The notes below the pieces were generated by a model. The model worked only from the letters and a program-made list of their open reading frames with translations, made no database searches and was not told the DNA's origin. Below are positions 1 to 64,000 of a stretch of 64,000 bases of DNA, one piece after another. Where the stretch lies: positions 103,020 to 167,019 of the forward strand of contig NZ_RCOG02000011.1 in the NCBI RefSeq assembly GCF_009663685.2, given 5' to 3'. Each line of letters starts with the position of its first letter. Position 1 is the stretch's first letter. The stretch is from Cupriavidus sp. U2 (GTDB taxonomy: Bacteria; Pseudomonadota; Gammaproteobacteria; Burkholderiales; Burkholderiaceae). The translations under genes were made by a program, and so were the position numbers.

Positions 1-903
1 TCCGAGGGTGACATCACCATCAACAAGGAGTGGGTGGAGTACAACATCCGCAAGTGCGACGTGATCCTGCCGCTGGTGGCCATCGCCACGCCGGCCACGT
101 ACGTGCGCAACCCGCTGCGCGTGTTCGAGCTGGACTTCGAGGCCAACCTGCCGATCGTGCGCAGCGCCGTGAAGTACGGCAAGCACCTGGTGTTCCCGTC
201 GACCTCGGAGGTCTACGGCATGTGCGCCGACGAGGAATTCGACCCCGAGGCCTCGCCGCTGATCTACGGGCCGATCAACAAGCCGCGCTGGATCTACGCC
301 TGCTCCAAGCAGCTGATGGACCGCGTGATCCACGCCTACGGCATGGAGCAGGGCCTGAACTACACGCTGTTCCGCCCGTTCAACTGGATCGGCGCGGGGC
401 TGGACTCGATCTTCGAATCGAAGGAAGGGTCGTCGCGCGTGGTGACGCAGTTCCTGGGCCATATCGTGCGCGGCGAGCCGATCAAGCTGGTCGATGGCGG
501 CGCGCAGAAGCGGGCGTTTGCCGATATCTCGGACGGCATCTCGGCGCTGATGCGGATCATCGAGAACAAGGATGGCGTGGCAAGCGGCAAGATCTTCAAC
601 ATCGGCAACCCGAAGAACATCCACTCGGTGCGCGAGCTGGCCGAGATGATGCTGAAGATGGCGGCCGATTACCCTGAGTACGCCGAGGAAGCGCGCAAGA
701 CGCAGATCGTGGAGACGTCGTCGGGCGAGTTCTACGGCAAGGGCTACCAGGACGTGCAGCATCGCGTGCCGAAGATCGACAACACGATCGACGAACTGGG
801 CTGGAAGCCCGAGGTGACGATGGAACAGGCGCTGCGCCGCATCTTCGAGGCCTACCGTGACAAGGTGGTGGACGCCCGTACGCTGGTCGACAGCAGCAAC
901 TGA
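1..903 (+). CDS. arnA: UDP-glucuronate decarboxylase (ArnA C-terminal-type), 5' partial
   Basis: NAD-dependent epimerase/dehydratase-fold enzyme that oxidises and decarboxylates UDP-glucuronate to UDP-4-keto-pentose for lipid A aminoarabinose modification. The frame is open from the first base, so the N-terminal Rossmann part lies outside the window. Visible hallmarks of the ArnA decarboxylase domain are [13 protein letters not shown], the active-site PSTSEVYG, the Tyr-x3-Lys pair in YACSKQ, FRPFNW, and [10 protein letters not shown], whose Arg corresponds to the catalytic Arg of E. coli ArnA. Whether a formyltransferase domain is attached cannot be seen; in Burkholderiaceae the two activities are usually separate genes. 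arnD starts 7 bases after the stop, which supports an arn operon entering from the left. Confidence 0.9.
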
Positions 904-910
904 TCTCCAC

Positions 911-1801
911 ATGGCCCGCATTGCCCTGAAAGTCGACGTCGATACGCTGCGCGGCACCCGTGAAGGGGTTCCCGCGCTGCTGTCGATGCTGTCTCCGCAT
1001 CAGGCGGAAGCGACGTTCCTGTTCAGCCTTGGCCCGGACCACACGGGCTGGGCGCTGCGCCGCGTATTTCGTCCCGGCTTCCTGAAGAAGGTGTCGCGCA
1101 CGTCGGTGGTGTCTAACTACGGCCTGCGTACGCTGATGTACGGCGTGCTGCTGCCGGGGCCCGACATCGGCCGCAAGGGCGCCGCCGAGATGCGTGCGGC
1201 CGCGGCAGCAGGCCATGAATGCGGTATCCACACATGGGACCACGTCTACTGGCAGGACAACGTGCGCGATCGCGATGCGGCCTGGACGCGCCGCCAGATG
1301 CAGCAGTCGTTCGAGCGATTCGTGGAGATCTTCGGCACGCCGCCCACCACGCACGGCGCGGCGGGCTGGCAGATGAATGAAGAGGCGTTTCGCCAGATCG
1401 ACGATTGGGGCATGACCTACGCGTCGGATGGCCGGGGCACGGCGCCCTACATCCCGACCGTGGCGGGCAAACCATGCCGCCACGTGCAGATGCCGACCAC
1501 GCTGCCGACGCTCGACGAGCTGATCGGCGTGGGCGACCTGACCGAGGACAACGTTCACCACGCCGTGCTGAAGCTGACCGAAGGCGACGCCGACCACATC
1601 TTCACGCTCCACACCGAACTGGAAGGCGGCAAGCTGGCACCGGTATTCCAGCGGCTGTTGGCTGGCTGGCGCGCCCAGGGGCACGATCTGGTATCGATGG
1701 CCACCTACTACCGGCACATCGACCGCACTGACCTCCCGCAATTGCCGGTCACCTGGGGCGAAATCCCCGGCCGCAGCGGCGAGCTGATCATCCAGCCGTA
1801 A
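911..1801 (+). CDS. arnD: 4-deoxy-4-formamido-L-arabinose-phosphoundecaprenol deformylase ArnD
   Basis: Polysaccharide-deacetylase (NodB-fold) enzyme of 296 residues that removes the formyl group from undecaprenyl-phosphate formamidoarabinose before transfer to lipid A, the modification behind polymyxin resistance. The N-terminus MARIALKVDVDT carries the metal-binding Asp motif, and HTWDHVYW supplies the second metal-ligand motif typical of ArnD. This ATG is preferred over an in-frame start inside arnA because it gives the normal ArnD N-terminus. It follows arnA by 7 bases, so the two are cotranscribed. The next gene is convergent, and I see no convincing terminator between them. Confidence 0.92.
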   Translation: MARIALKVDVDTLRGTREGVPALLSMLSPHQAEATFLFSLGPDHTGWALRRVFRPGFLKKVSRTSVVSNYGLRTLMYGVLLPGPDIGRKGAAEMRAAAAAGHECGIHTWDHVYWQDNVRDRDAAWTRRQMQQSFERFVEIFGTPPTTHGAAGWQMNEEAFRQIDDWGMTYASDGRGTAPYIPTVAGKPCRHVQMPTTLPTLDELIGVGDLTEDNVHHAVLKLTEGDADHIFTLHTELEGGKLAPVFQRLLAGWRAQGHDLVSMATYYRHIDRTDLPQLPVTWGEIPGRSGELIIQP

Positions 1802-1834
1802 CCGCCCGGCCCCGGGGTTCGTCCGAATCGGGGG

Positions 1835-4210
1835 TCAGGCGGCGCCCTTGCGCGTCAGGCGCAGCCCATTGAACACCACCAGCAGACTCGCGCCCATATC
1901 GGCAAACACGGCCATCCACATGGTGCCCATGCCCATCACGGTCAGGGCCAGGAACACCACCTTGATGCCCAGCGCCAGCGTGATGTTCTGCTTGAGGATG
2001 GCCGACGTACGGCGCGACAGCTGCACAAAGGCGGGGATCTTGCGCAGGTCGTCGTCCATCAACGCCACGTCGGCGGTTTCAATGGCCGTGTCCGTGCCCG
2101 CCGCCCCCATTGCAAAACCGATATCGGCCCGCGCCAGCGCGGGCGCATCGTTGATGCCGTCGCCCACCATGCCGACCTTGTTCGCATGCGTATGCGCCTG
2201 CCCCGCCAGCGTGGCGATGGCGTTGGCCTTGTCCTGCGGCAACTGATTGCCGCGCACCTCGTCGATGCCCACCGCCTGGCCAATGGCCTGTGCCGTATGC
2301 GGGTTGTCGCCCGACAGCATCAGCGTCTTCACGCCCAGCGCGTGCAGCTGTTCGATGGCCTGCCGGCTGGTCTCGCGTACCGTGTCGGCCACGCCGAACA
2401 GGGCCAGCGCGCGGGCAGGCTGCCCGTCACCCGGCGTCGCCGCGAGCATCACGATGGTCTTGCCCTGTCGCTCGATGGCCTCCAGCCGTGCTTCCAGCGC
2501 CGGCGAACATGCGCCCAGATCGTGGATCAGCCGGTGGTTACCGAAGCTGTACGCCACGCCATCCACCGTGCCCCGTACCCCCTGCCCGGCCAGGGCCGCG
2601 AAATCGCTCGCTTCCAGCCGCGCCACGCCATCGGCGTCCGCGGCCGCGGCCACCGCGCGCGACACCGGGTGGTCCGATCGCGCCGCCAGGCTGGCGGCGA
2701 TGGCGCGAGCCTGCGGCACGTCGTCCACCAAAAGCGCCATGTCGGTCTGCGCGGGCTTGCCGTGCGTCAGCGTGCCGGTCTTGTCCAGCGCCAGCCATGA
2801 CAGATGCCGGCCCTGTTCCAGATAGACGCCGCCCTTGATCAGGATGCCGCGCCGGGCCGCCGCAGCCAGCCCGCTGACGATCGTCACCGGCGTGGAGATC
2901 ACCAGTGCGCACGGACACGCGATCACCAGCAGCACCAGCGCCTTGTAAACCCAGTCCAGCCAGGCGCCGCCCAGGACCAGCGGCGGCATCACGGCCACGC
3001 CCAGCGCGATGGCAAAGACCACCGGCGTATAGATGCGCGCGAACTGGTCCACGAAACGCTGGGTCGGTGCGCGGCTGCCTTGCGCGGCTTCCACGGCATG
3101 GATGATGCGTGCCAGCGTGGAGTCATTGGCGGGCGCCGTCACGGCGTATTCGAGCTCCCCTGACTGATTGATCGAACCGGCATAGAGCGAATCGCCCTGC
3201 GACTTGTCCACCGGCACGCTCTCGCCGGTAATGGGTGCCTGGTCAAGCGCCGACTGGCCGCGCAGCACGCGCCCGTCCAGCGCCACCCGCTCGCCGGGGC
3301 GCAGCCGCACCGTCGCACCCACCGCCACCGCGCGCGCCTCCACGGCCTGCCAGGTGCCATCGGGCTGCAGCACGGTGGCCTGCTCCGGCGCCATCGCCAT
3401 CAACCCCCGTACGGCATTGCGCGCGCGGTCCAGCGAGGCCGCCTCGATCCGCTCCGCCAGCGCGAACAGCACCATCACCATCGCCGCTTCGGGCCACTGG
3501 CCAATGACCATGGCACCGGTGACAGCAATGCTCATCAGCGCGTTGATATTCAGGTTGCCGTTGCGCACCGCGATCCAGCCCTTGCGATAGACGCCCAGGC
3601 CCGACATCAGCACCGTTGCCAACGCCAGCGCCGCCGGCAGATAAGGCGTGCCGATGTGGAACCACTCGGCCACTTCGGCGCCGATGGCCGCCGCACCGGC
3701 CGGCGCCAGCGGCCACCAGGGCTTGCCCGGTTCCGCCACGGCCGCCTTGGCGCTGTCGTCCGACAGCGGCTCGGCCTTCATGCCCAGCGACGCAATCGCC
3801 TTGACCACGGCATCGAGCGAATCGAGCGTGTGATGCACGGTCAGCACGCGCTGCATCAGGTTGAAGTCGAGCGCCGCCACGCCGGCCATGTTGCCGATCT
3901 TGTTCCGGATCAGCGTTTCCTCGGTCGGGCAGTCCATCGCCTCGATCCGATACGCGGCCGACCGTGTGCCAGCCGGCGCGGCCACTGCCGGTGCCACCGT
4001 CAGCGGGGCGCCGCAGGTCGTGCCACAGCCGCAAGTGGCAGGCGCCGGGGTGCGGGCATGGTCATGGCTGTGATCGTGCGAATGGTCGTGATCGTGATCA
4101 TGCGCGTGGTCGTGGCCATGATCGTGGTCGTGATCGTGTGAATGGTCGTGCCCATGACCGCGGGCTGCCGAACCCGGCGTCAGCAGGTTTTCAGGGGTGG
4201 TACGAGCCAT
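1835..4210 (-). CDS. cadA: Zn/Cd/Pb-exporting P1B-type ATPase
   Basis: P1B-type heavy-metal ATPase (791 residues) exporting divalent soft metals from the cytoplasm. Domains in order: a long His/Asp-rich tail (about residues 18-52), one HMA domain with the motif MDCPTEET instead of GMTCxxC (as in proteobacterial CadA/PbrA), the metal-binding CPC in VIACPCAL, phosphorylation motif DKTGTLT, the HP dipeptide in SDHPVSRA, hinge motif GDGINDAP, and a last membrane helix containing FADMGAS with the Asp expected of Zn/Cd/Pb pumps. It diverges from czcI, and a MerR-type promoter lies directly upstream. The family could equally be called zntA or pbrA; the exact metal is not decided by sequence. Confidence 0.9.
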   Translation of the reverse strand: MARTTPENLLTPGSAARGHGHDHSHDHDHDHGHDHAHDHDHDHSHDHSHDHARTPAPATCGCGTTCGAPLTVAPAVAAPAGTRSAAYRIEAMDCPTEETLIRNKIGNMAGVAALDFNLMQRVLTVHHTLDSLDAVVKAIASLGMKAEPLSDDSAKAAVAEPGKPWWPLAPAGAAAIGAEVAEWFHIGTPYLPAALALATVLMSGLGVYRKGWIAVRNGNLNINALMSIAVTGAMVIGQWPEAAMVMVLFALAERIEAASLDRARNAVRGLMAMAPEQATVLQPDGTWQAVEARAVAVGATVRLRPGERVALDGRVLRGQSALDQAPITGESVPVDKSQGDSLYAGSINQSGELEYAVTAPANDSTLARIIHAVEAAQGSRAPTQRFVDQFARIYTPVVFAIALGVAVMPPLVLGGAWLDWVYKALVLLVIACPCALVISTPVTIVSGLAAAARRGILIKGGVYLEQGRHLSWLALDKTGTLTHGKPAQTDMALLVDDVPQARAIAASLAARSDHPVSRAVAAAADADGVARLEASDFAALAGQGVRGTVDGVAYSFGNHRLIHDLGACSPALEARLEAIERQGKTIVMLAATPGDGQPARALALFGVADTVRETSRQAIEQLHALGVKTLMLSGDNPHTAQAIGQAVGIDEVRGNQLPQDKANAIATLAGQAHTHANKVGMVGDGINDAPALARADIGFAMGAAGTDTAIETADVALMDDDLRKIPAFVQLSRRTSAILKQNITLALGIKVVFLALTVMGMGTMWMAVFADMGASLLVVFNGLRLTRKGAA

Positions 4211-4242
4211 GGCGGTTATCCATTTTTGCGTTGTTGCGTGCT

Positions 4243-4273
4243 ATTGAAGACCCTGTAGCCACTTCAAGGTCAA
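4243..4273 (-). promoter_or_regulatory. MerR-family (CadR/PbrR/ZntR-type) promoter-operator of cadA
   Basis: Read on the minus strand: -35 TTGACC, a 19-bp spacer and -10 TTCAAT. The spacer holds the dyad ACCTTGAAG-TGG-CTACAGGGT (4250-4270). The overlong spacer and the ACC...GGT dyad are the hallmark of promoters untwisted by MerR-family activators. No MerR-family gene lies in this window, so the regulator must be encoded elsewhere. Confidence 0.75.
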
Positions 4274-4298
4274 GCACCGGCCGGAAAGACCCCGACGA

Positions 4299-4341
4299 TG
4301 ACATCAACGTAATGTCCACTGCGGGTGCGGCAGCCTATAAT
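4299..4341 (+). promoter_or_regulatory. czcI promoter with a heavy-metal response-regulator box
   Basis: TGACA-TCAAC-GTAAT (4299-4313) matches the TGACA-N5-GTAAT box bound by CopR/CzcR-type OmpR-family regulators. A consensus -10 TATAAT at 4336-4341 follows 22 bases later. Transcription would begin about 7 bases after the -10, that is 0-3 bases before the czcI ATG, and no Shine-Dalgarno sequence is visible. Confidence 0.6.
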
Positions 4342-4349
4342 CGCTGCCC

Positions 4350-4730
4350 ATGCGCCGCCTGCTGCTCGTCTTCCTGTCGATCCTGCTGCCGCTCCAGTTT
4401 GCCTGGGCCGGCGCTGCGGCCTATTGCGCACATGAATCGACTGACCTGCCGGCCGCGATGACCGACCATTTCGGCCATCACACGCACGAACACGGCAACG
4501 ACGCGCACAAGGCCGGCAACACTGCCGGCAAGACCACCGCAAAGGCCGCCAGCCTGCCCGACGGCGACTGCACCGCCTGCCACTTCCCCGGTTCGCACGG
4601 CGTCTTTGCCGAACTTCGCATGCCGGGTGACTATCGCTACGTCACCCTGCGCTACGCGCCGCGCCAGTACGCGTTCGGCTCCATTCCCGCCCCCGTTCCC
4701 GATCGGCCCCAGTGGCTGCGCCTCGCCTAG
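4350..4730 (+). CDS. czcI: CzcI-family periplasmic metal-resistance protein
   Basis: Small secreted protein (126 residues) that precedes czcCBA in Cupriavidus and is thought to modulate Czc expression or activity. It has a signal peptide (MRRLLLVFLSILLPLQFAWA), a His-rich stretch (FGHHTHEHGNDAH), a CTACHFPGSHG motif able to bind metal, and the C-terminal signature DRPQWLRLA shared with C. metallidurans CzcI. The ATG sits only 8 bases after the -10 hexamer, so the mRNA may be leaderless. It is first gene of czcICBA and diverges from cadA. Confidence 0.85.
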   Translation: MRRLLLVFLSILLPLQFAWAGAAAYCAHESTDLPAAMTDHFGHHTHEHGNDAHKAGNTAGKTTAKAASLPDGDCTACHFPGSHGVFAELRMPGDYRYVTLRYAPRQYAFGSIPAPVPDRPQWLRLA

Positions 4731-4825
4731 CCGGCGGGACGCACGACTGACCCTGTCATCCCGATACCGCGGTGCGGTATCGCTTCGCGTCTCGCCGATT
4801 TTCTCCTGCTGATCTGGTGAATTCG

Positions 4826-6079
4826 ATGAGAAGCCTTTTATTGCCGCTGGGGCTGGCGGCCGCGTTGTGCAGCCCGATCTTCACGCCCGGGGCGTTCGCC
4901 CAGGACGCCTCATCCGGTGTCCAGGAGCCGCCCGGCGCCCTGACGCTCGACGCCGCGCTGGCGCTGGCGGCGTCGCAAAACCCCACGCTGTCGGCTGCCC
5001 GGATCGAAGTGGACGCCTCCGAAGGCGGCATTACCCAGGCCCGTGTGATCCCGAATCCCGAAGTGTCGGTCCAGATGGAAGACACGCGGCAGGCCACGCG
5101 TGCCACCACCGCCCAGATGAACCTGCCGGTGGAACTCGGCGGCAAGCGCGGCGCGCGTATCGGTGCCGCACAGCGCGCACGCGATGTGGCGCAGGCCCAG
5201 CTCGGGGCCTTGCAAGCGGACCTGCGCGCCACCGTGATCGGCGCCTTCTTCAACGTGCTGATCGCCCAGGAACGCATCAGGCTGGCCGCCGGGTCCGTCG
5301 ATATCGCCCGGCGCGGCGCCGACGCCGCGGCGCGCCGTGTGGCGGCGGGCAAGATCTCGCCGGTCGAGGAAACCAAGGCCCAGGTCGAACTGGCCAATGC
5401 CGAACTGGAGCGCGCCGAGGCCGATGCCGGGCTGGTAGCGGCCCGCCAGACCCTGGCCACGCTGTGGGGCAATCCGTCTCCGCGCTTTTCGGAAGCCGAC
5501 GGCAAGCTGGACAGCCTGCCGGCCCGACCGGCGTCCGCCCTGCTTCGCCAGTCGCTCGACAACGCGCCGGCGCTGCTGACCAGCGAACGCGAACTGGATC
5601 GGCGCCAGGCCGAAATCAACGTGCAGCGCAGCCGCCAGTACCCGGACGTGACCCTCAGCGTGGGCGCCAAGCGCGACAACGGCTCCCCCGAGCGCGGCAC
5701 ATTCCCCGTGTTGGGCATCGCCATTCCGCTGCCATTGTTCGATCGCAACCAGGGCAACCTGTACACCGCCATCCGCCAGGCAGACAAGGCCGCCGACGAA
5801 CTGCGCGCCACGCGGCTGCGGCTGGATCACGACCTGCAGCAGGCGTCCAGCCAGCTGAACGTGTCGCGCACCTCGGCGCTGACCTTGCGCGAGACCGTCC
5901 TGCCCGCCGCGGAGCGCGCCTTGCAGGCGGCGACCCAGGGTTTCGAGGCCGGCAAATTCAACTATCTCGATGTGCTGGATGCGCAGCGCACGCTGTTCCA
6001 GGCCCGCATCCGCTATCTCGGTGTCGTCGCCAGCAGCTGGCAGGCCGCCACCACCATCGATCGCATTCTTGGCCGCTGA
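4826..6079 (+). CDS. czcC: CzcC outer-membrane channel
   Basis: TolC-family outer-membrane factor (417 residues) of the tripartite Czc pump; the trimer forms the exit duct for Zn/Co/Cd. The start MRSLLLPLG opens a Sec signal peptide ending near GAFAQ; an in-frame ATG 54 bases upstream would put charged residues ahead of it and is less likely. Two long coiled-coil repeats rich in Ala/Glu/Arg (for example ELANAELERAEADAGL) are typical. It stands between czcI and czcB in the same direction. Confidence 0.88.
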   Translation: MRSLLLPLGLAAALCSPIFTPGAFAQDASSGVQEPPGALTLDAALALAASQNPTLSAARIEVDASEGGITQARVIPNPEVSVQMEDTRQATRATTAQMNLPVELGGKRGARIGAAQRARDVAQAQLGALQADLRATVIGAFFNVLIAQERIRLAAGSVDIARRGADAAARRVAAGKISPVEETKAQVELANAELERAEADAGLVAARQTLATLWGNPSPRFSEADGKLDSLPARPASALLRQSLDNAPALLTSERELDRRQAEINVQRSRQYPDVTLSVGAKRDNGSPERGTFPVLGIAIPLPLFDRNQGNLYTAIRQADKAADELRATRLRLDHDLQQASSQLNVSRTSALTLRETVLPAAERALQAATQGFEAGKFNYLDVLDAQRTLFQARIRYLGVVASSWQAATTIDRILGR

Positions 6080-6100
6080 CGCGCCAACGCAAGGAACACC

Positions 6101-7336
6101 GTGATGACTTTGACTCGCAAACAAGGCGTGGCGATTGCCGCCATCGTGATCGCCGGCCTGATGGCCGCGCTGGCGCTGCTGCTGGCGGGCCGCGGCGACG
6201 GCCACAGCCATGAAGGCGAAGGCGAGGCTGCCCATGCCGCGCCGGCCTCGGCCACGGAAGCAAGCCATGCCGGTCATGGCGACCACGCCGGCCACGCAGA
6301 CGAAGATGCCGGCCGGATCGCCATGACGCCGGAGCAGATCCGCAACGCCAGCCTGTCGATATCCGTCGCAGGGCCCGGCAGGATTCGCAGCGCCGTGGAA
6401 TTTCCCGGCGAAATCAAGTTCAACGAGGACCGCACCGCGCACGTCGTGCCGCGCGTGGCGGGCGTTGCCGAATCGGTGGTGGCCAATCTGGGCCAGCGCG
6501 TAAAGAAAGGCGACCTGCTGGCGGTATTCGCCAGCACCCAGCTGTCCGACCAGCGCAGCGAACTGCTGGCCGCCCAGCGCCGGCTGGAACTGGCCCGCAC
6601 CACCTACGCACGGGAAAAGAAACTCTGGGAAGACAAGGTGTCGGCGGAGCAAGACTTCCTGGCCGCGCGCACCGCACTGCAGGAAGCCGAAATCTCCGCG
6701 CAGAATGCGCGGCAGAAGCTGACCGCCATCGGTGCCACTGCGTCGGCCCGCGCCATCAACCAGTTCGAGCTGCGCGCGCCGTTCGACGGCATCGTGGTGG
6801 AAAAGCATCTCGCACTGGGCGAAGCCGTGGCGGCCGAAACCGCGGTCTTCACGATTTCCGACCTCAACACGGTATGGGCGGAGTTCGTGATCGCGGCCAA
6901 GGACCTGGGCCATGTCAGGCTCGGTGAGGCGGTCCGGGTGACATCGGCCGCCTTCGACGGCACCGCCGAAGGCAGGATCTCGTACGTGGGTGCCCTGCTG
7001 GGCCAGCAGACCCGCACGGCCACGGCGCGGGTCACGTTGGCCAACCCGCAGATGGCATGGCGGCCGGGGTTGTTCGTCACCGTCAGCGTCGCCACCGGCG
7101 AAACCGACGCCGCCGTGGTCATCGACAGCGACGCGCTGCAGACCGACGGCGACCGCCAGCAGGTGTACGTCGAGGTGCCCGGCGGCTTTGCGGCGCGCAT
7201 GGTCAAGACGGGCCGTACCGACGGCAAGCGCATTGAAATCGTCGATGGCCTGGCAGCCGGCACGCGCTATGTCTCCGCGAACAGCTTCGTGCTGAAGGCG
7301 GAACAGGGCAAGGCCAGCGCCGAGCACGCGCACTGA
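6101..7336 (+). CDS. czcB: CzcB periplasmic adaptor (membrane fusion protein)
   Basis: HlyD/RND-type adaptor (411 residues) joining CzcA to CzcC. An N-terminal membrane anchor (GVAIAAIVIAGLMAALALLL) is followed by a His/Glu/Asp-rich segment (about residues 34-70, with GHSHEGEGE and HAGHGDHAGHADED) that probably binds metal in the periplasm. Barrel-sandwich and alpha-hairpin parts follow, including LRAPFDGIVVEKHLALGE. Two ATGs stand in tandem; the first is about 8 bases after AAGGAA. It ends 12 bases before czcA. Confidence 0.88.
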   Translation: MMTLTRKQGVAIAAIVIAGLMAALALLLAGRGDGHSHEGEGEAAHAAPASATEASHAGHGDHAGHADEDAGRIAMTPEQIRNASLSISVAGPGRIRSAVEFPGEIKFNEDRTAHVVPRVAGVAESVVANLGQRVKKGDLLAVFASTQLSDQRSELLAAQRRLELARTTYAREKKLWEDKVSAEQDFLAARTALQEAEISAQNARQKLTAIGATASARAINQFELRAPFDGIVVEKHLALGEAVAAETAVFTISDLNTVWAEFVIAAKDLGHVRLGEAVRVTSAAFDGTAEGRISYVGALLGQQTRTATARVTLANPQMAWRPGLFVTVSVATGETDAAVVIDSDALQTDGDRQQVYVEVPGGFAARMVKTGRTDGKRIEIVDGLAAGTRYVSANSFVLKAEQGKASAEHAH

Positions 7337-10510
<3,174 letters not shown>

Positions 10511-10557
10511 CCCGGGCCGGCCGCGCCTGCTTGCGGGAGGGGCCGGGCAAAAAGGCG

Positions 10558-10583
10558 GGGGAAAGAGGCCGGGGAAAGAGGCC
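10558..10583 (+). repeat. 13-bp perfect tandem duplication
   Basis: GGGGAAAGAGGCC occurs twice head to tail between the convergent czcA and VOC genes. It shows no dyad symmetry or T-tract, so it is not an obvious terminator. Confidence 0.7.
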
Positions 10584-10592
10584 GGCCAAACC

Positions 10593-11003
10593 TCAATGCT
10601 CGCAGTTCACCATCCAGGTCATCTTGAACTTGTCGACCACCATGCCGAAGCCTTCGGCCCAGAAGGTCTTCTGGTACGGCATGATGACCTGTCCGCCTTC
10701 GGACAGCGCATCGAAAATGCGCTTGCCTTCGGCGTTCGGCACGTAGCCTACCGATAGCATGAAGCCCGAAAACGCCGGGGTCTGTCCTTCCCGGCCGTCC
10801 GACGCCATGATCTGGCTATCGCCGATCTGGACGTTGGCGTGCATGACCTTCTCGGCCCATGCCGCCGACGGCGGCTCGCCGCCGCCCGGCGGAGTGTCCT
10901 TGTAGCGCATCAGGAATGTCACCTTTGCGCCCATTACCTGGCCATAGAAGGCCATGGCCTCGTCAAAGCGTCCGCCAAAGTCTAGATACGGTTGCACCTG
11001 CAT
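10593..11003 (-). CDS. VOC-family (PhnB/glyoxalase-like) protein
   Basis: Protein of 136 residues in the PhnB/3-demethylubiquinone-methyltransferase-like branch of the vicinal oxygen chelate superfamily. It begins MQVQPYLDFGGRFDEAMAFY and contains MHANVQIGDSQIMASD and the C-terminal FGMVVDKFKMTWMVNCEH, both characteristic. The substrate is unknown; many such proteins are annotated only as VOC. The ATG is preceded by AGGAGACC on the minus strand, which decides it over an in-frame upstream start. It lies between czcA and the sensor kinase, convergent to the former. Confidence 0.8.
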   Translation of the reverse strand: MQVQPYLDFGGRFDEAMAFYGQVMGAKVTFLMRYKDTPPGGGEPPSAAWAEKVMHANVQIGDSQIMASDGREGQTPAFSGFMLSVGYVPNAEGKRIFDALSEGGQVIMPYQKTFWAEGFGMVVDKFKMTWMVNCEH

Positions 11004-11049
11004 GTCGGTCTCCTGTAGGGTCCGCGGACGGATAGCCCGCGCGGCGCCA

Positions 11050-12534
11050 TTATGCGCCTGCCCTGCTGACAGAATTGTCAGGAAACTCGAGTTCGAAGCG
11101 GGTCTGTTCGTCGACACTGGTCACCGACACGCTGCCGCCGTGCAGCCGCATGATCGTGTCGACAATCGCCAGACCGAGCCCCGTGGAGCCCGACGAATTC
11201 CGGCGCGACGGATCGGCGCGGTAGAAGCGCCCGAACAGGTGCGGCAAGGCATCGGCCTGGATCGCCGGGCCGCCGTTGGTGACAGTGATCGCGGTCACGT
11301 CGGTGCCATTGCGGGCCACCGCCATGCGCACCGCACTGCCCACCGGCGCATGACGCAGCGCGTTGTCCAGCAGGTTGATGATGGCGCGGCGCAGCAAGGT
11401 CTGGTCCGCCACGACCGTGGCGTGGCCCGAGACCATCACCGTCAGGTTCCTGTCGGCCGCCACAGCCTCGAAATACTCGGCCACCTTGTCGAGTTCCGCC
11501 CGGGCATCAAGCGGGCGGGCGCCCAGCGCCACCTGTGCGTTGTCCGCGCGCGCCAGAAACAGCATGTTCTCGATCATGCGCGACAGGCGCTCGTACTCTT
11601 CCAGGTTCGATTCAAGCACCGCCTCATACTCAGCCGGCGTACGGCGCTGGGCCAGCGTCACCTGCGTCTGCCCCACCAGGTTGCTGATGGGCGTCCGGAA
11701 ATCGTGCGCCAGATCGGCCGAGAATTGCGACAGGCGCGTGAAGCTGTCCTGCAGCCGGGCCAGCATGCCGTTCAGCGCGCCGGCCAGGTCACGCAGTTCT
11801 TCGGGCGCGCCGCCGACATCGAGCCGCGTCGCCAGGCGGCTGGTGGTCACTGCCGCCGCATCGCTGGCCATGCGCCGCAACATGCGCAGCCCGCGCCGCG
11901 CCAGCACGAAGCCGAGCGCCGCCGCCACGATGGCCCCGCACAACACCGCGCCCAGCAGTTCGCCCCGATACTCGCGCATCAGCGCCACCCGGTAGCCAGC
12001 GTCGCTGAGCACGATGATTTCGACGGTCCGGCCCGTGTCGCCAATCTGGCCCAGCGCGGCCATGCCGCGCGACGGCACGCCATTGCGCGGATGCCAGGTC
12101 TGCAACTGCGACTTGTCCGGGGCCGTGGACAGCGGCAGCACACGCAGCGGCGGCAGGGTTTCGTTATGGGGATTCAGCGAGATCAGAGGATCGCCCGACG
12201 CGTTGCGGACGACCAGGATCAGCCCCTCGTGCCCCATCGCAATATCTGCAAAACGATGCGTATCGGTGCGGATTTCGGTTTCGTCGGCCACTTCGCGCAA
12301 CAGATGGCGTACCAGCAGCACTTCGCCGACGAGTTCGGATTCGTCACGCGACTGCAACTGGCTGCCAAGGGCGCTGGACAGATAGGTGGCCACCCCGACC
12401 AGGATCGCGGCCGTGGTCAGGCCATAGGCCAGCGCAAGCCGGGTGGTCAGCGACGCCGGCATCCACGCCTTCAGCGCGCGCCGCATGCGCACGAGGCGCC
12501 TCATGCTGCGGCGCTCACGCTTCTTCCGACTCAT
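11050..12534 (-). CDS. Heavy-metal sensor histidine kinase (CopS/CusS/CzcS family)
   Basis: Membrane sensor kinase of about 494 residues: first TM ([21 protein letters not shown]), periplasmic domain of roughly 150 residues, second TM ([19 protein letters not shown]), HAMP linker, dimerisation/phosphoacceptor helix [15 protein letters not shown] with the H-box His, N-box DNALRHAP, and the G-box [11 protein letters not shown]. The chosen ATG overlaps the regulator gene by 20 bases; another ATG at 12504 leaves a 10-base gap and is equally possible. The partner regulator is immediately upstream. Its position between czc and the copper cassette implies metal sensing, but the ligand cannot be told from sequence. 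Confidence 0.88.
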
Positions 12535-13192
12535 CGAGCACGTAGCCCATGCCACGGCGCGTATGAATCAGCTTCTTCGGGAAAGGGTCGTCCACCTTGG
12601 CGCGCAGCCGCCGAATCGACACATCTACCACATTGGTATTGCTGTCGAAGTTCATATCCCACACCTGCGAGGCGATCAGCGAGCGCGACAGCACCTCGCC
12701 ACGACGCCGCGCCAGCAGTTGCAGCAGCGCGAATTCCTTCGACGTCAGGTCGATTTTCTGGCCGGCACGCGTGACGCGGCGCCGGATCGTGTCGATCTGC
12801 AGGTCTGCCACTTCCATGAATTCGCTCTCGCGCAGCGGCCCCCGGCGCAGGATGGTGCGGATGCGCGCCACCAGTTCGGCGAACGCGAACGGCTTGACCA
12901 TATAGTCGTCGGCGCCCAGTTCCAGACCCTTGAGGCGATCCGAGAGTTCGTCGCGCGCGGTCAGGCACAGCACCGGCGTGTCCTTGTCGCGCCGCAGTTC
13001 GCGCAGAACCTGCCAGCCGTCGATGCCGGGCAGCATCACGTCCAGGACGATCAGATCGTAGTGCTGTTCGCGGGCATGGGACAGGCCGTCCACGCCGTCG
13101 CGCGCCAGGTCGGCCACGAAGCCGGACTCCGTCAGGCCCTTGAGCAGGTAATCGCCGGCCTTTGGTTCGTCTTCGACAATCAGGATACGCAT
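12515..13192 (-). CDS. Heavy-metal response regulator (CopR/CzcR/IrlR type)
   Basis: OmpR/PhoB-family regulator of 225 residues. The receiver domain has acidic residues VEDEP and phosphoacceptor Asp51 in [14 protein letters not shown], plus the conserved Lys in DYMVKPF. A C-terminal winged helix ([30 protein letters not shown]) binds DNA. It overlaps its sensor kinase gene and diverges from the copper cassette. Likely targets are the TGACA-N5-GTAAT-like boxes upstream of czcI and of the neighbouring divergent gene. Confidence 0.9.
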
Positions 13193-13290
13193 GGGGATTC
13201 ACTTCCGGGCGCCGGCTCGTCGCCGGTGCCTCCTGTTCGGTTTATTGCAGAACCTAGACACTATCCGAGGTTAGACGCATTTTGTGGAAC

Positions 13291-13305
13291 ATTGCAGGAA
13301 TGTCA
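13291..13305. promoter_or_regulatory. Candidate response-regulator box between the regulator gene and the copper cassette
   Basis: ATTGC-AGGAA-TGTCA is one mismatch from the reverse complement of TGACA-N5-GTAAT. It sits in the divergent spacer, so it could serve both directions. On the plus strand a -10-like TACAAT (13340-13345) follows 34 bases downstream, about one helical turn further than in the czcI promoter. Confidence 0.5.
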
Positions 13306-13408
13306 TCGTCAATCGGCGAAATCCTGCCTTCAAACACAGTACAATGCCCGCTGCCCCGATTGTGGCAGCCTGCCGCGGCCTTGACCGGGCAGGTCTAGTC
13401 AAATTCTG

Positions 13409-13891
13409 ATGAAACGTCTGATCGCCAGCTTCCTGTTGTGTCTTGCCATGTTCGCGTTGCCCATCCAGGGCGCCGCGGCAGCAGTCATGATGATCTGCAG
13501 CGTCACGCAAGCCGCGGGCTTGTCGATGCCGGAACGCCATGCCGCCATCAAGGCGGAGGCGGAAGCCGAGGCGGTGCTGGTAATGGACCAGTCGGGCGAG
13601 ATGGATCACGCGCACTGCCACCAGGCCGGCGCGAGCGACAACGCCGATATGCCAGTGTGGCACGACGTGCAGCCTGCCGGTGCCACGCCTGACCAGCCGA
13701 CCGAACATGCGCACCATGCCGCAGGACACTGCAGCGCGTGCGGTGCCTGCGCAGCCAGCGCCATGCTGCTGCCGGAAATCCCCCTCGTGGCGTTGCAACA
13801 CCGCCGCCATGCCCTGCCGCCGGCCACCCCGGCCAGCTTTGCCAGCCAGCTTCCCCTGCCTGCCGACCGGCCGCCTGCCCGTCGCTGCTGA
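13409..13891 (+). CDS. Secreted Cys/His-rich protein of the copper cassette
   Basis: Predicted exported protein of 160 residues; I do not recognise the family with certainty. It has a signal peptide (MKRLIASFLLCLAMFALPIQGAAA), a His/Met/Asp-rich middle (MDHAHCHQ, HAHHAAGHCSACGAC) and a Pro/Arg-rich tail. The Cys-x2-Cys-x2-Cys cluster flanked by His looks like a metal site. As first gene of a plus-strand run leading to the multicopper oxidase, and divergent from the metal response regulator, a periplasmic metal-binding or sensing role is inferred. DUF2946-like proteins in similar positions share this layout. Confidence 0.65.
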   Translation: MKRLIASFLLCLAMFALPIQGAAAAVMMICSVTQAAGLSMPERHAAIKAEAEAEAVLVMDQSGEMDHAHCHQAGASDNADMPVWHDVQPAGATPDQPTEHAHHAAGHCSACGACAASAMLLPEIPLVALQHRRHALPPATPASFASQLPLPADRPPARRC

Positions 13892-14044
13892 CACCCGAGG
13901 TGCGTCCTTCGCACGCTCGTCCCCGCGCCTGAACCGGCGCCGAGGGCGCGGCCGACTGAATCGTCCGCGCCGATCCACCCCTGTATTTGCCTGCCGCACC
14001 GCCTGAACCGCCACGTGCGGCGGATCAAGATTCAAGAGGTTGTC

Positions 14045-14404
14045 ATGCCCGCCGTGCGTACCGTCGCCGTGGCCTGGCTGCTGACGCTTGCCCCGGCCCT
14101 TGCCGTGGCCCAGGCGTCGGCGCCTGCCGTGGCCCACCCGCCCGATCTGCCCGATCCCCTGAACGCTGCCGCCCCCGTGCCGGCCTTGCCCGACATCGCG
14201 CCGATGGCCGGTTACGTCCCCTACCAGAGCCCCAAGGTCTCGCCCTGGCGCCAGTCGAATGCCGATGTCACACCAGGCGCCACGCCGGCGGCCGATCCGC
14301 ATGCCGGCCACCACATGCCGCAGGGCACCACTGCCGCGCCGGCATCCGCACCGGCCGCAGGCCAGACCGACCCTAGTGGCCATGCCGGCCATCACGCGCA
14401 CTGA
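14045..14404 (+). CDS. Small secreted Pro/His-rich protein of the copper cassette
   Basis: Exported protein of 119 residues without a recognised domain. A signal peptide (VAWLLTLAPALAVAQA) is followed by a Pro/Ala-rich segment with PYQSPKVSPWRQSNADV and a His-rich end (DPHAGHHMPQG, GHAGHHAH). Similar small proteins sit just ahead of the CopB/TolC-type gene in Cupriavidus copper clusters. The start follows AAGAGGTTGTC; an ATG 30 bases upstream would place charged residues before the signal peptide. The next gene begins 12 bases downstream. Periplasmic metal chelation is an inference. Confidence 0.6.
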   Translation: MPAVRTVAVAWLLTLAPALAVAQASAPAVAHPPDLPDPLNAAAPVPALPDIAPMAGYVPYQSPKVSPWRQSNADVTPGATPAADPHAGHHMPQGTTAAPASAPAAGQTDPSGHAGHHAH

Positions 14405-14416
14405 CGGAGCCCAGCC

Positions 14417-15838
14417 ATGATGAACGCTATGTTTCGTCGCGCAGCAGTGCCGCTGGCCGCCGCGATCCTGCTGACCGGGTGTGCGGGCTTTGCGCCCGAC
14501 GGCGGCTTCGGCCCGGTTGCCGACACCGCGCGCGACAGGCTGGCCAAGGACGCCGTCTGGGCGCGCAGCGATGCCGACCGCAGTGCATTGCGCGAGCGCA
14601 CGCGCGAGCTGCTTGCGAAACCACTAGATGCCGATGCCGCGATCCAGGTCGCCCTGCTCAACAATGCCGGGCTGCAGGCCCAGTACGCCGACCTGGGCAT
14701 TGCCGAGGCCGATTACGTGCAGGCCACGCGCCTGCCGAACCCCGGTTTCTCGTTCAGCCGCAAGACGTCGGGCGACGAACTCAAGATCGACCGGGCCGTC
14801 ACCATCGGCCTCATGAACCTGCTGGCGCTGCCCTTTGCCGCCCGCATCGAGGAAGGCCGCTTTGCGCAGACGCGCCTGGCCGTGGCCGATGCCACACTGC
14901 GCCGCGCCGAAGCCACCCGTCGCGCCTGGGTGCAGGCCGTTGCCGCCGAGCAGGCCGCCCGCTATGCCGACCAGGTACGCCGGGCCGCCGAAACCGGCGC
15001 GCTGTTCGCGCGCGATCTGGCCCGCGCAGGCAATGTCAGCGCACTCGATCATGCCCGCGAGCAAGCCTTCTACGCCGATGCCGCAGCGCAGCTGGCGCGC
15101 GCCCGCGAGCGGGCGCTGTCGGCACGCGAACAGCTGACGCGCGAACTGGGGCTGTGGGGTGCCGACATCGCCTACACGCTGCCGGACCGCCTGCCCGACC
15201 TGCCCAGGGCGCGTCCGGCCATGCAGGACCTGGAAGGCTATGCGGTGTCGCAGCGTCTTGACCTGCAGGCCGGCCGCCTGCAACTGGACAGCCTGTCGCG
15301 CTCGCTCGGCCTGACCCGCGCCACGCGCTTCATCAGCGTGCTGGACGTCAGCTATATCCATAACTCGGAGACCAGCCGGCCGCGCGAAACCGGCTACGGC
15401 ATCGACATCGAGGTGCCGCTGTTCGACTGGGGCGGGGCCCGGGTGGCCCGCGCCGAAGCCGTCTACATGCAGGCGGCGGCGCGGCTGGCCGAACAGGCGA
15501 TCAACGCCCGGTCGATGGTGCGCGAGACCTACGCCGGCTACCAGGCGCGCTACGACATCGCCCTGCACTATCGCGACGAAGTGGTACCGCTGCGCAAGCG
15601 CATCGTCGATGAAAGCCTGCTGCGCTACAACGGCATGCTGGTCAGCGTGTTTGAACTGCTGACCGACGCGCGCGAGCAGGTCAACGCCGTAAACGGCTAT
15701 CTCGACGCGCAGCGCGACTTCTGGCTGGCCGATGCCGACCTGCGCGGCGCGCTGGGCGGCCGCCTGCCCGACGCCGCAGCGGCCCCCACAGCGGCCACCC
15801 CTGCCACCCCTGCCGCCACGACCCCACAAGGACAATGA
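14417..15838 (+). CDS. TolC-family outer-membrane lipoprotein (copper cassette)
   Basis: Outer-membrane efflux protein of 473 residues. The N-terminus ends in the lipobox LLTGC, so it is lipid-anchored like CusC/NodT-type factors. Coiled-coil segments such as IQVALLNNAGLQAQYADLGIAEAD and the repeat-two equivalent DLQAGRLQLDSLSRSLGL are typical of the fold. The tail is a low-complexity Ala/Thr/Pro stretch. No adaptor or RND gene accompanies it; instead the multicopper oxidase follows within a few bases, as in CopA/CopB-type arrangements. Three ATGs lie within 12 bases, so the exact start is open. Confidence 0.85.
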   Translation: MMNAMFRRAAVPLAAAILLTGCAGFAPDGGFGPVADTARDRLAKDAVWARSDADRSALRERTRELLAKPLDADAAIQVALLNNAGLQAQYADLGIAEADYVQATRLPNPGFSFSRKTSGDELKIDRAVTIGLMNLLALPFAARIEEGRFAQTRLAVADATLRRAEATRRAWVQAVAAEQAARYADQVRRAAETGALFARDLARAGNVSALDHAREQAFYADAAAQLARARERALSAREQLTRELGLWGADIAYTLPDRLPDLPRARPAMQDLEGYAVSQRLDLQAGRLQLDSLSRSLGLTRATRFISVLDVSYIHNSETSRPRETGYGIDIEVPLFDWGGARVARAEAVYMQAAARLAEQAINARSMVRETYAGYQARYDIALHYRDEVVPLRKRIVDESLLRYNGMLVSVFELLTDAREQVNAVNGYLDAQRDFWLADADLRGALGGRLPDAAAAPTAATPATPAATTPQGQ

Positions 15839-15840
15839 CA

Positions 15841-17154
15841 ATGGTTTCCCGACGCAACTTCCTGGGCCAATCGGCGGCGGCCATGCTCGGCACGGCAATG
15901 GTGTCGCGCGCAGGCGCCGCCGCCCTGCCCGAGGCACCGCTGCAGCACAGCGCCACCACCCAGCCGCCGCTTGCGCCCGCCAGCGGCCGGCCCTATCAGC
16001 CCGTGGTCACGCTCAACGGCTGGACGCTGCCCTGGCGCATGCGCGACGGCTGGAAGGAATTCCATCTGGTGGCCGAGCCGGTCGAACGCGAGATGGCGCC
16101 CGGCATGACTGCCCACTTGTGGGGCTACAACGGCCAGAGTCCGGGACCGACCATCGAGTGCGTGGAAGGCGACCGTGTGCGCATCTTCGTCACCAACAAG
16201 CTGCCGGAACACACCACCGTGCACTGGCACGGCGTGCTGCTGCCGGCGGGCATGGACGGCGTGGGTGGGCTGTCGCAGCCGCATATCCCGCCCGGCAAGA
16301 CGTTCGTCTACGAGTTCGAGATGCGCCATGCGGGCACCTTCATGTACCACCCGCATTCCGACGAGATGGTGCAGATGGCCATGGGCATGATGGGCTTTAT
16401 CGTCGTGCACCCGCGCGACGCCGCCGCCCGGCGCGTGGACCGCGATTTCGTGTTCCTGATCGCCGCCTACGACATCGACCCCGGCTCGTACACGCCGCGC
16501 GTGGCCGAGATGACCAATTTCAACATGTGGACGTGGAACAGCCGGGTGTTTCCCGGCATCGACGTGCTGCCCGTGCGTCTGGGCGACCGCGTGCGCATCC
16601 GCATGGGCAACCTGACCATGACCAACCACCCGATCCACCTGCACGGCCACCGCTTCGAGGTAACGGGCACCGACGGCGGATGGGTGCCGCCGTCGGCGCG
16701 CTGGCCGGAAGTGACCACCGATGTCGCGGTGGGCCAGATGCGCGCCATCGAGTTCGTGGCCGACAACCCGGGCGACTGGGCGTTCCACTGCCACAAGTCG
16801 CACCACACGATGAACGCGATGGGCCACAACCTGCCCACCATGATCGGCGTGAAGCAGAAGGACCTGGCCAGCCGCATGAATGCGCTGGTGCCCGACTACA
16901 TGCCGATGGGGCAGGCGGGCATGGCCGACATGGGCAGCATGGAAATGCCGCTGCCGGAGAACACGCTGCCGATGATGAGCGGCCAGGGCCCCTTCGGCCC
17001 CATCGAGATGGGTGGCATGTTCACCACGCTCAAGGTGCGTGCGGGCATGGCAGCCAATGACTACCGCGATCCAGGCTGGTATCGGCATCCCAGGGGCACC
17101 GTGGCATTTGAATACACCGAACCCGTGGCGCAGGCGCCGCGCCGTACGCGATAG
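15841..17154 (+). CDS. copA: Periplasmic multicopper oxidase, CopA type
   Basis: Multicopper oxidase of 437 residues that probably oxidises Cu(I) in the periplasm. A Tat signal (SRRNFLGQSAAAMLG) is followed by the copper ligands HWHG, YHPHSDE, HPIHLHGH and the complete type 1/type 3 site HCHKSHHTMNAM (HCH-x3-H-x4-M). A Met-rich region near the C-terminus (MPMGQAGMADMGSMEMPL, PMMSG, EMGGM) should bind Cu(I). AAGGA at 15828-15832 is 8 bases from this ATG but only 2 from an ATG at 15835 that overlaps the previous stop, so the later start is preferred. It is shorter than classical CopA of about 600 residues. Confidence 0.87.
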   Translation: MVSRRNFLGQSAAAMLGTAMVSRAGAAALPEAPLQHSATTQPPLAPASGRPYQPVVTLNGWTLPWRMRDGWKEFHLVAEPVEREMAPGMTAHLWGYNGQSPGPTIECVEGDRVRIFVTNKLPEHTTVHWHGVLLPAGMDGVGGLSQPHIPPGKTFVYEFEMRHAGTFMYHPHSDEMVQMAMGMMGFIVVHPRDAAARRVDRDFVFLIAAYDIDPGSYTPRVAEMTNFNMWTWNSRVFPGIDVLPVRLGDRVRIRMGNLTMTNHPIHLHGHRFEVTGTDGGWVPPSARWPEVTTDVAVGQMRAIEFVADNPGDWAFHCHKSHHTMNAMGHNLPTMIGVKQKDLASRMNALVPDYMPMGQAGMADMGSMEMPLPENTLPMMSGQGPFGPIEMGGMFTTLKVRAGMAANDYRDPGWYRHPRGTVAFEYTEPVAQAPRRTR

Positions 17155-17184
17155 ACGCTCTACCGCATCGACCGAAGGACAGAA

Positions 17185-17532
17185 ATGAAACACACGATGG
17201 CAACCGCAACGCTGCTGGCCCTGCTGGCCGGGGCATCCTCCGTTGCAATGGCGTTGACGGCCGACGCGCCCGACGCACCGGTGGCAGCCGCCACGGCGCA
17301 GGCGCCGTTACCCGAAGTGGACGGCGAAATCCGCAAGGTCGATGCCGAGGCCGGCAAGCTGACGATACGTCACGGGCCGATCGGCAACCCCGACATGGGC
17401 GCGATGACGATGATTTTTCGGGTGAAGGACCCGGCGATGCTGACGCGGGTGCAGGCGGGCGACAAGGTGCGGTTCACCGTCGACCGTGTCGACGGGCTGC
17501 TGACGGTGACCTCGCTGGCCGTCGTGCAGTAA
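17185..17532 (+). CDS. CusF-like periplasmic Cu/Ag-binding protein
   Basis: Exported protein of 115 residues with a signal peptide and one CusF domain (about residues 45-115; GEIRKVDAEAGKLTIRHGPI). Metal ligands by alignment to E. coli CusF are His63, Met74 and Met76. Position 71, where E. coli CusF has the capping Trp44, is Met here, giving the pattern H-x7-M-x2-M-x-M. It follows the oxidase gene by 30 bases with AAGGACAG as ribosome-binding site. In Cus systems the protein hands Cu(I) to the pump; here no CusA is adjacent, so it may buffer copper for the oxidase. Confidence 0.85.
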   Translation: MKHTMATATLLALLAGASSVAMALTADAPDAPVAAATAQAPLPEVDGEIRKVDAEAGKLTIRHGPIGNPDMGAMTMIFRVKDPAMLTRVQAGDKVRFTVDRVDGLLTVTSLAVVQ

Positions 17533-17560
17533 CGGGCAGCCAATATCGGGCGGGCGCGCC

Positions 17561-17866
17561 TCAGTCGACGCGGTAGAAGTCGATCGATTGTCCGGCGTTG
17601 ACGGCGCGCTGCAGCCAGTCCGGATACTCGCCGACACCGTCCCAGGTCTGACCCATCGCATTGCGATACATCGCGCGCGGCGCGGCGGCGCCCGCCACCG
17701 GCGCGTCGGCGTCGGGGGCGGATGGCGCCACATCGGCGCCATCATCGGTGTCGGCATCGGTAAAGCAGCCTGCTTCGACGAGATGGTCGAACGTCAGGCC
17801 ATGGTGATCCATCTGCTCGCGGATCCATGCCACCGCGGCTTGTTTGGCTGCATCAGACTCGGACAT
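17561..17866 (-). CDS. H-NS-family C-terminal-domain protein with altered DNA-binding loop
   Basis: Small protein (101 residues). The end, AMYRNAMGQTWDGVGEYPDW, is recognisable as the H-NS C-terminal domain of Burkholderiales, and the N-terminal helix AVAWIREQMDHHGLTFDHLV resembles their short oligomerisation part. The middle is acidic and Ala/Pro-rich. In normal members the loop reads W-x-G-R-G-R-x-P-x-W; here the two Arg are Val78 and Glu80, so AT-minor-groove binding should be weakened. It is convergent with the copper cassette. A modulator that poisons H-NS oligomers is a possible role, by inference only. Confidence 0.7.
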   Translation of the reverse strand: MSESDAAKQAAVAWIREQMDHHGLTFDHLVEAGCFTDADTDDGADVAPSAPDADAPVAGAAAPRAMYRNAMGQTWDGVGEYPDWLQRAVNAGQSIDFYRVD

Positions 17867-18203
17867 GACTTATCGTGCGCGCCCGCCACCTTGCGGGCGG
17901 GCTGGAGAATTCGAAGGGGGGAGCGGTCCGGGCAGGAAATCCGGCGGACCAGCACGGATTCTACAGCTTGTTGGCGCGGCTCCCGCGGAATCCGCCGATT
18001 ACCGCCGGAATGTTGCATTCGCCGCGCAGTGTTCGGCAGTGCCCATGGCGCCGCGCGGCGCGCGAACGAATGACGAATCTGTCATGCGTTGGTCATGTTG
18101 GCGTGGCTACCCGGCTTATAGACTGCAAGCCAAGGTCGCATGACGACCGGTACAAACCACCGACACACCGAACTGCCTCCATCCTCGAATCCAAGGAGTC
18201 CAC
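17867..18203 (+). promoter_or_regulatory. Divergent intergenic region with candidate regulator box and promoter
   Basis: This 337-base spacer separates the H-NS-like gene from the secreted repeat gene. TGACG-AATCT-GTCAT (18071-18085) differs at two positions from TGACA-N5-GTAAT and is itself a dyad. A second half-site GGTCAT follows about 11 bases on. A -10-like TATAGA (18117-18122) lies 31 bases after the box, similar to the spacing at 13305-13340. The repeat gene has AAGGAG 7 bases before its ATG. No further gene is visible here. Confidence 0.4.
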
Positions 18204-18464
18204 ATGCTCAAGAAAGCCCTGCTCTATACCGCCCTCGCCACTACGCTGGCGGGTGCCGCCACGATGGTCAACGCCGCCCCGCGCAGTGCCGACCCTTACA
18301 CCGATGGCGCACGTGTCACCAACCGTGATGGCATCGTCGAACGCGTGGGTGCCCGCGACGTGTACACCGATGGCGCCCGCGACGTGCGCGATGCGCGCAA
18401 CCCGTTTGTCGATGGCGCGCATGATGTGCGCGACGCACGCAGCCCGTACACGGACGGTGCCTGA
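18204..18464 (+). CDS. Small secreted DGA-x-DVRDAR repeat protein
   Basis: Protein of 86 residues with a signal peptide (KKALLYTALATTLAGAATMVNA) and a mature part made almost only of a 14-residue repeat: DPYTDGARVTNRDG, DVYTDGARDVRDAR, NPFVDGAHDVRDAR and a final SPYTDGA. The mature protein is rich in Asp and Arg with regularly placed aromatics and lacks Cys. I do not know a family with a described function. It starts after a strong AAGGAG and probably has its own promoter carrying a metal-regulator-like box. Calcium or cation binding by the spaced Asp residues is conceivable but untested. Confidence 0.7.
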   Translation: MLKKALLYTALATTLAGAATMVNAAPRSADPYTDGARVTNRDGIVERVGARDVYTDGARDVRDARNPFVDGAHDVRDARSPYTDGA

Positions 18465-18473
18465 TCCATGCTA

Positions 18474-18510
18474 TGGCCCGCTCGGGCCAGATCCGGGCTG
18501 ATACAGCCCG
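18474..18510 (+). terminator. Twin hairpins between convergent genes
   Basis: Two perfect 7-bp stems lie in tandem: TGGCCCG-CT-CGGGCCA (18474-18489) and CGGGCTG-ATA-CAGCCCG (18494-18510). They sit between the stop of the repeat protein and that of the convergent cyclic-di-GMP gene. There is no T-tract, so intrinsic termination is uncertain; they could protect 3' ends of either mRNA. Confidence 0.4.
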
Positions 18511-18529
18511 AACCGCCAGGCGGCGGCGC

Positions 18530-20596
18530 TTACCGCGTCGCCGCCTGGCTCATGAATTGCGCGGCCGGCACCGGCCGGCCCAGCAGGTAACCCTGCAGCG
18601 CATCGCACCCCAGCCCCGCCAGGAACGTCTGCTGCGCGGCGGTCTCCACCCCTTCCGCCACCACCTGCAGGTTCAGCGTACGGCCCAGCGCAACGATGGC
18701 CGACACGATGGCCGCATCCTCTGAATCCTCCGCCAGGTCGCGCACAAAGCCGCGATCGATCTTCAGTTCGCTGGCCGGAATGCGCTTCAGGTGCAGCAGG
18801 CTCGAATAGCCGGTACCGAAGTCGTCGATGGCAATGCGCACGCCCATTTCGTCGAGCTGCGTCATGATCGCGAGCGTTTCTTCCACATCGCGCATGGCCG
18901 TGCTTTCGGTGATTTCCAGCGTCAGGCTTGCGGCCGGGATGCCGTGGTGCTTCAGCGCATCGGACACGGTCTCGATCATCCCCGCGTGACAGAACTGCAG
19001 CGCCGACAGGTTCACCGCCATCGACCAGTCCACATGGCCGCTGGCACGCCAGGCGGCCAGCTGGCGGCAGGCCTCGTCCAGCACCCATTTGCCGATCGGC
19101 ACGATGGCGCCGGTTTTTTCGGCCAGCCCGATGAACTGGTCAGGCATCAGCAGGCCGTGCACCGGGTGCTGCCAGCGCAATAGCGCCTCGGCCCCCACCA
19201 GGCGGCTGTCCGTTGCCGCGAACTTGGGCTGGTAGTGCAGTTCGAGCTGGCCCGTGCGCACCACGCCGCGCAGGTCCTGGATCAGCGACTGCTGGACGCG
19301 TGCCTGGTGGTTCATCGACCGTTCGAAGAAGCAGTACGCGTTGCGGCCCGACGCCTTGGCGTGGTACATCGCGGCATCGGCGTTGGTCATCAGCGTGTCC
19401 TGGTCGGCGCCGTCGGCCGGATAGAGTGCGATGCCGATGCTGCCCGACACATGCAGCGCATGGCCGGCCACGTGCGCGGGCTCGCGCAGCGCCTCGATCA
19501 GCTGCTCGGCCATCACACCGGCGTCGGCCGGTTCGTCCACCCTGGCCAGCACGACGAATTCGTCGCCGCCCACGCGCGAGATGGTGTCCTCGGAACGGGC
19601 GGACGCGCGCAGGCGGCCGGCAATTTCCACCAGCAGGCTGTCGCCCATCTGATGGCCGTAGGTGTCGTTGACGCCCTTGAATCCGTCCAGGTCCACGAAC
19701 AGCACCGCGAATGTGCCTGGCTGCCGGGTGGCTGCCTGGATGGCCTGCTGGAAACGGTCTTCCAGCAGCACGCGGTTGGGCAGGTGCGTCAGCTTGTCGT
19801 GCAGGGCCAGGAACTCAAGCTCCTTGTTGGCCACGCCCAGCGCGTCCGCCAGCACGGCCGTCCGCATTTCCAGGCGCATGTCGAGCACCGAAGTAATCAG
19901 CGCCACGGCCAGCACGCATACGGTGACGACCAGGATCGGCAGGGCCAGCGCCCCGCTGTCAACGCCCGAGCCCGCCGCGCCGCAGATGCTGCCCAGCGGA
20001 AACCGCGCCGCCGCCATGCCCGTGTAGTGCATGGCGGCGATCGCCCCGCCCATGACCAGCGCGGCGCCGAACCGCAATTGATGCACGCGCGGCATGCTGC
20101 GCCGCAGGCGGAAGGCAATCCACAGGGCCGCGCCCGAAGCCGCCACGGCAATCACGATCGACAGCAGGAACAGCCAGGGGTCGTAATCGATACCGGGCTG
20201 CATGCGCAGGGCCGCCATGCCCGTGTAGTGCATGCTCGAGACGGCCGCGCCCAGCGCCAGCGCCCCCAGCGCCAGGCGCCTGCGCGGCAGGTACTCCTGG
20301 CTGACCAGGCGCAGCGCGAATGCCGACGCCAGCACGGCAATCAGCAATGACGCCCCGGTGATGGACACGTCGTATCCCAGCGGAATCGGCAGGCTGAAGG
20401 CCAGCATGCCGATGAAATGCATCGACCAGATGCCCAGCCCCATGGCCACGGCACCGCCGGCCAGCCACATCCGCGCGTAACGGCCACGGGCGGCGGTGGA
20501 AATGCGGCCCGCCATGTCGAGCGCCGTATACGACGCCAGCACGGCAACCAGCACGGAAATGAGGACGAGGGAGGCGTCGAAACGGGGCGACATCAT
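18530..20596 (-). CDS. MHYT-GGDEF-EAL cyclic-di-GMP signalling protein
   Basis: Membrane sensor of 688 residues. The N-terminal MHYT domain has seven predicted TM segments with MHFIGM and two MHYTGM motifs, thought to bind copper or a gas ligand. Next come a diguanylate cyclase domain with intact RVGGDEF and a phosphodiesterase domain with GAEALLRW, the EITES and DDFGTGYSSL motifs and EGVET, all needed for catalysis. Both activities may therefore be functional. The start MMSPRFDASLVL places the first TM at once; an in-frame start 29 codons upstream is possible. Proximity to copper genes fits a metal-responsive MHYT, but that link is inference. Confidence 0.9.
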   Translation of the reverse strand: MMSPRFDASLVLISVLVAVLASYTALDMAGRISTAARGRYARMWLAGGAVAMGLGIWSMHFIGMLAFSLPIPLGYDVSITGASLLIAVLASAFALRLVSQEYLPRRRLALGALALGAAVSSMHYTGMAALRMQPGIDYDPWLFLLSIVIAVAASGAALWIAFRLRRSMPRVHQLRFGAALVMGGAIAAMHYTGMAAARFPLGSICGAAGSGVDSGALALPILVVTVCVLAVALITSVLDMRLEMRTAVLADALGVANKELEFLALHDKLTHLPNRVLLEDRFQQAIQAATRQPGTFAVLFVDLDGFKGVNDTYGHQMGDSLLVEIAGRLRASARSEDTISRVGGDEFVVLARVDEPADAGVMAEQLIEALREPAHVAGHALHVSGSIGIALYPADGADQDTLMTNADAAMYHAKASGRNAYCFFERSMNHQARVQQSLIQDLRGVVRTGQLELHYQPKFAATDSRLVGAEALLRWQHPVHGLLMPDQFIGLAEKTGAIVPIGKWVLDEACRQLAAWRASGHVDWSMAVNLSALQFCHAGMIETVSDALKHHGIPAASLTLEITESTAMRDVEETLAIMTQLDEMGVRIAIDDFGTGYSSLLHLKRIPASELKIDRGFVRDLAEDSEDAAIVSAIVALGRTLNLQVVAEGVETAAQQTFLAGLGCDALQGYLLGRPVPAAQFMSQAATR

Positions 20597-20955
20597 GGCA
20601 GCGGGTGACGGGGCAGTGGCTTGCGGCAGGCCGCCATTCTGAAGGGTCAGGCGTGCCCGGCGTGAAATTTCCGGCACCGCCAACGGTAATCGGTCGTTTC
20701 AGCCCAGACTGAAGCGGGGGATTGTGCATCAGCGCGCTTGCGGCCGCTACACGCACACCCCGGTTTCGTACGTTTGCACGGTTGACACGCTGTCCCGGCC
20801 CGATGTTGCGACCGTCCGACAAATTCCTACAGTGCAATCAGCGCCCGCCGGAAAGGCCCGGCGGCGGCCCGGACCTATGCTTGAGGCGTGATGAACGACA
20901 GACGCCGCCGCGCACCAACAGCAGGAACCGCGTGGCGCCTACGTAGGGGAACATC
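20597..20955 (+). other. Intergenic region, weak promoter candidate only
   Basis: This 359-base spacer lies between the divergent cyclic-di-GMP gene and the glycine-zipper lipoprotein. A weak plus-strand promoter TTGCGA-N16-TACAGT (20806-20833) can be proposed. The first 87 bases could instead be the N-terminal extension of the minus-strand gene. I see no other gene, repeat or hairpin. Confidence 0.35.
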
Positions 20956-21138
20956 ATGTGGAAGCGAATCACAGGCGTTATCGCCATCGGCGCGTGCTGC
21001 TGGGCCCTGTCGGGCTGCACGGCAACCGGCGCGGTGGCAGGCGGTGTGGTGGGCCATGAGGCCACCCACGGCAGCACGGCCGGAACGGTCGGTGGCGCCG
21101 TGGTGGGTGGCGTGATTGGACACGAGCTTGGCAAGTAA
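20956..21138 (+). CDS. Glycine-zipper lipoprotein (OsmB/YmdF-like)
   Basis: Sixty-residue lipoprotein. The signal peptide ends in lipobox LSGC, followed by a glycine-zipper segment (GAVAGGVVGHEATHGSTAGTVGGAVVGGVIGHELGK) described here by its repeated small-residue GxxxG spacing and the twin motifs GGVVGHE and GGVIGHE. Glycine-zipper lipoproteins of this size act in envelope stress in other bacteria; the specific role here is unknown. It stands alone, and a strong intrinsic terminator is found about 230 bases downstream. Confidence 0.75.
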   Translation: MWKRITGVIAIGACCWALSGCTATGAVAGGVVGHEATHGSTAGTVGGAVVGGVIGHELGK

Positions 21139-21255
21139 TTGACGATTTCCGCAGTCTGGATGGCGGGCAGGGTCATCCAGATTTGCGCGGCATGGGCTCT
21201 TAGATGGGAAGAACATGCCGCCGCGCGCCGCGCCATGAGCATCGGCCCAGATGTT

Positions 21256-21289
21256 TTTCAACGATGATTGGACGTTTTCATCGCTGAAA
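21256..21289 (+). other. Imperfect inverted repeat
   Basis: TTTCAACGATGA and TCATCGCTGAAA pair in 11 of 12 positions around a 10-base loop. It lies in the 280-base stretch between the glycine-zipper gene and the convergent dehydrogenase gene. No T-tract follows on either strand, so it may be an operator or an RNA structure. Confidence 0.45.
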
Positions 21290-21365
21290 GGCAGCGTGGC
21301 ACTCAACGGTGTCAGATCCTCACGGATCGTCATGGCGCGGCAGCGGGAAACCTGCACTGAAAATG

Positions 21366-21396
21366 GCCCCGGATCTTCACAGGTCCGGGGCTTTTT
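21366..21396 (+). terminator. Rho-independent terminator
   Basis: Perfect 8-bp stem GCCCCGGA/TCCGGGGC with a 10-base loop followed by TTTTT. It ends plus-strand transcription coming from the glycine-zipper gene or from an unannotated RNA just upstream, before the convergent dehydrogenase gene. Confidence 0.8.
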
Positions 21397-21418
21397 CCTT
21401 TTTCCTTTTCTGTTTGCT

Positions 21419-22591
21419 TCAGTACGACTTCGGCAGCCCCAGCACGCGCTCCGCGATATGGCACATGATCAGCTGGGCGCTGACCGGCGCGATGCGCGGG
21501 ATATAGGACTCCCGCAGGTAGCGTTCCACGTGGTACTCCCGCGCATAACCCATCCCGCCCAGCGTCAGCACGGCAGTCTGGCACGCCTGGTGCGCGGCTT
21601 CCGCCGCCAGATACTTGGCCGCGTTGGCTTCTGCACCGCAGGGCTTACCCTGATCGTAGAGCCAGGCCGCCTTCCACACCATCATGTCGGCCGCCTCCAG
21701 CGCCATCCAGGCTTGCGCCAGCGGATGCTGGATGCCCTGGTTCTGGCCGATCGGCCGCCCGAACACGGTGCGCTCCCGGGCATAACGCGTGGCGGCTTCC
21801 AGCGCGGCACGCCCGAGCCCCACAGCCTCGGCCGCGATCAGGATGCGTTCCGGGTTCAGCCCGTGCAGGATGTACTCGAAGCCTCTGCCCTCCTCGCCGA
21901 TGCGGTCTTCGGCCGGCACCATCAGGCCGTCGATGAACAGCATGTTCGAATCGACCGCGCCCCGACCCATCTTGTCGATCTCGCGCACTTCGATGTGGTT
22001 GCGGTCCAGCGTCGTATAGAACAGGCTCAGGCCGTGCGTGGGCTTGCTCACGGCGTCCAGCGGCGTGGTGCGCGCCAGCAGCAGCATGCGCGTGGCCACC
22101 TGCGCCGTGGAAATCCAGATCTTGCGGCCATCCACGCGGTAGGCGCTGCCGTCGGCGGTGCGCACGGCCTGCGTCTTCAGGTGCGTGGTGTCCAGCCCCG
22201 CATCGGGCTCGGTCACCGCAAAGCAGGCCTTGTCGCGGCCTTCGATCAGCGGCGGCAGCGCGGCCGCCTGCTGGGCCTCGTTGCCGAATACCACCACCGG
22301 GTTCAGGCCAAACACATTCATGTGGATGGCCGAAGCGCCGGAGAATCCCGCCCCCGACGCCGACACCGTCTGCATGATCAGTGCCGCCTCGGTGATGCCC
22401 AGCCCCGCCCCGCCGAATCGCTCGGGCATGGCGATGCCCAGCCAGCCCGCCCCGGCCATGGCCTGGTGGAACGCTTCGGGGAACCGGTGTTTCTGGTCCA
22501 GTTCGGCCCAGTACTCCGGGCCGAAGTCGCTGCACAACTGCGTCACGGCATCGACGATGGCGTTCTGCTCGGGTGTCCTTTCGAAATTCAT
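21419..22591 (-). CDS. Acyl-CoA dehydrogenase with IVD/LCAD-type catalytic Glu
   Basis: FAD-dependent acyl-CoA dehydrogenase (390 residues) forming a trans-2-enoyl-CoA and passing electrons to ETF. Flavin/substrate motifs FAVTEPDAG and KIWIST and the C-terminal LGGMGYAREYHVERYLRES are present. The usual catalytic Glu of medium-chain enzymes would fall in RIAPVSAQ, where Pro369 stands instead. A Glu occurs at 248 in GLNPERILIAAEAVG, the position of the base in isovaleryl-CoA and long-chain dehydrogenases. Substrate could thus be branched or long. It is last gene of a minus-strand operon with Bug and cupin genes. Confidence 0.9.
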   Translation of the reverse strand: MNFERTPEQNAIVDAVTQLCSDFGPEYWAELDQKHRFPEAFHQAMAGAGWLGIAMPERFGGAGLGITEAALIMQTVSASGAGFSGASAIHMNVFGLNPVVVFGNEAQQAAALPPLIEGRDKACFAVTEPDAGLDTTHLKTQAVRTADGSAYRVDGRKIWISTAQVATRMLLLARTTPLDAVSKPTHGLSLFYTTLDRNHIEVREIDKMGRGAVDSNMLFIDGLMVPAEDRIGEEGRGFEYILHGLNPERILIAAEAVGLGRAALEAATRYARERTVFGRPIGQNQGIQHPLAQAWMALEAADMMVWKAAWLYDQGKPCGAEANAAKYLAAEAAHQACQTAVLTLGGMGYAREYHVERYLRESYIPRIAPVSAQLIMCHIAERVLGLPKSY

Positions 22592-22601
22592 CCGGTGCTC
22601 C

Positions 22602-23585
22602 TTATTCCGGCTGGATGCCCGCGTCCTTGACGAGCCTGTTCCACTTCACCAGTTCGCTGCCGACAAAGGCCGTGAACTGCTGCGGGGTCTGGCCAAAGGC
22701 CTCGAAGCCCAGCGCCTCGAACTTCGGTGCCACCTCCTTGCTGACGGCAATCTTCGACAATTCGCGGTTCAACCGCTCGACAACCGGCTGCGGCGTCCTT
22801 GCCGGCGCGAATACGCCATTCCATGACGTGATGTCGAAACCCTTCAGCTCCGGCGTGTCGGCAATCGGCGGCAGGTCGGGCAGCAGCCGGCTGCGCTGCG
22901 CGGTGGTCACGGCCAGCGCGCGCATCTTGCCGGCCTTGACATTGGCGATGCCGGCCGCCACATCGACGAACATCATCGGGACCTGGCCGGCAATGACGTC
23001 GGTCATGGCCGGCGGCGTGCTCTTGTAGGGCACGTGCAACAGGTCGATGTTGGCCATGCGGCCCAGCGTGGCCCCCGACACGATGCCGGTGCTGTTGCCG
23101 CTGGCGTATGACATGCCCGGATGGGCCTTGGCGTAGGCAATCAGTTCGCCCACCGTCTTGACCGGCAGCTTCGGATTGATGACCAGCATGAACGGCAGGT
23201 TGCCCATGCGTGCCACCGGCGTGAAATCCTTGATCGGGTCGTAGGGCAGCTTCTTCATCAACGACGGATTGGCCGAATGGGTGGTGTTCGTCGTCATGAA
23301 GAGTGTGTAGCCATCGGGCGCGGCCTGCGCCACCAGTTCGGCGGCAATCGCGCCGTTGGCGCCGGGCCGGTTATCGACCACCACGTTCTGGCCCAGCGCG
23401 TCGCCCAGTTCCTTGGCCGTGATGCGCGCCACGGCGTCGGTGCCGCTGCCCGCGGCAAAAGGCACAACCAGCCGGATCGGCCGGCTCGGATAGGTGTCGG
23501 CTGCCCGCGCGGCCAGCGGCAGCGCCGTCGCAGATAGCGCCAGCATGGCGGCGACAAGCGTGCGCCGCACGCGGAATTTCGGCAT
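22602..23585 (-). CDS. Bug-family (TctC) periplasmic solute-binding protein
   Basis: Tripartite tricarboxylate transporter receptor of 327 residues: signal peptide (LVAAMLALSATALPLAARAA), then YPSRPIRLVVPFAAGSGTDAVAR, VVDNRPGANG and DGYTLFMTTN, the conserved ligand-pocket signature. These proteins capture carboxylates or related organics for uptake or sensing; no TctA/TctB genes are present, as is usual for orphan Bug proteins in Cupriavidus and Bordetella. The ATG follows GGAGATCACC. It lies 10 bases upstream of the acyl-CoA dehydrogenase start, so substrate supply to that enzyme is likely. Confidence 0.9.
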   Translation of the reverse strand: MPKFRVRRTLVAAMLALSATALPLAARAADTYPSRPIRLVVPFAAGSGTDAVARITAKELGDALGQNVVVDNRPGANGAIAAELVAQAAPDGYTLFMTTNTTHSANPSLMKKLPYDPIKDFTPVARMGNLPFMLVINPKLPVKTVGELIAYAKAHPGMSYASGNSTGIVSGATLGRMANIDLLHVPYKSTPPAMTDVIAGQVPMMFVDVAAGIANVKAGKMRALAVTTAQRSRLLPDLPPIADTPELKGFDITSWNGVFAPARTPQPVVERLNRELSKIAVSKEVAPKFEALGFEAFGQTPQQFTAFVGSELVKWNRLVKDAGIQPE

Positions 23586-23647
23586 GGTGATCTCCTCCAG
23601 GGTGTTGGGCGGCTGCAAGGCCTTGATGGTCCAGCTGACTGCGATGT

Positions 23648-24058
23648 TCAGGCCGGACGAATCACGCGATCCGGCGACTCCTCGTAGGGTGGCGCATAGA
23701 TCACCAGCAGCTTCACGGGCTCGTCGCTGATCACCGTGAACACATGCATGGCATCGGCCGGAAAGAAGCAGCAGTCACCCGGCCCCAGTTCGCGCGCCTG
23801 GCCATTGACCTCGGCCCGCGCACGCCCTTCCAGCACGTAGCAGACCTGCTCGATGCCCGGGTGCGCGTGTGGGAGCGCGCCCTTGCCCCGCTCGATGGTG
23901 CCGTGGATGACTTCGAGTTGCGTGGCGCCCACATTTTCGCGGCCGATGATGCGACGGTTCAGGGTGCCGACATGGTTGGCCGGGTGATAGCCGTCAACCT
24001 CTTCGGTGCGAACGAAATAGCAAGGAGCCGCCTGGCTGGCGGCGGACGATGCGGTCAT
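23648..24058 (-). CDS. Cupin-domain protein
   Basis: Single-domain cupin of 136 residues. Motif 1 (HAHPGIEQVCYVLEGRARAEV) has His/His/Glu-type ligands and motif 2 (PADAMHVFTVI) the second His, so metal binding is expected. It may be a small dioxygenase, isomerase or effector-binding protein; the sequence does not decide. It is the first gene of the operon leading to a Bug protein and an acyl-CoA dehydrogenase, and its promoter region carries tandem palindromes. The ATG was chosen because an in-frame one 10 codons upstream lacks a ribosome-binding site. Confidence 0.8.
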   Translation of the reverse strand: MTASSAASQAAPCYFVRTEEVDGYHPANHVGTLNRRIIGRENVGATQLEVIHGTIERGKGALPHAHPGIEQVCYVLEGRARAEVNGQARELGPGDCCFFPADAMHVFTVISDEPVKLLVIYAPPYEESPDRVIRPA

Positions 24059-24120
24059 GGGTGGGCTGTCTCCAGATGACGGTGCCATGGCGGCGCCGAA
24101 CCGGGAGGCTGGCGCTCTGC

Positions 24121-24156
24121 TTTCATGTTTGTGAAACAGATTTTATGCTCATGAAA
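24121..24156 (-). promoter_or_regulatory. Tandem palindromic operators of the cupin-Bug-dehydrogenase operon
   Basis: TTTCATGTTTGTGAAA (24121-24136) and TTTTATGCTCATGAAA (24141-24156) are 16-bp near-palindromes of the form TTTYATG-N4-TGAAA. Their centres are exactly 20 bp apart, two helical turns, as expected for cooperative binding of a dimeric regulator. They lie about 60 bases upstream of the cupin start in a locally AT-rich stretch. The arms resemble IclR/KdgR-type sites. Confidence 0.65.
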
Positions 24157-24258
24157 AACGGCGTCAACTAGGGATTGGTACTGATGGCCCGCGCAGGCGT
24201 CGCCTCGGAACATGGCCGGGGATGCACCCAGCCGCGCCATCCAGCACCTCTGCGTCGA

Positions 24259-25257
24259 TCAATCCAGCGTGATGTTCTCCTTCTGGATCACCGCATCCCA
24301 GCTCACTTCTTCTTTCTCGACCCGCCTGGCGAAGTTCTCCGGGTCCACCATCACCACGTCGCCCTGTTGGCTCAGCGCCGCCTTGGCCTTTTCGTCTTCC
24401 AGCACGCCGCGCGTGGCCGCGTGCAGTTTCTGGACAATCGGCTGCGGGGTGCCGGCTGGTGCCAGCAGGCCGATCCAGAACGTGGAATTGAACGGCTTGA
24501 GGCCGGCCTCTTCGACGGTCGGCACGTCAGGCAGTTGCGTCATGCGCCGCGTGGAGCTGACGGCGATGGGCTTGAGCTTGCCGGCCTTGATCTGCGGCAG
24601 CGCGGTCCAGGTATCGAAAGCCGTATCGAGCTCGCCGCTGATCACCGCCATTTCCGCCTGGGCGGCGGACTTGTACGGCACATGGGTGGTGTTGATCCGG
24701 GCCCGGTTGTTCAGCATCGCAAAGCTCAGGTGGGCGATGTTGCCGGGGCCCGCCGAGCCGTAGCTGATCTTTCCCGGATGTTGCGACGCGTAGCGGACCA
24801 GGTCGGGCACCGTGGCCACGGCATGCTTCTGCGACCATTCGGGGTTGGTCACCAGGATGAACGGCGCCTCCAGCACCAGCGTGACCGGCGCCAGGTCGCG
24901 GGCCTTGTAGCTGGCCTTCTTGTAGATATGCGGATTGATGGTGACGCTGCTGGAATTGGTTACCACCAGCGTGTAGCCGTCGGGCGCCGCGCGCGCCGCC
25001 TCGCCCACGCCGATCAGGCCGTTGGCACCGGCCTTGTTCTCCACCACCACTGGCTGGCCCAGCGACCTGGTCAGCCGTTCCGACAGCACGCGTGCCACGG
25101 TGTCGGTGAACGATCCGGCCGGGAACGGCACGATCATGCGGATCGGCTTGTTCGGCCAGTTGCCGGCCTGGCTGCCCTGTGCGGCAGCGGTGCCGGGGAA
25201 CCCCACGGCCAGCAGGCATCCCATTGCCATGGCGGCGGTCAGTGCGCGTCGGTTCAT
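24259..25257 (-). CDS. Bug-family (TctC) periplasmic solute-binding protein
   Basis: Second orphan Bug receptor (332 residues): signal peptide (ALTAAMAMGCLLAVGFPGTAAAQ), NWPNKPIRMIVPFPAGSFTDTVAR, VVENKAGANGLIG and DGYTLVVTNSSS. AAGGAGACAAC precedes the ATG. It is 57 bases downstream of the CoA-transferase gene in the same direction and so belongs to the sigma-54-controlled operon. Family knowledge suggests capture of a small carboxylate; ligand unknown. Confidence 0.9.
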   Translation of the reverse strand: MNRRALTAAMAMGCLLAVGFPGTAAAQGSQAGNWPNKPIRMIVPFPAGSFTDTVARVLSERLTRSLGQPVVVENKAGANGLIGVGEAARAAPDGYTLVVTNSSSVTINPHIYKKASYKARDLAPVTLVLEAPFILVTNPEWSQKHAVATVPDLVRYASQHPGKISYGSAGPGNIAHLSFAMLNNRARINTTHVPYKSAAQAEMAVISGELDTAFDTWTALPQIKAGKLKPIAVSSTRRMTQLPDVPTVEEAGLKPFNSTFWIGLLAPAGTPQPIVQKLHAATRGVLEDEKAKAALSQQGDVVMVDPENFARRVEKEEVSWDAVIQKENITLD

Positions 25258-25314
25258 GTTGTCTCCTTGTCGTATTGGTCTTGGAATCCGGTGTTTCATG
25301 CCCGGGACATCGGG

Positions 25315-27780
25315 CTAGGCCGATGTCCCGGCGCCCTTGGGCCGGGCGGTCTGCCCGGTGATGCCCCGACGCGCCAGCGCCTCGCGCTGTTCGGCGCCGA
25401 GCCCCAGCACGCTGGCCAGCACCTGGTCGGTGTGCTGCCCCAGCGTGGGCGACACCTGGCGAATCGGCGCGGGACCGTCGATGCCACGGAACCAGCTGGT
25501 GCTGGCGGCATAGCGCCCGACGTAGGGCCGCTCCACCTCGCACCAGAAGCCGCGCGCGTGCAGATGGCGATCCTGCAGCACCTGCCACATGGGCTTGACC
25601 GCGCCGGCGGCGACGCCGGCCTGCTGAAGCTGCTGCATGGCGTCGTCGGGCTCGCGCGTCGCACACCAGGCGGCAATGGCCGCGTCGATGCGGTCATGCT
25701 GCGCGCGCCGGCCGGCCGCATCGGCCAGCGCCATGTCTTGGGCCAGGTCAACGCGGCCGATCACCTGGCATAGCGCAGGCCACTGGGCATCGGTCACGCT
25801 CACGACAATCCAGCCGTCGTCGCCGGCGCAGCGGTAGCAGCCGTGCGGCGCGGCCATCGGATGGCGATTGCCCTGGCGCGGTGCCACCCGGCCCGATACC
25901 GACTGCTCGATCATGTACGGCGCGGTCAGCGCCAGCATGGCCTCCACCTGGGACAGGTTCAGATGCCGCCCCTTGCCCGTGGCCCGCTGGGCGAACAGCG
26001 CCACCAGCAGCGCCGCGCCGGCGTTCAGCCCGCCAATCGGATCGCCGTAGGCGTACGACGTCATGGCCGGCGGACCATCGGGGTGGCCCGTGTAGCACGG
26101 CAGGCCGCTGGCCTGTTCCAGCGTGCCGCCATAAGCGCGCGTGTTGCTCCACGCGTTGCCCAGGCCAAAGGCAGGCATCGACACCATCACCAGCCGGTCA
26201 TTGCGGGCACGCAGCGTGTCGTAGGTCAGGCCGAGCTTGGGCAGCACCTCGGCCGAGTAGTTTTCGATCACCGCGTCGGCGTGCGCCACCAGATCCAGCA
26301 ACAGCGCCTTGCCTTCCGGCTGCGTCAGGTCCAGCGTGATGCCGAGCTTGTTGCGGTTCATCATGTTGAAGTTCGAGTTCTTCTCGTACAGCCTGTCCCG
26401 GTAGAACTCGTCGGTGAAATTCGCGCCGCGCCACCAGTCCGGATAGCCCGTGCTTTCCACCTTGATGACCTCCGCGCCCAGATCGGCCAGCGTCCGCGTG
26501 GCCAGCGGCCCCGCCCAGCCCATGGTCAGGTCGATGACGCGGATGCCCTCCAGCGGCAGGCGCCCGGCGGGCGCTGCGGCCAGAGCCTGCCGCGGATGAT
26601 GATCGAGACCCGCATGCCGATAGAACACGGTGTCCGCACCCAGCGCGGGGGCCTTGCCGCCGGACAGCGGCCCGGCATCGTCGAGCCGCAGCGGCACAAC
26701 GGGGCCCTCGAACGTCACGCCGTCCAGTTCCACCGGGACGAACGCGCCACGCTCGCGATGCACGGCCTGCCCCAGCAGCGTCGCCATGCTGGGCACCACC
26801 ACGGCCGGGTGTTTCTTGTCGCCCAGCAGCGCGAACCATTCTTCGGCCGTCCGCCCGCGCAGCGCCGGCTGCAGGAATGCGTCGATCTCGTCGGCCACCA
26901 GCATCCGCTCTGGCCCGCTGGCAAAGCGCGGATCGCTGCCAAGTTCGGGACGCCCGATCGCCTCGCACAGCGCCTTCCACTGCGGCAAGGTATGCGTGAA
27001 GATGCCGATCCACCCATCGGCAGTCTCGTAGATGCCACCCGGATGCGTGCCGCAGAAGCGGTTCACGCCCATGCGGCGCAGCGGGTGGCGCTTGTCCTGC
27101 ACCATCCCCGCTTCCATCTCCACCACGCTGAAGATGCACTCGTGCAGGCTCAGCACATAGCGCCGGCTGCCCTGGCTGCTGCCGAGCAACGCCCCGACTG
27201 CCGCCGAAAACGCGCTCAGGCCCACCACGATGCCGGTCTGCACGTCGTGCGGCATATGCGGTGGGCCTTCCACCGGCCCGCTGCCATGCACGGCCCCCGC
27301 CAGCCCCCGGCAGACCGCCTCGGTCCCCGCGAACCCGCTGTATGGGCCGCTTTCGCCGAACCACGTCAGCGCGATGTCGATGGGCACATGGCCGTGGGCG
27401 TCGCCCGCCACCCGCCACACCGGCCGCTCAAGCACGGCGATGCCTGCATCAAGCGCCCGCGCATCGAGCACGACATCGCACGTGCGGGCCAGCCGCGCCA
27501 GCCAGGCGTCGTCCTCGGGGCCGCCCGTGGCGACGACGCTGCGCTTGTTCGTATTGAGCCACGCGAACAGTGCGCTCTCGGGCTGCCCGCCGCCGGGCGG
27601 GTCGATCAAGGGCGGCATGCGCCGCCAGGCATCGCCGGCCGCATCTTCCACCTTGATGACCTCGGCGCCAAAATCGGCAAACAGCTTGCCCGCGTAGGCC
27701 AGCGCCGGCCCGGTACCGATTTCCAGCACGCGCAATCCCCCCAGCGCCAGTTGCGCCGGATCTGGACCATTCCTGGTCAT
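25315..27780 (-). CDS. Tandem-domain family III CoA-transferase (CaiB/BaiF)
   Basis: Protein of 821 residues made of two CaiB/BaiF CoA-transferase domains. The first begins LGGLRVLEIGTGPALAYAGK and keeps a candidate catalytic Asp in PHDVQTGIV. The second begins LEGIRVIDLTMGWAGPLATR with Asp in AYGDPIGGLNAG. Both carry the G-AEVIKVE motif. Members move CoA between acyl donors and acids by a glutamyl/aspartyl-anhydride mechanism; most are single-domain homodimers, and double-length forms are known for DddD-type and related enzymes. It lies 43 bases after the fused carboxylase, so it likely activates that enzyme's substrate acid. Start chosen at MTRNGPDPAQ after AGGAGACATTC. Confidence 0.88.
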   Translation of the reverse strand: MTRNGPDPAQLALGGLRVLEIGTGPALAYAGKLFADFGAEVIKVEDAAGDAWRRMPPLIDPPGGGQPESALFAWLNTNKRSVVATGGPEDDAWLARLARTCDVVLDARALDAGIAVLERPVWRVAGDAHGHVPIDIALTWFGESGPYSGFAGTEAVCRGLAGAVHGSGPVEGPPHMPHDVQTGIVVGLSAFSAAVGALLGSSQGSRRYVLSLHECIFSVVEMEAGMVQDKRHPLRRMGVNRFCGTHPGGIYETADGWIGIFTHTLPQWKALCEAIGRPELGSDPRFASGPERMLVADEIDAFLQPALRGRTAEEWFALLGDKKHPAVVVPSMATLLGQAVHRERGAFVPVELDGVTFEGPVVPLRLDDAGPLSGGKAPALGADTVFYRHAGLDHHPRQALAAAPAGRLPLEGIRVIDLTMGWAGPLATRTLADLGAEVIKVESTGYPDWWRGANFTDEFYRDRLYEKNSNFNMMNRNKLGITLDLTQPEGKALLLDLVAHADAVIENYSAEVLPKLGLTYDTLRARNDRLVMVSMPAFGLGNAWSNTRAYGGTLEQASGLPCYTGHPDGPPAMTSYAYGDPIGGLNAGAALLVALFAQRATGKGRHLNLSQVEAMLALTAPYMIEQSVSGRVAPRQGNRHPMAAPHGCYRCAGDDGWIVVSVTDAQWPALCQVIGRVDLAQDMALADAAGRRAQHDRIDAAIAAWCATREPDDAMQQLQQAGVAAGAVKPMWQVLQDRHLHARGFWCEVERPYVGRYAASTSWFRGIDGPAPIRQVSPTLGQHTDQVLASVLGLGAEQREALARRGITGQTARPKGAGTSA

Positions 27781-27823
27781 GAATGTCTCCTGATTCCTGG
27801 GTTCCGAACGTCCACGGGGGCGC

Positions 27824-30800
27824 TCACCAGGCGTCCACAAAGCCGCGGCGCGCGCGGCGGCCGCGCAGTTCCGCCGACGCAATGCCCTGCGCGATCCATC
27901 TGCGCGTGTCGGCCGGATCAATCACCGCGTCGATTTCCACCGCCGCCGCCGTGTTGATCGCGTGGCCGCGCTCGTACGATTGCGCCACCAGCCGGTCGAA
28001 CAGCGCCTTGCGCTCCGGGCCATCGGGCACCGCTTCCAGCTCCTTCTTGAAGCCCAGCCGTACCGCGCCCTCCAGCCCCATCGGCCCGAACTCGCCGGTC
28101 GGCCACGAGATCGTGAAGTTCGCCGAGCGGAAACCGCCGCCCGCCATGGCCATCGCGCCCAGGCCATAGCCCTTGCGCAGGGTCACGGCCAGCAGCGCCA
28201 CGCGCAGCTTGGCCGCCGTCAGGAACATGCGCGATACGTGCCGTACCTGCGCACGGGCCTCGACATCGGGGCCCACCATGAACCCCGGGGTGTCGATCAG
28301 CGAGACGATCGGCAGGCCATGCGCGTCGCACAGCTGCATGAAGCGCGACGCCTTGTCGGCCGCATCGGCGTCGATGGCCCCACCCAGGTGATATGGGTTG
28401 TTGGCCATGATGCCCACCGGCTGGCCTTCCACGCGCGCCAGCGCCGTATGGATGCCCGCGCCAAAGCCGCCGCGCAGCATCAGCACGCTGCCCACATCGG
28501 CAATGCCCTCGATGGCCTTGCGCGTGTCATAGACCCGCAGGCGGTTCTCCGGTACCACGTGGCGCAGCGCCGCCGGATCGGGCGCGTTCCAGTGCGCGAT
28601 GCGGCCCTGGAACATCGACAGGTAGTGCTTGGCCGCCTGCGTGGCTTCGGCCTCGTTTTCCACCAGGATGTCGATCACGCCATTGGCGAACTGCACCGGC
28701 GCCGGCCCCACATCCTCAGGCCGGAAGATGCCCAGGCCGCCGCCTTCGATCATGGCCGGCCCCGCCATGCCGATATTGGCCGACTTGTCGGCAATGATCA
28801 CATCGCAGCAGCCCAGGAACGCCGCGTTGCCCGCGAAGCAGCGGCCCGACACGATGCCCACCACCGGCACCTGGCCGCTCAGTTCGGCAAAGGCGGCGAA
28901 CGACGGCTGGTACAGGCCCGACACCGATGGAAAGTCCACATCGCCGGGCCGCCCGCCGCCGCCTTCGCCAAACAGCACCAGCGGCAGTTCGTCGCGCAGC
29001 GCCACCTCCACGATGCGGTCTGTCTTGATATGGTTGCGCTTGCCCTGCGTGCCCGCCATCACCGTGGCGTCATAGGCCATTACCGCGCTGCGGGCGCGCT
29101 CCTTGCCGACCAGATCGGCATTGACGTTGCCGATACCGGTAATCAGGCCATCGGCCGGCGTGTTGGCGATCAGATCTTCCCGGGTCCGGCGGCTTGCCTG
29201 GGCGGCCAGCGCCAGCGCGCCATATTCGACAAAGCTGTCGGCGTCGCAGAGGTCGGCGATGTTTTCACGGGCGGTGCGCTGGCCGCGCGAGCGGCGCCGC
29301 GCCACCGCATCGGGACGCGCGGCGTCATGCAGAAAGGCGTGCCGGTCCAGCACGCGCTGCAGATCGGCGCGGATGGCGTTGGCATCGTGCGCCTGCGCGG
29401 TGTCGGCCGCCACGCCCTCGGCATCGGCGGCTTCCAGCACGATCAGGATCTGGTTCTCGGCCGCCAGCGCGTTCTTCTCGAGCCGCAGGTCCACCACACG
29501 GCCGGCGCACTCGGCCACGATCGCGTGCTCCATCTTCATGGCGTCGAGCACGGCCACGGTCTGGCCGGGCTTGACCAGCGCGCTCAGTTCGACGGCGATA
29601 TCCACCACGCGGCCCGTCAGCGGCGCGCGGATCGCAACCAGCCCTTCGTCGACCTGTTCCTCGGGCCCCGCCGCATGCGCCAGCCCGTGGACCGGCGGAC
29701 GTGTCGTGCCGCCCAGCAGCGCGTCCTGCGCGCGGCCCGCGTCGGCAATCGCTTCCGCGGCTGCGGCCAGTTCGGGCAGGATGGCCTCGAAATGGCGCGT
29801 GTGGACGGCCTGGGTACGGAATTCGTCCCGCTGCACCAGCGCGCGCAGCAGGTTCAGGTTGGTCGGCACGCCGCCGATACGGAATTCGGCCAGCGCGCGC
29901 TGCAGGCGGCGCAACACCGCGCCGAAATCCGGCGTGCCACTGCTGACGATCAGCTTGGCCAGCAGCGTGTCGAAATTCGGCGACGGCTCGTAGCCGGTGT
30001 AGGCATGGGTATCGACGCGGACATCGGGCCCGGTCGGCGGGTCGAATCGCTCCAGGCGGCCGTGCGCCGGGCGCGCCAGGCCGTTGGCATCGGTCATCTC
30101 GGCGTTGACGCGCACCTGGATCGCAAAGCCGCGCGGTTGCGGCGGCGCGGCCGGGTCCAGCCCCAGGTCGCCCAGCGTGCGCCCGGCTGCCAGCCCGATC
30201 TGCAGCGCCACCAGATCCACGCCGGTAACCTGCTCGGTGATCGTATGCTCCACCTGCAGGCGCGGATTGGCCTCGATAAAGACGAAGTCCTTCTGATCGC
30301 CCGCGTCGTTTTCCTCGACCAGAAACTCGAGCGTCCCCAGGCTGGCATAGCGCACCCGGCGTGCCAGCCGCAGCGCGACCTTGATAATGGCCTCGCGCAG
30401 TTGAGGCTTGAGCACCGGGCTTGGCGCAATCTCGACCAGCTTCTGGAAGCGGCGCTGCAGCGTGCAGTCGCGCTCGCCCAGCGCCACCACGTCGACGCCA
30501 TCGCCGGCAATCTGCACTTCGATATGGCGCGCCCGCGCCACCAGCCGCTCCGCGTACAGCGCGTCGATGCCGAACGCCGACGCCGCCTCCGAGCGGCAGC
30601 GCGCATAGGCTTCGGCCACGTCTTCGCGCCGGCGCACCACCCGCATGCCGCGCCCGCCGCCGCCGCCCACCGACTTGATGACCACGCCGGCCGCGCCCTG
30701 CGCATCGAAGAAGGCCGTGATCTCTTCCAGCGTTGCACCGCCATGCGTGGCCGGCATCACCGGCACATCGCTCTGCACGGCCAGTTCCAGCGCCCGGCCC

Positions 30801-31141
30801 TTGTCGCCGAAGATCGCGAGATGCTCGACGTCGGGGCCGATAAACCGGATGCCGGCCGCCGCGCACGCCTGCGCAAAGTCTGCGCGCTCGCTCAGGAAGC
30901 CGTAGCCCGGGTGCACCGCATCGCAGCCGGTGGCCTTGGCCGCGGCGACGATGCCCGCGATGTCGATGTAGGCGGCTGGGCCCGCGCCATCGAGCGCCAC
31001 GGCCTCGTCGGCCAGCACGCGATGCAGCGCGCTGACGTCGTCCTGCGCATAGACCGCCACGGTGCCGATATCCAGATCCCGCGCGGCGCGCAAGATACGC
31101 AGGGCAATCTCGCCCCGGTTTGCAATCAGCAGCTTCTTCAA
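27824..31141 (-). CDS. Single-chain biotin-dependent acyl-CoA carboxylase (BC-BCCP-CT fusion)
   Basis: Enzyme of 1105 residues combining all three carboxylase parts. Residues 1-450 are biotin carboxylase (KKLLIANRGEIA, VIKSVGGGGGRGMR, EANPRLQVEHTITE). A biotinyl domain follows with the target Lys536 in LDAMKMEH. Residues 590-1105 are carboxyltransferase (GIVSGRCFAGNA, DTPGFMVGPD). The order matches long-chain acyl-CoA carboxylases (LCC). Translation appears to start at TTG after AGGAGAGAGAC; no ATG gives the conserved N-terminus. A separate carboxyltransferase gene precedes it, so it may form a mixed complex. Substrate is not deducible from sequence. Confidence 0.9.
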   Translation of the reverse strand: MKKLLIANRGEIALRILRAARDLDIGTVAVYAQDDVSALHRVLADEAVALDGAGPAAYIDIAGIVAAAKATGCDAVHPGYGFLSERADFAQACAAAGIRFIGPDVEHLAIFGDKGRALELAVQSDVPVMPATHGGATLEEITAFFDAQGAAGVVIKSVGGGGGRGMRVVRRREDVAEAYARCRSEAASAFGIDALYAERLVARARHIEVQIAGDGVDVVALGERDCTLQRRFQKLVEIAPSPVLKPQLREAIIKVALRLARRVRYASLGTLEFLVEENDAGDQKDFVFIEANPRLQVEHTITEQVTGVDLVALQIGLAAGRTLGDLGLDPAAPPQPRGFAIQVRVNAEMTDANGLARPAHGRLERFDPPTGPDVRVDTHAYTGYEPSPNFDTLLAKLIVSSGTPDFGAVLRRLQRALAEFRIGGVPTNLNLLRALVQRDEFRTQAVHTRHFEAILPELAAAAEAIADAGRAQDALLGGTTRPPVHGLAHAAGPEEQVDEGLVAIRAPLTGRVVDIAVELSALVKPGQTVAVLDAMKMEHAIVAECAGRVVDLRLEKNALAAENQILIVLEAADAEGVAADTAQAHDANAIRADLQRVLDRHAFLHDAARPDAVARRRSRGQRTARENIADLCDADSFVEYGALALAAQASRRTREDLIANTPADGLITGIGNVNADLVGKERARSAVMAYDATVMAGTQGKRNHIKTDRIVEVALRDELPLVLFGEGGGGRPGDVDFPSVSGLYQPSFAAFAELSGQVPVVGIVSGRCFAGNAAFLGCCDVIIADKSANIGMAGPAMIEGGGLGIFRPEDVGPAPVQFANGVIDILVENEAEATQAAKHYLSMFQGRIAHWNAPDPAALRHVVPENRLRVYDTRKAIEGIADVGSVLMLRGGFGAGIHTALARVEGQPVGIMANNPYHLGGAIDADAADKASRFMQLCDAHGLPIVSLIDTPGFMVGPDVEARAQVRHVSRMFLTAAKLRVALLAVTLRKGYGLGAMAMAGGGFRSANFTISWPTGEFGPMGLEGAVRLGFKKELEAVPDGPERKALFDRLVAQSYERGHAINTAAAVEIDAVIDPADTRRWIAQGIASAELRGRRARRGFVDAW

Positions 31142-31157
31142 GTCTCTCTCCTGTGTT

Positions 31158-31181
31158 GTTCTGGTGTTCTGGTGTTCTGGT
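31158..31181. repeat. 8-bp tandem repeat (GTTCTGGT)x3
   Basis: Three perfect copies of GTTCTGGT stand in the 71-base spacer between the two carboxylase genes, just upstream of the ribosome-binding site of the TTG-started gene on the minus strand. Copy-number change would alter spacer length but no reading frame. Confidence 0.8.
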
Positions 31182-31212
31182 GTGCCAGTGTCTTGTGTCG
31201 GATGGTCCCGGC

Positions 31213-32760
31213 TCAGGGCCGCACGCCAAAGCGGCTGACACCGGGCTCGCGCAGCGGCGCGGCAACGGTGGCGAATTCGCACAGCAGCGCGCGGGTATCG
31301 CGCGGATCGATGATGTCTTCGATGACGAACGCCTCGGCGCTACGGAACGGTGAAGTCAGGCTGCGCACGCGCTGTTCGATCTCGGCGCGCTTCTGCACGG
31401 GGTCGTCCGCGCCCTCGATCTCGGCCTTGTAAGCCACTTCGAGGCCACCCTCTATCGGCAAGGCCCCCCAGTTGGCCGACGGCCACGCGTAGCGGAAATT
31501 GAACCGGCCCATGTGCTGATGCCCGGCCGCCGCCACGCCATAGGCGCGCCGAACGATGACCGAACACCAGGGCACCGTGGCCTGATAGACGGCGGCCAGC
31601 GCCCGCACGCCGTAGCGCATGATCCCGGACTGCTCGGCCTCCGGCCCGACCTGGAAGCCCGCCGTATCCACCAGATGCACGACCGGCAGATGGAAGGTCT
31701 GCGCCAGATCGACAAAGCGGGTGAATTTCTCGGCGGTGTCGCTATCCCAGTTGCCGCCGTACCAGCCCGGGTCGCTGGCGATCACGGCCACCGGCCAGCC
31801 ATCGAGCCGGGCCAGCCCCGTGACGATGGCCCTTCCCCACTGCGTGCCGGTCTCGAAAAACGATCCGGCATCGACCAGCGTCTCCAGGATCGGCCGGATC
31901 TGGTACGAGGCACGCGTGTCTCGCGGAATGGCCGCCAGCAGCCAGTCGTCGCGCCGCGACGGGCTATCCCGGGTGTCGGTCCGGGGCGGCAGGTCATACA
32001 CCGAGGCCGGCAGGTACGACAGGAACTGCCGGGCACGCGCAAAGGCCTGCTGCTCGGTGGCCACCTCGTCGTCCACCACGCCATTGCGGGTGTGGATCTG
32101 GCTGCCGCCCAGCTCGTTCTTGCCGATGTCCTGACCGGCTTGCGCCACCAGCGGCGGCCCTTCGCTGAACAGTTGCGAGGTCTCCTTGACCATCACCGAA
32201 TAGTGGCTGGCCGCCACGCGCGCCGCGCCCATGCCGGCCACCGAGCCCAGCGCCAGCGACACCACGGGCACAGTGGCCATGTTTTCCACCACGTACTGCC
32301 AGACCTTCATGGTTGGAATCAGCGTGTGGCCCTTGATCTCGATATTGCGCACCGAGCCGCCGCCGCCCGTGCCGTCCACCAGCCGGATCATCGGCAGCCG
32401 CAGGTCGTGGGCCATTTTTTCGGCATGGATCAGCTTGTCGCCGGGCGCGCCGTCGTTGGCCCCGCCGCGCACCGTGAAATCATCGCCCACCAGCACCACG
32501 GGACGGCCGTCCACCTGCGCGCGGCCCATGACGAGGTTCGACGGAATCAGGTCGATCAGCCGACCGTTGCTGTCATAGCGGCCGCTGCCACTCAGGCCGC
32601 CCACCTCGCGAAACGACCCCGGATCGGCAATCGCATCGACCCGCTCGCGCACCGTCAGCTTGCCCGCCGCCTTGTGGCGCTCCACCTTGCTGTCACCGCC
32701 CATGCGGGCGGCCAGCCGCCGCCGCCAGGCAAGTTCGTCCACTTCAGGCTGCCAACTCAC
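31213..32760 (-). CDS. Acyl-CoA carboxylase, carboxyltransferase subunit (PccB/MccB type)
   Basis: Biotin-dependent carboxyltransferase of 515 residues. KAAGKLTVRERVDAIADPGSF, the N-lobe oxyanion region (VSLALGSVAGMGAARVA) and the C-lobe LVDTAGFQVGPEAEQSG with RRAYGVAAAGHQ are diagnostic. It transfers carboxyl from biotin to an acyl-CoA. The start is GTG at MSWQPEVDEL, preceded by GGAGACAGACAC. It is the first gene of an operon read from a sigma-54 promoter 47 bases upstream and is followed by the fused carboxylase, which would supply the biotin carboxylase activity. It resembles methylcrotonyl/geranyl-type subunits in length. Confidence 0.9.
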   Translation of the reverse strand: MSWQPEVDELAWRRRLAARMGGDSKVERHKAAGKLTVRERVDAIADPGSFREVGGLSGSGRYDSNGRLIDLIPSNLVMGRAQVDGRPVVLVGDDFTVRGGANDGAPGDKLIHAEKMAHDLRLPMIRLVDGTGGGGSVRNIEIKGHTLIPTMKVWQYVVENMATVPVVSLALGSVAGMGAARVAASHYSVMVKETSQLFSEGPPLVAQAGQDIGKNELGGSQIHTRNGVVDDEVATEQQAFARARQFLSYLPASVYDLPPRTDTRDSPSRRDDWLLAAIPRDTRASYQIRPILETLVDAGSFFETGTQWGRAIVTGLARLDGWPVAVIASDPGWYGGNWDSDTAEKFTRFVDLAQTFHLPVVHLVDTAGFQVGPEAEQSGIMRYGVRALAAVYQATVPWCSVIVRRAYGVAAAGHQHMGRFNFRYAWPSANWGALPIEGGLEVAYKAEIEGADDPVQKRAEIEQRVRSLTSPFRSAEAFVIEDIIDPRDTRALLCEFATVAAPLREPGVSRFGVRP

Positions 32761-32806
32761 GTGTCTGTCTCCGACTGTCTTTCTGGTGTTGATGCGAAGA
32801 CACTCC

Positions 32807-32821
32807 GCACAAGTCGTGCCA
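32807..32821 (-). promoter_or_regulatory. Sigma-54 (-24/-12) promoter of the carboxylase operon
   Basis: Minus strand TGGCACGACTTGTGC fits YTGGCACG-N4-TTGC with the invariant GG and GC correctly 10 bp apart and only the first T of TTGC changed to G. Transcription should start near 32795, leaving a 5' leader of about 35 bases before the GTG start. Confidence 0.85.
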
Positions 32822-32903
32822 GATTACCGGTAGTTGTCCCAGCCTTGATTACATTGAGAATTCCGTATGACGTCATTAAGATGTCCGTGACAAATACATC
32901 AAA

Positions 32904-32922
32904 GTGTCCGCAGCAAGGACAC
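32904..32922. promoter_or_regulatory. Candidate upstream activating sequence for the sigma-54 activator
   Basis: GTGTCC-N7-GGACAC is a perfect 6-bp inverted repeat about 110-125 bp upstream of the predicted sigma-54 start site. A smaller TGTC-CGT-GACA dyad occurs at 32882-32892. Both lie just before the activator gene, so the activator may also repress itself. Confidence 0.6.
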
Positions 32923-32936
32923 AACAGGAGACAAGC

Positions 32937-34682
32937 GTGTCCACGGAGACAACACAGGCGACGGTCGCCAAGCGCGATCCGCTTCCGGATGGTGCGTTCC
33001 TTGGCGCGCTGGTATGCCAGGGCGATGGCGACCCCGTGGCGGCCTTCGGCGTCTGTGCCGATCCCGCCGTGGCGCACGCGGCGCGCGTTGCCCGGGCAAA
33101 CGCCGATCCGGGAAGCGGCCGGCGGCTGTTTCCGGTGGAAGCCGGACAGGCGCGCTACATCGGCTTGTCGCTCGAAGACGCCGATTGGCACCTGATCCTG
33201 TTGCATCGCGCCGACCCCCAGGCCACGCTGTTCGATTTCCTGGGCACCGTACCGTTTGCCGATGCCATACTCGACCACTTCCTGAACGATCCCTATCAGG
33301 CCATCACTGTGGTCGACCACGCGGGGCTGGTGCGCTATATCAGCCCGGTCCACGAGAAGTTTCTGAGCCTGGCCCCGGGGGCGGGCATCGGGCGTGCGGC
33401 GGCCGAGGTGATTCCGAACTCGCGGCTGCCGCAGGTGGTCAGCAGCGGCAAGGCCGAGATCGGCCAGCTGCAGCAGCTGAATCACACCACCCGGGTGGTC
33501 AACCGCATTCCGATCCGCCAGCACGGCGAAGTGGTGGGCGCCATCGGCCAGGTGATGTTCAAGGGGCCGGACGAACTGCTGCGGCTGCACAAGGAACTGG
33601 TGACGCTGCGTTCGGAGGTGGCACGCTACCAGCGCGAAGTGGAGGGCCTGCGCGAACGCCAGTCGAATATGGGCCTGATCGGCGAAAGCGCGCCGATGCA
33701 GCGTCTGCGCCGGGAAATCCAGACCGTGGCCCGCCTGGACGTGCCCGTGCTGATCCTGGGCGAAAGCGGCACCGGCAAGGAACTGGTGGCACGCGCCATC
33801 CACGGCACCGGCCACGACGACCCCGCCGCCGAGCGCCCGCTGGTCAGCCTGAACCTGGCCGCCCTGCCCGCCACGCTGATCGAGTCCGAACTGTTCGGCC
33901 ACGCCCCCGGCGCCTTCACCGGCAGCAAGCGTCAGGGCCAGGCCGGCAAGCTCGAACAGGCGGCCGGCGGTACGGTATTCCTCGATGAAGTGGCCGATAT
34001 TCCGATGGAAATGCAGGTAAAACTGCTGCGCGTGCTGGAAGACCACATGGTCGAACGGCTAGGCAGCGGACGCGCCCGCAAGGTGGATTTCCGCCTGGTA
34101 TCGGCCACCAATCGCGATATCCCCGAACTGATCGACGCCGGAAGATTCCGCCTGGACCTGTATTACCGGCTCAGCGGCGTGGTGCTGCGCATTCCCGCAC
34201 TCCGGCAACGGCGCGAGGATATTCCGGCACTGCTGCAGCATTTCGTCGAAGCCTTCTGCACGCGCAATGGCATGCCGGCGCCGCGGATCGAACATGATGT
34301 GGCGCGGTATCTGGCCGGGCAGCCATGGCCGGGCAATGTCCGACAGCTACGGCAACGCGTGGAAGAGGCGCTGGTGTTTTGCGATGGCCGCGCGCTGAAG
34401 GTGGCCGACTTTGCGCGGGGGGACGCGGCGCGGGGTACGGTTGTGGCGCAGGATATGCCGGAGGCACCTGCATTCGGCACACCGTTGTCCGGCGCCCCCG
34501 TCAGCGATGGCGCGGCGTTCGGCATGCCGCCGACGGACGCCGGCGGCGGCATGAGCGGGCTGGCCTATGCGGCGGTGCTCGATGCCATCGCCCGCCACGG
34601 CGGCAACAAGAAACGCGCGGCAGCGCAATTGCAGATATCGCGGTCGCATCTGTACAAGATTCTCGAGCGCGGCGGGCGGTAG
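32937..34682 (+). CDS. Sigma-54-dependent PAS-AAA+-Fis transcriptional activator
   Basis: Enhancer-binding protein of 581 residues. It has an N-terminal sensor region, a PAS domain (about residues 105-205, ITVVDHAGLVRYISP), a short coiled linker, AAA+ domain with Walker A GESGTGKE (275-282), sigma-54 contact loop GAFTGS (325-330; the final Ala is Ser), Walker B GGTVFLDEVADIP, the Arg finger region and a Fis-type helix-turn-helix (KKRAAAQLQISRSHLYKIL). The GTG start is set by AGGAG 6 bases upstream. It diverges from the carboxylase operon with its sigma-54 promoter. The PAS domain probably senses a pathway substrate. Confidence 0.92.
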   Translation: MSTETTQATVAKRDPLPDGAFLGALVCQGDGDPVAAFGVCADPAVAHAARVARANADPGSGRRLFPVEAGQARYIGLSLEDADWHLILLHRADPQATLFDFLGTVPFADAILDHFLNDPYQAITVVDHAGLVRYISPVHEKFLSLAPGAGIGRAAAEVIPNSRLPQVVSSGKAEIGQLQQLNHTTRVVNRIPIRQHGEVVGAIGQVMFKGPDELLRLHKELVTLRSEVARYQREVEGLRERQSNMGLIGESAPMQRLRREIQTVARLDVPVLILGESGTGKELVARAIHGTGHDDPAAERPLVSLNLAALPATLIESELFGHAPGAFTGSKRQGQAGKLEQAAGGTVFLDEVADIPMEMQVKLLRVLEDHMVERLGSGRARKVDFRLVSATNRDIPELIDAGRFRLDLYYRLSGVVLRIPALRQRREDIPALLQHFVEAFCTRNGMPAPRIEHDVARYLAGQPWPGNVRQLRQRVEEALVFCDGRALKVADFARGDAARGTVVAQDMPEAPAFGTPLSGAPVSDGAAFGMPPTDAGGGMSGLAYAAVLDAIARHGGNKKRAAAQLQISRSHLYKILERGGR

Positions 34683-34796
34683 AGCCAGCGACGCCACGCA
34701 CGCCAGAAGCGCCACAGGTCAACGTCTGCATTCTCCGACTCTGATCAACACTGGCGCAAATCTGTGGCAATAGACTGAAAGCGGCGCGCCCGTTCG

Positions 34797-34806
34797 CCCC
34801 CCCCCC
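34797..34806 (+). repeat. C10 homopolymer upstream of the alcohol dehydrogenase
   Basis: Ten consecutive C residues in the 161-base leader between the sigma-54 activator and the dehydrogenase. It may be a slippage-prone site or a sequencing/assembly length error. Confidence 0.7.
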
Positions 34807-34843
34807 GGCCGCCCCTTCCGCCGAAGTCTTCAGGAGCTTAACC

Positions 34844-35917
34844 ATGCCCACCATGCGTGCTGCCGTCTTTCAAGGTCCCGGCAAGATCACTCTTCAGGAA
34901 AAGCCCATTCCCAGCGTCGGTCCCGGCGACGCCTTGATCCGAATCACCACCACCACGATCTGCGGCACCGACGTCCACATTCTCAAAGGCGAATACCCGG
35001 TGCAGCCGGGCCTGACCATTGGACACGAGCCGGTCGGCGTGATCGAGAAGCTGGGCAGCAATGTCACCGGCTATCAGGAAGGCCAGCGCGTGATTGCGGG
35101 TGCGATTTGTCCGAGCTTTTATTCGTACGCCTGCCAGGACGGCTGCGCGTCGCAGGACGGCCAGTCGCACGGCCATGGCTACAAGCCGATGGGTGGCTGG
35201 CGCTTTGGCAACACCATCGACGGCACGCAGGCCGAATACGTGCTGGTGCCCGATGCCCAGGCCAACCTGGCACCGATTCCCGACGGGCTGACCGACGAGC
35301 AGGTGCTGATGTGCCCGGACATCATGTCCACCGGCTTTGCAGGTGCCGAACAGGCCAATATCAAGATTGGCGATATCGTGGCGGTCTTCGCGCAAGGGCC
35401 GATCGGCCTGTGCGCCACGGCCGGCGCACGGCTGCGTGGGGCATCGAAAATCATCGTCGTCGATGGCATTGACGAGCGCCTGGCGATCTCCCGCCATATG
35501 GGCGCCGACGAAGTCGTCAATTTCCGCAAGACCGATGTCGTCGATGAAATCCTGCGGCTGACTGGCGGCCGGGGCGTCGATGCCGCCATCGAGGCCCTGG
35601 GCACGCAGGCCACCTTCGAGGCGGCGCTGCGGGTGCTGAAGCCCGGCGGCACGCTGTCCAGCCTGGGCGTCTATTCCACCGACCTGCGCATCCCGCTGGG
35701 CCCGTTCGCCGCCGGCCTGGGCGACCACAAGATCATCACGTCGCTGTGCCCGGGCGGCAAGGAACGCATGCGCCGCCTGATGAACGTGATCGAGACCCAG
35801 CGGGTGAACCTGGCGCCGCTGGTCACCCACCACTACAAGCTGGCCGATATCGAATCGGCCTATGACCTCTTTGCCAACCAGCGCGACGGGGTGCTCAAGG
35901 TGGCCATCACGCCGTGA
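34844..35917 (+). CDS. Zinc-dependent (secondary) alcohol dehydrogenase, TbADH-like
   Basis: MDR-superfamily NAD(P)-dependent alcohol dehydrogenase of 357 residues. Catalytic zinc ligands are in CGTDVHILKG and GHEPVGVIE with a later Asp in PDIMSTGFAGAE; this last motif and LCPGGKERMRRLM match the Thermoanaerobacter/Clostridium secondary alcohol dehydrogenases. The structural-zinc lobe is non-canonical (three Cys within CPSFYSYACQDGC rather than four close Cys). The cofactor loop is AQGPIGLCA. AGGAG precedes the ATG. It is a single gene; the sigma-54 operon is 12 kb system neighbour but no regulatory tie is visible. Confidence 0.88.
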   Translation: MPTMRAAVFQGPGKITLQEKPIPSVGPGDALIRITTTTICGTDVHILKGEYPVQPGLTIGHEPVGVIEKLGSNVTGYQEGQRVIAGAICPSFYSYACQDGCASQDGQSHGHGYKPMGGWRFGNTIDGTQAEYVLVPDAQANLAPIPDGLTDEQVLMCPDIMSTGFAGAEQANIKIGDIVAVFAQGPIGLCATAGARLRGASKIIVVDGIDERLAISRHMGADEVVNFRKTDVVDEILRLTGGRGVDAAIEALGTQATFEAALRVLKPGGTLSSLGVYSTDLRIPLGPFAAGLGDHKIITSLCPGGKERMRRLMNVIETQRVNLAPLVTHHYKLADIESAYDLFANQRDGVLKVAITP

Positions 35918-36019
35918 TGCTGTCCGGGGCGCTGCGGAGAAGCGTCGGCCCTGCCCGGAGTAGAATGCCGGCCCCGCCTGGGCCAGCAACGGGCCAGGCC
36001 GACCCAACCGGAATTCCTC

Positions 36020-36328
36020 ATGCAAGACACGGACATCGACGCCATCCGCCAGGCTTTTGCGCTGGTGGGTGAATTCGGCGAAGGCAAGACGCCGCGCTAC
36101 CAGGTCACCAGCGAGGCCGACGCGCTGAAGCTGGCCACGCACCGGCACTACAAGGGCGGCCTGTACCGGCGCATCTTTGAAGCCAGGCACTCGGAAAACG
36201 ACGAAATCCTGACCGTCTACGTGCATATCTGGCCGCACAACACGTCGCCGTGGGTGCGGCCGGCGGAGATGTTCCACGGGCGGCTGGACGATGAGCGCTT
36301 GCGTTTTGCCCCGCTGACCGACGCCTGA
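36020..36328 (+). CDS. DUF1653-domain protein
   Basis: Protein of 102 residues whose second half (HYKGGLYRRIFEARHSENDE, then VRPAEMFHG) is the DUF1653 signature, a small beta-rich module of unknown biochemical role that occurs alone or fused to other domains. The N-terminal 30 residues form a helical extension. A -10-like TAGAAT about 60 bases upstream suggests its own promoter. It is convergent with the chemoreceptor gene. Confidence 0.8.
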   Translation: MQDTDIDAIRQAFALVGEFGEGKTPRYQVTSEADALKLATHRHYKGGLYRRIFEARHSENDEILTVYVHIWPHNTSPWVRPAEMFHGRLDDERLRFAPLTDA

Positions 36329-36351
36329 GCGGGGCGCAGGGGCCCAGCGAC

Positions 36352-37905
36352 TCACACGACGGCCGGCACCTGGAACGACGACACCGACGCCTTCAGCACA
36401 TCGGCCTGCTCTTCCAGCGCCTTGGCCGCCGCGGCGGCCTCTTCCACCAGCGCGGCGTTCTGCTGCGTCATCTGGTCCATCTGCGTGACGGCCTTGCCCA
36501 CCTGGTCGATGCCGGCGCTCTGCTCGCGCGACGCCGTGCTGATCTCGCCCATGATCGACGTCACGCGGCCCACCGCCTGCACCAGGTCGTGCATCGTGGT
36601 GCCGGCCTTGTCCACTTGCTGCGTGCCGGCTTCCACCTGGCTCACGGTGTCGTTGATCAACTGGACGATTTCCTTGGCGGCCGTTGCCGACCGTTGCGCC
36701 AGTTCGCGCACCTCGCCGGCCACCACGGCAAAGCCACGGCCCTGCTCGCCCGCGCGGGCCGCTTCCACGGCGGCGTTCAGGGCCAGGATGTTGGTCTGGA
36801 ACGCGATGCCTTCGATCACCGCCGTAATTTCGCCAATCTTGCGCGACGCATGCTGGATGCCGCTCATCGTGGCCACCACGTTGCGCATGTCTTCGCCGCC
36901 GCGCGACGCGGTTTCCGAAGCGGCCGCTGCCAGCTGGTTGGCCTGTTGGGCGTTCTCGGCGTTCTGCCGCACGATGGCCGTCAGCTGTTCCATGCTGGCG
37001 GCAGTTTCTTCCAGCGCGCTGGCCTGCTGCTCGGTGCGCTGCGACAGATCCAGGTTGCCCGCCGCGATCTGGCGCGTGGCCGTGGCAATCGCATCGCTGC
37101 CGCCACGCATGGTCTGGATGGCATCGATCAGCCCCGACTGCATCTGGCGCAGGCCCTGGGTCAGGTCGCCCATCTCGTCCTGGCTGGTCACGCGAATGCG
37201 TTCGGTCAGGTCGCCGTGGGAAATCCGGCCAAAGCTTTCCAGCATGCGTACCAGCGGCTCCGAAATGGCACGGCGCAGGCCAATGGCGCAAAGCAGCGCC
37301 CCGACGATGCCGATCGCGATCGCGCCGGTGACCATCCACAGGAATCGCTGCGAGCGCGCCGTGGCCTTGTCGTACAGGGCCTGCGCCTGGTCGCTCTGGT
37401 TGCGTTCGAGCGCATTCACGGCGGCGGTCAGTTCCACGAACATCGGCGGGATCTTCGCCATGACCTGTTGATCGATGGCGGCAGCGTCGTGGGCGCGCAA
37501 GGCTGAGATCAGCGGCTCCACGCCTTCCTTGAAGAATTTGCCGCGCAGGGCTTCAACCTTGTCGGACAGCGCCTTCTCGTCGGCGGACTTGGCCAGCGCC
37601 TGGTAGGCGCTCCACGCCTTCTCGGATTTCTCGCGGTAGCCCACCGCCTTGTCGATGGTGGTCGGCACATCGGCGGCGTCGGGATGGAACACCGCGCGAT
37701 CGAGCGTGGTCCGCACCACGGCGGCATTTAGCTGCGATGCCGCCACAAGGCGCGTCGACGCCAACTGGTTGGTGTAGATCTCGTGGATATCGGCGATGGA
37801 CGCGCGCATCCCGAAGACGCCGATGGTGCCGATCAGGGTCAGCAGGGCAGCCAGCACGGCCAGCGCCGCGTTCAGGCGGAATCGAATCGAAAGTTGACTT
37901 GGCAT
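36352..37905 (-). CDS. Methyl-accepting chemotaxis protein
   Basis: Transmembrane chemoreceptor of 517 residues. First TM (LNAALAVLAALLTLIGTIGVFG), a four-helix-bundle type periplasmic sensor of about 150 residues (4HB_MCP class), second TM (FLWMVTGAIAIGIVGALLCAIG), HAMP domain, and a long signalling coiled coil with the CheA/CheW-binding tip EGIAFQTNILALNAAVEAAR and GRGFAVVAGEVRELAQRS. No NWETF-like CheR pentapeptide ends the protein. The start MPSQLSIRFRL gives the normal receptor N-terminus. Ligand unknown; no other chemotaxis genes nearby. Confidence 0.92.
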   Translation of the reverse strand: MPSQLSIRFRLNAALAVLAALLTLIGTIGVFGMRASIADIHEIYTNQLASTRLVAASQLNAAVVRTTLDRAVFHPDAADVPTTIDKAVGYREKSEKAWSAYQALAKSADEKALSDKVEALRGKFFKEGVEPLISALRAHDAAAIDQQVMAKIPPMFVELTAAVNALERNQSDQAQALYDKATARSQRFLWMVTGAIAIGIVGALLCAIGLRRAISEPLVRMLESFGRISHGDLTERIRVTSQDEMGDLTQGLRQMQSGLIDAIQTMRGGSDAIATATRQIAAGNLDLSQRTEQQASALEETAASMEQLTAIVRQNAENAQQANQLAAAASETASRGGEDMRNVVATMSGIQHASRKIGEITAVIEGIAFQTNILALNAAVEAARAGEQGRGFAVVAGEVRELAQRSATAAKEIVQLINDTVSQVEAGTQQVDKAGTTMHDLVQAVGRVTSIMGEISTASREQSAGIDQVGKAVTQMDQMTQQNAALVEEAAAAAKALEEQADVLKASVSSFQVPAVV

Positions 37906-37980
37906 GGCAATACAGAAGCGCGAGTCGATGCTGCAGCGCACTAACGGCTCGGAATCCCGGGATTGAAGGCACGCCTTCTC

Positions 37981-38058
37981 ATGTAGACAAATGTAGACAT
38001 GGCGACACCCAAAAAGCGGCGCAGGCGACGCATCGGTTTGCAAACAATCCGGCCGGAT
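37981..38058 (+). promoter_or_regulatory. Direct repeat and palindrome upstream of the TetR-shc pair
   Basis: ATGTAGACA occurs twice with 10-bp period (37981-37999). ATCCGGCCGGAT (38047-38058) is a perfect 12-bp palindrome 16 bases before the TetR start. Either could be the operator of the regulator; its position suits autorepression. Confidence 0.45.
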
Positions 38059-38074
38059 GGTATCTTCCGGCGCC

Positions 38075-38662
38075 ATGAGTGAAGCTCACCGCCGCCCCAA
38101 GCAACCCCAACTGATTCGCGATCGACTGATCGCCGCCACCATCGACCTGCTGGTCGAGGAAGGCATCGGCGCGGTGACGCTCAGTGCCGTGGCGGCCCGC
38201 GCCGGTGTCTCCAAGGGCGGGCTGCAGCATCACTTCTCCAGCAAGCAGGAACTGCTGCAGGCGCTGTCCAGCGAGGTGCTTGACCATTTCAAGCGCCAGG
38301 TGACCACGGTGGCAGAATCCGACGCCGAGCCGCATGGCCGCAACACGCGCGCCTACCTGCGGGCGTCGGCCGACGGCTTTGTCGAAGCGGGCGAACGCGA
38401 ACTCTGGAAGGCCGCCATGATGCTCGTCATGGCCCGCCCGGAATTCCGCATGCCCTACCAGGAATGGGAAGCCGCGTCGCTGCAGCGTGACGCGGCCCAG
38501 TGCGAAGACGCCACGCGTCTGCTGCTGTGCCGGCTGGCCGCCGATGGCCTCTGGCTGGCCGACCTGCTCGGCCATCGCACCATCGATCCCGCCCAACGCG
38601 CGGCGCTGGTCGGCCATCTCGAACAGCTGACCCAGCCCTGCACGGAACCAGAACAAGCATGA
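38075..38662 (+). CDS. TetR-family transcriptional regulator coupled to shc
   Basis: Regulator of 195 residues. The N-terminal helix-turn-helix (LSAVAARAGVSKGGLQHHFSSKQELLQAL) is typical of TetR/AcrR; the C-terminal domain (TetR_C_6-like, with LWKAAMMLVMARPEF) should bind a hydrophobic ligand. Its stop overlaps the start of squalene-hopene cyclase as ATGA, so the two are translated from one mRNA. Control of hopanoid synthesis by a lipid-sensing TetR protein is therefore likely, though not known to me for this pair. A perfect palindrome lies just upstream. Confidence 0.88.
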   Translation: MSEAHRRPKQPQLIRDRLIAATIDLLVEEGIGAVTLSAVAARAGVSKGGLQHHFSSKQELLQALSSEVLDHFKRQVTTVAESDAEPHGRNTRAYLRASADGFVEAGERELWKAAMMLVMARPEFRMPYQEWEAASLQRDAAQCEDATRLLLCRLAADGLWLADLLGHRTIDPAQRAALVGHLEQLTQPCTEPEQA

Positions 38663-40638
38663 CTTCACAAGATATTCCGGCATCCGATATCGATGCCGTC
38701 CTGGCACGCGCGCGCGACGCGCTGCTGGACAAGCAGCACCCCGACGGCCACTGGTGTTTCGAACTCGAATCCGACGCCACGATCACGGCCGAATACATCC
38801 TGATGATGCATTTTGTCGACGAGATCGACACGGCGTTGCAAGCCCGCATGGCGAAGTATCTGCGCGCGCTGCAGCGACTGGACCGGCACGGCGCCTGGGA
38901 CCTGTACTACGGCGGCGATCTCGATGTGTCGTGCAGCGTCAAGGCGTACTTCGCGCTGAAGGCCGCAGGCGATTCGCCCGACGCCCCGCACATGGTGCGT
39001 GCCCGCGACGCCATCCTGGCGCGCGGTGGCGCGGCCCGGTCGAACGTGTTCACGCGCATCCTGCTGGCCACGTTTGGCGAAGTGCCCTGGCGCGCCACGC
39101 CGTTCATGCCGGTGGAGTTCGTGCTGTTCCCCCGCTGGGCCCCGATCCATATGGACAAGGTGGCCTACTGGGCCCGCACGACCATGGTGCCGCTGCTGGT
39201 GCTGTGCTCGATGCGCGCGCAGGCGAAGAACCCGCTCGGCATCCGCGTGCAGGAACTGTTCGTGACGCCGCCCGAGCAGGAGACCGAGTACTTTCCGCGC
39301 AAGCCCGGCCTGCAGGGCCTGTTCCTGAAGCTCGACCGCGTGGTACGCCACGTGGAGCCGCTGATCCCGCGCGCGCTGCGCCGCAAGGCCATCCAGCGCG
39401 CCGTGCAGTGGAGCGAGGAACGGATGAACGGCGAGGACGGCTTCGGCGGCATCTTCCCGCCGATGGTCTACGCCTACGAAATGATGGTGCTGATGGGCTA
39501 CGCCAAGGACCATCCGATGCGCCGCGACTGCATGGACGCGCTGAAGAAGCTGATCGTCCACCGTGACGACGGCGTCTCGTACTGCCAGCCTTGCCTGTCG
39601 CCGGTGTGGGATACCGCCTGGAGCCTGATGGCGCTGGAGCAGGCACCGGCCACCGAGCAATCGAAGGCCGCCATCGCGCGCGGGTACGACTGGCTGACCG
39701 AACGGCAGGTGCTGGATCTGGTGGGCGACTGGCAGCACAACGCCGCGCCGGCCACGCCGCCGGGCGGCTGGGCGTTCCAGTACGAGAACCCTTACTACCC
39801 GGACATCGACGATACCGCCGTGGTGCTGGCCATGCTGCACGCCCACGGCAAGCGCACCGGCCAGGCCGAACGCTTCCGGCCGCACGTGGAGCGCGCGCTG
39901 GACTGGTCGATCGGGCTGCAGTCGAAGAACGGCGGCTTTGGCGCGTTCGACGCCAACTGCGACCGCGACTACCTGAATGCGATTCCGTTCGCCGATCATG
40001 GCGCCCTGCTCGACCCGCCTACCGAAGACGTGTCCGGCCGCATGCTGCTGGCCATGGGCGTGACCAACCGCCCGCAGGACGCCAGCGCGCGTGAACGCTG
40101 CATAGGATATCTGCGCCAGACGCAGCAGGCCGACGGCAGCTGGTGGGGCCGCTGGGGCACCAACTATATCTATGGCACGTGGAGCGTGCTGGCCGGCCTG
40201 GCGCTGGCGGGCGTGGACCGCAAGCTGCCGATGATGCGCCGTGCGGTGGACTGGCTGCGCGGCAAGCAGAACGCCGACGGCGGCTGGGGCGAGACCAACG
40301 ACAGCTACCTGCACCCGGAACTGGCAGGCACGCACGACGCGGGCAGCACCGCCGAGCATACGGCGTGGGCGCTGCTGGGCCAGCTGGCGCTGGGCGAGCA
40401 CGAATCGGATTCGGTCAGGCGGGGCGTGGCCTGGCTGGTGGAGGCGCAGGGCCAGGACGGCTTCTGGACCCACCCTTATCACAATGCCCCCGGTTTCCCG
40501 CGCATCTTCCACCTGAAGTACCACGGCTATACCGCGTACTTTCCGCTGTGGGCGCTGGGACGCTACCGGCGGCTGACCGCGAGCCGGCAGCCCGCGGCCA
40601 GACAGGTTGCGGCGGTGCCGGAGCAGGAACTGGCTTGA
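38659..40638 (+). CDS. shc: Squalene-hopene cyclase
   Basis: Membrane-bound terpene cyclase of 659 residues that folds squalene into hopene/diplopterol for membrane hopanoids. The protonating DxDD motif is Asp382-Ile-Asp384-Asp385. QW motifs recur (QQADGSWWGRWGTNYIYGTW, QNADGGWGE and others), forming the double alpha-barrel. The region GDWQHNAAPATPPGGWAFQ lines the active site. It starts inside the stop codon of the TetR gene. No other hopanoid genes (hpn) are in the window, so squalene synthesis lies elsewhere. A strong bidirectional terminator follows. Confidence 0.95.
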   Translation: MTSQDIPASDIDAVLARARDALLDKQHPDGHWCFELESDATITAEYILMMHFVDEIDTALQARMAKYLRALQRLDRHGAWDLYYGGDLDVSCSVKAYFALKAAGDSPDAPHMVRARDAILARGGAARSNVFTRILLATFGEVPWRATPFMPVEFVLFPRWAPIHMDKVAYWARTTMVPLLVLCSMRAQAKNPLGIRVQELFVTPPEQETEYFPRKPGLQGLFLKLDRVVRHVEPLIPRALRRKAIQRAVQWSEERMNGEDGFGGIFPPMVYAYEMMVLMGYAKDHPMRRDCMDALKKLIVHRDDGVSYCQPCLSPVWDTAWSLMALEQAPATEQSKAAIARGYDWLTERQVLDLVGDWQHNAAPATPPGGWAFQYENPYYPDIDDTAVVLAMLHAHGKRTGQAERFRPHVERALDWSIGLQSKNGGFGAFDANCDRDYLNAIPFADHGALLDPPTEDVSGRMLLAMGVTNRPQDASARERCIGYLRQTQQADGSWWGRWGTNYIYGTWSVLAGLALAGVDRKLPMMRRAVDWLRGKQNADGGWGETNDSYLHPELAGTHDAGSTAEHTAWALLGQLALGEHESDSVRRGVAWLVEAQGQDGFWTHPYHNAPGFPRIFHLKYHGYTAYFPLWALGRYRRLTASRQPAARQVAAVPEQELA

Positions 40639-40645
40639 GGTTCAT

Positions 40646-40675
40646 GAAGAAGGGGCGCCAAGGCGCCCCTTCTTC
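40646..40675. terminator. Bidirectional rho-independent terminator
   Basis: A perfect 14-bp stem, GAAGAAGGGGCGCC with its complement around an AA, ends in TTCTTC on both strands. It separates the convergent shc and dbpA genes and serves both. Confidence 0.9.
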
Positions 40676-40713
40676 GTCTGGCCGGCCGCGACCGGCATCG
40701 CTACGGCAATGGC

Positions 40714-42117
40714 TTAGCGCTGCCCGGTCGTCAGCATCCTGACCTTCACCTTGCGGCCCTTGACCTTGCCCTCGTTGAGCCGCTTCACTGCCTCGCGGCC
40801 GATGGCGCGGTCCACGGCGATGTAGGTGGACATCTCCATCACACTGATCTTGCCGACCTGCTCCTTTGTGAAGCCGGCCTCGCCGGTCAGCGCGCCAAGG
40901 ATATCGCCGGCCCGGATCTTCTCCTTGCGGCCGCCCAGCATCTGCAGCGTGACCATCGGCGGCAGCAACCGTCCGCCGCCTGCGGGCGTCAGTTCGGACA
41001 GCGGGTGCCACTCGAACTCGCCGCCCTGATGCTGTTCGATATTGCCCACGCGGCCCATTTCGTCCAGGCTGACCAGGCTGAATGCCATGCCTGCCTCGCC
41101 GGCACGCCCGGTGCGGCCCACGCGGTGCACGTGCACCTCGGGGTCCGGTGTGACGTCCACGTTGATCACGGCTTCCAGTTGCGCGATGTCGAGCCCGCGT
41201 GCGGCCACGTCAGTGGCCACCAGCACCGAGCAGCTCCGGTTGGCAAACTGCACCAGCACCTGATCGCGCTCGCGCTGGTCCAGGTCGCCATGCAGCTCGA
41301 GCGCGGCGTAACCCTGCGCGTGTAGCAAATCGGCCAGATCGCGGCAACGCGCCTTCGTATTGCAGAACGCAAGCGTGGTTGCCGGGCGGAAATGGTCGAG
41401 CAACAGGCCAACGGCATTGAGCCGCTCGCTGTTTTCCACTTCGTAGAACCGCTGCGTGATGGTGCCGGCGTCGTGCGACTCCGCTACCTTCACGGTCTTC
41501 GGCTGGCGCAGAAAGCGATGGGCGAGCTTGTCGATGGCGTCCGGATACGTGGCCGAGAACAGCAGCGTCTGCCGGTTCTTCGGCGCGTGGCTGGCAATGA
41601 ACGCGATGTCGTCATGAAAGCCCATGTCGAGCATGCGGTCGGCTTCATCGAGCACCAGCGTGTTGATCGTGTCGAGATTCAGGCTGCCGCGATCCAGGTG
41701 GTCGATGATCCGGCCCGGCGTGCCGACAATCACGTGGGCGCCGTGCACCAGGCTTTCCACCTGCGGCCGGATCGGCGATCCCCCGCAGAGCGTCAGCACC
41801 TTGACGTTGTCCTCGGCGCGGGCCAGGCGACGGATTTCCTGGGTGACCTGGTCGGCCAGTTCGCGCGTGGGGCAAAGCACCAGCGCCTGTACGTCGAAGG
41901 ACCGCGGGTCCAGCCGGTGCAGCAGGGCAAGCCCGAAAGCGGCGGTCTTGCCGCTTCCGGTACGCGCCTGGGCGATCAGGTCGTGGCCAGCCAGCGCGAG
42001 CGGCAGGCTGGCAGCCTGGATCGGCGTCATGGCGTCGTAGCCAAGCTGGACAAGCGTAGCCTGCATGGCCGCGGACAGCGGCAGCGTGGCAAATGGGGTA
42101 GGGGCTGAAGAAGTCAT
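40714..42117 (-). CDS. dbpA: ATP-dependent RNA helicase DbpA
   Basis: DEAD-box helicase of 467 residues acting on 23S rRNA hairpin 92 during 50S assembly. Motifs: Q motif (MTPIQAASLP), I ARTGSGKT, Ia PTRELADQ, II DEAD, III SAT, and the C-lobe VATDVAARGLDI and HRVGRTGRAG. The last 75 residues (MVTLQMLGGRKEKIRAGDILGALTGEAGF) are the DbpA RNA-binding domain, which distinguishes it from RhlE. A TATAAT lies only 5 bases before the ATG. It is convergent with shc. Confidence 0.93.
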   Translation of the reverse strand: MTSSAPTPFATLPLSAAMQATLVQLGYDAMTPIQAASLPLALAGHDLIAQARTGSGKTAAFGLALLHRLDPRSFDVQALVLCPTRELADQVTQEIRRLARAEDNVKVLTLCGGSPIRPQVESLVHGAHVIVGTPGRIIDHLDRGSLNLDTINTLVLDEADRMLDMGFHDDIAFIASHAPKNRQTLLFSATYPDAIDKLAHRFLRQPKTVKVAESHDAGTITQRFYEVENSERLNAVGLLLDHFRPATTLAFCNTKARCRDLADLLHAQGYAALELHGDLDQRERDQVLVQFANRSCSVLVATDVAARGLDIAQLEAVINVDVTPDPEVHVHRVGRTGRAGEAGMAFSLVSLDEMGRVGNIEQHQGGEFEWHPLSELTPAGGGRLLPPMVTLQMLGGRKEKIRAGDILGALTGEAGFTKEQVGKISVMEMSTYIAVDRAIGREAVKRLNEGKVKGRKVKVRMLTTGQR

Positions 42118-42122
42118 GCCGG

Positions 42123-42128
42123 ATTATA
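42123..42128 (-). promoter_or_regulatory. -10 element directly at the dbpA start
   Basis: Consensus TATAAT on the minus strand ends 5 bases before the dbpA ATG, which would make the transcript leaderless. No good -35 hexamer is seen 16-18 bases upstream, so the assignment is tentative. Confidence 0.35.
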
Positions 42129-42209
42129 GATGCATGGCGGGGCAATGCCGCCCTGCTCCGTCCTGTCCCGCCCTCCTGTCCCGCCCTGCCCCGGGCCCCG
42201 CCGTGCCAT

Positions 42210-42239
42210 CGGGAAGACGCGAGCCGCGGCGCCTTCCCG
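42210..42239 (-). terminator. Hairpin after the OFA transporter gene
   Basis: A 7-bp stem CGGGAAG/CTTCCCG encloses a GC-rich 16-base loop just downstream of the transporter stop. There is no U-tract, so it may act only as a weak or rho-assisted terminator before dbpA. Confidence 0.35.
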
Positions 42240-42253
42240 GCCTGAACGTTACG

Positions 42254-43570
42254 TCAGGCTGGCACCTGCGTCCCGCCCCGCTCGCCGGCAAAGGCCCGTT
42301 TCGATGCGGCCACATGGTTCGCGAACACCGGCCTCAGCACCGTGAACGCCAGGAACGCGGCCAGCAGATCCATGGTGGCCACGGTATAGAGCACCGTCGA
42401 CCATGTGCCGGTGGCCTCCATCATCAGATTGCCGATCGGCACGAACAGCGCGCCAATCCCCTTGGCCGTGTAGAGCACGCCGTAGATCTTGCCGATGTGC
42501 TTGGTGCCGAACGCATCGCCGGCCAGCGCGGAGAACAGCGAGTAGACCTCGCCCCACGCCAGGAACACCACGCCCGACAGGATCAGGAACGCGTACGGAT
42601 TGCTGCCGAAGTAGCCCAGCGCGATGATCCCGATCCCTTCCAGCGAGAACGCGATGACCATCGTCTTCTCCCGGCCGATGTTGTCCGAGATCCAGCCGAA
42701 CAGCGGCCGCGAAATGCCGTTCATCACGCGGTCGAGCATCAGCGCCAGCGGCAGCGCGGCCATCGTGAAGAAGTAAAGGTCAACCTTGAACTCCTTGACG
42801 CCCAGATCCTTGGCGATCACGCCCAGTTGCGCCACGGCCATCATGCCGCCGGTGACCACCAGCACGAACATGACCAGCATCAGCCAGAACAGCCTGGTGG
42901 CCAGCGCCTCGCGCAGCGTGTAGTCGCGCGTGGACTGGTAGATCTTGCTCGATGCCTTCACCTCGCTGGCCTGCGGCGCACGCAGGAACCAGGCGGCCAT
43001 GAACGCCAGCGCGCCCTGCAGGATGCCGAAAAACAGGAACGTGTGCTGGAAGCCCTGCGATTCGATCATCGCGGCGATCGGCAGGATGGTGGCCGCCGAA
43101 CCGGCTCCGTAGCCGCCGGCCGTCAGGCCCACGGCCAGCCCGCGACGGTCCGGGAACCACTTGATCGCGTTGTTGATGCAGGTGGCGTAGATCGAACCCA
43201 CACCCAGCCCGCCCACGGCGGCGCCCACGTAGAAGCCCATCAGCGTGGTGGCCTGCGAATTGATCACCCAGGCAAACCCGATGAACAGCGCGCCAAACGC
43301 CACCATCAGGCGCGGCCCGAATTTATCGATGAAATACCCCTCGATCGGTGCCAGCCAGGTCTGTACCAGCACGAAAATCGTAAAGGCAATCTGGATATTG
43401 GCGCGAGACCAGCCAAAGGTGTCCTGAATCTCGGGCACGAATAGCGTCCAGGCGTACTGGATATTCGCCGTAGCGATCATGCAGACTACGCCTACCAGCA
43501 ACTGGAACCAGCGTTTGCTTTCGGAAACCTGTGGATTGGGGCGCAGGGCCCCGGTCGGTGCGTGAGTCAT
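42254..43570 (-). CDS. OFA-family MFS transporter (oxalate/formate antiporter type)
   Basis: Twelve-TM major facilitator of 438 residues close to OxlT-like carriers: RWFQLLVGVVCMIATANIQYAWTLF, the motif A region FIDKFGPR, GIGVGSIYATCINNAIKWFPDRRG-type signature (read here as VGGLGVGSIYATCINN then WFPDRRG), and SDNIGRE between the halves. It probably exchanges oxalate for formate or carries a related dicarboxylate across the inner membrane. A long AT-rich upstream region with repeats suggests elaborate control. A 33-codon reading frame ends in an ATGA overlap with this start. No oxalate-degrading genes are in the window. Confidence 0.85.
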   Translation of the reverse strand: MTHAPTGALRPNPQVSESKRWFQLLVGVVCMIATANIQYAWTLFVPEIQDTFGWSRANIQIAFTIFVLVQTWLAPIEGYFIDKFGPRLMVAFGALFIGFAWVINSQATTLMGFYVGAAVGGLGVGSIYATCINNAIKWFPDRRGLAVGLTAGGYGAGSAATILPIAAMIESQGFQHTFLFFGILQGALAFMAAWFLRAPQASEVKASSKIYQSTRDYTLREALATRLFWLMLVMFVLVVTGGMMAVAQLGVIAKDLGVKEFKVDLYFFTMAALPLALMLDRVMNGISRPLFGWISDNIGREKTMVIAFSLEGIGIIALGYFGSNPYAFLILSGVVFLAWGEVYSLFSALAGDAFGTKHIGKIYGVLYTAKGIGALFVPIGNLMMEATGTWSTVLYTVATMDLLAAFLAFTVLRPVFANHVAASKRAFAGERGGTQVPA

Positions 43571-43668
43571 TGCGCGCTCCCTGTTGTCGTGGTGTGGTCT
43601 GCAATGTATGGGGATGCGGTTCGATACACGGGCACCGTGCGCCCGAACCGTAATATGGTCGCCTGCAT
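43567..43668 (-). CDS. Candidate 33-residue leader/small protein coupled to the OFA transporter
   Basis: A short frame starts MQATILRFGRTVPVYRT after a strong ACAGGAGACACGCAA ribosome-binding site and ends TGSAQ in an ATGA overlap with the transporter gene. It has no TM segment or known motif. The good start signal and coupling argue that it is translated, either as a leader that opens the transporter start or as a small protein. It could still be a chance frame. Confidence 0.4.
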   Translation of the reverse strand: MQATILRFGRTVPVYRTASPYIADHTTTTGSAQ

Positions 43669-44117
43669 TTGCGTGTCTCCTGTTTCATCGTTCTTGTTGT
43701 TTTGGTCTTCCGGTTTCGCGTGTGAAACCCATTTGCGCAGGACCGCCATTGCTCGAACCACGAGTTGGTACCGAATGCGCGCCAGAACCCTTGTCCAGCC
43801 TTGGTTTCCGGGTAATTCACCGACTGGCTATTCGCTTTTCATCTGAAATCTCCTCGATATCGAAAATACCCGAATGAATGACAGGTTTGTAATGTTCACC
43901 GACATTTGTGGATGACAAAAATGTAATGTTCGCCGTAATGTTCAACGTAATGTTCGCGTAATCCGCAACGCGACAGATACAAGGTATGTGATATACCAAC
44001 ATAGTCAAGCGAAAGCGGGGAGAGGGTTTTCACCACCCCGGAATCCTTATTCATTACCAGGGCCAATGAAAAATCGGCCATTAATCATTGCGATGCATTC
44101 ATGGCCGGAAAATGGAC
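43669..44117 (-). promoter_or_regulatory. AT-rich regulatory region upstream of the OFA transporter
   Basis: This stretch is clearly richer in A/T than the surroundings and holds no convincing gene; three frames of about 60 codons lack start signals. It contains four copies of GTAATGTTC (43889, 43923, 43935, 43947; the last three exactly 12 bp apart) and the inverted repeat GGTAT-GTGAT-ATACC (43983-43997), a layout resembling GntR-type operators. Control of the transporter is inferred. Confidence 0.5.
43889..43955 (-). repeat. Iterated GTAATGTTC (GAACATTAC) repeats
   Basis: Four perfect 9-bp copies in the same orientation, three with 12-bp period as GTAATGTTC-N3. They sit about 330-380 bases upstream of the transporter start. 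Iterons of this type are typical of multi-protomer regulator or replication-initiator binding; no replication gene is nearby, so regulation is more likely. Confidence 0.7.
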
Positions 44118-44207
44118 AAAAAAAAGCCCGCAGGCTAGCACAGGCGGGCGGAGGCGTGATGCGTGACACCAGTTCGCAACACGTAGGCTCTATTTATAGG
44201 TGATCTT
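44118..44207 (-). ncRNA. Candidate ~90-nt small RNA with intrinsic terminator
   Basis: On the minus strand a regulator box TGACA-AAATT-GTAAT (44253-44267) is followed 33 bases later by a -10-like AATAGA (44214-44219). About 90 bases downstream comes a GCCCGC/GCGGGC hairpin (44126-44149) ending in eight U. No start codon with a ribosome-binding site lies in between. The order box, -10, short unit, terminator is that of a small RNA. The transcript ends 450 bases before the transporter, so it is not its leader. Confidence 0.4.
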
Positions 44208-44252
44208 TTAACGTCTATTTGTCATTCGAGGGTTTTCTCTTAATCGCGGAGC

Positions 44253-44267
44253 ATTACAATTTTGTCA
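44253..44267 (-). promoter_or_regulatory. Perfect TGACA-N5-GTAAT heavy-metal regulator box
   Basis: TGACA-AAATT-GTAAT on the minus strand matches the CopR/CzcR box seen upstream of czcI. The only element downstream at promoter distance is the candidate small RNA. The box lies 30 kb from the metal genes. Confidence 0.5.
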
Positions 44268-44409
44268 GAATAACCGGGGCGCCTTGAAAATGGCGGTCGT
44301 CCGCGGGATTCCGCGCCGTCTATTGGGATAATCCAGCGGCCGCCCCCCCGCCTGGCATGCACAAGACCGTTTCCCTTGCCGCGGCTCACGCGCCAGATCA
44401 GACCCCGTA

Positions 44410-45219
44410 TCAGTTCTGCGCCTTCACCGTCTGCACGGCATCCAGGATGACTTTCGCCACATCGGCAGGCCGGGATTGCTGCGGCACATGGCTGGTCGGA
44501 AGCGTGGTCACCTTGGCGCCAATGCGCCTGGCCATCGCACGTTCCAGATCGGGCGGGATCATGCGGTCGTTGGCGCTGACGATGTACCACGACGGCCGGC
44601 TGGACCACGCCGCGACACTCGTTTTTTCTCCAAATGCCTTTGCCTGGATCGGGCCCTGGGTCGCGGCCATCACGCGGGCCTGGGCGGTGGGCACGTCCTG
44701 CGCGAAATCGCTGGCCACCGCTTGCGGCGGCAGCGACAGGTATCCGTCCTTGTCGGCCACCAGCCTGGCGATACCCGGCGCGGGCGGGAATGCCTTGCCG
44801 GCTTCCTCGGTCGACTGGCCCGCTTCCGGCGCGAAGGCGGCGACGTAGACCAGCGCCGACACCTTGTCGTTGGCGCCCGCCTCGGTAATCACCGTGCCGC
44901 CCCACGAATGCCCCACCAGCACCACCTTGCCCGGCTGATTGTCGATGGCGCGGCGCGTGGCCGCCACGTCGCCAGCCAGCGATTCCAGACCGTTCTGCAC
45001 GGCCTGCACCTTCACGCCCCTGGCCTGCAGCAGCGGAATGACGCGGGCCCAGTCCGAGCCATCGGCAAAGGCACCGTGCACGATGACCACCGACGGTTGC
45101 TTGTCAGCGGCCCCGGCTGGGGCCGGTGCGGCATGCGCCGCCGTGGCAGCGGTCAGGCCGATGGTGGCCATGGCCAGCGATTCGATGGTTCGGTTGTGCG
45201 TCAGCTTGCGATTCCACAT
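44410..45219 (-). CDS. Exported alpha/beta hydrolase
   Basis: Predicted periplasmic alpha/beta-hydrolase of 269 residues. The N-terminus carries a signal-like segment (SLAMATIGLTAATAAHAAPAPA). The mature part begins PSVVIVHGAFADGSDWARVI with the oxyanion HG, the nucleophile elbow is VGHSWGG (Ser), and the late SHVPQQS supplies the His; an acidic residue lies in SANDRMIPP. It is of the EstC/salicylate-esterase-like group of small serine hydrolases. GGAGAAATCGCA precedes the ATG. Substrate unknown. A small membrane protein frame lies 28 bases upstream. Confidence 0.85.
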   Translation of the reverse strand: MWNRKLTHNRTIESLAMATIGLTAATAAHAAPAPAGAADKQPSVVIVHGAFADGSDWARVIPLLQARGVKVQAVQNGLESLAGDVAATRRAIDNQPGKVVLVGHSWGGTVITEAGANDKVSALVYVAAFAPEAGQSTEEAGKAFPPAPGIARLVADKDGYLSLPPQAVASDFAQDVPTAQARVMAATQGPIQAKAFGEKTSVAAWSSRPSWYIVSANDRMIPPDLERAMARRIGAKVTTLPTSHVPQQSRPADVAKVILDAVQTVKAQN

Positions 45220-45247
45220 TGCGATTTCTCCGATTATTCCGGCAAGA

Positions 45248-45418
45248 CTAGTTCTGGAAGTCCGGTACAGGCCGCGCCGGCAGCGCAATCACCAGCGCCA
45301 CGCAGGCCGTGGCGGTGGCAATGACTGCGGCCGCCAGCGTCAACCCCTGGAGCGCACCCGGTGGCAATGACGAGAACACTGTCCTCGCCAGCTGCAACGC
45401 GATGTTGATTTTCGACAT
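45248..45418 (-). CDS. Candidate 56-residue membrane protein
   Basis: A short frame starts MSKINIALQLARTVFSSLPP and contains one strong hydrophobic span (GLTLAAAVIATATACVALVIALPA), ending PDFQN. GGAG lies about 10 bases before the ATG. It is 28 bases upstream of the hydrolase gene in the same direction. The hydrophobic segment and spacing support a real single-pass protein, but I know no family for it. Confidence 0.45.
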   Translation of the reverse strand: MSKINIALQLARTVFSSLPPGALQGLTLAAAVIATATACVALVIALPARPVPDFQN

Positions 45419-45597
45419 GGGAGGCTCCAGCCGGACCGATGGTTGGCGGCGCACCATGCGCAATCGCCATGGAGCCTATTGGAAAGGTTGGACGTATCGC
45501 GTCCGTGTGGCGCAAGCGGCCGTTGCGTGTGTCGACGTATCGGCCCGCCGTCGTGATACACAACGGTACAAATCGCCGCCCCGGAAGCAGCCGATGC

Positions 45598-46920
45598 TCA
45601 GAGGCGCCGCGCCTGCGCCCGTAGCCCCTCGAACACGCGCTCGGCCACGTCGGTCGGAAACGTCGCCGGCAATTCGGCCGCCGTGGCGTCGATGGCCGGC
45701 TCGACGGCCGCCTTGAGTTCCATCAGGATGGCCTCGACCACATCGGCAGGCATGCCCACCAGCCGCCCCTGCTCCAGCCAGTGCCGGCGCATGATCTGCG
45801 CAATGCGATAGTGGTTCTGCGTGCCGCGCACGGCCATGGCAAGGCGGGCCTTCTGCGGCGCCAGCTGGTTTGCGCCGCCGCCCATGATCGGGAACGCCGA
45901 CAGCACGTCGTACAGCGGCGTCGACCAGTAGCGGCCGCCCGGCCCGATCGACAGGCTGAAGTTCTTGGCATGCCCCTCCGTCGCTGCCAGCAGCCAGAAG
46001 AGGATCTGCGTCTTGAAGAAATTACGACGATCATGGGCCGGGGTTTCGGACGCCGCCAGCACGCTCATGATGTCCGCGATGCCCGGGCCGCCGTCGGCCT
46101 GGTACTTCGACAGCGGCGACAGGCCCAGCGCCTGGCAAAAGTCCTCCTGTGGCAGGCGGATGATCCAGCTGCCGTCGGGCGCCAGCCGCCGGTCGAAGCG
46201 TTCCACCACCAGCACCTTCTGGTCCTCGAATGTCTCGATGGCGCAATCGGCGATGGGCAGGCCAAAGTGGCTCACCATCCGGGCGCACAGCCATTCGTTT
46301 TCCACCGAGGTGCGCATGTCCGCGCGCATGTTGCCCACCAGTCCCAGCGGCAGCTTGAGGATGTGGGTGGTGGGGGTGCTGCCGTGCGGCAGCAGCCATT
46401 GCCCGCCGTGATGCAGCAGCGCGGTCTTTTCCTGCGCGCCGGCAATCGACAGTCGCAAGTCGCCTTCGTCGTCGTGCTGGCCGAGCGGTGCGCTCCGCGT
46501 GGCATCGCGCAGCAGCCGCGCGATGCCCGACGCATCCAGCGGCGTGCCCTCGATGGTACGGAGCCCTTCGGGCTCGGCGCCTTCCGGCAGCAGTTGCAGC
46601 GCGCCGACGCAGTCGCGCCCCAGCGTGGCCAGCAGGTCGAACGGCCCGGTGCCCTGGGTGCGATGGCGCTGCGCCAGGCGGCGGCGGATGGCATCGCTGT
46701 CGGGCAGCAGGTTGTCGAAGTAGTCGGTGACCACGCTACCGCGATACGGGGCGGCATCGGACCGGAATGGCAGCGAGAGAGAAAGGGGACGCCCCTGGGG
46801 ACTCTCCATCCAGTCGGCATCGTAGGCAAACGACTCACCGTCGGTACCCCGTTCCCACGTACCCGTCAGCCAGCCATTCATCCAGACGCCAAGCCGGCGC
46901 CGGAGCGCACGCCTGCCCAT
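45598..46920 (-). CDS. hipA: HipA-type serine/threonine kinase toxin, Asp-to-Glu at the catalytic position
   Basis: Kinase toxin of 440 residues, full length against E. coli HipA, which phosphorylates GltX. Recognisable parts: RPLSLSLPF, DNLLPDS, GRDCVGALQL, the phosphorylation loop LSIAGAQEKTALL with Ser158 (E. coli Ser150), VERFDRR, LPQEDFCQ, DGGPGIADIM. E. coli reads ATDGHAKNF with catalytic Asp309; here it is ATEGHAKNF, Glu315. The metal-binding Asp338 (TPLYDVLSAF) is kept. Activity may be lowered or altered. Its ATG overlaps the hipB stop by one base, the standard toxin-antitoxin arrangement. Confidence 0.92.
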   Translation of the reverse strand: MGRRALRRRLGVWMNGWLTGTWERGTDGESFAYDADWMESPQGRPLSLSLPFRSDAAPYRGSVVTDYFDNLLPDSDAIRRRLAQRHRTQGTGPFDLLATLGRDCVGALQLLPEGAEPEGLRTIEGTPLDASGIARLLRDATRSAPLGQHDDEGDLRLSIAGAQEKTALLHHGGQWLLPHGSTPTTHILKLPLGLVGNMRADMRTSVENEWLCARMVSHFGLPIADCAIETFEDQKVLVVERFDRRLAPDGSWIIRLPQEDFCQALGLSPLSKYQADGGPGIADIMSVLAASETPAHDRRNFFKTQILFWLLAATEGHAKNFSLSIGPGGRYWSTPLYDVLSAFPIMGGGANQLAPQKARLAMAVRGTQNHYRIAQIMRRHWLEQGRLVGMPADVVEAILMELKAAVEPAIDATAAELPATFPTDVAERVFEGLRAQARRL

Positions 46921-47318
46921 TACCAGTCCTCTCCCGGGCCCTGGTCGGGCTTGACCTGGCGGCGGGCGACCGTGCCGGCCGGCTGCGACCTTGCCTGGGC
47001 GGTGCCGGGCTTTCGAGGCTTGGTGGCCTTGTCAGCCTTGCCGCGCCGGGCACCCCCGGCGGTGGCCGCATCCGTGGAATCCGCGGCCACCGCGGTGCCG
47101 CGCGGCGCCAGTACCAGATCGACCTCCAGCGCCTGCAACACCGCCAGGACGCGCGCCATGCTGGCGCGCCCGGGATTGGCCTCCAGCCGTGCATAGCTTT
47201 GCTGGCTGACACCGAGGCGCGCCGCCACATCGGCCTGGGTCAGGCCGCGCGACCGGCGAAACCCCTGCAATACCGGATTCAGCTGGGTCAGGATTCGGAT
47301 GGGATATTGGTTGGCCAT
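46920..47318 (-). CDS. hipB: HipB-type antitoxin (XRE family)
   Basis: Antitoxin of 132 residues. A Xre/Cro helix-turn-helix (LQGFRRSRGLTQADVAARLG and QQSYARLEANPGR) occupies residues 15-70. A long basic Ala/Lys/Arg/Pro tail of about 55 residues follows (GKADKATKPRKPGTAQ), well beyond the length of E. coli HipB (88 residues); it may cover the HipA active site or add DNA contacts. It begins at MANQYPIRIL and overlaps hipA at TAATG. Repeated palindromic sites lie immediately upstream. Confidence 0.88.
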   Translation of the reverse strand: MANQYPIRILTQLNPVLQGFRRSRGLTQADVAARLGVSQQSYARLEANPGRASMARVLAVLQALEVDLVLAPRGTAVAADSTDAATAGGARRGKADKATKPRKPGTAQARSQPAGTVARRQVKPDQGPGEDW

Positions 47319-47361
47319 GGGGGCTGCGCGAACGCGTCGGGATTGAGGCTGACAACATAAG

Positions 47362-47452
47362 GGTTGTAAAGCCGTTTTACTACGTAAAGGTTGTATTTTC
47401 AAGTTACAACGGATAGGTTGTAAAGGCGATTTACAACGTAAAGGTTGTATTT
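47362..47452 (-). promoter_or_regulatory. hipBA operator array: 37-bp direct repeat with internal palindromes
   Basis: Two 37-bp units (47362-47398 and 47416-47452) are identical at 34 of 37 positions and 54 bp apart. Each contains GTTGTAAA...TTTAC and ends AAAGGTTGTATTT. In unit 2, GTTGTAAA-GGCGA-TTTACAAC is a perfect palindrome; between the units lies TTACAAC. The whole array lies 44-134 bases upstream of hipB and is AT-rich. Confidence 0.8.
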
Positions 47453-47494
47453 GGTGCGTATTCGGGTGCGTCCTCAGGTGCGTCTTGGGGTGCG
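47453..47494 (+). repeat. 12-bp-period GGTGCG repeats
   Basis: GGTGCG recurs at 47453, 47465, 47477 and 47489, exactly 12 bp apart, directly after the hip operator array. The intervening bases vary. It may be extra regulator-contact sites or a decayed minisatellite. Confidence 0.65.
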
Positions 47495-47595
47495 CCTGCG
47501 GTCGCCTCGTGCGCCGGTGCCGTGCTACAGTCCGCCCCGAAGGGCCCAGCCAGGGCCCAACACGATCCGCGCACGTCCGATCCTGCCCAGCCCCC

Positions 47596-48366
47596 ATGCC
47601 AGAGCGCCCAGAGTCCGCAAAACCCCCGGCAATGAACGTCAAGACCGCCCTGCGGGTCATCGAGATCATCGAGACCTTTGCGCGTGAACGGCGGGCGCTG
47701 TCGCTGTCGGAACTGGCGCGCCTGCTGGCGGTGCCGGCATCCAGCTGCCTGGCGCTGATCCGCACCCTGACGTCGCTCGGCTATCTCTACGAAACCGCCC
47801 GCCGGCAGGGCTACTACCCCACGGGGCGGCTACTGGCGATGGCCCAGCAGATTGCCCGGCACGATCCGGTGCTCGACCGCGTACACGGCACGATGAGCGA
47901 ATTGCGCGATGCCACCGGCGAAACCATCGTCATCGGCAAGCTGCATGAAGGCACGGCCGTGGTCTATCTCGACGTGCTGGAATCCCCGCACGCGATTCGC
48001 TATATCGCCACGGCTGGCGAACGGCGGGACCTGCACGCCAACTCCATCGGCAAGGCCCTGCTGGCGGCCATGGACGATGGCGAACGCGCGGCGCTGCTGT
48101 CCCGGCTGGCGTTCCAGGGCTTTACACCCCGCACGCTGACCACGCCCGCTACGCTGGAGGCCGACCTGCGCCAGTCGCGCGAGCGCGGCGCCTATGTCAA
48201 TCTCAGTGAATCGATGCCTGATGTGGGCGCGCTGGCCTGGCCCGTGCGGCTGTCGGGGGAATGCTATGCGATTTCAATTGCGGGGCCGGTGTACCGGATA
48301 GAACCGCACCTGGAGCAATACGCTGCGATCCTGCGCGCGGCGTGCGCCTCGCTGGAACAGACCTGA
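47596..48366 (+). CDS. IclR-family transcriptional regulator
   Basis: Regulator of 256 residues: N-terminal winged helix (TALRVIEIIETFARERRALSLSELARLLAVPASSCLALIRTL), then the effector-binding IclR domain (GETIVIGKLHEGTAVVYLDV, NSIGKALLAAM, ESMPDVGALAWPV). Start at 47596 or at MNVKTALR 36 bases later; neither has a clear ribosome-binding site. It diverges from hipBA and is convergent with the phosphopantetheinyl transferase gene. Target unknown; the tandem palindromes at 24121-24156 have IclR-like arms and are one candidate. Confidence 0.85.
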   Translation: MPERPESAKPPAMNVKTALRVIEIIETFARERRALSLSELARLLAVPASSCLALIRTLTSLGYLYETARRQGYYPTGRLLAMAQQIARHDPVLDRVHGTMSELRDATGETIVIGKLHEGTAVVYLDVLESPHAIRYIATAGERRDLHANSIGKALLAAMDDGERAALLSRLAFQGFTPRTLTTPATLEADLRQSRERGAYVNLSESMPDVGALAWPVRLSGECYAISIAGPVYRIEPHLEQYAAILRAACASLEQT

Positions 48367-48381
48367 GCGTCCGGAGCCAGC

Positions 48382-49080
48382 CTAATCGACGGTTTCCTGC
48401 GCGTGCAGCCGCCAGCCGGTGGCCTGCGGCAGGCCGAGGTCATCCTCCAGCCCCGAAGCGGCGGCCAGCGCCAGCACGGCATTCTTGCGGCGCCAGGTCA
48501 GCCCGTTGGCCTGCGCCAGCGGCGATGGCCTGGCCTCCACCACCTGCCCCATCATGGTCTGGAACAGGTTGCCACCGTGGCACTTGATCCACGCCTCCTT
48601 GAGCGTCCAGAGCTGGAAGAACGCCAGCATGCGGGCATCCTCGTCGCCGGCAGCCAGCAGGTCTGGCAGCGCCGCGCGTTCGGCCTCCGTGGTGGTGGCC
48701 TCGATCAGCGTATCCAGGTGACGGCGCGGCTGCAGTTCCTCGATATCGACACCGACCGGCATGTCGGAGACCGCACAGGCAAGGTGGTCGCCCGAGTGGG
48801 CAATCGAGACGAAGACCGGCGTACCTACCGCGCCGGCCACATGGGTCGCCAGGGGCGGCGCGTCCTCGGCTGCCGACAACGCCCATTCCGATGCATCGCC
48901 GCCGAAGGTCACGGCCAGCAGCCGCCGCGCCAGCCAGCGGCCCGCCGCAAACTGCTCGGCGCGTTGCTGCGCCCGCATGGCCGCCAGCCGCGCCAGTTCC
49001 TCGGCGGACATCCAGCGGCTGACAGGTGGCGCCATGGCGGCAAAGGCCATGACCGATCCGGTACGCAGGGCAATCGGCAT
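48382..49080 (-). CDS. 4'-Phosphopantetheinyl transferase (Sfp/AcpT type)
   Basis: Enzyme of 232 residues that loads phosphopantetheine from CoA onto carrier proteins. Signature residues are the magnesium ligands in GVDIEELQPRR (Asp112, Glu114) and WTLKEAWIK (Glu162, Lys161). FVSIAHSGDHLACAV is the usual preceding strand. It is last in the minus-strand lipid-pigment cluster, so it most likely activates the two acyl carrier proteins at its other end. Start chosen at MPIALRTGS after AAGGAACC; an in-frame extension upstream is non-protein-like. Confidence 0.88.
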   Translation of the reverse strand: MPIALRTGSVMAFAAMAPPVSRWMSAEELARLAAMRAQQRAEQFAAGRWLARRLLAVTFGGDASEWALSAAEDAPPLATHVAGAVGTPVFVSIAHSGDHLACAVSDMPVGVDIEELQPRRHLDTLIEATTTEAERAALPDLLAAGDEDARMLAFFQLWTLKEAWIKCHGGNLFQTMMGQVVEARPSPLAQANGLTWRRKNAVLALAAASGLEDDLGLPQATGWRLHAQETVD

Positions 49081-49130
49081 GGGGACAGGTTCCTTCGGCA
49101 GCTTACAGCGCAGCGTGTCAGGGTAATGGA

Positions 49131-49580
49131 TCAGTTCGCCACGTTGGCGTACGTGCCCTTGAGTGTCACGCCCGCCACCACGGCACCGGCGTGGCATTCG
49201 TATTCCGACGCGCTGGCGTTGGTATCCTTTCTGTAATAGCTCACCATGTCGACCACGGCGTTGGCGCCCACCGACTTGGCCTTCTCCTGGAAGGCGATCA
49301 GCGCGGACAGCGCGGCCCAGCGGCAGGCTTCCTCGTCGCTCTTTCCCACACCGTTGGTCTTCTTGTTCGAGACGTCGCTGTCCTTCCTTTCCAGCACCTT
49401 GGGCGTCCTGGCACCCGACAGGTAGAACTTCACCGAGCCGTCGAGCTTTTCCTGGGCTTCGGGCATGTTCAGCACGTCGGCGAACGGCAGCATGTACCGG
49501 GTATCGCGCGCGGCGGCGGGCGCGGACAGCAGCATGGCGGCACAGGCAACGGCAGCCAGCGGGAGGGCGGCGAGTTTCAT
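49131..49580 (-). CDS. Exported protein of the aryl-polyene cluster (so-called excinuclease-like)
   Basis: Periplasmic protein of 149 residues with a signal peptide (PLAAVACAAMLLSAPAAA). The mature domain has ACRWAALSALIAFQEKAKSVGANAVVDMVSYY, resembling YbjQ/RcsF-like small alpha/beta folds, and a Cys pair (one in EEACRW, one in YECHAG). Database entries of this family are often misnamed excinuclease ATPase subunit; nothing supports that. AGGAAGG precedes the ATG. Neighbours in lipid-pigment clusters suggest an envelope role, function unknown. Confidence 0.75.
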   Translation of the reverse strand: MKLAALPLAAVACAAMLLSAPAAARDTRYMLPFADVLNMPEAQEKLDGSVKFYLSGARTPKVLERKDSDVSNKKTNGVGKSDEEACRWAALSALIAFQEKAKSVGANAVVDMVSYYRKDTNASASEYECHAGAVVAGVTLKGTYANVAN

Positions 49581-49653
49581 TGACCTTCCTTTCTTTTTCG
49601 TTTTGGAACAGGTTAGACGAATTACCGCACGGCGGCACGGCAGGACACCGGCT

Positions 49654-50883
49654 TCATGTGGGCCAGCGGCGGAATATCAGCGCGGTATTGATGCCACCGA
49701 ACGCGAAATTGTTGCTCATCACATAGTCGGTGTCGATGCGGCGACCCTCGCCCATGATGTGGTCCAGCGGCGCGCAGCGCGGGTCCGGCCGGGTCAGGTT
49801 CGCGGTGGGCGCGAACCAGCCGTCGCGCATCATCTCGATCGTCATCCACGCCTCCAGCGCGCCGCATGCGCCCAGCGTATGACCCATGAAGCTCTTGAGA
49901 GAACTGATGGGAATGTCGGGACCGAACACCGCATGCGTGGCATGCGATTCGGCGATATCGCCATGATCGGTGGCCGTGCCGTGCGCGTTGACGTAGCCGA
50001 CCGCCCCGGGGGCAATACCGGCTTCCTCCAGCGCCAGGCGCATCGCCACGGCCATGGTGTCGGCCTGTGGCTGCGTCACGTGCGCGCCGTCGCTGTTGGT
50101 GCCGTAGCCGACGATCTCGGCCAGGATACGCGCGCCGCGCGCCTGCGCGTGTTCGAGTTCCTCCAGCACCAGCGTCCCCGCCCCCTCCCCCAGCACCAGG
50201 CCGTCGCGGTCGGCATCGAACGGGCGCGGCGTGGTGTGCGGGGCATCGTTGCGGGTGCTGGTGGCGAACAGCGTGTCGAACACCGCCGCCTCGGTGGCGT
50301 CCAGCTCTTCCCCGCCGCCCGCCAGCATGGCCACCTGCTTGCCCATACGGATGGTCTCGTACGCATAGCCAATGCCCTGGCTGCCAGACGTACAGGCGCT
50401 GGACGTGGTCAGGATGCGCCCCGTGATGCCGAAGAACACGCCGATATTGACCGCCGCGGTGTGCGGCATCATGCGGATGTACGTGGTCGCGCTGATGTCC
50501 TCGGTCGACCGCTCGGTCATCATGCGGCCGAAATCCTGCACGGCCGACGGCGTGCCCGTGGAGGACCCGTACGCAATGCCCATGCGTCCGCTGGTGACCA
50601 GCGGATCGCCTGCCAGGCCGGCGTCCGCCAGCGCGGCCTCGCTGGCCAGCACCGCCATCAGCGACACCCGGCCCATCGACCTCGTCAGCTTGCGCGTGTA
50701 GTGCGACGGCAGCGCGAACGCCGGTACCGGCGCGCCCAGCCGGGTGTTAAGCCCCCGGATATCGTCCCACTCGGACATTCGCACCACGGCGTTGCGCCCG
50801 CTGGCCAGGCGCTCGCGCACCGTCGGCCAGTGGTTGCCCAGGGCGCTCACGGCGCCCGCGCCGGTAACTACGACCCGCTTCAT
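49654..50883 (-). CDS. Beta-ketoacyl-ACP synthase (ApeR/FabF-like)
   Basis: Elongating ketosynthase of 409 residues with intact Cys-His-His triad: TSSACTSGSQGIGYA, VNAHGTATDHGD and KSFMGHTLGACGA. It condenses malonyl-ACP with the growing polyene chain. FAFGGINTALIF is the C-terminal signature. Its start overlaps the ketoreductase stop as ATGA. In described aryl-polyene systems one ketosynthase pairs with a chain-length factor and a second acts alone; this one could be either. Confidence 0.9.
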   Translation of the reverse strand: MKRVVVTGAGAVSALGNHWPTVRERLASGRNAVVRMSEWDDIRGLNTRLGAPVPAFALPSHYTRKLTRSMGRVSLMAVLASEAALADAGLAGDPLVTSGRMGIAYGSSTGTPSAVQDFGRMMTERSTEDISATTYIRMMPHTAAVNIGVFFGITGRILTTSSACTSGSQGIGYAYETIRMGKQVAMLAGGGEELDATEAAVFDTLFATSTRNDAPHTTPRPFDADRDGLVLGEGAGTLVLEELEHAQARGARILAEIVGYGTNSDGAHVTQPQADTMAVAMRLALEEAGIAPGAVGYVNAHGTATDHGDIAESHATHAVFGPDIPISSLKSFMGHTLGACGALEAWMTIEMMRDGWFAPTANLTRPDPRCAPLDHIMGEGRRIDTDYVMSNNFAFGGINTALIFRRWPT

Positions 50884-51611
50884 CCAAACATCCCCCCGTT
50901 CACCGAAATCACCTGGCGTGTAATGTAACCGGCATCTGGCGACAGCAGGAAGGCCACCGTGGCAGCCACTTCGTCCGGCGTTCCCATGCGCCGCGCCGGG
51001 ATCATCTTCAGTGCCTCTTCGCGCACGTGTTCGTCAATCATTTCTGTATCGATCAGTCCCGGCGCCACGCAGTTGACCGTGATCTGCCGCTTGGCCAGTT
51101 CGATGGCCAGCGCCTTGGTGGCGCCTATGATGCCGGCCTTGGCGGCGCTGTAGTTGGTCTGCCCCCGGTTGCCCACCAGCCCCGACACCGACGACAGCGT
51201 GACGATGCGGCCAGCCCGGCGGCGCTGCACCATCGGCATGACCAGCGGGTTCAGCACGTTGTAGAACGCATCCAGGTTGGTATGCACGACCTCGTCCCAT
51301 TCGTCGCCCGTCATGGCGGGAAACGCCGCATCGCGCGCCAGGCCCGCGTTGCAGACCACCCCGTAGTAGCAGCCGTGTTCCTCGATGTCGGCCAGAAGCG
51401 TGCTCGCCGTGGCTTCCCGGTGGGCGATGTCGAAGGCCAGCACGCGCGCATTGCGGCCGAAAGCGCGCACGGCGTCGGCCACGGCCTCGGCTTCGTCGCG
51501 CCGCGCGCGGCAATGCACCACCACGTCGTAGCCATCGTGCGCAAGCCGCAACGCGATGGCGCGGCCAATGCCGCGCGAGGAACCCGTGACGAGCACGGTC
51601 TTGTTGGTCAT
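50880..51611 (-). CDS. 3-oxoacyl-ACP reductase (FabG-like, ApeQ type)
   Basis: Short-chain dehydrogenase of 243 residues. Cofactor motif TGSSRGIGRA, NAG (CNAGLARD), catalytic Ser in LSSVSG, Tyr-x3-Lys in YSAAKAG and the C-terminal FLLSPDAGYITRQVISVNGG are all present. It reduces the beta-keto intermediate after each condensation. Both ends overlap neighbours as ATGA (dehydratase upstream, ketosynthase downstream), so translation is tightly coupled. Confidence 0.92.
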   Translation of the reverse strand: MTNKTVLVTGSSRGIGRAIALRLAHDGYDVVVHCRARRDEAEAVADAVRAFGRNARVLAFDIAHREATASTLLADIEEHGCYYGVVCNAGLARDAAFPAMTGDEWDEVVHTNLDAFYNVLNPLVMPMVQRRRAGRIVTLSSVSGLVGNRGQTNYSAAKAGIIGATKALAIELAKRQITVNCVAPGLIDTEMIDEHVREEALKMIPARRMGTPDEVAATVAFLLSPDAGYITRQVISVNGGMFG

Positions 51612-52090
51612 GCTTGCTGCCCCTGGAGAAACGCCTGCGCATCGGCAGGCCGGAATACCGAAACATTGGCGCGCGCCACCTCGCGGCCATCGAGCGACAG
51701 CGTGCAGGCGAACATTCCCAGGCCATTGTCGCCGGCCAGTTCCATGCGCGCGGCAACCGTCAGCACGCTGCCCACGGGGAATGCGGGCACGTCGCAGGCG
51801 TAGCGCCGGGAGCCCAGCAGGAAGCCGATGCCGGGCGGCCGCCCGGCCATGCGGTCCTGCGCGCCAGCCCATGCGGCAATGGTCTGGGCCATGTATTCGA
51901 TGCCCACCCAGGCCGGCATGCCGTCGTCGTCCACGAACAACTGCGTGGCACGTACCGTGGCGCGCGCCACGCAGCCGTCGGTATCCACATGCACCAGTTC
52001 GTCGATCAGGCGCATCGCGCCCGCGTGAGGCACCACCTCGGCCATCGGAGGCAGTTCCAGTTGATTCGATATCGGTTCGGTTGTGTTCAT
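51608..52090 (-). CDS. Hotdog-fold 3-hydroxyacyl-ACP dehydratase (ApeP-like)
   Basis: Dehydratase of 160 residues. PHAGAMRLIDELVHVD holds the active-site His, and DDGMPAWVGIEYMAQTIAAWAG the helix bearing the acidic partner, the pattern of ApeP/FabZ-like proteins in aryl-polyene loci. It would introduce the double bond in each cycle. A second dehydratase domain is fused to the ligase in this cluster. Start at MNTTEPISNQ, 3 bases after the upstream ketosynthase stop. Confidence 0.85.
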   Translation of the reverse strand: MNTTEPISNQLELPPMAEVVPHAGAMRLIDELVHVDTDGCVARATVRATQLFVDDDGMPAWVGIEYMAQTIAAWAGAQDRMAGRPPGIGFLLGSRRYACDVPAFPVGSVLTVAARMELAGDNGLGMFACTLSLDGREVARANVSVFRPADAQAFLQGQQA

Positions 52091-52092
52091 CT

Positions 52093-53283
52093 TTAGCCCC
52101 GTCCCATCACCAGCACGCTGTTGCTGCCGCCGAACGCGAACGAATTGCTCATCACATGGCGCACCGGCCGGCCCAGCGATTCGTCGGGCCCCACCACGTG
52201 CAATGCCGGCAAGGCGGCGTCGGCCACGCCGTCCCACCAGTGCGCGGGCAGCCTGCCGTGCGGATTGCCCTCCAGCGTCAGGTACATCAGGGCTGCCTCC
52301 ACCGCGCCGGCTGCGGCCAGCGTATGGCCGGTCTGCGGTTTGGTGGAGCTGACCGGCACACCAGGGCCCAGCAGATCCGACACCGCACGCGACTCCATCG
52401 CGTCGTTCTGTTCCGTGGCGGTGCCGTGCAGGTTCAGGTAGTCGATGTCCGCCGGACCCAGGCCGGCGCGCGCCAGCGCCTGTTGCATCGCGGCACGCGC
52501 CCCCGCGCCAGCCGGGTCCGGCGCCGACATGTGGTGCGCGTCCGACGTCTCACCCCAGCCGGCCAGCCGCACCGGGCCGGCCTCGCGCGACATCAGGAAC
52601 AGCGCCGCACCTTCGCCCAGATTGATGCCCTGGCGGTTCGCGGACAGCGGATTGCAGCGTTCGACGCTGACGCTTTCCAGCGAGCGGAATCCCGCGATCG
52701 TGAACGCGCACAGCGTATCCACCCCGCCCGCGATGACTACGTCGGCAATGCCCTGTTCCAGCAGGCGCGCCGCGGCTACCAGGGACTTGGCGCTCGATGA
52801 GCAAGCGGTGGAAATCGTGTACGACGGCCCAGCCACGCCCAGCGCCAGTGCCAGGTATTGCGCGGGCGAGCCAAGCTCCTGCTGCCCGTAATGGAATCCG
52901 GCTGGCCACGCGCCCGTGCGGGCACGTTCGCTCACGGCGACCTCCCCGCCGCTGATGCCCGACGTACTGGTGCCGAGCACAATCGCCACGCGCTGCGGTC
53001 CTACGCGTGCGAGGGCGGCCTCCACTTCCGGACGGATCGCCGCCAGCGTACGGTCCAGCAGCGCATTGTTGCGGCTGAACAGCTCCGGCGCGATGCCGGC
53101 AGGCAGATCGGTGGCGGCCACTGGCTCGCGCACGGTGCCTAGGTGCAATGGCATGCCCGGCGTATAGCGATCCGTCAGCTCGCCGCCACTGGGACCATCG
53201 GTCCGGAACAGCGCCGCGCGGACGGCATCGGCGCCGCTGCCGAGCGCGCAGATCACGTTCATCGCATTCATGTAGACCGTCAT
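52093..53283 (-). CDS. Beta-ketoacyl-ACP synthase (second, ApeO-like)
   Basis: Ketosynthase of 396 residues with the complete triad: STACSSSAKSL, NLHGTATEQND and KPQTGHTLAAAG. The N-terminus (MTVYMNAMNVICALGSG) is shorter than FabF. It shares little sequence with the other ketosynthase beyond the motifs, so they have separate tasks, for example initiation and elongation. Its partner chain-length factor is not in the window. ATGA overlap with the upstream lipoprotein gene. Confidence 0.9.
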   Translation of the reverse strand: MTVYMNAMNVICALGSGADAVRAALFRTDGPSGGELTDRYTPGMPLHLGTVREPVAATDLPAGIAPELFSRNNALLDRTLAAIRPEVEAALARVGPQRVAIVLGTSTSGISGGEVAVSERARTGAWPAGFHYGQQELGSPAQYLALALGVAGPSYTISTACSSSAKSLVAAARLLEQGIADVVIAGGVDTLCAFTIAGFRSLESVSVERCNPLSANRQGINLGEGAALFLMSREAGPVRLAGWGETSDAHHMSAPDPAGAGARAAMQQALARAGLGPADIDYLNLHGTATEQNDAMESRAVSDLLGPGVPVSSTKPQTGHTLAAAGAVEAALMYLTLEGNPHGRLPAHWWDGVADAALPALHVVGPDESLGRPVRHVMSNSFAFGGSNSVLVMGRG

Positions 53284-53906
53284 TGCGCCCTCCCCTGCCC
53301 TGTGTCCTGCCGCCCGCCGAGATCCTGCAGCGTACGGATCGTCAGCCGATAGCCGTCGCGCCGCTGCACGAACAGCGTGGTCCGGGCGTCGGGATAGCGG
53401 ATTTCCACCACGACTTCGTCGCCCGCCCGCAACTGGCGAACGCCGGGCGCCACTTCGACGCGCCAGCCCGCCGGCAGTGCCGCCTGGATGGCCGCCACGG
53501 GCCAGAGCGACAACTGCAGATCACTGAGGATACGCTCGGGCAGCAGCTCCGGTGGCGCCCACGGTGCCTTGCTCACGCGCAGCTCATGACCGTCCCAGTC
53601 CAGGCGCGCCAGCACCTGGCCGCCCGCCACGGCGGCCAGCCGGGTATGTGCGGCATCGGCTTCCAGCAGCGCCAGCATGTCGCGCGTCTGCTCGCCCTGC
53701 GGCGACGGGTATTGCACCGTGATCTGCTGCTGCAGGTTCAGGGTGCGGCCCAGTGACCCAGGGGGCATGCGCAGCAGCGGCACCGCGCCCTCGGCGTGCA
53801 TGCCGGCCGCTGCGCCAGCGGCCATGCCGTCTCGTGGCGGCTGCGTCGCGCAACCGGCCAGGGCCAGCACGCCAGCGCATGCCGCAGCGGCGGCGCTACG
53901 GCTCAA
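53280..53906 (-). CDS. DUF3261-type lipoprotein, TTG start
   Basis: Outer-membrane lipoprotein of 208 residues. Starting at TTG inside the TTGA overlap with the flavoprotein stop gives MSRSAAAAACAGVLALAGC, a normal lipoprotein signal with lipobox LAGC; no ATG does so. The mature part (RTLNLQQQITVQYPSPQGEQ, LRVSKAPWAPPELLPERILSD) is the DUF3261 family that accompanies LolA-like and MMPL proteins in aryl-polyene loci. A LolB-like role in moving the product into the outer membrane is plausible. Confidence 0.75.
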   Translation of the reverse strand: MSRSAAAAACAGVLALAGCATQPPRDGMAAGAAAGMHAEGAVPLLRMPPGSLGRTLNLQQQITVQYPSPQGEQTRDMLALLEADAAHTRLAAVAGGQVLARLDWDGHELRVSKAPWAPPELLPERILSDLQLSLWPVAAIQAALPAGWRVEVAPGVRQLRAGDEVVVEIRYPDARTTLFVQRRDGYRLTIRTLQDLGGRQDTGQGRAQ

Positions 53907-55132
53907 GCCGAACAAAGCTGCTCCAGCACGCCAAGCCGCCGCCGCGACTCGGCCACATAAGGGTTGTGGGTGTCCCACGCATATCCGGCCAGGATCGACG
54001 AAATCATCCGGCGGATCTCGGGCGTGCCCTTGGGATGGAAGATCACCTTCTGGAAGCTGCCTTCGTACCATGCCTCGACGTATGTGCGGAAGCAGTCCAC
54101 GCCGGCCTTCAGCGGCCTGGCGTAATCGGCGTCCCAGTCCACCGTTTCGCCTGCAATCTGCCGCGCCACGCAGGCTGCGGCCAGGCTGGCCGACTTGAAA
54201 GCGATCGTCACCCCCGACGAGAACACCGGATCAAGGAACTCGCCGGCGTTGCCCAGCAGCGCGTAGCCGTTGCCCCACAGCGAACTGACGTTGGCCGAAT
54301 AGCCGACGATCTGGCGTGCCGGCGTATCCCAGTTGGCGTCCTTGAGCAGTGCGGCCAGGCCCGGCTCTTCCCCGACCAGCGTCCTGAGCTTCGCCATGTC
54401 GTCGCCCGCATAGCGGTCGAGGAACGACTTTTCCGCCACCACGCCCTGCGAGCACCGGCCGTTCGAGAACGGGATGGTCCAGTACCACACGTCCACGTGT
54501 TCGGGATGTACGCTGATCAGAATCTTGTTGCGGTCGAATGCGCCCACGGGCACGCGGTCTTCCACGTGCGTGAAGATGGCCGCGCGCACGGGGAAGTTCG
54601 ACGGCGACTCCAGCTTCAGCAGACGTGGCAGGATGCGCCCGAAGCCGGAGGCATCGAGCAGGAATTTCGGCGCCACCGTGTAGACGTCGCCGTCCGGATC
54701 GCGCACCGTCACCAGAGGCCGGGCGCCGCTCACGTCCACCGCTTCCACCACGTGCCGGAAGCGCACCTCGGCGCCTTGCTTCGCGGCTTCGCGGATCAGC
54801 ACGTTGTCGAAGTCGGCACGCTGCACCTGGTACGTGGTGCCCCAGCCCGGCGAGAACTTGTCGCGGAAGTCGAACGCCGTGTGCTGCCCCTTATGCGAGA
54901 AGGCAGCGCCGTTCTTGTACTGGAAGCCGGCTTCCACCACGGCCTGCAGCATGCCGGCCTCCTCGATGTACGCCATGCTCTGTGGCAGCAGGCTCTCGCC
55001 GATGGAGAAACGCGGGAAGGTCTCCTTTTCGATCACCAGCACGTCGATGCCGCGCCGGCGCAACAGGCCGGCCGCCACCGAACCCGCGGGGCCGGCGCCG
55101 ACGATCAGAACTTCTACCTGTTCCTTCTTCAT
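53903..55132 (-). CDS. FAD-dependent oxidoreductase of the flavin-halogenase family
   Basis: Flavoprotein of 409 residues: dinucleotide motif VGAGPAGSVAAGLL (11-24), FPRFSIGESLLP, QYKNGAAF with Lys73 at the place of the catalytic Lys of CmlS/PrnA-type halogenases, and WYWTIP (216-221), which satisfies the WxWxIP halogenase fingerprint. Relatives in aryl-polyene loci are often named tryptophan halogenase. Xanthomonadins, a related pigment class, are brominated. Halogenation of the aryl head, or another flavin oxidation, is therefore possible. ATG at 55132 preferred over an upstream TTG. Needs reduced FAD from an unlinked reductase. Confidence 0.8.
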   Translation of the reverse strand: MKKEQVEVLIVGAGPAGSVAAGLLRRRGIDVLVIEKETFPRFSIGESLLPQSMAYIEEAGMLQAVVEAGFQYKNGAAFSHKGQHTAFDFRDKFSPGWGTTYQVQRADFDNVLIREAAKQGAEVRFRHVVEAVDVSGARPLVTVRDPDGDVYTVAPKFLLDASGFGRILPRLLKLESPSNFPVRAAIFTHVEDRVPVGAFDRNKILISVHPEHVDVWYWTIPFSNGRCSQGVVAEKSFLDRYAGDDMAKLRTLVGEEPGLAALLKDANWDTPARQIVGYSANVSSLWGNGYALLGNAGEFLDPVFSSGVTIAFKSASLAAACVARQIAGETVDWDADYARPLKAGVDCFRTYVEAWYEGSFQKVIFHPKGTPEIRRMISSILAGYAWDTHNPYVAESRRRLGVLEQLCSA

Positions 55133-55147
55133 GTGAATCAACCCTGT

Positions 55148-57499
55148 TCAATGTTGTTGGATGGGCGGCGCGGCCGGACGAAACCATGGCGACAGCACCC
55201 AGACCGCGCCCACGCCCGAAAGCATGGTCATGCCGAACGCATGCAGCGCCGGCGTGGAAGACAAGGCCAGCAGGCCAAACGCCAGCAGCGTGCTGGCCGC
55301 GCCCAGGACGATGGCCGTCCATGACACCCCATCGCCGGGATGTTCGAGCAGGAAGATGCCGTAATCCACGCCCACTCCCAGCAGCAGCGCCAGTGCCAGC
55401 ACCGAGAACAGCTGCAGCGGCACCTGCAGCCAGCCCAGCACCGCCACGCTGAACGCCGCCGCCAGCAGCGTGGGCACCAGCGCGCGCCAGCCGTCGGCGC
55501 CATAGCGCCAGCCCAGCAGCAGCGCCACACCAGCGGCGCCCGCCAGCAGCAGCCAGGTCATGAGTACGCGATAGTGATGCAACAGGCCCGACAGATCGGC
55601 GATGCGGTCCACCCACTCGGCCCCGCTCACCGCATTCACCTCGTGCGCGATGCCCGCCATGGCGGCCGGTCGTTCCAGCCCGCGCAACAGCATCACGCTG
55701 GCATAGCCGCTGCCTTCCCGCCCGAGCCACAGGTGGCGCAGCGTACCCGACACCGGATGGGCCAGCCAGGCAGTCAGCGTCAGCACCTCATCCCCCTCGG
55801 ATGCCGGCGGCGGCGCAATCGTGCCACCTAGCGCATGCGCTACACGTTGACGCACCGCAAGCTCCTGGCGTTTGGCCAGCGCCGCATCGGCACGCTGGCG
55901 CGCCGCAGAGGGCACCCAGTCCGAAATCGACACGAAGCCGGCGAAGTCGCCACGGCCGATGGTATCGGCCAGCCGGGCCTTGACGGCTTCCTCGCGGGAC
56001 AACACTTCGTCTGGCGTGGCGCCGCGCACCAGCACGAACTGCGCCGGGCTCGGCGTGCCGAGCAGCCGGCCCGCCGTACGCTGGGCCTCCACCAGCGCCG
56101 ATGGCGAACTCTGCAACTGGCGCACGTCGTCCACGACACGTACCTGCCAGACGCCTGGCACGATGAAAACGGCCAGCCCGGCCAGCGCCAACCACGTGCG
56201 GGCATCGTTGCGCACGCGCGGCCAGCGCGCCAGGCTATCGGCCAGCCACGTGGAAAGCCGCGTCTGCCGCAAGTTGCCACGGTCCAGCAGCGGGAACCAG
56301 ACCACCACGGTAAGGAAGGCCGCCACCAGCCCCACTGCGGAAAACAGCGCCATTTGGCGCAGTCCGGGGAACGGCGCGATGCCCAGCGCCAGGTAGGCCA
56401 CCACGCTGGTCAACAACGCCAGCGCCATGCCAGGCAGCAGGAACCGCATGACCTTGGGCGGCGATGCCCCGGGCATGGCCTGGCGGGTCACGAAATAGTG
56501 GATGCCGAAATCCTCGGCCACGCCCACCAGGCTGGCGCCAAACACCAGCGTAACCAGATGCACGCGATCGAACACGATGGCCGTGGCCGAGATCGCCGCC
56601 GCCGTGCCGATCAGCAGGGACAGCCCCACCAGCACGATCGGGCGCAAGGACCGGAACGCGAGCCAGACCAGCAGCAGCACCGCCGCCAGCGAACCCCAGC
56701 CGATGACATTCATCTCCAGATTGGCCTGCGCGGCGGCAGCTTCTGCGTGCAGCGGAATACCAGCCGCTATCAGACGCACGCCGTCGTCCCCCTGACGCGC
56801 CGCAGCTTCAGCGGCCTTGATCAGGTCGCCGTACTCCGTATTGCCGCTGACGGAGAACGCCGGCTTGGTGATCCGGTACGACAGCAGCGCCCATTCCCGG
56901 CCGTCTCCCGACAGCGCTGCCATCCCGTCGCGCTCATGCACGCGCGTGACAGCCGCCCGCGACAGCCACCAGTCCTGCCACAGCCCCAGCGGATCGGCTG
57001 CCCAGTCGGTCAGGCGCGGGCCTGTGGAAAGCTGGTAGAGCCGCGTGAGCGCCTGGCGGGCCAGCGCGTCGGGATCGGCGCCCTGCAGCTGCCGGCGCTG
57101 CGCATCGGTCAGCAGCCGGTCGCGCCAGGGCCGGTAGAACGCCAGGGCCGCATCGAAATCGAAGGCCGCGATCGTGTCAACCGGCCTGAGCAGATCCGCC
57201 TGCCGCCCGGTGGCCGCACGGAATCGCTGCGCAGCGGCGCGGGTGCGCGTCCAGTCCGGACTGCCTACCAGTACTACCACTTCCTGCGCCACACCGTCAG
57301 CCAGCCGCCGCAGCACGCGGTCGGCCGTGGCCGTGCGCTCGCTGGTCGGCAACAGCGCCATGACGTCAGTATCCAGCCGCGACGCGCGCCAGAACTGGAA
57401 CTGGTGCGCGGCCAGCGCCACCACCAGCAACAGCCAGCCGATGGCCAGCCAGCGCCCCGTGCGGGTCAGTCCGCCACGCATCGCCACGCCGCCTGCCAT
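55148..57499 (-). CDS. MMPL/RND-family lipid exporter
   Basis: Exporter of 783 residues with about twelve TM segments in two halves, each preceded by a periplasmic domain, the MMPL layout. GWGSLAAVLLLVWLAFRSLRP and FGASLVGVAEDFGIHYFV, and in the second half LGVGVDYGIFLLEH, carry the Asp-Phe/Tyr-Gly proton-relay motif. It probably flips or extracts the finished aryl-polyene lipid for delivery to LolA-like and lipoprotein partners encoded on each side. The ATG 1 base after the LolA-like stop is chosen; a TTG three codons upstream is possible. Confidence 0.88.
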   Translation of the reverse strand: MAGGVAMRGGLTRTGRWLAIGWLLLVVALAAHQFQFWRASRLDTDVMALLPTSERTATADRVLRRLADGVAQEVVVLVGSPDWTRTRAAAQRFRAATGRQADLLRPVDTIAAFDFDAALAFYRPWRDRLLTDAQRRQLQGADPDALARQALTRLYQLSTGPRLTDWAADPLGLWQDWWLSRAAVTRVHERDGMAALSGDGREWALLSYRITKPAFSVSGNTEYGDLIKAAEAAARQGDDGVRLIAAGIPLHAEAAAAQANLEMNVIGWGSLAAVLLLVWLAFRSLRPIVLVGLSLLIGTAAAISATAIVFDRVHLVTLVFGASLVGVAEDFGIHYFVTRQAMPGASPPKVMRFLLPGMALALLTSVVAYLALGIAPFPGLRQMALFSAVGLVAAFLTVVVWFPLLDRGNLRQTRLSTWLADSLARWPRVRNDARTWLALAGLAVFIVPGVWQVRVVDDVRQLQSSPSALVEAQRTAGRLLGTPSPAQFVLVRGATPDEVLSREEAVKARLADTIGRGDFAGFVSISDWVPSAARQRADAALAKRQELAVRQRVAHALGGTIAPPPASEGDEVLTLTAWLAHPVSGTLRHLWLGREGSGYASVMLLRGLERPAAMAGIAHEVNAVSGAEWVDRIADLSGLLHHYRVLMTWLLLAGAAGVALLLGWRYGADGWRALVPTLLAAAFSVAVLGWLQVPLQLFSVLALALLLGVGVDYGIFLLEHPGDGVSWTAIVLGAASTLLAFGLLALSSTPALHAFGMTMLSGVGAVWVLSPWFRPAAPPIQQH

Positions 57500-57500
57500 G

Positions 57501-58133
57501 TCACTCAAAACGCTGCTCCTCGGCGCTGGTCAGCCCGGTTGCCGCCGAAGGGTCGATCATGCGGACCACGGTACTGTCGCCGCTGCCCTCTTCCAGCCGC
57601 ACATTGCGCACGAAGCGGTCACCGGCCAGTTCTATCCGCGTAAACACGCGCCGCATGCCGGCATCGGCCGGGGTCAGCGTCAGCGCCCAACCCGACTTGC
57701 CCACGAGCTTGCCGGTCACTTCGAAACGCGTCTGCAGGCTGCGCAGGTCGCCGCGCAGCACGGCGATCATCGATTCGCCCACCACCCGCATGGCCGGCTG
57801 GCTATCGGCCTGCATCTGCTGCTGCACCTTGCCGTCGGCGCCGCGCATCACCAGCCGGTCCGGCGTGACCAGCAGGCTTGACGGAAACGGCTCGCGCGTA
57901 CTCCACACCACGCCCCGGCCGCGCGCCAGCACGAAATCGCCGCGCGACACCAGCGGATTGCTGAAACCGGCCAGCCGGCGCGTCTGCTCGAACTGTCCGC
58001 GGATGACCGGCGCATCGGCCAGCCGCGCGGCCACGTCACCGAGAAGGTCCCCGGCATGGGCGGGCACGGCGCTGGCCAGCACCCCCGCGGCCAGCCCGCC
58101 GCCCAGCAGGTGCAAGACGTGCCGGCGCTTCAT
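57501..58133 (-). CDS. LolA-like periplasmic carrier
   Basis: Periplasmic protein of 210 residues with a signal (KRRHVLHLLGGGLAAGVLASAVPAHA) and an outer-membrane-lipoprotein-carrier fold: RGQFEQTRRLAGFSNPLVSRGDFVLARGRGVVW resembles LolA's GxFxQ and W motifs. In aryl-polyene loci this protein is thought to ferry the lipid across the periplasm. ATGA overlap with the thioesterase upstream and near-contact with the MMPL gene downstream. Confidence 0.85.
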   Translation of the reverse strand: MKRRHVLHLLGGGLAAGVLASAVPAHAGDLLGDVAARLADAPVIRGQFEQTRRLAGFSNPLVSRGDFVLARGRGVVWSTREPFPSSLLVTPDRLVMRGADGKVQQQMQADSQPAMRVVGESMIAVLRGDLRSLQTRFEVTGKLVGKSGWALTLTPADAGMRRVFTRIELAGDRFVRNVRLEEGSGDSTVVRMIDPSAATGLTSAEEQRFE

Positions 58134-58546
58134 GAGGCCACCCCCAGCTTCTGGAACAGCACGGGCGGGCACACGTAGAGCATCTCCTGTGTCTGCATGT
58201 CCACGGCTACCTGGATCGAGTAACCCTTGGTCAGGCGCTGGCCGGACGCGGCGTCGCGAAGCTCGTACTCGATCTTGAGCCGGTTCTCCCATTCGACGAT
58301 CGTCGCGTGCACCTCCACGGCCTGGCCATAGACCAGCGGACGGATGTACTTGACGCGCAGGTCCACCACGGGCCAGGCATACCCCGAATCGCGCATCTGC
58401 GGATAGTCGTAGTCGATCTCGCGCAGCAGCGCGCAACGCGCCAGCTCGAAATAGCGGATGTAGTTGCCGTGCCAGACCACGTTCATCGGATCGAGGTCGT
58501 GGAACGCGGGCGTCAGCGTAATGAAGTGATGGATGACCTTGGACAT
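58130..58546 (-). CDS. 4HBT-type acyl thioesterase
   Basis: Hotdog thioesterase of 138 residues. AFHDLDPMNVVWHGNYIRYFELARCALL is the 4-hydroxybenzoyl-CoA thioesterase/YbgC signature with the active-site Asp. It could release the finished chain from ACP or edit stalled chains. Start MSKVIHHF is preceded by a weak ribosome-binding site; the acyltransferase stop lies 32 bases upstream. Confidence 0.88.
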   Translation of the reverse strand: MSKVIHHFITLTPAFHDLDPMNVVWHGNYIRYFELARCALLREIDYDYPQMRDSGYAWPVVDLRVKYIRPLVYGQAVEVHATIVEWENRLKIEYELRDAASGQRLTKGYSIQVAVDMQTQEMLYVCPPVLFQKLGVAS

Positions 58547-58577
58547 GGCGATGCCAGTTGGCCGGAACGCACGGGCC

Positions 58578-59576
58578 TCAGGCCCGCGGCATACCTTGAC
58601 GCCCCGTCTGCACGGGATCGTCGGCCCAGAAATCGTAGAAATTGAACCAGTCGTACGGCGACTGTGCCACCAGCGCCTGAAGCCACGCCGCATAGGACGT
58701 GGCCAGCGCGGTCAGTGCTGCGTCGCGGTTGGCCCGGGGCAGCACCACGGCGTGCGACAGTTCGGTGAAGCGCAACAGGTGGCCGTCTCCGTGCCGCACG
58801 CACCCCATCGCGTACAACGGACAGCGCATCAGCGCCGCCAGCACGTAGGGGCCGACCGGAAAGCGCGCGGGGGCCCCCATGAACGGCACACGCACGGCCC
58901 GGCCACCGTGCGCCGGCGCGCGGTCGCCGGCAATGGCCACAAATTCCCCGGCCTGCACCTTGGCGGTCAGATCGAGCGCCGTGGCCGGCGAGATATCGTC
59001 CACCTGATACAACTGAACGCCAGATTTCGGATCGATGCGCGACAGGATGCGGTTGAAGCGTTCGGCGTGGCGGGTATGCACCAGCACGGTCAGGCGCATG
59101 CCGTCGCGCTGGTTGGCCAGCACCCGGCACAGCTCCAGGCAGCCCATATGGGCAGTCATGATGATGCCGCCCTGTCCGCGTGCGATCTGTTCGACCAGCA
59201 CCTCGTTGCCTTCCCGGGTGACGTTGCCAAAGCGATAGCGGCCGCCGATAGCCAGCAGCTTGTCGAGCAGCGTATCCGCGAAAGAGAACAGGTGCCGCAG
59301 CGTGTGACGCCAGCCGGGTACGGTTCCGACGGTGCCGGCCGTCTGCTGCACGCGCGTCAGGAAATCGAGCGACGAACGCCGGGCCAGCGGATGCGTGGCC
59401 CAGTAGTAGGTCACCACAGGATAGGCAGCAAGGCGGAACAGCGTCCGGCCGAAGATCCGGTACAGGAAGTACAGGCACCAGACGCCCCACATGCATGTGA
59501 CTTCGCCGATGGTGCTCCAGTGCCTGGAGCGGCCCGCCTGCAGCGCGGCGCCGGAGTTCGGGGCCGGGGGCATCAT
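58578..59576 (-). CDS. LpxL/HtrB-family acyltransferase
   Basis: Inner-membrane acyltransferase of 332 residues. TAHMGCLELCRVL has the HxxxxE catalytic motif (LpxL-like His-x4-Glu), and GDRAPAHGGRAVRVPFMGAPARFP the acyl-acceptor pocket. One N-terminal membrane anchor is visible (GVWCLYFLYRIFGRTLFRLAAYPVV). It would attach an acyl or aryl-polyene chain to a sugar or phospholipid acceptor. Start in ATGATG overlapping the glycosyltransferase stop; in some related loci the two activities are one polypeptide. Confidence 0.87.
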   Translation of the reverse strand: MMPPAPNSGAALQAGRSRHWSTIGEVTCMWGVWCLYFLYRIFGRTLFRLAAYPVVTYYWATHPLARRSSLDFLTRVQQTAGTVGTVPGWRHTLRHLFSFADTLLDKLLAIGGRYRFGNVTREGNEVLVEQIARGQGGIIMTAHMGCLELCRVLANQRDGMRLTVLVHTRHAERFNRILSRIDPKSGVQLYQVDDISPATALDLTAKVQAGEFVAIAGDRAPAHGGRAVRVPFMGAPARFPVGPYVLAALMRCPLYAMGCVRHGDGHLLRFTELSHAVVLPRANRDAALTALATSYAAWLQALVAQSPYDWFNFYDFWADDPVQTGRQGMPRA

Positions 59577-60322
59577 GCCGCCACCTTGCGCCACAGAAGG
59601 CGCGGCATGCGCCATACCATCCCGAAGAACAGGCGCGTATGCATGCGCGAGATCAGGACGTTGTCGCGCCACGCCTGGAAGTGCGAAACGCCGTCGGACG
59701 GATAGGTCACGCGCGTGGGCACGTTCAACATCCGCACGCCCCGCCACACCAGGTGCACCAGCACCTCGGTGTCGAACTCCATCCGCCGGCCCAGCCGCAC
59801 GTCGCGCATCAGATCGATGACCGGCGCCAGCGGATAGACCCGCAGCCCGCACATCGAATCGCGGATGTCGAACGACAGGGTGTTGATCCAGACCCAGATG
59901 TGGGTCAGGTAGCGCGCATACAGCCGGTGCCGTGGCACAGACTCGTCGTACACCGGATGCCCGCAGACCATCGCCTCCGGGTTGGCCCTGGCCAGCGCCA
60001 CGAACTGCGGAATGCAGTCGGCATCGTGCTGGCCGTCGGCATCGATCTGCAGCGCATGCGTATAGCCAAGCTCGGCCGCCACCGAGAATCCGGCCATGAT
60101 CGCCCCGCCCTTGCCCTGGTTCTGCGGCAATCGCACCAGACGGACACGCTCGGAGTGGGCCGCGGCCAGTGCGCGCAAGACCTGCTCGCAAGGCGGACTG
60201 CTGCCATCGTCAACCAGCAGGCACGGCAGCGGATGCTTCAGGATGGCATCCACCATGGCGCCTATCGCACCTTCATGGTCGTAGACGGGCACCAGCACGA
60301 CGGGGCGGAATTCGGCGGTCAT
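59573..60322 (-). CDS. Family 2 glycosyltransferase (dolichol-phosphate-mannose-synthase-like)
   Basis: GT-A glycosyltransferase of 249 residues. VLVPVYDHEGAI, LLVDDGSS, QNQGKGGAIMAGF and the metal-binding DADGQHD are diagnostic. It lacks C-terminal membrane segments. In the cluster it would glycosylate the lipid anchor of the pigment. Its ATG overlaps the ligase stop (ATGA) and its stop overlaps the acyltransferase start. Confidence 0.9.
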   Translation of the reverse strand: MTAEFRPVVLVPVYDHEGAIGAMVDAILKHPLPCLLVDDGSSPPCEQVLRALAAAHSERVRLVRLPQNQGKGGAIMAGFSVAAELGYTHALQIDADGQHDADCIPQFVALARANPEAMVCGHPVYDESVPRHRLYARYLTHIWVWINTLSFDIRDSMCGLRVYPLAPVIDLMRDVRLGRRMEFDTEVLVHLVWRGVRMLNVPTRVTYPSDGVSHFQAWRDNVLISRMHTRLFFGMVWRMPRLLWRKVAA

Positions 60323-62079
60323 CTGGCCTCGGGGTGAAAAACGATCTTGCCGCTGGCGTGCGGGCCGGCTGCGGAGCTGAAACGGAAGCCAAGCGCATGG
60401 GCCTCGGGCTGCCAGGTCAGCGCAAGCTGCACCACGCTATTGGGCTGGATCACGGACTGGAACTTGAGCGTATCGAGCCGCGCAAAACGCTGGCGGGACG
60501 GCACGGCCAGCTTCAGCGGCGCCAGCGCCATCACCCAGTCCACCTGTGCGACGCCGGGCACGATGGGAGCGCCCGGAAAATGTCCGTCAAACACCGCCAG
60601 ATCCTCCGCCACGTCGAGTTCAGCCGTAGCTGACGCCTCGTCCGCCGTCAGCCAGCGGACCGCCGGCAATGTGCGGCGGAACAGGTCACGCAGCATCACC
60701 TCGGTGGTCTTGCCTTGCGCATTGCAGGGCAGTGCCGGCGGGAACGCCCAGCGGCGCGGCAGCGCAACGGGGTCGACGGCCTCGGCCAGATGGCGGCGCA
60801 ACGCCGCGCCCATGGCGCCTCGCCCTGCCGCGGCCAGCCGCGCTGCGCCTCCGTCGTTCAGCACCACGGCGGCAGCCACGCGCATGCCGACGTCGAGTTC
60901 GATCGGCACCACGCGCGCCTCGCGCACCCACGGCGATGCAGCCAGGCATTGCTCGATCTGCGTGAGCGAGATGCGCTTCTCCTCGATCTTGACGATACGG
61001 TCGGCCCGGCCAGCCAGAACGAAGCTGTCGTCCCCCGCGGCAAGCGCGCGGTCGGCGCAGACATGCCAGCCATCGTCGGCAAGGTGGGGCGAGCGCACGG
61101 CCAGATAACCGTCCTGCAACTGCCAGGCGATGCCCGGCAGCGCAGTCCAGCGGTCGGCATGTACGGCGCGCTGGCGCCAGGCGATGCCCCCGGTCTCGGA
61201 ACTGCCGAAGACCTCCACCGGCGACTGCCCCATATGGCGCAGTGCGCCCACAGCGGCTTCTGGCGGCAAGGGCCCGCCCGACGAGAACACAGCGCGCAGC
61301 GCAGCGCGCACGACCGGCCAGTCGAGCCCAGCCGGCATGCGCTTGAGGTGCGCCGGGCTGCTGACCAGGATGGCCGCGCTGGCATCGGCCCGACAGGCCG
61401 CAACCAGTTCCTCGTGAAATTGCAGACGGCCCGCAGGCATCGGACGGGCCGCGGCCAGCGGCCACAGCACCGTAAACAACAACCCGTAAATGTGTTGGTG
61501 CGATACCGTGCAGAGGACGCGCACATCAGCGCCGAAGCGGCCGGCGAAGGCTTGCTGCAGCGTGTGGACCTCGGCGTCGAGTTGCGCCAGCCGCTTGTGA
61601 ATGGCGCTGGGCACGCCGGTGGAACCGGACGTGAACAACGTCACGAACGTGTCGTACGTGGCCAGCACCGGCCACCCAGCGCCATCCACCCCGCCCTCCT
61701 CGTCGGCAGGCGCAGTGCCGGCATCCGGCAGGATGGCGCCGGGCAGCTGCCCGGCCCAGCCGTCGGTCTGCCCACGCAGGGCCGCCAGGGTTTCGGGCCG
61801 GGCGTCTCCCGGCAGCACCACGTGCTTGCCCGCATGCCAGGCGCCGAACAATGCCGCCGCGAATTCCGCCGTGTCGTGCTCGAAGTAGATTGCCCAGCGC
61901 CGGCCCGGGGCATTGGCCAGGGTGCGGCGCCACATGGCGGCGCGCGCCACGAAATGCCGCGCGTCCACACACGTGCCGTCGCCGCACGCCACCAACGGCG
62001 GGCTGCTCCGCGACGCCTTCGCCGCCAGCGCCGCCATGACCCCGCCCACGCCGGTCCATGCCGGCAATGCTTCACCCAT
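60319..62079 (-). CDS. Acyl/aryl-ACP ligase fused to a FabA/FabZ-type dehydratase
   Basis: Two-domain protein of 586 residues. Residues 1-450 are an ANL adenylating enzyme: P-loop TLFTSGSTGVPSAIHK, VFGSSETGGIAW, AGRADRIVKIEEKRIS, and the late NAQGKTTE with catalytic Lys. Residues 465-586 are a hotdog dehydratase with GHFPGAPIVPGVAQVDW (His500 and the PG-xPxxPG motif). These correspond to ApeH and ApeI, which are separate genes in E. coli. It should activate the aromatic starter acid onto ACP and dehydrate intermediates. It overlaps the membrane-protein gene by 8 bases. Confidence 0.88.
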   Translation of the reverse strand: MGEALPAWTGVGGVMAALAAKASRSSPPLVACGDGTCVDARHFVARAAMWRRTLANAPGRRWAIYFEHDTAEFAAALFGAWHAGKHVVLPGDARPETLAALRGQTDGWAGQLPGAILPDAGTAPADEEGGVDGAGWPVLATYDTFVTLFTSGSTGVPSAIHKRLAQLDAEVHTLQQAFAGRFGADVRVLCTVSHQHIYGLLFTVLWPLAAARPMPAGRLQFHEELVAACRADASAAILVSSPAHLKRMPAGLDWPVVRAALRAVFSSGGPLPPEAAVGALRHMGQSPVEVFGSSETGGIAWRQRAVHADRWTALPGIAWQLQDGYLAVRSPHLADDGWHVCADRALAAGDDSFVLAGRADRIVKIEEKRISLTQIEQCLAASPWVREARVVPIELDVGMRVAAAVVLNDGGAARLAAAGRGAMGAALRRHLAEAVDPVALPRRWAFPPALPCNAQGKTTEVMLRDLFRRTLPAVRWLTADEASATAELDVAEDLAVFDGHFPGAPIVPGVAQVDWVMALAPLKLAVPSRQRFARLDTLKFQSVIQPNSVVQLALTWQPEAHALGFRFSSAAGPHASGKIVFHPEAR

Positions 62080-62629
62080 GACGATTCTCCGCGCTGCGCG
62101 CCATGACGCGCTGGCGCAACAGCCATTCCCCGGCAAACATCGCACCGATCAGGCCGTAGGCAATGGCGCCGTTGTAGAGTGCCCAGATGCGGTCGCTGGC
62201 CGCGAAGGCCGTGATCGCCGCGATCGTGCCGTTGCACACAAAGAACAGGCACCAGGCCTGCGTAACGCGGCGCGTATAGGCCACGCCGCTCGGGGGCAGT
62301 TCGGGCTCACGCAGACGGGCCAGACGCTCCACCAGTGACGGCGGATGCCTGAGCGTCCAGCCGAACACACCAAGCATCGCCACGTTGACCAGCACCGGAT
62401 AGAGCTTCAGCGGCAACGCATGCCCGGACACCATGACGACAAGTGCCAGCCCGGCCGCCAGCAGCGCCATGGCACGCCATCCGGCACGCCGGCTCGTGCC
62501 GGCACGCAGCACCGCGAGCGCCACCAGCGCCAGCGCCATCACGCGCGGCGAGAAATGCTGCAGCCCCAGGTAGATGACCACCGGATAGGACAGCGTGAGA
62601 AGCCCCAGCCCCCACTTTCGCCAGGCCAT
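62072..62629 (-). CDS. COG4648-type multi-pass membrane protein
   Basis: Integral membrane protein of 185 residues with about five TM segments (LGLLTLSYPVVIYLG, VMALALVALAVL, LLAAGLALVVMVSG, VLVNVAMLGVFGW, AWCLFFVCNGTIAAITAFAA). The family is found almost only beside ACP and ligase genes in aryl-polyene or similar loci; its task is unknown, perhaps scaffolding the synthase at the membrane. It lies 7 bases after the ACP stop. Confidence 0.8.
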   Translation of the reverse strand: MAWRKWGLGLLTLSYPVVIYLGLQHFSPRVMALALVALAVLRAGTSRRAGWRAMALLAAGLALVVMVSGHALPLKLYPVLVNVAMLGVFGWTLRHPPSLVERLARLREPELPPSGVAYTRRVTQAWCLFFVCNGTIAAITAFAASDRIWALYNGAIAYGLIGAMFAGEWLLRQRVMARSAENRHG

Positions 62630-62636
62630 GGGCGGA

Positions 62637-62894
62637 TCAGGCGGTGGCCGGGGAATCGATCAGCAATGCCAGCGCCTGTACCACGTCCTGCACGGTGCGC
62701 ACGGACTTGAACTGCTCGGGCTTGAGCGGCTTGTTCAGCATCGGCTTGAGCTTCACCAGCAGGTCCACGGCGTCGATGCTGTCGATGTCCAGATCGTCGT
62801 GCAGCCGCGCCTCGGGCGTGATGCGGGCCGGATCGATCTCGAAGGTTTCCTCGAGCACCGCGGCCACGCGCGCAAAGATTTCGTCGTGAGTCAT
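62637..62894 (-). CDS. Acyl carrier protein (1)
   Basis: Carrier protein of 85 residues. DLDIDSIDAVDLLVKL has the Ser that receives phosphopantetheine. It is acidic with the four-helix pattern of ACPs. It is the partner for the adjacent ligase and ketosynthases. Start at MTHDEIFARV; an in-frame start 7 codons upstream lacks support. Confidence 0.9.
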   Translation of the reverse strand: MTHDEIFARVAAVLEETFEIDPARITPEARLHDDLDIDSIDAVDLLVKLKPMLNKPLKPEQFKSVRTVQDVVQALALLIDSPATA

Positions 62895-62943
62895 GTCGGG
62901 TTCCGTGTGATGCAATCTCTTGCCATATCTCTAACGGCGCGGG

Positions 62944-63213
62944 TCAGGCCGGAGCCCGGTTGCCCTGCGACGCCACGTACGCGGCCAGCGCCGAGACACT
63001 GGCGAAGCGCGAGCGGATCTCTTCCTTGTCGCCGTTCATGGTGATGCCATAGCGCTTCTGCAGCGCCAGTCCCAATTCCAGCGCGTCGATCGAGTCGAGG
63101 CCCAGGCCGTCGACGAACAACGGTGCGGTGGTGTCGATATCATCCGCGGCCACGTCCTCGAGGGACAGCGACGAGATGATCAGTTCCTTGATTTCTTGCT
63201 CAAGCGCCGTCAC
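62944..63213 (-). CDS. Acyl carrier protein (2)
   Basis: Carrier protein of 89 residues. GLGLDSIDALELGLAL supplies the modified Ser. The start is GTG preceded by GGGAG and overlaps the acyltransferase gene by 14 bases. Two ACPs in tandem are typical of aryl-polyene loci (ApeE/ApeF), one for starter loading and one for elongation in the described systems. Confidence 0.9.
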   Translation of the reverse strand: MTALEQEIKELIISSLSLEDVAADDIDTTAPLFVDGLGLDSIDALELGLALQKRYGITMNGDKEEIRSRFASVSALAAYVASQGNRAPA

Positions 63214-63976
63214 GGCGGATCTCCCTGGAGAAAAAGTTGCAAAGTGCCTGCGTCAGATGCCGTACGGCCAAGGCGTCCTCGGTGCCCTCGGGCACCCATT
63301 CGGACACCGGCACGTCCGGACGTACATCGATGACGAAGCGCGGGCGGCGCACCGGCACGTGATACCACTTCTCGCCCTTGGTCAGCGTGGGCGGCACGCA
63401 ATGAATGACCACGGGGGTCAGCGCGAAACCACCACGCACCGCCACATTGGCCGCGCCGCGCTGCAATTGCAGAGGCTGGCCCGGGCGCGTGCGGGTGCCT
63501 TCGGGAAAGATGATGAGGTTGTTGCCGGCCCGCAGCGAATCGATACAGTCGTCCACCATGGCGGCGCCGCCGTCGTTGCGCACCCAGCCGGTGGCCAGCA
63601 CCGGGCCCCGCGTGAACGGGTTGCGCGTCAATGCGGACTTGACCACGCAGTCGGCCCGGCGGGTCAGCGCCATCAGGAACACCACGTCGATCAGCGACGG
63701 GTGGTTGGCCACGATCAGCAGGCCGCCGCGTTGGAGGCGCTCGGCGTGGCGGACCTCGTAGCGGATCACGCCCACGACGTGCATGATCCAGACGAAGAGC
63801 CGGAACGCATGATGAATGAGGGCGCGGCAAACACGCTGACGCCTGGCATCCGTCCAGGGCAGCAGCATCAAAAGCGGAAACACCAGCACGCGCAGCAGCA
63901 GCCCGCCGATGCCGAAGCTCGAAAAGCAGAAACCGGTGGCGCACACACGCCACGCGCGATCGAGCCGCTCAACCAT
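63200..63976 (-). CDS. PlsC-type 1-acylglycerol-3-phosphate acyltransferase family protein
   Basis: Acyltransferase of 258 residues: VANHPSLIDVVF with catalytic His-x4-Asp, the FPEGTRTRPG acceptor-binding motif, and an N-terminal hydrophobic segment (LLLRVLVFPLLMLLP). It likely places an acyl chain on the lipid anchor of the product. The ATG lies 24 bases from the window end, and the operon surely continues upstream beyond it. Confidence 0.88.
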   Translation of the reverse strand: MVERLDRAWRVCATGFCFSSFGIGGLLLRVLVFPLLMLLPWTDARRQRVCRALIHHAFRLFVWIMHVVGVIRYEVRHAERLQRGGLLIVANHPSLIDVVFLMALTRRADCVVKSALTRNPFTRGPVLATGWVRNDGGAAMVDDCIDSLRAGNNLIIFPEGTRTRPGQPLQLQRGAANVAVRGGFALTPVVIHCVPPTLTKGEKWYHVPVRRPRFVIDVRPDVPVSEWVPEGTEDALAVRHLTQALCNFFSREIRRDGA

Positions 63977-64000
63977 GGCGACGCCATCTCCAGATCGCGC

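Follow-up and report, generated by a model that had tools for sequence, protein, structure and literature searches.

The double-hairpin RNAs of the Betaproteobacteria toxic small RNA family (RF02278), which include ncS03, ncS05, ncS27 and ncS62 of B. cenocepacia, are described in the accessible text of their report as very short and independently transcribed, with two hairpins, a 3' terminator and a CU-rich unpaired stretch (PMC5688073). The same text centers the predicted targets of the B. cenocepacia RNAs on ribosome sites and records that overexpression of ncS27 attenuates growth (PMC5688073). Among metal-responsive regulators, CusR, CopR and CzcR have one palindrome in common, and the CopR consensus of P. 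aeruginosa is CTGACAn5GTAAT; the targets given in the available part of that source are copper- and zinc-response genes (PMC11195947). Small RNAs have been associated with metals in C. metallidurans, where the text available lists 35 candidates, eleven of them changed by copper, a set placed beside the present RNA by description only (PMC7563307). A possible zinc-regulated small RNA is raised for P. aeruginosa, with none named in the part of the source available (PMC5083921). In Neisseria meningitidis, the metabolic genes affected by knockout of the small RNA Bns1 include one for an oxalate/formate antiporter; the likeness is one of description, the accessible text not stating that Bns1 adjoins the antiporter (PMC4423775). 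Among the matches listed in a partial coverage of the literature (titles and the beginnings of abstracts), none reports that an oxalate/formate antiporter gene of the Burkholderiales has a small RNA next to it.

The window analyzed here is a 64,000-nucleotide stretch of DNA from Cupriavidus sp. U2. Judged from its sequence, a minus-strand intergenic stretch within it very probably encodes a small non-coding RNA of ∼70 nt (Table 1). Like the RF02278 RNAs, this candidate is very short, with two hairpins, a 3' terminator and a CU-rich unpaired stretch, and would be independently transcribed. Unlike them, it is bound to one gene neighborhood. Boxes with the sequence and spacing of CopR/CusR/CzcR sites accompany it, but whereas the published targets belong to the copper and zinc responses, the boxes here lie around the genes for an oxalate/formate antiporter and the candidate RNA.

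Table 1. Features of the small RNA locus and the antiporter region (window coordinates)
Feature	Position	Strand	Basis or detail
Small RNA gene, ∼69 nt	44118..44186	-	start placed from the -10 element
5' hairpin	44155..44183	-	paired strands 44183-44175/44163-44155; UGUC within the loop, 44174-44164
CCUCC linker	44150..44154	-	unpaired in the predicted fold
Intrinsic terminator with 8 T	44118..44149	-	stem 44149-44144/44131-44126; 8 T at 44125-44118
-10 element TATAAAT, RNA promoter	44192..44198	-	sequence match
GAGAAAACCC element, RNA promoter, ∼-48	44230..44239	-	90% column identity, nine close loci
CopR/CusR/CzcR-type box TGACAAAATTGTAAT, ∼-74	44253..44267	-	0 mismatches
Second box TGACAAAAATGTAAT	43913..43927	+	motif search
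Third box TGACAGGTTTGTAAT	43879..43893	+	motif search
GTGAAAACCC element upstream of antiporter promoter	44024..44033	-	sequence comparison
Antiporter promoter TTGACT-16 nt-TACCTT, GGTATATCACATACC across the spacer	43981..44008	-	read by eye; TTGACT 44008-44003, TACCTT 43986-43981
33-codon leader ORF, AGGAGACA ribosome site	43567..43668	-	TGA overlaps antiporter ATG
Oxalate/formate MFS antiporter, near-constant RNA partner	42254..43570	-	TIGR04259 575.5 bits, cut-off 335

The box, the -10-like element and the terminator with eight U noted in the preliminary description of this region are all present on the minus strand. Its unit of ∼90 nt shrinks to a predicted transcript of ∼69 nt when the start is placed from the -10 element. 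The lack of a start codon holds for ATG, and the GTG/TTG frames inside the predicted RNA are just 8 to 17 codons long, two of these running past its 3' end. The fold of 44118-44187 comprises two hairpins at -24.2 kcal/mol (z-score -2.44), a stability reached by none of 200 shuffled sequences. TATAA is kept at the place of the -10 element in 25 of 27 loci of the genus and in 50 of 52 further loci, five weak unlinked matches being left out. The exact sequence GAGAAAACCCT occurs twice in the genome and its control not at all; the GAGAAAACCC-type element alone is at chance level in the window, with three matches at ≤1 mismatch versus 1.9 expected. A generic scan found a single terminator-like site, where shuffled sequence would give 3.8, and detected no sigma-70-type promoter for the RNA, its sole promoter-like site (0.9 expected) lying elsewhere on the plus strand. 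Such a scan would not pick out the RNA, so the pattern of signals by itself is weak evidence and the case is carried by comparison. The opposite strand has a 71-codon GTG frame (43988-44203) that overlaps the RNA; nothing was found to suggest that it is a gene.

Column identity across nine close loci, that of the window among them, reaches 95% in the RNA and 90% in both the box and the AAACCC element, versus 57% in the upstream and 67% in the downstream flank of the RNA. Conservation therefore peaks over the RNA and is not confined to the terminator; such confinement was what the preliminary description had named as speaking against a small RNA. A 176-nt query matches 29 of 60 genomes of the genus at E ≤ 0.001, mostly over just the segment from about the -10 element to the terminator. 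In a structure alignment of 28 of 30 rows (L026 and L030, which look like gene-end terminators, were dropped), 87.5% of the cells of the 5' helix are paired and six of its nine pairs carry two-sided changes. None of 500 shuffles equals the observed paired percentage (92.5 versus a mean of 89.0), covariation score or count of two-sided changes. Sliding the helix register leaves only one or two pairs with two-sided changes; one of the five measures, further pair types, does not rise above the shuffles, 492 of 500 reaching it. The six counted pairs of the terminator stem show one-sided changes at most. The GUC columns of the loop and the CUC columns of the linker are conserved across the alignment, whose consensus fold consists of two hairpins only. 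Covariance model R1 has a match at E ≤ 0.001 in 43 of the 60 genus genomes, scoring no less than 50 bits in 39, and in 156 of 398 genomes of the family, many of these matches being weak. A promoter signal, the lack of an open reading frame, a terminator of its own and a conserved structure, the general marks of an intergenic bacterial small RNA, thus all appear to be present. Conservation, compensatory changes, and promoter and terminator signals belonging to the RNA itself lend strong support, at the level of sequence, to the small RNA put forward in the preliminary description.

At the RNA, no Rfam model scores as high as its cut-off. The best Rfam match, which spans the full model, is to the atoC RNA RF01733; its score of 18.1 bits (E 0.54), where the cut-off is 50, is at chance level. 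RF02278 gives no match at its 50-bit gathering threshold in the window or in the loci of nine relatives, and the RNA is not among the 13 genome matches to it at E ≤ 1. Two RF02278 copies above cut-off lie elsewhere in the genome (C3:97538-97602 and C16:3959-4018); these start with TGTCTCCTCC, which the antiporter-linked RNA lacks.

The most constant feature of the surroundings is the antiporter gene. The preliminary description had placed the RNA away from any gene and missed this neighbor, which lies downstream on the same strand, as an ortholog, in all 27 relatives of a first set within the genus, while other neighbors vary. The same order and strand recur in 51 of 57 further loci, comprising all other listed matches of at least 39 bits, the remaining genus matches of at least 50 bits and some weaker ones; of the six unlinked loci, one is at a contig end and the other five score 27-37 bits. 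Inspection covered eight of the 12 listed matches of 33-39 bits and, below 33 bits, L150 and L151. RNA-bearing loci lie in Cupriavidus, Caballeronia and Paraburkholderia-like genera (the name Paraburkholderia is a deduction). The antiporters behind the RNA are of two types, 83-98% and 46-51% identical, and two loci of the ∼50% type also match TIGR04259, at 633 bits each. In a crude clustering of open reading frames from the 27 loci, no other family stands beside the RNA in more than five, leaving aside a frame antisense to the antiporter that does so in six; the choice of frames was such that the antiporter itself was picked in just 19 of 27.

Presence of the RNA follows presence of the antiporter ortholog. 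An ortholog of at least 84% identity occurs in 44 of the 60 genus genomes; 39 of the 44, and none of the 16 others, have the RNA at 50 bits or better (Fisher 1.4e-10, for genomes that are related and not independent). Twelve of the 16 have only more distant antiporter paralogs. Weak model matches of 26-37 bits appear in four, and the best match in G016, the sole one inspected from these genomes, has no antiporter beside it. Four of the five ortholog-bearing genomes without the RNA, from C. gilardii, C. cauae and a Cupriavidus MAG (L160, L162, L164 and L165), have a decayed or missing copy; the fifth, G035, gives no RNA match. None of the Cupriavidus antiporter paralogs of 42-53% identity goes with an RNA match at or above 50 bits, which means that not every antiporter is accompanied by the RNA. 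A search beyond the family, over 80 named antiporter loci, returned 23 strong RNA matches of 65-88 bits in Ralstonia, Cupriavidus and Caballeronia and two weak ones in Cupriavidus (23.7 and 20.5 bits), the remainder scoring at most 17.3 bits. Two more TIGR04259 paralogs, with a LysR-type regulator gene between them, lie 8 kb past the window (C23:175030-179667); this pair has no R1 match at E ≤ 0.001.

The boxes are concentrated in the same region. TGACAAAATTGTAAT has four matches at ≤2 mismatches in the 6.45-Mb genome, with none for the backwards control, and four at ≤3 mismatches in the window versus 0.11 expected. Over the 27 loci, the pattern T[GT]ACAN4TGT[AC]A occurs 39 times in the 26.3 kb bounded by the antiporter start and a point 350 nt upstream of the RNA core, versus twice in 401 kb of flanks (backwards 0 and 0). 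At least one box falls in this region in 20 loci and none in seven; in 13 of the 27 a box lies ≤130 nt upstream of the RNA core, and 10 of 11 additional genus loci have one in the 200 nt upstream of the RNA. The stricter TKACAN4TGTMAT marks seven distinct sites in the genome of the strain itself (backwards control 0), three of them (43879, 43913 and 44253) within one 0.84-kb intergenic region; another precedes a heavy-metal response-regulator domain by 86 nt (C28), and three lie elsewhere. Five genes of this genome score above the TIGR01387 heavy-metal response-regulator cut-off. In three, a box with ≤1 mismatch starts 95-119 nt upstream of the domain start, the fourth has a site at -197 and the fifth has none. 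The TIGR01387 regulator of the window is one of the three, with a 1-mismatch box upstream at 13292-13305.

With the C that precedes it, the box fits the P. aeruginosa CopR consensus, and it resembles the E. coli site TGACAAnnTTGTCAT, as both are given in the accessible part of the source (PMC11195947). This fit and the palindrome that CusR, CopR and CzcR share make the regulator class well supported, and the binding site expected in a CopR/CusR/CzcR regulon appears to be present. Since boxes of this class also recur at heavy-metal response-regulator promoters, it is plausible that a CopR/CusR/CzcR-type regulator controls the RNA in Cupriavidus. For the heavy-metal two-component control proposed in the preliminary description, the box is of the right class. 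In all 41 Caballeronia/Paraburkholderia-like loci, a box is absent within 200 nt upstream of the RNA.

Some further sites and genes bear on metals or formate in their own right. At 7349-13192 of the window, a gene read by eye as a CusA/CzcA-like RND pump adjoins those of a sensor kinase and a TIGR01387 response regulator. The box at 11067, within the 3' end of the sensor-kinase gene, was not counted as a promoter site. A 2-mismatch box at L064:5042-5056 precedes a formate dehydrogenase-N alpha frame by ∼240 nt and gives a second link to formate; the frame scores 258 bits before an in-frame TGA, under the whole-protein cut-off of 814.

With moderate confidence, we favor a model in which the locus is a stand-alone gene for a ∼69-nt double-hairpin small RNA, set within the regulatory region of the antiporter. 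In Cupriavidus, a CopR/CusR/CzcR-type response regulator would act on the intergenic boxes and so couple expression of the RNA to that of the antiporter, and a second factor may bind GAAAACCC, an element found upstream of both the RNA promoter and the antiporter promoter in the window. The RNA would act after transcription, probably with Hfq because of its eight-U tail, and likely works by base pairing in trans. Its UGUC loop, its CUC(C) linker or both may pair with messages of organic-acid or one-carbon metabolism, and such pairing might, as a guess, adjust these messages to the state of oxalate/formate transport. Against this model stands the position of the box, whose center at ∼-74 is far from -35, and GAAAACCC taken alone is no more frequent in the window than chance would give. 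The locus would define a small-RNA family that no Rfam model recognizes at these loci, anchored to oxalate/formate transport in soil and plant Burkholderiaceae; oxalate use helps one species to colonize roots, according to the available text (PMC3886118). It also provides a specific connection, open to experiment, between oxalate transport and a regulator site of the heavy-metal type. A tentative extension, which we regard as rather unlikely, is that a metal-sensing two-component system of Cupriavidus drives both antiporter and RNA from the boxes of a single intergenic stretch, coupling metal stress to the transport of metal-chelating acids, with the RNA re-tuning formate and oxalate metabolism. 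The RNA family would predate this metal wiring, because it is present without the upstream box in Caballeronia and Paraburkholderia-like genera.

A different weighting of the same evidence would make the RNA a trans-acting, metal-responsive regulator, induced by Cu/Zn through CopR/CzcR and directed at metal-related targets, with linkage to the antiporter secondary. The fit of the box to the CopR consensus and its occurrence at three of the five heavy-metal response-regulator promoters of the genome speak for this explanation. However, other genera keep the RNA without the upstream box, and the constant partner is an oxalate/formate antiporter rather than a metal gene, and we consider this alternative unlikely.

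The region between the terminator and the antiporter bears on whether the RNA could instead be part of the antiporter message. It contains a predicted promoter for the antiporter (Table 1), whose core fits a strict regular expression in 63 of 79 loci, with AAA(A)CCC fitting in 65 of 79. An attenuator or riboswitch-like leader, in which transcripts would stop at 44118 and read through with a ligand such as oxalate or formate, would be in keeping with the fixed order and strand of RNA and antiporter in all linked loci, as in cis-regulators, and with an RNA that stands ahead of both antiporter types, as a cis element would. Such a leader calls for the sole promoter of the gene to lie upstream of the element, however, and this appears not to be so: the conserved promoter lies between terminator and antiporter and is kept in the four Cupriavidus loci with a decayed or missing RNA. 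In addition, the consensus fold offers only two hairpins, and the distance to the antiporter varies from ∼130 to 670 nt, with 2.1 kb in one genome. We rate a leader as quite improbable; given the conserved promoter, the RNA is best read as a separate unit.

A pairing partner of the RNA was sought at the antiporter and its leader. The RNA pairs no more favorably with their ribosome sites than with 183 other sequences that resemble ribosome sites: the mean percentile is 0.61 in Cupriavidus, the two remaining groups having 0.58 and 0.65, and none of 75 loci falls in the best 5% (75 of 79 loci scored, against a background that includes some antiporter starts, with accessibility left out). Helices formed by the loop alone average 5.8 versus 5.7 for the background in Cupriavidus and are slightly longer elsewhere, at 6.6 versus 5.7 (35 loci) and 7.0 versus 5.2 (3 loci). 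Loop pairings noticed by eye, GUGUC/GACAC in one clade and AUGUC/GACAU in another, failed both the ribosome-site and the loop-only tests. A decoy, an insulator or a dead-end transcript, in which the terminator shields the antiporter promoter and the hairpin stabilizes a by-product, would account for the lack of a target in these tests and for the place of the RNA just upstream of that promoter, but insulation has no need of compensatory changes in the 5' hairpin, of the conserved loop GUC and linker CUC or of a dedicated -10 element, and we hold this to be very unlikely.

The antiporter has features of its own at its start. The 33-codon leader ORF has no Pfam match, and it is possible that it is translationally coupled to the antiporter. 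By eye, comparable short ORFs can be seen ahead of the antiporter in many loci of Cupriavidus. In L098, L101, L103, L160 and L162, short frames starting with ATGGAAA upstream of the antiporter resemble, again by eye, the N terminus of the ∼50% type, as if the RNA-promoter cassette had once driven a paralog of that type and a different antiporter had been placed behind it later. Finally, tandem GAACATTACG-type repeats at 43880-43974 of the window overlap the second and third boxes, and their copy number varies among close relatives.
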